NCBI GenBank assembly: GCA_021812785.1
Contig: JAKAMR010000061.1
Span: forward strand, 1-17,742
Origin: Nitrospirota bacterium
Lineage (GTDB): Bacteria > Nitrospirota > Thermodesulfovibrionia > Thermodesulfovibrionales > JdFR-88
Length of the DNA stretch: 17,742 bases
Direction of reading: 5' to 3'
Below, in pieces: positions 1 to 17,742 of this stretch (positions within the stretch are counted from its first letter, which is position 1; each line of letters opens with the position of its first letter). The notes under the pieces are model-generated. The model was not told the origin of the DNA and ran no database searches. It was given only the letters and a program-made list of their open reading frames with translations. The translations under genes were made by a program, and so were the position numbers.

Positions 1-68
1 CTCATCGCCGATTAAAATGGGCATAATTAAAGCGGAGCCCCTTCAGATCCGTCTGAACTTTTTAAAAT

Positions 69-96
69 AGGGGCCTGCAATGTGAAGCAGGGGCCT
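69..96. repeat. 8-bp direct repeat upstream of the first promoter
   Basis: AGGGGCCT occurs at 69-76 and again at 89-96, exactly 20 bp apart (about two helical turns), and ends 5 bp before the candidate -35 box. The position would suit an activator or repressor site. The short hairpin CCTGC/GCAGG also falls here. No regulator can be named; this may be chance. The rest of 1-166 holds no recognisable gene. Confidence 0.35.
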
Positions 97-100
97 CATA

Positions 101-131
101 TTGAAAAGTCCTGGGCCATTCCGTGTATAAT
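101..131 (+). promoter_or_regulatory. Sigma70-type promoter candidate for the citrate synthase-like operon
   Basis: A perfect TATAAT lies at 126-131, with TTGAAA at 101-106. The 19-bp spacer is longer than the optimal 17. A transcript would start near 138 and leave a leader of about 30 nt with the ribosome binding site AGGTGGA at 152-158, 8 nt before the ATG at 167. Confidence 0.55.
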
Positions 132-166
132 ATAGAACTTAAAAAAACTTCAGGTGGATTAAAAAC

Positions 167-1405
167 ATGGCGGATCATAAGGTTTATCTTATCGACGTAA
201 CCAACAGGGACGGGGTCCAGACATCCAGGATCCTGCTGCCGAAATTGTCCAAGACAATGCTCAATCTCTATCTGGATGAGATGGGTATTTTCCAGAGCGA
301 GGTGGGTTTCCCCACGCTCAAGCACGAGGTGGGCTATATAAACGCCAACCTTGAGCTTGCCAAGCTGGGCGTCATAAAAAGGCTCCATCTGGAAGGATGG
401 TGCCGGGCCATCCCGGAAGACGTTGAGCTTACGTTCAAGAACTGTCCAGACCTGAAGCACGTAAACGTCTCCATGTCCACATCGGACATTATGATACAGG
501 GCAAGTTCCAGGGCAAGAAGGGATGGAGCGAAATACTGGGCTCCCTTCAGAAGTCTGTCAGGCTGGCAAAGGACCTGGGGGCCAAATCGGTCGGAATAAA
601 CGCCGAGGACGGGTCCAGGACGGACATCAATAAACTTATAGAGTTCGTGCACGCGGGAAAAGAGGCCGGGGCGGACAGGTTCCGCTACTGTGACACCCTG
701 GGGCTTGACGACCCGATCACGAGCTATGACAGGATAAAGGCTATCGCCCTTGCGGGCAAGATGGACATAGAAATGCACTGCCACAACGATCTGGGCATGG
801 CCGAGGCCGTATCAGTGGCAGGGGCCCAGGGGGCTGTGGACGGGGGAGTGGATGCTTACATTAACACCACCGTGAACGGTTACGGCGAGCGCTGCGGCAA
901 CTGCGACCTGGTCTCCACCGTGCTTGCCCTCACGTATTCCCAGGCATTGAAGGAAAGGGCCCATCTGGATGAGCATACGAAGCTCAAAACGGCCTGGAAA
1001 ATAGCCAGATACGCCTCTTACGCCTTCGGGCTCCCGATACCCATAAACCAGCCCGGTGTGGGCTCAAACGCCTTCGCACACGAATCCGGCATACACGCTG
1101 ACGGCGCTCTTAAGGACAGAAGGAATTATGAGCTCTATGACCCCGAGGACGTAGGGCGGGGCGAGCCCATGATCACTGAGACCGGGCGCGTCATCACCAC
1201 CGGCGCATACGGGGGGATCAAGGGGTTCAGGCACGTCTATGACAAGCTTGGCATAAGCTTCAAGGACGATGCCGAGGCCAGACAGGTCCTGGAGCTTGCG
1301 CAGTACGCGAACCTGCATACGCAAAAGCCCCTGACCGACGATGAGCTTCGTCTCCTGGCGACCCATCCTGACATCGTCAGGAAGATACTCACGGTCGTTT
1401 TCTAA
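167..1405 (+). CDS. Re-citrate synthase or homocitrate synthase family protein (DRE-TIM metallolyase)
   Basis: A 412-aa HMGL-like TIM-barrel enzyme that condenses acetyl-CoA with a 2-oxo acid. Visible motifs are the N-terminal DVTNRDGVQ (residues 10-18, the variant of the usual DxTLRDGxQ, with D15 a predicted metal ligand), HCHND at 204-208 (H204 and H206 are metal ligands), NGYGERCGN at 237-245 and HESGIHADG at 305-313. Its size fits enzymes without the LeuA regulatory domain. From memory of the family, DVTNRDGVQ together with MIQGKF and the INAED..RTD stretch is typical of the Re-citrate synthase/homocitrate synthase clade of anaerobes, first characterised in Clostridium kluyveri, rather than of LeuA. 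The next gene, an isocitrate-type dehydrogenase, favours citrate as the product. The start is supported by AGGTGGA at 152-158. Homocitrate synthase (lysine or nitrogenase cofactor) is the main alternative; no nif or lysine gene is nearby. Confidence 0.88.
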   Translation: MADHKVYLIDVTNRDGVQTSRILLPKLSKTMLNLYLDEMGIFQSEVGFPTLKHEVGYINANLELAKLGVIKRLHLEGWCRAIPEDVELTFKNCPDLKHVNVSMSTSDIMIQGKFQGKKGWSEILGSLQKSVRLAKDLGAKSVGINAEDGSRTDINKLIEFVHAGKEAGADRFRYCDTLGLDDPITSYDRIKAIALAGKMDIEMHCHNDLGMAEAVSVAGAQGAVDGGVDAYINTTVNGYGERCGNCDLVSTVLALTYSQALKERAHLDEHTKLKTAWKIARYASYAFGLPIPINQPGVGSNAFAHESGIHADGALKDRRNYELYDPEDVGRGEPMITETGRVITTGAYGGIKGFRHVYDKLGISFKDDAEARQVLELAQYANLHTQKPLTDDELRLLATHPDIVRKILTVVF

Positions 1406-1444
1406 AAGATATAGAAATGACAACAGAATCGGAGACCTCTATCT

Positions 1445-2527
1445 ATGTATAAAGTAACATTCATACCGGGAGACGGAGTAGGGCCGGAGCTGTCTGAAGC
1501 CACCAGCATGGTGCTTGAGGCCACAGGGGTGGGTTTTGAATGGGATTTTCAGGACGCAGGAGAAGACGTCTACGAGAAGGAAGGCAACCCCCTGCCGCAA
1601 AGGGTCATAGATTCCATTAAGAAAAACAAGGTGGCCATAAAAGGCCCGGTCACCACGCCCGTGGGCAAAGGGTTCAGGAGCATAAACGTCCAGCTCCGCC
1701 AGGCTATGGACCTCTATGCCTGCCTGAGGCCGTGCAAGAGCTTCAAGGGGGTCAGGTCCAGATATGAAAATATAGACCTAGTCATCGTCCGGGAGAACAC
1801 CGAGGACCTCTATGCAGGGATAGAGTTCCAGAAATCCACCCCGGAGGCGCTTCGCCTGATAGATACCATACGCGAGCTTTCCGGAAAAGACATCCGGAAA
1901 GACTCCGGGATAAGCATAAAACCGATATCGGTTTCCGGCACTGAGCGCATTGTCCGTTTTGCATTCGATTACGCCCGTAAAAACGGAAGAAAAAAGGTCA
2001 CCGCCGTCCACAAGGCAAACATAATGAAGTTTTCTGACGGGCTTTTCCTTGAGGTGGCAAGGGCGGTAGCCGCGGATTATCCGGATATCGGGTTTGAAGA
2101 CCGGATAATAGACAATATGTGCATGCAGCTTGTGCAGAAACCGGAGCTTTATGATGTCCTTGTCCTGCCCAACCTGTACGGCGATATCATTTCGGACCTT
2201 GGCGCCGGCCTGATAGGCGGGCTCGGTCTTGCTCCTGGCGCGAATATCGGAGAAGGGTATGCGGTTTTCGAGCCCACCCACGGCAGCGCCCCCAAGTACA
2301 AGGGGTTGAACAAGATGAATCCCTTTGCTATGATGCTATCAGGTGTCATGATGTTAAGGTATCTTGGGGAACAGGACGCGGCTGAAAGGCTCGAAAAGGC
2401 GATTGCCGGTGTAATTGAGGAGGGCAGGCATGTCACATATGACATGAAACCCTCTCCTGATGATCCTTCCGCCGTCTCGACCACTGATGTCGCACACGCC
2501 GTCATCGGGAAGATGAAGGCCAACTGA
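1445..2527 (+). CDS. icd: Isocitrate dehydrogenase (isocitrate/isopropylmalate dehydrogenase family)
   Basis: A 360-aa beta-decarboxylating dehydrogenase that probably oxidises isocitrate to 2-oxoglutarate and CO2. The substrate loop reads RSINVQLRQ at 78-86. It matches the E. coli Icd loop RSLNVALRQ, so S79, N81 and R85 correspond to S113, N115 and R119, residues that define isocitrate rather than isopropylmalate specificity. R95 and the [10 protein letters not shown] motif complete the site. In the coenzyme loop [12 protein letters not shown] (276-287), K284 and Y285 match the NADP-type Lys344-Tyr345 of E. coli; NAD-type enzymes have Asp-Ile there. The later Tyr391 equivalent (VTYD) is kept but the Arg395 equivalent is not. 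The gene starts 39 bp after the synthase gene, with GGAG at 1431-1434, and both are likely in one operon. Homoisocitrate dehydrogenase is a less likely alternative. Confidence 0.87.
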
Positions 2528-2540
2528 CCTTTCCTATTTA

Positions 2541-3791
2541 ATGGAGCCTCCCGGTATACTAGAAGCACTTCTTATAATTCTGTCGATCTTCGCCCTTGCG
2601 GCGCTATCCAGCGTGGAGGCTTCGTTCATCTCCGCCAACCGCTATAAGATAAGAAGTCTGGTGGAGAAGAACAACAGGCGGGCCATTGTCCTTAAGAAGA
2701 TACTGGATCAGCCGGACCGGCTTTTCAGCGCTGTCATCGTTTCCGCAAACATGCTTACCATATTTGCCACGGCCCTTGGCACCCTGGTGGCCGTCAAGAT
2801 GCTGGGCAGCAAGGGCGTGATAATCTCCACCGCCGTCATGACGTTTCTGACCGTCGTGTTCGGCGAGCTTACGCCAAAGACCATGGCGCTGGCGCACGCG
2901 GACGAGTTCGCCCTTTCGCTGGCCAGGCCGGTGCAGATATATATGAAGCTCATAAGTCCGCTGGTGTGGTTCTTCAGCCGTTTTCTGAACCTGATAGGAA
3001 TAAAACAGGAGCCTCTGCCTTCATATCTGACCGTGGATGAGATAAAGGCCGCCATAACCGTTGGCGAAGAGGCCGGTACGCTGGAAGAGGAAGAAAAGGA
3101 GCTTCTGCACCGGGTCTTTGAGTTCGGCGACATGATGGTATCAGAGGTCATGGTGCCCAGGACCGAGATCGTATCCATCCCGAGCACCGCCTCCATTTCA
3201 GAGGCCATGGCGCTGGTGAAGGAAGAGGGCTATTCCAGGTATCCCGTGATCGGGGAAAGCATCGATGACATATCAGGGATACTATATATAAAAGACATCC
3301 TTATAAAGATGGCCGAAGGCACGGTGAATGAGACCACCCCGGTAACGGAGATCATGAGGGAAACCTACTTTGTCCCGGAAAACAAGATGCTCTCGGAACT
3401 CTTGGACGAGATGCAGAAAAAGAAGTTCCAGATCGCCATCGTGATAGACGAATATGGAGGCACGGACGGCCTTATCACTTTCGAGGACATAATGGAGGAG
3501 ATCGTGGGCGGCCTTCAGGACGAGTTCGAGGAGATCGAGGCCGAACGGGAGATCGAGATAGTGGACGAGCGGACTTTCATAGTCTCCGGACAGACCGGGA
3601 TGGATGAGGTGAACGAGCTGGTAGGGGCCGATATGAAATCGGCGGAGTTCCACACCATAGGGGGGTTCGTGTTCGGGCTGTTCGGCAGGCTCCCAAAGGT
3701 GGGAGAGCAGGTGAGATATCAGAACCTGCGCTTCCTCATCCTCGAAATGGAGGAGAGGAAGATATCAAGGCTTAAGATAACGAAGCTTTAA
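2541..3791 (+). CDS. CNNM/CorC-type membrane protein (DUF21, CBS pair, CorC_HlyC)
   Basis: A 416-aa protein of the 'hemolysin'/CorC/CNNM family, whose characterised members move or sense Mg2+ or other divalent ions at the inner membrane. The DUF21 region (about 1-155) has hydrophobic segments near 8-30, 62-85, 92-108 and 132-152 and the conserved FGELTPKT motif at 107-114. Two CBS repeats follow: about 203-258 (starting VMVPRTEI) and 268-322 (VIDEYGGTDGLIT). The C-terminal CorC_HlyC domain is about 337-412. The start lies 13 bp after the isocitrate dehydrogenase stop and lacks a clear Shine-Dalgarno, so translation may depend on coupling. No functional tie to citrate metabolism is evident; it may simply share the transcript. 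Ion specificity cannot be read from sequence. Confidence 0.9.
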   Translation: MEPPGILEALLIILSIFALAALSSVEASFISANRYKIRSLVEKNNRRAIVLKKILDQPDRLFSAVIVSANMLTIFATALGTLVAVKMLGSKGVIISTAVMTFLTVVFGELTPKTMALAHADEFALSLARPVQIYMKLISPLVWFFSRFLNLIGIKQEPLPSYLTVDEIKAAITVGEEAGTLEEEEKELLHRVFEFGDMMVSEVMVPRTEIVSIPSTASISEAMALVKEEGYSRYPVIGESIDDISGILYIKDILIKMAEGTVNETTPVTEIMRETYFVPENKMLSELLDEMQKKKFQIAIVIDEYGGTDGLITFEDIMEEIVGGLQDEFEEIEAEREIEIVDERTFIVSGQTGMDEVNELVGADMKSAEFHTIGGFVFGLFGRLPKVGEQVRYQNLRFLILEMEERKISRLKITKL

Positions 3792-3816
3792 AAAACTAAA
3801 AAAGGGATATTATGCG

Positions 3817-3860
3817 AAAAACCCCAGAGGGTTTATATCCAAACCCTCCGGGGTTTTTTT
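3817..3860. terminator. Bidirectional intrinsic terminator
   Basis: The arm running from the A tract through CCCCAGAGGGTTT (to 3834) pairs with AAACCCTCCGGGG and the following T tract (3841-3860). There is one mismatch and a 6-nt loop. The 3' arm ends in seven T, and the 5' A tract gives a U tract on the other strand. It closes the + operon ending at 3791 and can stop the convergent lipoprotein transcript ending at 3992. Confidence 0.9.
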
Positions 3861-3991
3861 AAAAAACCACGAGCGGCGATGTTTGCCACGCCTGCCTTTG
3901 AAAAACGGTTCTCCTTAAATTAATTCGGGCAATTTAAATTTAAATCATGTTCAAAAATTAACCTCCAAATTATAGGCTAGTCATGGGCAAA

Positions 3992-6900
3992 TCATGGGAA
4001 TTGCGGGCCCGAATAAGGGAAAAACTGGGGCCCCTTTGCGACTCCCACCAACTCGGATACGGTGCCGTCTCCGTTATTGGTCACCCACACATTGCCGGAA
4101 GAGTCTATCGCTACATCGACAGGGTTTGTGCCTACCGTGTATGAATTGACGACAGTGCCGGATGAGTTCAATTCCGTAACCGTATTGCCGCCTTTATTTG
4201 CCACCCAGATATTGCCGGCGGAGTCGATCGCCACTCCTTCAGGAGCTGCGCCCAATGTATATGGCGAAGACGAAGTTGACGGAGCGGTCAATTTAACTAT
4301 CGTCCCTGCGGAAGTTGATGGATTAGAAGCCGCTAAATTCGTTGTCCATGCATTGCCGGAGGCGTCTATAGCCATGCCCTCAGGGCCTGTCATGTTGGTG
4401 GAAAACAAGTTACCCGGCGAACTGTACGAGCTTGAGCTCAATAATTCGGTTACCTCGCCGTAGCCATAATCATTATATCCAACCCACACATTGCTGGCGG
4501 CATCAATCGCCAGGCCGGTGGCCACACCTCCTCCGAAGCCGGCAGAGAATGTGTTCGATGACGTGTAATTTGGCGCCAGGAATTCGTACAGATTTGTCAT
4601 GGTGCCGGTATAAGTGTTTGTCACCCAGACATTGCCGGAGGCGTCTATGGCTATGCCCCCCGGGCCAGTCATACTGGGCGTGGCCATATTGAATGCCGCG
4701 CTTGTTGCATAGCCAGAACTTTTTAATAATTCGGTTATGGAGGTGCCGGTGCCCGTTACCCAGACATTGCCGGAGGCGTCTATGGCTATGTACCCCGCAC
4801 CCGTTATATTGCCGCCGCCAAAAGTGCCTATTACGCTGCCGGAAGAGTCCATTTCTTCCACCGTGCCGTCGCCGCTGTTGGCCACCCAGATATGGCCGGA
4901 GGCGTCTATGGCTATCCCCAGTGGATGGATCCCTGCCGTAAACGTGTTGGTGCCGCCCACGGAGGGTGAAGTTGTAGTGAAGCTCCATGAATATACGCTT
5001 GCAAGCGCCACATTGTCGGCGCCATAAGCCCCCGTCATGATGGTGGCGGTGTATGAGGTGCCGGTGCTGAGCGGGAATGATGGGGTAAAGGTCGCCGTAT
5101 TGGTGGAGGCGTCGAAAGTCACTGCTCCGGTTACCTGTGTCCCGTTAGGCCCGGTAATGGTGAATGTCCCCGAATTGATAGTCGAGGAATTCATTGCCGC
5201 GCTAAAGGTTGCCGTCACAGCCGGGGAGGTGCTTACGCCGGTTGCATTGTTAGCGGGGCTTACGGAGCTTACGCTTGGAGCGGTCAAGGTATAACTGCCG
5301 CCCGTAATGGCGACCGGATCAGGGACTTGGAAAAAGGCCTGTTTGCCGCCGGCCGTTTTCGGGTTAATTACGATGACACCGTCGGCGCCGTTCGCGCCCT
5401 TTCCTATGACCCAGGCGTTGCCTGACGAATCGAAGGCTATCTGCTCCGCGGCCTGCGAAACCTGAAACCCGGGCACGGTAACGCCCAGATCATAATGGTT
5501 TATCAGGGTGCCGTTCGAAGAGCTGTATTCGTAAGCACTTGAAGAAGCAGCGCCGTATTGCGTGATCGCGATCCAGATGTTGCCGGAAGGATCAACGGCC
5601 ATCGGAAACCCGTTGAAAGGAACTTGTTTATCACTTTCCAAACTCCCCTGGGATTCTACCGTATAATTTGCAACTGATCCGCCCGGCTTTATCTCGCTGA
5701 GATCCGGAGTGCCGGCAGGGTTGGCTGAAGCATAAAATCCAGCAAAGGCCCATAGGTTGCCGGCCGGGTCCGTGGCGATCGAGTTAAAGTTCTGCAGCCC
5801 AGGATCGGGAACCCCGCCTGGCAGAGAGATGAGATTGCCCGAGGAAGAACTGAATTCCGCAACGTTCACACTGAAAGACTGCCCATAGGTGGGGAACCCC
5901 CCTCCCAATGCATCAACCCAGAGGTTGCCGGAATGGTCCACGGCAATCGGACCGGGACTACTGATAGAGTTGCCCGATCCGCTATATGTATCGAAATATC
6001 TGATATACGGGTCCTGGCTTTGATTCAGGCTGCAGCTTGCGGTATTAAGTTCTATTATCGCCCCGTCCCACCAGTCATATATTTGAGAGGTCCCGTTTTC
6101 ATAATAACCGCCTTCGCCATCGCCCCACCCGGGGTAAGAGCGTGGAGGTGTGGTTTCTGTTACCGGCGTGTAATCATAACCTACCGCGCTCGTAACCCAC
6201 ACATTGTTTTTATAATCGACGGCGAGATAATTCGAATCGTTATAATTCGGTCTGTTTCCGGAAGAGACGCTGCCAGTATGTAAATAGCAGGTCTGCTCGG
6301 ATGCCCCCGAGGGACTGAGCTCGGTAACCACGCCGGCGCCGCTGACCCATACATTGCCGTTTGAATCAACGGCTATTGAATCCGGGGCCGGACCTGCGTT
6401 ATAGGGTCCAGATACATTGCCTGACGAATCGAGTTTTCTGGCCGTGCCGTCGCCACTCGCGATCCACACAGAAAAATTTGCCGGTATGTTAAAGTCCGGC
6501 TTGATGTTCGTTAATCCCGAAGGCAGGGCAGGAGGCGTCTCGGCATTTGCCAATCCGGCCTGGTCGTTATTATTCAGCGTGCCGCTGATATTTACGGTGC
6601 CGCCGCCGTTGCCGGTAAATTGGAAACCATCAAACGTAAAGTTCCCGTTTCCGCCGTTGCCTGTTAACGCGGCCAAAAGGGCTTGCTTTGCCCCATTGTT
6701 AGGAACGCTTAAATAGTTAAGCAGGTCCTGCATCGCCTGGTTGTATTTTTCCCCAGTTTGGTTTTTAACAGTGTCCGCAAGGTCCTGAAGCAGGGCCAAT
6801 ATTTCATTAATAAGCTGGGAATTCGCAGGGTTTGAAAGCGATATCGAGTTTAAATCCTGCCCCTGCATGCCGTTAAATAACTGGCCGATATAGTAGAGCA

Positions 6901-7372
6901 TCTGTTTAAGATAGAAATCCACCTGAGTGGAATTCAAATTGGTGTTTATGGTCCCATCGGCGTTAAACAGCGCCTCGCCTATTAAGGTGGTCAAGGGAGT
7001 TATGTAAACAGTCGACGTGCCTCCGGGAACAAGAAATCCAACCATGGTGGGCGCAGCCGTGCTGGACCCTTTATCGCTGAAGGTCCCACCGGAAACATAG
7101 AGCAGATAGTAATCGGAAGAATTGTAATTGCTTATAGTTAAAGCGAAACTTCCATCCGATTGGGTGTATCCGGTCCCCGCCTGGGCGAGACCCGAAGAAG
7201 TAACCTGATATACGATTATGGATGCGCCCGATACGGGACCGTCTATCACCTTGCCGCTTATGGAGGCCGTGCCGCCGCCACCGCCCCCCCCGCACCCGGC
7301 AAGAGAGATCAACAGGACCGGTAAAAACAGCCAGATCAATACTTTTTTTAATTCATCAAGCTCTGCCTTCAT
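3992..7372 (-). CDS. Giant modular lipoprotein: two Vgb/NHL-type propellers with an Ig-like domain between
   Basis: A 1126-aa predicted surface or periplasmic lipoprotein of unknown function. Order: signal peptide 1-26 with lipobox LAGC (lipidated C27); a glycine run; a carboxypeptidase-regulatory-like beta domain (about 36-115); a helical segment (126-235); propeller 1 (about 300-690), whose six blades carry the I-A-x-D-x-S/A-G-N-x-W-V signature; a Big_5-like Ig domain (about 700-802, starting VSSVSPANNATGV); and propeller 2 (about 812-1110) with seven blades such as IAIDASGNVWV. Such blades occur in NHL, virginiamycin B lyase-like and related repeat proteins; no catalytic residues can be assigned. 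The ATG follows GGGGAGGA at close spacing. The gene is last in the minus-strand cluster and paralogous to the lipoprotein gene at 7699-10800. It ends short after the last blade with two GPQF motifs and has no sorting tail. A role in attachment, sensing or polymer binding is only a guess. Confidence 0.85.
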   Translation of the reverse strand: MKAELDELKKVLIWLFLPVLLISLAGCGGGGGGGTASISGKVIDGPVSGASIIVYQVTSSGLAQAGTGYTQSDGSFALTISNYNSSDYYLLYVSGGTFSDKGSSTAAPTMVGFLVPGGTSTVYITPLTTLIGEALFNADGTINTNLNSTQVDFYLKQMLYYIGQLFNGMQGQDLNSISLSNPANSQLINEILALLQDLADTVKNQTGEKYNQAMQDLLNYLSVPNNGAKQALLAALTGNGGNGNFTFDGFQFTGNGGGTVNISGTLNNNDQAGLANAETPPALPSGLTNIKPDFNIPANFSVWIASGDGTARKLDSSGNVSGPYNAGPAPDSIAVDSNGNVWVSGAGVVTELSPSGASEQTCYLHTGSVSSGNRPNYNDSNYLAVDYKNNVWVTSAVGYDYTPVTETTPPRSYPGWGDGEGGYYENGTSQIYDWWDGAIIELNTASCSLNQSQDPYIRYFDTYSGSGNSISSPGPIAVDHSGNLWVDALGGGFPTYGQSFSVNVAEFSSSSGNLISLPGGVPDPGLQNFNSIATDPAGNLWAFAGFYASANPAGTPDLSEIKPGGSVANYTVESQGSLESDKQVPFNGFPMAVDPSGNIWIAITQYGAASSSAYEYSSSNGTLINHYDLGVTVPGFQVSQAAEQIAFDSSGNAWVIGKGANGADGVIVINPKTAGGKQAFFQVPDPVAITGGSYTLTAPSVSSVSPANNATGVSTSPAVTATFSAAMNSSTINSGTFTITGPNGTQVTGAVTFDASTNTATFTPSFPLSTGTSYTATIMTGAYGADNVALASVYSWSFTTTSPSVGGTNTFTAGIHPLGIAIDASGHIWVANSGDGTVEEMDSSGSVIGTFGGGNITGAGYIAIDASGNVWVTGTGTSITELLKSSGYATSAAFNMATPSMTGPGGIAIDASGNVWVTNTYTGTMTNLYEFLAPNYTSSNTFSAGFGGGVATGLAIDAASNVWVGYNDYGYGEVTELLSSSSYSSPGNLFSTNMTGPEGMAIDASGNAWTTNLAASNPSTSAGTIVKLTAPSTSSSPYTLGAAPEGVAIDSAGNIWVANKGGNTVTELNSSGTVVNSYTVGTNPVDVAIDSSGNVWVTNNGDGTVSELVGVAKGPQFFPYSGPQFP
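4062..4930 (-). repeat. Seven propeller-blade repeats visible at DNA level
   Basis: On the + strand a core like TTGCCGGAGGCGTCTATGG recurs near 4351, 4630, 4765 and 4891, with more diverged copies near 4091, 4211 and 4491. Each encodes the blade core ID-A/S-SGN-x-WV on the minus strand. Copies near 4630 and 4765 are almost identical over about 27 bp, pointing to recent blade duplication or conversion. This is protein-coding repetition, not a CRISPR array: spacing is irregular and the reading frame is kept. Confidence 0.8.
7284..7291 (-). repeat. G8 homopolymer just after the lipobox cysteine
   Basis: Eight consecutive C on the + strand (G8 in the coding strand) encode part of the glycine run directly after C27 of the 1126-aa lipoprotein. 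The paralogue has only five C at the matching place. A tract of this length can slip during replication and would shift the frame near the N-terminus. Confidence 0.6.
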
Positions 7373-7384
7373 ATGTTCCTCCCC

Positions 7385-7402
7385 GGGGACGCAAAATCCC
7401 CC
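7385..7402 (-). promoter_or_regulatory. Leader hairpin next to the ribosome binding site of the 1126-aa lipoprotein gene
   Basis: Read on the minus strand, GGGGA and TCCCC pair around the loop TTTTGCG, directly before the GGGGAGGA ribosome binding site. The same hairpin with a changed loop stands before the paralogous gene at 10813-10830. It could control translation, or simply be inherited with the duplication. It matches no riboswitch class I know. Confidence 0.4.
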
Positions 7403-7438
7403 TTTTGAAAAATTTTTTAATCTCCGGGCCTCGAATCC

Positions 7439-7666
7439 TTATTCGTCATAATCCTTATATTTCCTTTTTCCCTTAAGCGTCTTGAATCACAGATTTTTAT
7501 TCTTATTTAAAATCCATTAAAATGGTTTTGCCTGTCAAGATGATATTTATAACTTCAAAGTAAATGACTAAACCGGCTTTCCCATGAACGAGCTCTCCAC
7601 AAGTCCTGAGGCGATATCCGGGTCCATGGCGTCCCGTCTGTAAATGCGGATTATGTAACTTTCCAT
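7439..7666 (-). pseudogene. Decayed copy of the small YIIRIYRRD gene
   Basis: An ATG at 7666, behind an excellent AGGAGGT ribosome binding site, opens a 32-codon frame (7568-7666) beginning MESYIIRIYRRD and ending at a TAG. It matches the first half of the intact 67-aa gene at 10867-11070. The C-terminal codons KYKDYDE and stop survive at 7439-7462. The middle (about 7463-7567) is AT-rich, about 24 bp longer than in the intact copy, and unrelated to it. It contains TTGACA (7533-7538, minus) and the near-palindrome AAAACCATT-TT-AATGGATTTT, but no good -10 box at normal spacing. Either the gene died after the cassette duplicated, or the 32-aa peptide is still made; the first is more likely. This feature and the leader hairpin account for the whole gap between the two lipoprotein genes. 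Confidence 0.8.
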
Positions 7667-7698
7667 CAATTCAAACCTCCTTTAAGAGGAGAACGGAC

Positions 7699-10600
7699 TC
7701 AATGGTAAACGATCTCGCTGAGGCTCCCCATTCCTGAGTACGATGTGGTGTTCAGAATACCGGTCCATGTGGAGCCGTCCGTTGAATCAAAGATGCCGCT
7801 GTTGTAATTGATTACGCCGTTGCCGGCCGCAACGTACGTGTTGTTCCCATAAATGATATTGGAATAATAAAAACTTGTGTTCGAGGAAGCTGCACTGTTC
7901 CAGGTCTTCCCGTCAGTGGACCGGAGGCCCGGTCCGCTCCCGGCGGCACCGGGGGTCACAAAAAAGACCCCGTTTGCAAAATAGGCCCCCGTGCAGTCAA
8001 AGCTGGTGCTGCTGTAGCCGGAGGCGCTCCAGTGGACCCCGTCTGTGGAGTATGAAATATTGCAGGATGGAGGGCTTTGGACTCCCTGCGCCAGGATGTA
8101 CAGGCCATTTCCATAGGCTATACCGGCTGGCGAATTGGACTCCGGGACCAGTGTCCAGTTGACCCCGTCACTGGAATAGTAGAACCCGTTATACGACGAT
8201 ACGAAGAAAAGACCGTTCAAATAAGCGACAGAGTGGGGGTTGAGCTGCGGGTCATTAAAAGAGTGCCATGTCTGGTCTGATAATGTGTAGCTGTCGATGT
8301 ATTCGCCCGACTCCGCTACCACGTAGACGCCCTTTCCAAAGACGGCGCCCGCAATGCCATAGATGCTTCCGCCATGTGTGTTGCCGGTATAGGCTGTCCA
8401 GTTGGATCCGTCCGCTGACACATAGTAATGGGATGCGTACTGGTCTATCGCCATGAAGGTGCCCGTGCCGTTATCAAAGGCGATGCCTTCGATCGGAGTT
8501 GATCCATTTGGCGCACTGTATGCCTGCGCCCATGTCCGCCCATCGCTTGAGGTAAGGATCGCGGAATTGGAGCCGGAGTTGCCCACCGCGACCCATTTGC
8601 CGTCTCCATAGGCCACGCCCGTGATGTGTGAGGAGTTGTTGGCGCCATCATAAACGAGGTTCCAGTTGGCCCCATCGGACGAATTGAGGATATAGGAGGT
8701 GGAAAAATCGCCAGCCAGGGCAATGAACTGATGGCCGGAGGAGGAGCCTCCCGCAGAGCCGCCCCCGGACCCGTTGCCGGAAGAGCCGCCGGAGTTGTTT
8801 GAGGCGCTTGCGCTAATGGCAATCGCAACCGGATCGGCCACATTATAAACAGCTTGTTTGCCGGAAGACGGATTTATCTCCGTAACGCCCGCAATCCCGC
8901 CCTGATAGCTGTCATGGATGATCCAGGCATCGCCGGAGGGGTCAAAGGCTATCGTACCTTGTTCCGGCTTGGCCCAATATCCTATATTATAATTTTTTAT
9001 CTCCGAGCCGGATGAATTCCATTCGATGGCGCTCAGGCCGGCCTCGCCGCCGGTCCAGATATTGCCCGAAGGGTCGACCGCAACGGTGTCCGGCCCGTAA
9101 CCCGCATTGAATTCGGAGTATTTTTTTGTGGATATATTGAATTCGCCCACTCCCGCCGGAGCTTTTGCACCCACCTGGTTATCCATGACCCAAACGTTGC
9201 CGGCTGGATCAAAGGCCAGCGAGGATAACTGGTCCTCTTGAATGGGTCCCTGCAACAGAGTGCCGGCGGGACTGACCTCCGTTAAATTAGTGGTAAAATT
9301 AACCGCGTTAAGCGGACCGGCGCTGATAACCCATATATTGCCTGAAGGGTCTACGGCAATCGGGCCAGGGCTGTCCGTTTGGCCATTGGTCAGGGAATGG
9401 ATATCGATCGTTTTTTCTATCGCGCAACTGGATGGGTTAAGCTCGATAACAGAGCCGTGCCAATCCGTTTCCGTGGTGGGGGTGAGGATCCCTTCCTCGC
9501 CATATCCGTTATTATATTGCGAAGAACTGCCTATGGTAAGCGGGTCGGATGTGTACCCGAATATGTCCGTGACCCACACATTGCCGGAAGGATCGGTGGC
9601 TACATAATTTGAGTCCAAAGAGTCCATGTAGGCGCTTCCATCTCCGGTATTCAGACTGCAGGTCCGTAAATGGTTTCCTGACGGGTCAAGCTCGGTGACA
9701 ACTGCATCTCCTGCCACCCATACATTTCCGGAGGGGTCTATGGCGATCGAATCCGGACCGTTGCCAACAGTATAAGTCCCCAGCTTGTTGCCCGAGGCAT
9801 CGAGCTTCGTGACTGTGCCAGGGGTCCCCTGGCCTGAATTGTTTACGACCCAGACCGAAAAATTAGTGGGGACGGAAAAAGTGGCCGGGATATTGGCTAC
9901 TCCCAAAGACGGCGGCTGCTTTTTCAGGTTTCCCAGATCTGTCTGGTCATTGTTGTTCAGGGTGCCCGAGATGTTTATAGTGCCTCCGTTGCCGCCGGTA
10001 AAATTGAAATTGATGAAAGAAAAATTGCCCCCGTTCGATGCGGCCCCAAGTTCCTTTCCGAAAGTGCCGGGGTTATTGCCGATGTAGTTGCCAAGGTCTT
10101 TCATTGCCTGGCCGTAACCTTCCCCCGTTTGGCCGGCCACATCATTTGCAAGCTCTTGCAGTATGCCGTTTAGCTCCGCCAGAAGCTGGTCAAGGTTGGT
10201 CTGGCCTGTGGGATCGGAAGAGGATATGCCGTTCAGGCTGTTGCCGCCCAGCGCCTGGAATATCTGGCCCAGGACGGCCAGCATCTGATTAAGGGCGGCG
10301 TCCACCTGAGCGGAATTGAGGTTAGGGTTCAAGACCCCGTTAGAAAACAGGTCCTCTCCTATCAGGGTGGTTATGGGGGTTATGAATACCTGGTGCGACC
10401 CTCCGGGGGCAAGAAATCCCACCATGTCCGGAGACCCGGTGCTGTTGCCGTTATTGTCGAATGTGCCGCCAGAAACAAAAAGTATGTAGTAATCGGCAGA
10501 ATTGTAATTGGGAATGCTTAAAGAAAAACTCCCGTCCGAACCGGTTGACCCCGTGCCCACCTTATTAAAACCAGCGGAGGTAACCTGGTAGACGGTTATC

Positions 10601-10800
10601 GACGCGTTTGCCACGGGACCGTCTATTACCTTGCCGCTTATGGAGGTTGTGCCGCCGCCACCGCTACCCCCGCACCCGGCAAGAGAGAGCAGCAGGACCG
10701 GTAAAAACAGCCAGATAAATGCCTTTTTAACTAAAAAATCATAACAGATACTCCGCAGCTTGCCACAGGGTGATTCATTTTCATCAAGCTCTGCCTTCAA
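7699..10800 (-). CDS. Giant modular lipoprotein: Vgb/NHL-type propeller plus Asp-box-like propeller
   Basis: A 1033-aa paralogue of the neighbouring 1126-aa lipoprotein. Order: unusually long n-region (1-26), hydrophobic segment, lipobox LAGC with C43; carboxypeptidase-regulatory-like domain (about 52-130); helical segment (140-255); propeller 1 (about 313-660) with six blades such as SIAIDPSGNVWV; a Gly/Ser linker (666-688); then about eight repeats of 43 residues with the S-x-D-G-x-x-W motif at 707, 751, 795, 876, 918, 961 and 1006, plus a degenerate one near 840. The last part resembles BNR/Asp-box (sialidase-type) propellers; no glycosidase active site is visible. The start codon is TTG with GGAGG just upstream, and alignment with the ATG of the paralogue supports it. 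Ligand unknown. It lies 66 bp after the small gene and likely shares its transcript. Confidence 0.85.
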   Translation of the reverse strand: MKAELDENESPCGKLRSICYDFLVKKAFIWLFLPVLLLSLAGCGGSGGGGTTSISGKVIDGPVANASITVYQVTSAGFNKVGTGSTGSDGSFSLSIPNYNSADYYILFVSGGTFDNNGNSTGSPDMVGFLAPGGSHQVFITPITTLIGEDLFSNGVLNPNLNSAQVDAALNQMLAVLGQIFQALGGNSLNGISSSDPTGQTNLDQLLAELNGILQELANDVAGQTGEGYGQAMKDLGNYIGNNPGTFGKELGAASNGGNFSFINFNFTGGNGGTINISGTLNNNDQTDLGNLKKQPPSLGVANIPATFSVPTNFSVWVVNNSGQGTPGTVTKLDASGNKLGTYTVGNGPDSIAIDPSGNVWVAGDAVVTELDPSGNHLRTCSLNTGDGSAYMDSLDSNYVATDPSGNVWVTDIFGYTSDPLTIGSSSQYNNGYGEEGILTPTTETDWHGSVIELNPSSCAIEKTIDIHSLTNGQTDSPGPIAVDPSGNIWVISAGPLNAVNFTTNLTEVSPAGTLLQGPIQEDQLSSLAFDPAGNVWVMDNQVGAKAPAGVGEFNISTKKYSEFNAGYGPDTVAVDPSGNIWTGGEAGLSAIEWNSSGSEIKNYNIGYWAKPEQGTIAFDPSGDAWIIHDSYQGGIAGVTEINPSSGKQAVYNVADPVAIAISASASNNSGGSSGNGSGGGSAGGSSSGHQFIALAGDFSTSYILNSSDGANWNLVYDGANNSSHITGVAYGDGKWVAVGNSGSNSAILTSSDGRTWAQAYSAPNGSTPIEGIAFDNGTGTFMAIDQYASHYYVSADGSNWTAYTGNTHGGSIYGIAGAVFGKGVYVVAESGEYIDSYTLSDQTWHSFNDPQLNPHSVAYLNGLFFVSSYNGFYYSSDGVNWTLVPESNSPAGIAYGNGLYILAQGVQSPPSCNISYSTDGVHWSASGYSSTSFDCTGAYFANGVFFVTPGAAGSGPGLRSTDGKTWNSAASSNTSFYYSNIIYGNNTYVAAGNGVINYNSGIFDSTDGSTWTGILNTTSYSGMGSLSEIVYH
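10751..10779 (-). repeat. Copy of a dispersed palindrome-like repeat inside the signal-peptide coding region
   Basis: These 29 bp match 14485-14513 at 24 positions, including 14 identical bases (CAGGGTGATTCATT). The copy sits within residues 8-24 of the 1033-aa lipoprotein, a block of 17 codons that replaces one codon in the paralogue. It looks like an in-frame repeat insertion into the n-region of the signal peptide. Confidence 0.65.
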
Positions 10801-10812
10801 GTGTTCCTCCCT

Positions 10813-10830
10813 GGGGACGTGAAAATCCCC
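10813..10830 (-). promoter_or_regulatory. Leader hairpin next to the ribosome binding site of the 1033-aa lipoprotein gene
   Basis: On the minus strand GGGGA and TCCCC pair around the loop TTTTCACG, one or two nucleotides before the GGGAGG ribosome binding site of the TTG-start gene. It is the counterpart of the hairpin at 7385-7402; stem kept, loop changed. Confidence 0.4.
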
Positions 10831-10866
10831 TTCTGGAAAATTTTTTTTAAACTTTTGCCTTAAATT

Positions 10867-11070
10867 CTATTCGTCATAATCCTTATATTTGGGTGGCCCG
10901 GTTTTTTTGGATGCCAGGTCCGCTTCCGTGGATTTTCTTAAAACATCCAGAATTTCCCTGATGCTCGAAAAGACGACCGGCTTTTTCAGGGACGAGCCCT
11001 CCACAAGACCCGAAACGCTGTCAGGGTTCAGGGTGTCCCGCCTGTAAATGCGGATTATGTAGCTTTCCAC
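10867..11070 (-). CDS. Small protein with YIIRIYRRD motif, function unknown
   Basis: A 67-aa protein starting VESYIIRIYRRD and ending in a charged tail (KYKDYDE). The GTG at 11070 is chosen over the ATG at 11109 for two reasons: AGGGGAG lies 7 nt before it, and the decayed copy at 7439-7666 starts with ATG behind a perfect ribosome binding site at exactly this codon. The pattern of a beta strand with paired arginines, a G-L-V-E segment, then a hydrophobic stretch (VVFSSIREILDVLRKS) suggests a compact alpha/beta fold. I recall small proteins of this type in Nitrospirota-like genomes but no function. No cysteines or signal peptide. It stands between the BTAD regulator and the lipoprotein gene, 122 bp and 66 bp away, so a regulatory partner role is possible but unproven. 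Confidence 0.75.
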   Translation of the reverse strand: MESYIIRIYRRDTLNPDSVSGLVEGSSLKKPVVFSSIREILDVLRKSTEADLASKKTGPPKYKDYDE

Positions 11071-11152
11071 AATATGTCTCCCCTGCTTTCCGGGGCCAAA
11101 GTCCGGCACTCGAAGACATGAAGGCCCGCACGGATATCAAAACACGCGGCAA

Positions 11153-11174
11153 CCTACAGATGACCTACAGATGA
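11153..11174 (-). promoter_or_regulatory. Tandem 11-bp direct repeat, candidate operator of the BTAD regulator
   Basis: On the minus strand TCATCTGTAGG occurs twice back to back. It starts about 20 bp after the stop of the regulator and lies 83 bp before the start of the small gene. SARP-family regulators (ActII-ORF4, DnrI, AfsR) bind direct repeats spaced 11 bp that overlap the -35 region. The linked regulator has the same OmpR-type DNA-binding domain plus BTAD layout. A clean -10 box at the classic distance is missing; TTTGAT/GATATC about 11-15 bp downstream is the nearest. Confidence 0.5.
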
Positions 11175-11192
11175 AATGGATAGGCAAGAATT

Positions 11193-14100
11193 TTAAAAAA
11201 TGGATTTGTAAATCTTTTCAGTCGTGGGGGAAGGATTGAGTCCCAGGATTTCGGAAAGCGCCTTCCGGCATTTTTCATAGGCCCTGGCCGCCTCGCCACG
11301 CCTGCCAAGGGCTATCTGGCACAGCATCAGGTTCTGGTAAAGTTCTTCAACCAGGCTGTCCAATTCCAGGCCCTTTTCGAACATTTCTACAGCAGCTTCA
11401 AATTGCCCGGCCCGCATCAGATATTTGCCGGCCTTTGTGACCAGACCAAGGAGCCTGTTTTTGGTGCGCTCCCGCGCCGCCATTGCCCATGGCTGCAACG
11501 GGTCCGATGGCAAAAAGTCTCCCTTGTGCAGGCCGATGGCTTTTTGGGTGAGGTCCATTGCTTTTTTGGAAAGAGAGACTGCTTCGGCCTCGACGCCGGT
11601 TTTCACACCACTTTTCCATAAGCTTTCGGCCTGCTCCATGACCTGCATGATGGACTTTAAATCCGTCCAGCAGTGTTTTTCATCCAGGGAAACCAGGCCT
11701 CCGCTCACACGAATGGCCTTGTCTCCGATTATCCGCCTTAAACGCAAACAGGTTATCTCGCAAGACTTGTGCGCCAGATCGCCCTCGGCGTCAGGCCAGA
11801 GATAATCTATGATCTTTTCTTCGGGGGTGTCCTTATGGCCCAGGGCGATCAGCAATTTTAAAAGCAGCAGGGGCTTTTGCTGCGGCTTGCCGTGGGGCTC
11901 CAGCGATTTCGTACCGGCTATGACCACACGAAATTCCCCAAGCGTGTAGACTTTAACCGGCCACGGCCAGTTCTCCACTTCTACCGGCGCGGCGTACTCT
12001 GTTAAGCCCCGTTTGCGTACAAGCTCCCGCGCATAGTGCGGCTCTATTTCCGCCTGAAGGGCCTTTGCGCAAAGCGCGGCCATTACCGGCGGGTCCCACC
12101 ACCAGGTGAAACTGAAATAATTCTGTTGCCGTCCCATGCGAAACCCTTCACGAAGAAATGCCAAGCCCTGCGCTTCCTCCCCCTTGTCAAAGGAGAACTG
12201 CGCCCGCGCCAAAGCGCACATGAAATCGAACATCCTGGAGCCGGTGGACAGCGATTCTACAGATCGAAGATGCTCTTCTGCCTCTCCCAGCAGACCCAGC
12301 GCGTGTTTTATCTGCGCGGATTCGAAATAGCACAGCGCCTCCGCATAAGGATATTTCGTTTCATTGGCATATTTAAGCGAGGCCTCGGCATGGGCGGCGG
12401 CCTGCACCAGGTTGCCGCCCATGAATTCGCGGTATGCCAAAACGAAAAAAAAGTGGCTCAAACCGATCCTGCCGCGGATGTTTGCCCTTTTCTGGCCGTA
12501 AAGGAACTCATCGGCTTTTTTAAAATCTCCATTCATGAGCGCGGCGAAGGCCCCGACCACCACCCAGTGTTGGTCCCAGACGTGCACACCCGTCTTTTCC
12601 GCAAGTTCGCTCCCGATAGACAGATTTTCGAGCGCCGTCTCCGGAGAAGGAGTAATAAAAAGATTATTTATGGCATGAAGACCCAGCCAGCCGATCTTGA
12701 AAAGCGGCGAGATATCCGGCAATGCGGCCACCTCGCGGATATCTTCCGTTAAAAGAACGGATTTTTTGAAATCTCCCCTCCAGCCGTAAAAATATGTGGC
12801 GAAAGTGCTCGTCTGGACCTGGCTGGCCGGGTCTCCAAAACCCTTTGAGAGCTTAAGCGCTTTTCCCGCCCATTTTTCAGCATCAGGGTGCCCCGGACGG
12901 CAAGACACCATGGCGCACATCATGCTGGAGGCCACCTTGGCCTCGATCTGAATGGACGGGAACCGGAAGCCTGGACCCATGAGCGAGTAAATGCGGTCTA
13001 TCCAGGCGCCGAGAGTGGAAAAATCGTCCCACTCGTAGAGATAGCTGTCCACGATAAAGGACCATGAAAGGAGAGTGCCGGTCAAATCCCCCCCGGAGAC
13101 GAATTGCTGCAAGGCCTTTTCCAGGTGGCTCCTTGCCTGGGCCGGATCAAATGCCATCCGGCATACGCCCAGCCAAAAGAAAAGCCATGGCGGGCTCTCA
13201 AGCAGTTTTTTAGCTGGAAGTCTTGATATCCACCCTTCCAGAGTCCTGGCCCGACCCTGGTTCATAAGCGCTTCGGCGTTTTTCAGGGCGAGTGCGGAAA
13301 GCGCCTCCCAGTCTTCGCACTCCATCCAAAGCTCCGCCGCGTCCTCTATCTGGCCCGCATCCTCAAGCAGCGCCGCCCCGGCCCTTTTTGCGGCAGAGAT
13401 CTCTTCCTTTGAATAGGTCTCCGCTGCTTTGGCGTTCAGGAACTCCCTGAAGAGAGGATGTATCTGGTAAACGGGCGGTACATTGCGCCTCTCAATGAAA
13501 TAATTGCTGCGGCTGAGGCCTGCAAGAATTTTCCCGGCCGCTTCGAGCCCGGTGATCTTTTCTGCCAGGCTGGCCGGTATCCTGGGAAGAAATGACGCCT
13601 TCAAAAGGAACTCCACGGTCATTCTGTCCATTTTCCCAAGTATTTCACCGGCAAAATAATCGAATATCTTTTCAGGCCGGACAGAGGCAAGCGATTCCGG
13701 CGCGTCCTCCATCTTCATCTCCCGCATCAGAAGCACCAGCCCTGCCGCCCAGCCCCGGGTTTTTTCGTGCAGCTTTTGCAGTATGTCCATGGGTATGGTT
13801 TTTTTGCCGTGAGTATTGACGAATACCTCGGACTCGCTAAGTCCGAACTTTATATCTTCCCAGCCGATGGACTCCATATTTCTATTTGAAAGCAGGTATA
13901 CCAGCCGGGCAGGGGGGTCATAACGGCTTATCAGTATGCACTGGATCCCGGGGGGAATGAGGAGGATGGCTTTGGCGGTTATCTCCTCGAAAAGCGGGCC
14001 CTCCTGGACCTCATGACAATTATCAAACACAATGATGTACGGAGGTTTTAGCCTGCCGTACAGGTTCTCGAAATAGTTTGCAATAAATGCTGAGAGCCCG

Positions 14101-14435
14101 CCTGTGTATTCCGCCGTGAACAGGGGCAGGGGTTTTTGTTGTTTTCGGGATCTTTTGTTTTTGCCCTCCGGTTTCCCCGCGGCCAGTCCCATGTAGTAAA
14201 AAAAAGAGGCCGGGTCAGCGTCTGTCTTGTCGATCTGGTACCAGAGGTGAGGAATCTTGCGGGAACTCAGATAGCTGGCGATCAGTGTTGTCTTTCCGGC
14301 CCCGGCGGGGCCGGACACCCATATGGCAGGATTCTCCCTCATCGAATCCAGGGAACTGAAAAGTTTTTCTCTCGGGAAAAAACCTGAAATAACCGGGCGC
14401 GTTATCTTTGCCGGAGGCGCCTGAAAATCTCTCAC
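11193..14435 (-). CDS. STAND-type ATPase regulator with TPR region and C-terminal OmpR-like/BTAD module
   Basis: A transcriptional regulator of about 1080 aa. The N-terminal MalT-like NTPase has Walker A GPAGAGKT (about 42-49), Walker B IIVFDN (about 134-139), the sensor-like LISRYDPP and the GWAAGL motif seen in MalT/LuxR-type STAND proteins. A long helical, TPR-like middle (about 340-800) would bind a ligand or partner. The C-terminus, from about 823, has an OmpR/PhoB-like winged helix (VKVYTLGEF, LWPDAEGD, LRLRRIIG) followed by the BTAD helical domain (about 925-1080), as in SARP/AfsR activators but at the C-terminal end. GTG at 14435 is preferred because a run of six G precedes it; a TTG at 14453 would add six residues but has no ribosome binding site. 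It heads the minus-strand cluster, so it probably controls the small gene and lipoproteins downstream. An inducer cannot be inferred. Confidence 0.9.
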   Translation of the reverse strand: MRDFQAPPAKITRPVISGFFPREKLFSSLDSMRENPAIWVSGPAGAGKTTLIASYLSSRKIPHLWYQIDKTDADPASFFYYMGLAAGKPEGKNKRSRKQQKPLPLFTAEYTGGLSAFIANYFENLYGRLKPPYIIVFDNCHEVQEGPLFEEITAKAILLIPPGIQCILISRYDPPARLVYLLSNRNMESIGWEDIKFGLSESEVFVNTHGKKTIPMDILQKLHEKTRGWAAGLVLLMREMKMEDAPESLASVRPEKIFDYFAGEILGKMDRMTVEFLLKASFLPRIPASLAEKITGLEAAGKILAGLSRSNYFIERRNVPPVYQIHPLFREFLNAKAAETYSKEEISAAKRAGAALLEDAGQIEDAAELWMECEDWEALSALALKNAEALMNQGRARTLEGWISRLPAKKLLESPPWLFFWLGVCRMAFDPAQARSHLEKALQQFVSGGDLTGTLLSWSFIVDSYLYEWDDFSTLGAWIDRIYSLMGPGFRFPSIQIEAKVASSMMCAMVSCRPGHPDAEKWAGKALKLSKGFGDPASQVQTSTFATYFYGWRGDFKKSVLLTEDIREVAALPDISPLFKIGWLGLHAINNLFITPSPETALENLSIGSELAEKTGVHVWDQHWVVVGAFAALMNGDFKKADEFLYGQKRANIRGRIGLSHFFFVLAYREFMGGNLVQAAAHAEASLKYANETKYPYAEALCYFESAQIKHALGLLGEAEEHLRSVESLSTGSRMFDFMCALARAQFSFDKGEEAQGLAFLREGFRMGRQQNYFSFTWWWDPPVMAALCAKALQAEIEPHYARELVRKRGLTEYAAPVEVENWPWPVKVYTLGEFRVVIAGTKSLEPHGKPQQKPLLLLKLLIALGHKDTPEEKIIDYLWPDAEGDLAHKSCEITCLRLRRIIGDKAIRVSGGLVSLDEKHCWTDLKSIMQVMEQAESLWKSGVKTGVEAEAVSLSKKAMDLTQKAIGLHKGDFLPSDPLQPWAMAARERTKNRLLGLVTKAGKYLMRAGQFEAAVEMFEKGLELDSLVEELYQNLMLCQIALGRRGEAARAYEKCRKALSEILGLNPSPTTEKIYKSIF

Positions 14436-14484
14436 TATCCCCCCATGGGACAAATCAAAAAAATGAAATTTATATTTTTAACTT

Positions 14485-14513
14485 CCCTGCGGCTTGCTGC
14501 AGGGTGATTCATT
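14485..14513 (-). repeat. Dispersed REP-like palindrome in the regulator leader
   Basis: CCCTGC (14485-14490) and GCAGGG (14499-14504) form a hairpin around an 8-nt loop, followed by TGATTCATT. A diverged copy is at 10751-10779. It lies between the putative promoter and start codon of the regulator, so it would be a stem in that leader RNA. Two copies in 18 kb suggest a genome-wide family. Confidence 0.6.
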
Positions 14514-14543
14514 ACAAAACAAGCGGCATCGCAAATATGCGCT

Positions 14544-14552
14544 ATTATAGCA
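14544..14552 (-). promoter_or_regulatory. Extended -10 promoter of the regulator gene
   Basis: On the minus strand TGCTATAAT fits the extended -10 consensus TGnTATAAT exactly. There is no clear -35 box, which extended -10 promoters can do without. The transcript would have a leader of about 100 nt carrying the REP-like hairpin. Confidence 0.5.
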
Positions 14553-14589
14553 GGATGAGGGTTTTTGTTTTCTTTCTGCTCCTGTGCGA

Positions 14590-14618
14590 TTGACAAGCCC
14601 GGCCTTCGGGTAGAAAAT
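14590..14618 (+). promoter_or_regulatory. Possible promoter of the L,D-transpeptidase gene
   Basis: A perfect TTGACA at 14590-14595 is followed after 17 bp by the weak -10 GAAAAT (14613-14618). Transcription would begin at about 14625, at or just before the candidate start codons, so the mRNA would be almost leaderless. This fits the absence of a ribosome binding site but is weak. Confidence 0.3.
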
Positions 14619-14624
14619 AAAAAA

Positions 14625-15572
14625 ATGCGCGCAATGAAGTTCCTTCTTTTGACCATTTGCTTGCTGGCTGTTCTGCCCATTGCTCACGCGGGCGCGCACA
14701 GCACCGTCCTGGAAAACAAAAAGCCCTTCCTGTTCAGTCCTCAGAATACCCTGATAGGTGCCATGCATACGCATGTGATCAAAGGAGACGAGTCACTTGT
14801 TGAACTGGCACCGAGGTATGATGTTGGTTACAATGAGATAACTGATGCCAACCCGCATGTGGACCCCTGGGTGCCCGATAAGGGTACGGTCCTGAGAATT
14901 CCCGGTCTCAAGGTGCTCCCCGACGCGCCGCACAAAGGCATCGTCGTAAACATTGCCGAGATGAGGCTTTATTATTACTTTAAAAATAAAGGTCTGAAAG
15001 ACAAAAAAGACAAAAAAAACCTTTCCGTCGTGACATTCCCCATAGGCATTGGCATGGAAGGGTTCGGCACACCGCCGGGGACTTACCGCGTTGTGCAGAA
15101 GATCAAAAATCCCGCCTGGTATGTGCCTGCTTCCATAAGGAAGCAGGACCCTGAACTTCCGCTCTTCATCCCGCCCGGCCCCGATAACCCGATGGGGCGT
15201 TTCGCCCTCCGGCTTTCACGGCCCACTTATCTGATACATGGCACCAACAGGCCTTTTTGCGTGGGCCTCAGGGCCAGCCACGGGTGCATAAGGCTCTACG
15301 GCCGGGATATAGAGCAACTGTTTGATATGGTGCCCGAGGGCACGCTGGTCACGATAATCTATCAGCCCGTGAAGGTGGGGGTGAGAAACGGCGACATCTA
15401 TGTGGAGGCGCACAGGGACTACCTGAAAAGGGAAGAAGACCCTTATGATGCCATAGCCAGATGGCTTCTGCTCTGGCAAAACTACCATCCGATAAACGGG
15501 AAGGTATTGAGGCTGGTCCTTAAAGAGAGGACGGGGATCCCCGTCGATATAACGGAGCATCCGGGTATCTAG
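14625..15572 (+). CDS. Secreted L,D-transpeptidase (LysM-like + YkuD domain)
   Basis: A 315-aa cell-wall enzyme of the ErfK/YbiS/YcfS/YnhG type, expected in the periplasm, where it forms 3-3 peptidoglycan cross-links or anchors proteins to peptidoglycan. Signal peptide about 1-22 (KFLLLTICLLAVLPIAHA), a LysM-like peptidoglycan-binding segment (about 48-93: HVIKGDESL...ITDANP...VLRIPG), then the YkuD catalytic domain (about 104-255) with IHGTN (H205) and SHGCIRL, giving H219 and the nucleophile C221. A C-terminal tail of about 60 residues follows. ATG at 14625 is chosen because the frame upstream begins with non-signal residues; ATG at 14634 (three codons later) is equally possible. No clear ribosome binding site. 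It is divergent from the regulator gene. Confidence 0.9.
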   Translation: MRAMKFLLLTICLLAVLPIAHAGAHSTVLENKKPFLFSPQNTLIGAMHTHVIKGDESLVELAPRYDVGYNEITDANPHVDPWVPDKGTVLRIPGLKVLPDAPHKGIVVNIAEMRLYYYFKNKGLKDKKDKKNLSVVTFPIGIGMEGFGTPPGTYRVVQKIKNPAWYVPASIRKQDPELPLFIPPGPDNPMGRFALRLSRPTYLIHGTNRPFCVGLRASHGCIRLYGRDIEQLFDMVPEGTLVTIIYQPVKVGVRNGDIYVEAHRDYLKREEDPYDAIARWLLLWQNYHPINGKVLRLVLKERTGIPVDITEHPGI

Positions 15573-15632
15573 CGTGTTTTTTGCAAGGCCCCAATTCTAA
15601 AAATCCGCTCATCCTCGCTTTGCATAAAAATC

Positions 15633-15663
15633 TTTCAAGGCAAAAAATAAAATGTTTTATAAT
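15633..15663 (+). promoter_or_regulatory. Promoter candidate of the cupin gene
   Basis: A perfect TATAAT at 15658-15663 has TTTCAA 19 bp upstream (15633-15638). Transcription would start near 15670, about 30 nt before the ATG. The layout, perfect -10 with a 19-bp spacer, repeats that of the promoter at 101-131. Confidence 0.5.
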
Positions 15664-15699
15664 GCAGTTTGAATTTCTGTTTAAAAAGGAGCGGGAGGA

Positions 15700-16065
15700 A
15701 TGGAACCGATCATATCACGCGCCGGCTCCCACAAGGAATTTTTCATCCCGGAGGGATGCTACATCGTGGAATCCTGGAACACGGAGGCCGACAGGGCCGT
15801 CTCCATAGCCAGGGCGCGCGTTTTGCCTGGCGTTACCACCAAGGCGCACAGGCTGCATGGGATCGAGGAAAGATATCTGATAATGGAAGGGACTGGAATT
15901 GTGAAGATAGGCAACATGCCAGTACAGGAGGTCAGGCCTGGCGACGTGGTTTTTATCCCGGCCGGCTGCGCCCAGCAGATATCGAACTCCGGCGGAAATG
16001 ACCTGGTCTTCTATGCGGTCTGTACGCCGGCGTTCGATCAGGCAGGCTACGAAAGCCTGGAGTAA
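15700..16065 (+). CDS. Small single-domain cupin
   Basis: A 121-aa cytosolic beta-barrel protein of the cupin_2 type. Cupin motif 1 is HRLHGIEERYLIMEG (H50, H53, E57), motif 2 is GDVVFIPAGCAQQISN (81-96). The position that normally holds the last metal-binding His of motif 2 is Gln (Q92), so the metal site is either three-residue or altered. My memory of related short cupins (…VFIPAG..QRI.NTG..DLVF…CTP) is that Gln is usual in this subfamily, so this need not mean loss of function. Start chosen at ATG 15700 with AAGGAG at 15686-15691. It has its own TATAAT box and no operon partner. Substrate unknown; enzymatic or ligand-binding roles are both possible. Confidence 0.85.
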   Translation: MEPIISRAGSHKEFFIPEGCYIVESWNTEADRAVSIARARVLPGVTTKAHRLHGIEERYLIMEGTGIVKIGNMPVQEVRPGDVVFIPAGCAQQISNSGGNDLVFYAVCTPAFDQAGYESLE

Positions 16066-16095
16066 TGGGATGCCTGATTTTAAATTGAAAATGCA

Positions 16096-16129
16096 GGCAG
16101 TGCAAGGTATGAATTTGTGACCTACTGCC
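16096..16129. repeat. Bulged inverted repeat after the cupin gene
   Basis: GGCAGT-(GCA)-AGGT pairs with ACCT-ACTGCC: ten base pairs with a 3-nt bulge and an 11-nt loop. It lies 30 bp after the cupin stop, without a T tract. It may act as a transcript-end stabiliser or be a REP-type element. Confidence 0.45.
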
Positions 16130-16152
16130 GGATGCAAGCCTACCTTTCTGCT

Positions 16153-16191
16153 GGGGGCACATTCCACTGCATTTTCCAGAAATATGCCCCC
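16153..16191. repeat. Inverted repeat between convergent genes
   Basis: GGGGGCA (16153-16159) and TGCCCCC (16185-16191) form a 7-bp GC-rich stem with a 25-nt loop, just beyond the stop of the 60-aa gene. No U tract, so a factor-independent terminator is doubtful. Confidence 0.35.
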
Positions 16192-16200
16192 CGTTCTATC

Positions 16201-16383
16201 CTATTTGTAAATGTAAGCGTTCAGTCCGATGATCAATGCTTTTCCGTCTATCGTGACGGATGTCTTCATGTTCCCCCGCGTGCTGGCTACCACGAGCGTC
16301 TTGCCTGAAGCGCTTGGAGTGGGCTCCTCCAGGTCGCATGTGATGATAAGCTTGTTGCCTTCGATCTTCGCGTCTATTGCCAT
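16201..16383 (-). CDS. Small 60-aa protein, function unknown
   Basis: A 60-aa protein with alternating polar and hydrophobic residues, probably all beta. Notable parts are the start MAIDAKIEGNKLIIT, the central SASGKTLVVASTRGN and the end IIGLNAYIYK. I recall short proteins with the SASGKTL-VAST-GN pattern across several phyla and phages, without function. The ATG is preceded by GAGGTG about ten bases upstream, and TATAAA lies further upstream on the minus strand, so it is probably transcribed alone. No signal peptide; one Cys. It sits between a convergent cupin gene and the terminator of the panC operon. Confidence 0.75.
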   Translation of the reverse strand: MAIDAKIEGNKLIITCDLEEPTPSASGKTLVVASTRGNMKTSVTIDGKALIIGLNAYIYK

Positions 16384-16492
16384 TTTTTATTTCACCTCTG
16401 CGTATGGCGCCCCTGTTTTTATAAAAAAGAAAAAAATTTCCTAAAAAGATTCTTTGGAAAAGCCGGACCTTCTTTCAATGCGGCGCGTCCCC

Positions 16493-16527
16493 AAAAACCC
16501 CTTTCTCTTTGCCGGGGAAAGGTTTTT
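16493..16527 (-). terminator. Intrinsic terminator of the panC operon
   Basis: AAAAACC and GGTTTTT (16493-16499 and 16521-16527) extend, after a 2-nt bulge, into TTTC/GAAA pairs with a GC-containing loop. Read on the minus strand the stem ends in TTTTT and lies about 75 bp after the stop of the thioredoxin-fold gene. The structure is near symmetric and may work in both directions. Confidence 0.6.
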
Positions 16528-16603
16528 GTTTTGTGTATGACGGGACTCGCTAGCAAAATTTTCAGGGGACGGCTTTTTGCTTTTTCTTTTTGTTTTTGCT
16601 TGT

Positions 16604-16969
16604 TCAGTGCAGTGGGCCGGAGGAGATTATCTTCTCCACTTCGACTTTTATGAGTGTTGAGGGTATGCCCCCGTGTATCTTGGGTACGCCGTTTATAAGC
16701 ACAATGGGCGCGGTTATGATACCCTGGTTCAGCAGTTCCCTTATTTCGGAGAAGCCATCCGCGTCGTCATTGAAAAGGTCTATATATTCAACGCTCGTCA
16801 CAGAAGGATAGTTGTAGTTGAGGTCGTTTCTCAACTCGTTGGCTATCAGCTGGTTTTGCTCCTGTTCGCCGAAGCCTGAATCCGTGCCCGGAATCCAGTT
16901 GGCCGGATTGTCTAGTATCTGTATATGGACCCTGTTTAACATTTTTGTCTGATTTTTTTCCCTTTGCAT
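16604..16969 (-). CDS. Cysteine-free thioredoxin-fold protein
   Basis: A 121-aa protein with the thioredoxin-like pattern: beta strand RVHIQILDN near 13-21, helix 35-50, strand SVEYIDLF near 59-66, then ITAPIVLING (85-94), where P88 sits in the place of the conserved cis-proline, and a C-terminal helix. There is no cysteine in the whole protein and the usual CxxC site is replaced by residues around NWIPGTDSG, so redox catalysis is unlikely. Its layout recalls the YuzD/DUF1462 group, which is a tentative match only. The ATG directly follows the panC TAA with no base between and no ribosome binding site, so translation is probably coupled to panC. An alternative start at M10 (16942) lacks a well-spaced ribosome binding site. 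Role unknown. Confidence 0.7.
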   Translation of the reverse strand: MQREKNQTKMLNRVHIQILDNPANWIPGTDSGFGEQEQNQLIANELRNDLNYNYPSVTSVEYIDLFNDDADGFSEIRELLNQGIITAPIVLINGVPKIHGGIPSTLIKVEVEKIISSGPLH

Positions 16970-17742
16970 TTATTTTAAATCATTTACCAGAAGGTTGTCT
17001 ATAAGCCTGGTTGTCCCCACAACCACCGCTCCAGCCAAAACCACGTTGTTTTTTTCAATGATTACAAGTTCTTTCAGTGTTTCAGCGTCATATGCGGATA
17101 TGTACTGTACCTGGCTGACGAGCGGTTCTTCAGAGAGCGCCTTGCGCATGATCCCTCCGATCAGGCCCGCCTCCCTCTGCCCCTCCTTTAGCGCTTTTGC
17201 TCCTGCCTGAAGGGCGCGGTAGAGGGCGGCAGCCGCCTTCCTTTCCTCCGGCTTGAGATATGCGTTCCTGGAGCTCAAGGCCAGCCCGCCGGACTCTCTC
17301 ACTGTCGGGCAGACTATCACCTCCAGGGGCAGGTCCAGGTCCCTGGCCATCCTTTTGATGATAGCGGCCTGCTGGTAATCCTTTTGCCCGAAATAGGCCC
17401 TGGACGGCTGGACTATGTTAAAGAGTTTCAGCACCACCGTTGCCACGCCCTGGAAATGGCCCGGTCTGAACGGCCCGCACATGGCCCCGGACATTCCCTC
17501 TATTTCGACCCTGGTGGAAAAATCAGGCGGGTACATGGTTTCCTTCTCAGGCAGGAACACGAGGTCGGCCAGGCCTTCCAGTTTCTCCAGGTCGTCTCCC
17601 ACGGACCTCGGATAACGGTCGAAATCCTCCCCCGGGGAAAACTGGGTGGGGTTTACGAATATGCTTGCCACGACGATATCGTTTTCAGCCCTTGCCGTTC
17701 TCAGCAGGGACAAGTGTCCTTCATTCAGGGCGCCCATGGTCG
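16970..17742 (-). CDS. panC: Pantothenate synthetase (pantoate--beta-alanine ligase), N-terminus beyond the window
   Basis: The frame stays open to the right edge (257 codons visible), so the first 25-30 residues are missing; the codons ACC-ATG at the edge match the PTMG of the usual VPTMGAL segment and this ATG is not the start. PanC joins pantoate and beta-alanine with ATP to form pantothenate for coenzyme A. Visible motifs: MGALNEGHLSL (nucleotide-binding HxGH region), FVNPTQF, the FGQKDYQQ motif, and ESGGLALSSRN near the phosphate-binding loop. The first His of HxGH is Asn here (codon at 17723-17725), which is unusual because this residue helps activate ATP in characterised enzymes. The downstream thioredoxin-fold gene is translationally coupled; other pan genes would lie to the right. 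Confidence 0.93.
   Translation of the reverse strand, partial: TMGALNEGHLSLLRTARAENDIVVASIFVNPTQFSPGEDFDRYPRSVGDDLEKLEGLADLVFLPEKETMYPPDFSTRVEIEGMSGAMCGPFRPGHFQGVATVVLKLFNIVQPSRAYFGQKDYQQAAIIKRMARDLDLPLEVIVCPTVRESGGLALSSRNAYLKPEERKAAAALYRALQAGAKALKEGQREAGLIGGIMRKALSEEPLVSQVQYISAYDAETLKELVIIEKNNVVLAGAVVVGTTRLIDNLLVNDLK

Follow-up and report, generated by a model that had tools for sequence, protein, structure and literature searches.

The locus analysed here is one case of a recurrent module made up of a regulator, an operator-promoter, a small protein and, usually, an exported protein. It lies in a stretch of 17,742 nucleotides of DNA from a Nitrospirota bacterium (the window). The reading that we favour, and consider fairly probable, is a local activator circuit in which a SARP-like activator would drive an operon of exported proteins and the small protein would tune the regulator.

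Layout of the locus and history of its lipoproteins

On the minus strand, the order is regulator, small gene, lipoprotein A, broken small gene and lipoprotein B, and the gene order and strand described in an earlier note on this DNA were confirmed for all parts in the window. The features are as follows.

11193..14453, minus strand: STAND-type regulator with a MalT-like switch domain, TPRs and a C-terminal SARP-type DNA-binding and BTAD head (Pfam and PDB matches)
11155..11172, minus strand: putative operator ATCTGTA-N4-ATCTGTA, an 11-bp direct repeat 20 bp past the regulator stop codon (0 mismatches; 35.1 bits with a leave-one-locus-out matrix)
11136..11141, minus strand: −10-like hexamer TTTGAT where other sites have TAnnnT, itself a weak match (position from the 75-site alignment)
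10867..11070, minus strand: small YIIRIYRR protein, 67 aa, GTG start (ORF and profile; AF2 model of three strands and a helix)
10813..10830, minus strand: hairpin abutting the ribosome binding site of lipoprotein A (a similar hairpin is found in 5/6 leaders of the lipoprotein family)
7699..10800, minus strand: lipoprotein A, 1033 aa, TTG start, with a lipobox, an SGL/NHL-type propeller region and a differing C-terminal part (ORF, Pfam, lipobox pattern)
7568..7666, minus strand: broken small gene of unit B, 32 codons (32 aa) and then a stop (profile match 1e-10)
7439..7462, minus strand: remnant of the last codons of the broken small gene (shared block)
7385..7401, minus strand: hairpin abutting the ribosome binding site of lipoprotein B (leader folding)
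3992..7372, minus strand: lipoprotein B, 1126 aa, with a lipobox, a propeller region, a Big_5 domain and a second propeller region (ORF, Pfam, lipobox pattern)

Blocks common to both units are the small-gene start (94 nt, 82%), the small-gene end (23 nt, 100%), the leader with the start (67 nt, 87%) and an early part of the lipoprotein gene (300 nt, 72%). The small-gene start, its last codons, the leader hairpin and the ribosome binding site are indeed shared between the two halves, as had been described. A shared lipoprotein part also exists and comprises 605 aligned residues at 51%; the earlier note gave about 650 residues. A second assembly that differs slightly (L005) also carries the broken small gene, which makes an assembly error unlikely.

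The proposal that the two units arose by tandem duplication was not supported for the lipoprotein bodies. A and B match at 51% over the 605 N-terminal residues and at 19% over the 316 remaining ones (52% and 27% in a second alignment), and in the tree A groups with L037, L039 and P0124 (100/100) and B with P0125 and P0127-P0134 (100/99). Identity at four-fold degenerate sites is 35-47% in the four bins that run up to codon 650 and drops to 32% further on, where composition alone would give 29%; this does not fit a recent duplication. Simple duplication of a single cassette in tandem in the recent past, without any wider pattern, could account for the high identity of the 5′ blocks and for the 17/20 four-fold sites that agree in the first 60 codons, where alone the two genes are alike; it is nevertheless highly improbable, given bodies in separate clades and near saturation, a homologue (P0125) with a B-type body behind A-type first ~45 residues, and the recurrence of the module over the phylum. 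Judged from their sequences, A and B are old paralogues with homogenised 5′ ends. The likely history is that of two old tandem paralogues whose 5′ ends recombined, followed by the death of the small gene of B.

Both lipoproteins have a signal peptide and a lipobox cysteine, as detected by a pattern script, and their export is predicted from the lipobox and a crude signal score, the surface display proposed in the earlier note being hypothetical. Like NHL/SMP-30 propeller lipoproteins, A and B have Pfam SGL, NHL and Reg_prop matches; they differ from them in joining an old common N-terminal part to unrelated C-terminal modules (A, B and the L037 homologue; 19-27% in the C-terminal part). In the envelope, the exported proteins would probably serve as binding proteins of the propeller type. 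Eight places, spread over 6 of the 12 family genomes, carry members of the family to which they belong. Five of these are in the module, one of them (G387:C37) with the unit-B part alone in view; at L153 and L155 no regulator or small gene was present in the 18-19 kb examined, and the upstream side of the L154 lipoprotein is out of view because L154 begins at a contig end. The cassette linkage proposed earlier thus stands between small gene and regulator, but the lipoprotein family is not strictly tied to them.

Recurrence of the module across the phylum

A profile of five small proteins (A1), searched against 395 genomes of the phylum, matched 57 places in 40 genomes at E <= 0.01. The regulator of the window was matched in 82/395 genomes at E <= 1e-40, its copy number being a lower bound with two candidates scored per genome. 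Of the 40 genomes matched by the small-protein profile, 34 also had a regulator match, compared with 82/395 overall. We examined 52 stretches around small-gene places, excluding the place in G269, and used a second profile of 117 short homologues, enlarged with 65 matches from the loci. After the duplicate loci L004, L005 and L049 were dropped, 63 small domains were counted at E < 1e-5, or 59 when four found only via regulator loci were removed; a single damaged gene in L069 contributes two of the 59, as halves that overlap (3511 and 3599). A regulator match lies within 6 kb upstream on the same strand in 51 of these 59 domains, and the chance rate for a random gene was estimated at ~1%, assuming ten regulators per 3-Mb genome. 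In the full set a regulator is upstream of 55/63 domains, within 700 bp in 30 of those 55, and some of the upstream matches are fragmentary, from contig ends or broken genes (L057, L060, L065 and others). The small genes lacking an upstream regulator are those of L051 and L071, both with a regulator match directly downstream, L054, with just 720 bp upstream in view, and L058, L066, L068, L081 and L082. The linkage of the small gene to a BTAD regulator, which the earlier note had suggested, was therefore upheld across the phylum. In a second phylum, 2/12 genomes have a small-gene match.

The converse linkage fails: among 60 further regulator loci in which no small gene had previously been called, many of them in stretches that end early, a small gene was found in four (L094, L098, L106, L118). 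Traced over a regulator tree with 84 members, the small-gene label changes 16 times.

Exported-type genes were frequent behind the small gene. By a crude signal-scoring script, the next gene of >=150 aa was signal-like in 33/40 cases, compared with 36/131 genes more than 4 kb away (Fisher p 6e-10). A Pfam scan of 34 chosen cargo proteins gave SGL and NHL as the commonest families, with 6 each, and many other families once or twice. Two small genes with exported neighbours are found under one regulator in L056 and L062. The module had also been proposed to be expandable; repeated units under one regulator in L056, L062 and L078 support this, but a simple tandem duplication in the window does not survive as its instance.

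The regulator and its putative operator-promoter

The regulator has a Pfam BTAD match (PF03704) at 1.4e-19, with 71.3 bits against a gathering score of 22.1, and matches MalT (PDB 8bob) over residues 14-422 at 3e-24 and AfsR (8hvr) over 854-1083 at 2.6e-7. It is a predicted STAND ATPase by its match to MalT. It is neither MalT by NCBIfam NF003420 (162.1 bits, cut-off 537) nor AfsR by NF053617 (53.7 bits, cut-off 1430; residues 837-1085 alone match). MalT of Escherichia coli, which has a LuxR-type C-terminal head, resembles it in the switch domain (8bob, residues 14-422) and differs in the head, which is SARP-type in the window regulator. The domain order of AfsR and large SARPs, with an N-terminal SARP head followed by NOD and TPR, is permuted here, the switch lying at 14-422 and the SARP match at 854-1083. 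In the AfsR-AfsS system of Streptomyces, AfsR is a SARP with NOD and TPR and a STAND protein (PMC10936776); a STAND protein with a SARP-type head and two 11-bp direct repeats just 5′ of the −10 are common to both systems, whereas the window regulator has its head at the C-terminus, the heptamer is ATCTGTA and the targets include exported proteins. PimR and like SARP-LAL regulators (PMC5930380) likewise combine a SARP head with a large ATPase part and recognise heptamers with 4-nt spacers, but there the head is N-terminal, the consensus is CGGCAAG and the targets are antibiotic genes.

The interval between the regulator and the small gene contains TTCATCTGTAGGTCATCTGTAGGT. The repeat at 11155-11172 had been overlooked in the earlier note. 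Similar 11-bp direct repeats occur 5′ of the small gene in many loci and are absent there in several. Over 113 loci (1.36 Mb, a few stretches overlapping), ATCTGTA-N4-ATCTGTA occurs 17, 20, 35 and 111 times at 0, 1, 2 and 3 mismatches, and the same consensus read backwards 0, 0, 6 and 42 times. When the 75 sites lying <=1.7 kb after a regulator were aligned on the repeats, a −10 appeared at a fixed distance, with T at +31, A at +32 and T at +36 (0.90-0.95 bits); no −35 was seen in these sites, the repeats themselves occupying its place. A 38-bp matrix trained leave-one-locus-out (>=12 bits, <=700 bp after the regulator) found a site after 55/104 regulators, compared with 0/104 on the opposite strand and 0/520 in shuffles; sites followed 33/47 regulators with a small gene downstream and 22/57 without one. 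The consensus alone (<=3 mismatches, <=600 bp) was found after 44/105 regulators, against 0/105 on the opposite strand, 3/99 windows inside the regulator gene and 11/105 random windows of the same loci, which can fall on true sites. These operator counts are not fully independent because related genomes contribute.

Among the eight small genes without an upstream regulator, those of L058 and L081 have a matrix site (20.3 and 24.2 bits) and that of L066 has a repeat built on a different heptamer, which L047 and L064 also show; the matrix site is absent in the other five. In the second phylum, a one-mismatch site lies 5′ of the small gene in L158 and L159, and the third locus there, L006/L160, scored only 14.8 bits. 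In the genome of the window, a 2.2-Mb draft that is 76% complete, a fuller pattern at <=2 mismatches was found at two places, that of the window and one without clear repeats, and its backward control at none; the regulator therefore looks local within this assembly.

Direct repeats with an 11-bp period beside a −10 are the geometry of SARP promoters in PMC10936776. The Nitrospirota sites share with these the −10 without a −35 and the repeats at fixed spacing; the distance to the −10 varies with the phasing chosen for the heptamer, being 13 bp as phased here and 8 bp as quoted for SARPs in that source. The predicted operator-promoter between regulator and small gene supports control by the upstream STAND-BTAD protein, as had been suggested from its position. 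We propose that the regulator would act as a STAND ATPase switch whose C-terminal SARP-type head binds DNA. Once activated, it would bind the two 11-bp ATCTGTA repeats just 3′ of its own gene and recruit RNA polymerase to a promoter with a −10 and without a −35, from which an operon comprising the YIIRIYRR small protein and the exported lipoproteins would be transcribed. Because the matrix scan found no operator belonging to unit B, this unit probably relies on the unit A promoter, and one promoter would probably serve the small gene, lipoprotein A, the dead small gene and lipoprotein B. Repression of the operon by the regulator, instead of activation, is improbable: a protein bound at the repeats, in the place of a −35, could block polymerase, but a fixed-distance −10 without a −35 is what is described at SARP-activated promoters (PMC10936776), and the head of the regulator resembles an activator.

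The genes behind 105 sites of >=12 bits were surveyed with a matrix trained on all loci, taking the first following gene that has a ribosome binding site. This was the small gene at 27 sites, a signal-peptide-like gene at 42 and another gene at 25, and was not found at 11. In L078 there are four sites, one 5′ of a small gene and three 5′ of signal-peptide-like genes; other loci have two or three. SARP-type activation has been described from Streptomyces antibiotic clusters in PMC10936776 and PMC5930380. Our data suggest that SARP promoter logic may also operate in Nitrospirota and one further phylum, with a domain-permuted regulator and exported-protein targets. Since the operator-promoter can be scanned for, the targets of a large family of uncharacterised STAND regulators become predictable. 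Large exported lipoproteins of Nitrospirota would often belong to small operons that are led by a conserved tiny protein and that a neighbouring regulator probably turns on via a repeated DNA motif recognisable from sequence alone. No description of a module of regulator, small protein and exported lipoprotein was found in titles and abstract openings, the subscription literature lying mostly outside this search.

The small YIIRIYRR protein and the leader hairpin

The YIIRIYRR family comprises 668 relatives of ~60-80 aa. None of 93 relatives scanned had a credible Pfam match, neither Pfam nor NCBIfam gave a match for the small protein of the window, and the family has no PDB sequence match. 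Four peptide strings did not occur in the searchable literature, outside which most subscription papers lie. This nameless conserved microprotein family, with hundreds of members, thereby gains a genetic context and testable roles. The small domain is fused to PilZ in some relatives, two of these fusions being inside the module (L046 and L069), and the small gene stands directly 5′ of the regulator, with no cargo between, in L051, L071 and L159. These arrangements point to a regulatory role, and the small protein probably modulates the regulator. It would most likely act on the regulator or its signalling; acting on the regulator, the first product of the operon would tune its own induction. 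The AfsR target afsS also encodes a small protein. We tentatively put forward, as a possibility, that the YIIRIYRR microprotein is a dedicated partner of the STAND-SARP switch, such that a large ATPase activator and a feedback microprotein would run exported-protein loci of Nitrospirota under one operator code, with a tie to cyclic di-GMP in some lineages via the PilZ fusion.

Alternatively, the small protein could serve the exported protein, acting perhaps as its cytosolic helper or as a translation coupler, and be co-regulated with it, the regulator being simply the switch. In 44/63 domains the small gene is followed within 700 bp by an exported-type start, which in 13 of the 44 is <=10 bp away or overlaps, and small and exported genes repeat together in L056 and L062, as such a role would lead one to expect. 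We nevertheless regard it as rather unlikely, since the cargo families vary widely while the small domain is conserved, many operator sites lie 5′ of exported genes without a small gene, and both the PilZ fusions and the cargo-free position beside the regulator speak against it.

An RNA-binding role, in which the small protein would target the leader hairpin of the lipoprotein message, is quite improbable. The weak structural neighbours of this protein include many double-stranded-RNA-binding domains, and a hairpin abuts the ribosome binding site in 5/6 family leaders, with a stem of 5-6 pairs that ends 13-14 bases before the start codon and differs in sequence between leaders. Whole leaders were not unusually stable (z -1.4 to 1.5). 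Across nine loci, a hairpin was present at 9/31 background starts; 7 of these 9 belong to members of the lipoprotein family, some being the same gene in two loci, so that 2/24 remain among the others. The hairpin is also present in L153, outside the module.

Further module copies and probable exchange between units

A second module, comprising a regulator, a small protein and a lipoprotein, was found in the window's own genome.

L086:9028-13906 (G000:C14), second module

Its intervening operator site is weaker (13.1 bits against the site matrix), and its lipoprotein carries YVTN-like repeats. In genome G387 (loci L156:1-770 and L049), unit B of the window recurs almost unchanged, and a different contig carries the beginning of a regulator that shares just 75% identity with the window's, indicating either two cassettes or a mixed bin. 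The lipoprotein homologue P0125 joins an A-type start to a B-type body, and this chimera can be read as a sign of 5'-end exchange between units.

Operator variants, number and placement

In three loci (L047, L064 and L066), two from one genome and the third from a different genome of the same genus, the alternative heptamer TTCCGGT was found 5' of the small gene. It keeps the same 11-bp period as the usual heptamer, and operator specificity seems to drift. Locus L078 contains four operator sites, three of which precede genes with signal-peptide-like starts by a crude script score, while one precedes the small gene. Operator-like sites were also located upstream of the regulator gene itself, suggesting that the regulator may be autoregulated in some loci.

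L099:10319-10348, operator-like site upstream of the regulator gene
L048:2496, operator-like site upstream of the regulator gene

Small-protein domain in larger proteins

The small-protein domain was detected in fusion with PilZ in three loci, one of which (L069) also contains a response-regulator receiver gene. In a further locus (L054) it shares one uninterrupted reading frame with an outer-membrane efflux protein.

L046:3064-3504, PilZ fusion
L068:7978-8466, PilZ fusion
L069:4615-5058, PilZ fusion
L054:703-2478, efflux protein and small-protein domain

The two parts of the L054 frame may be separable by an internal start ahead of a signal-like stretch.
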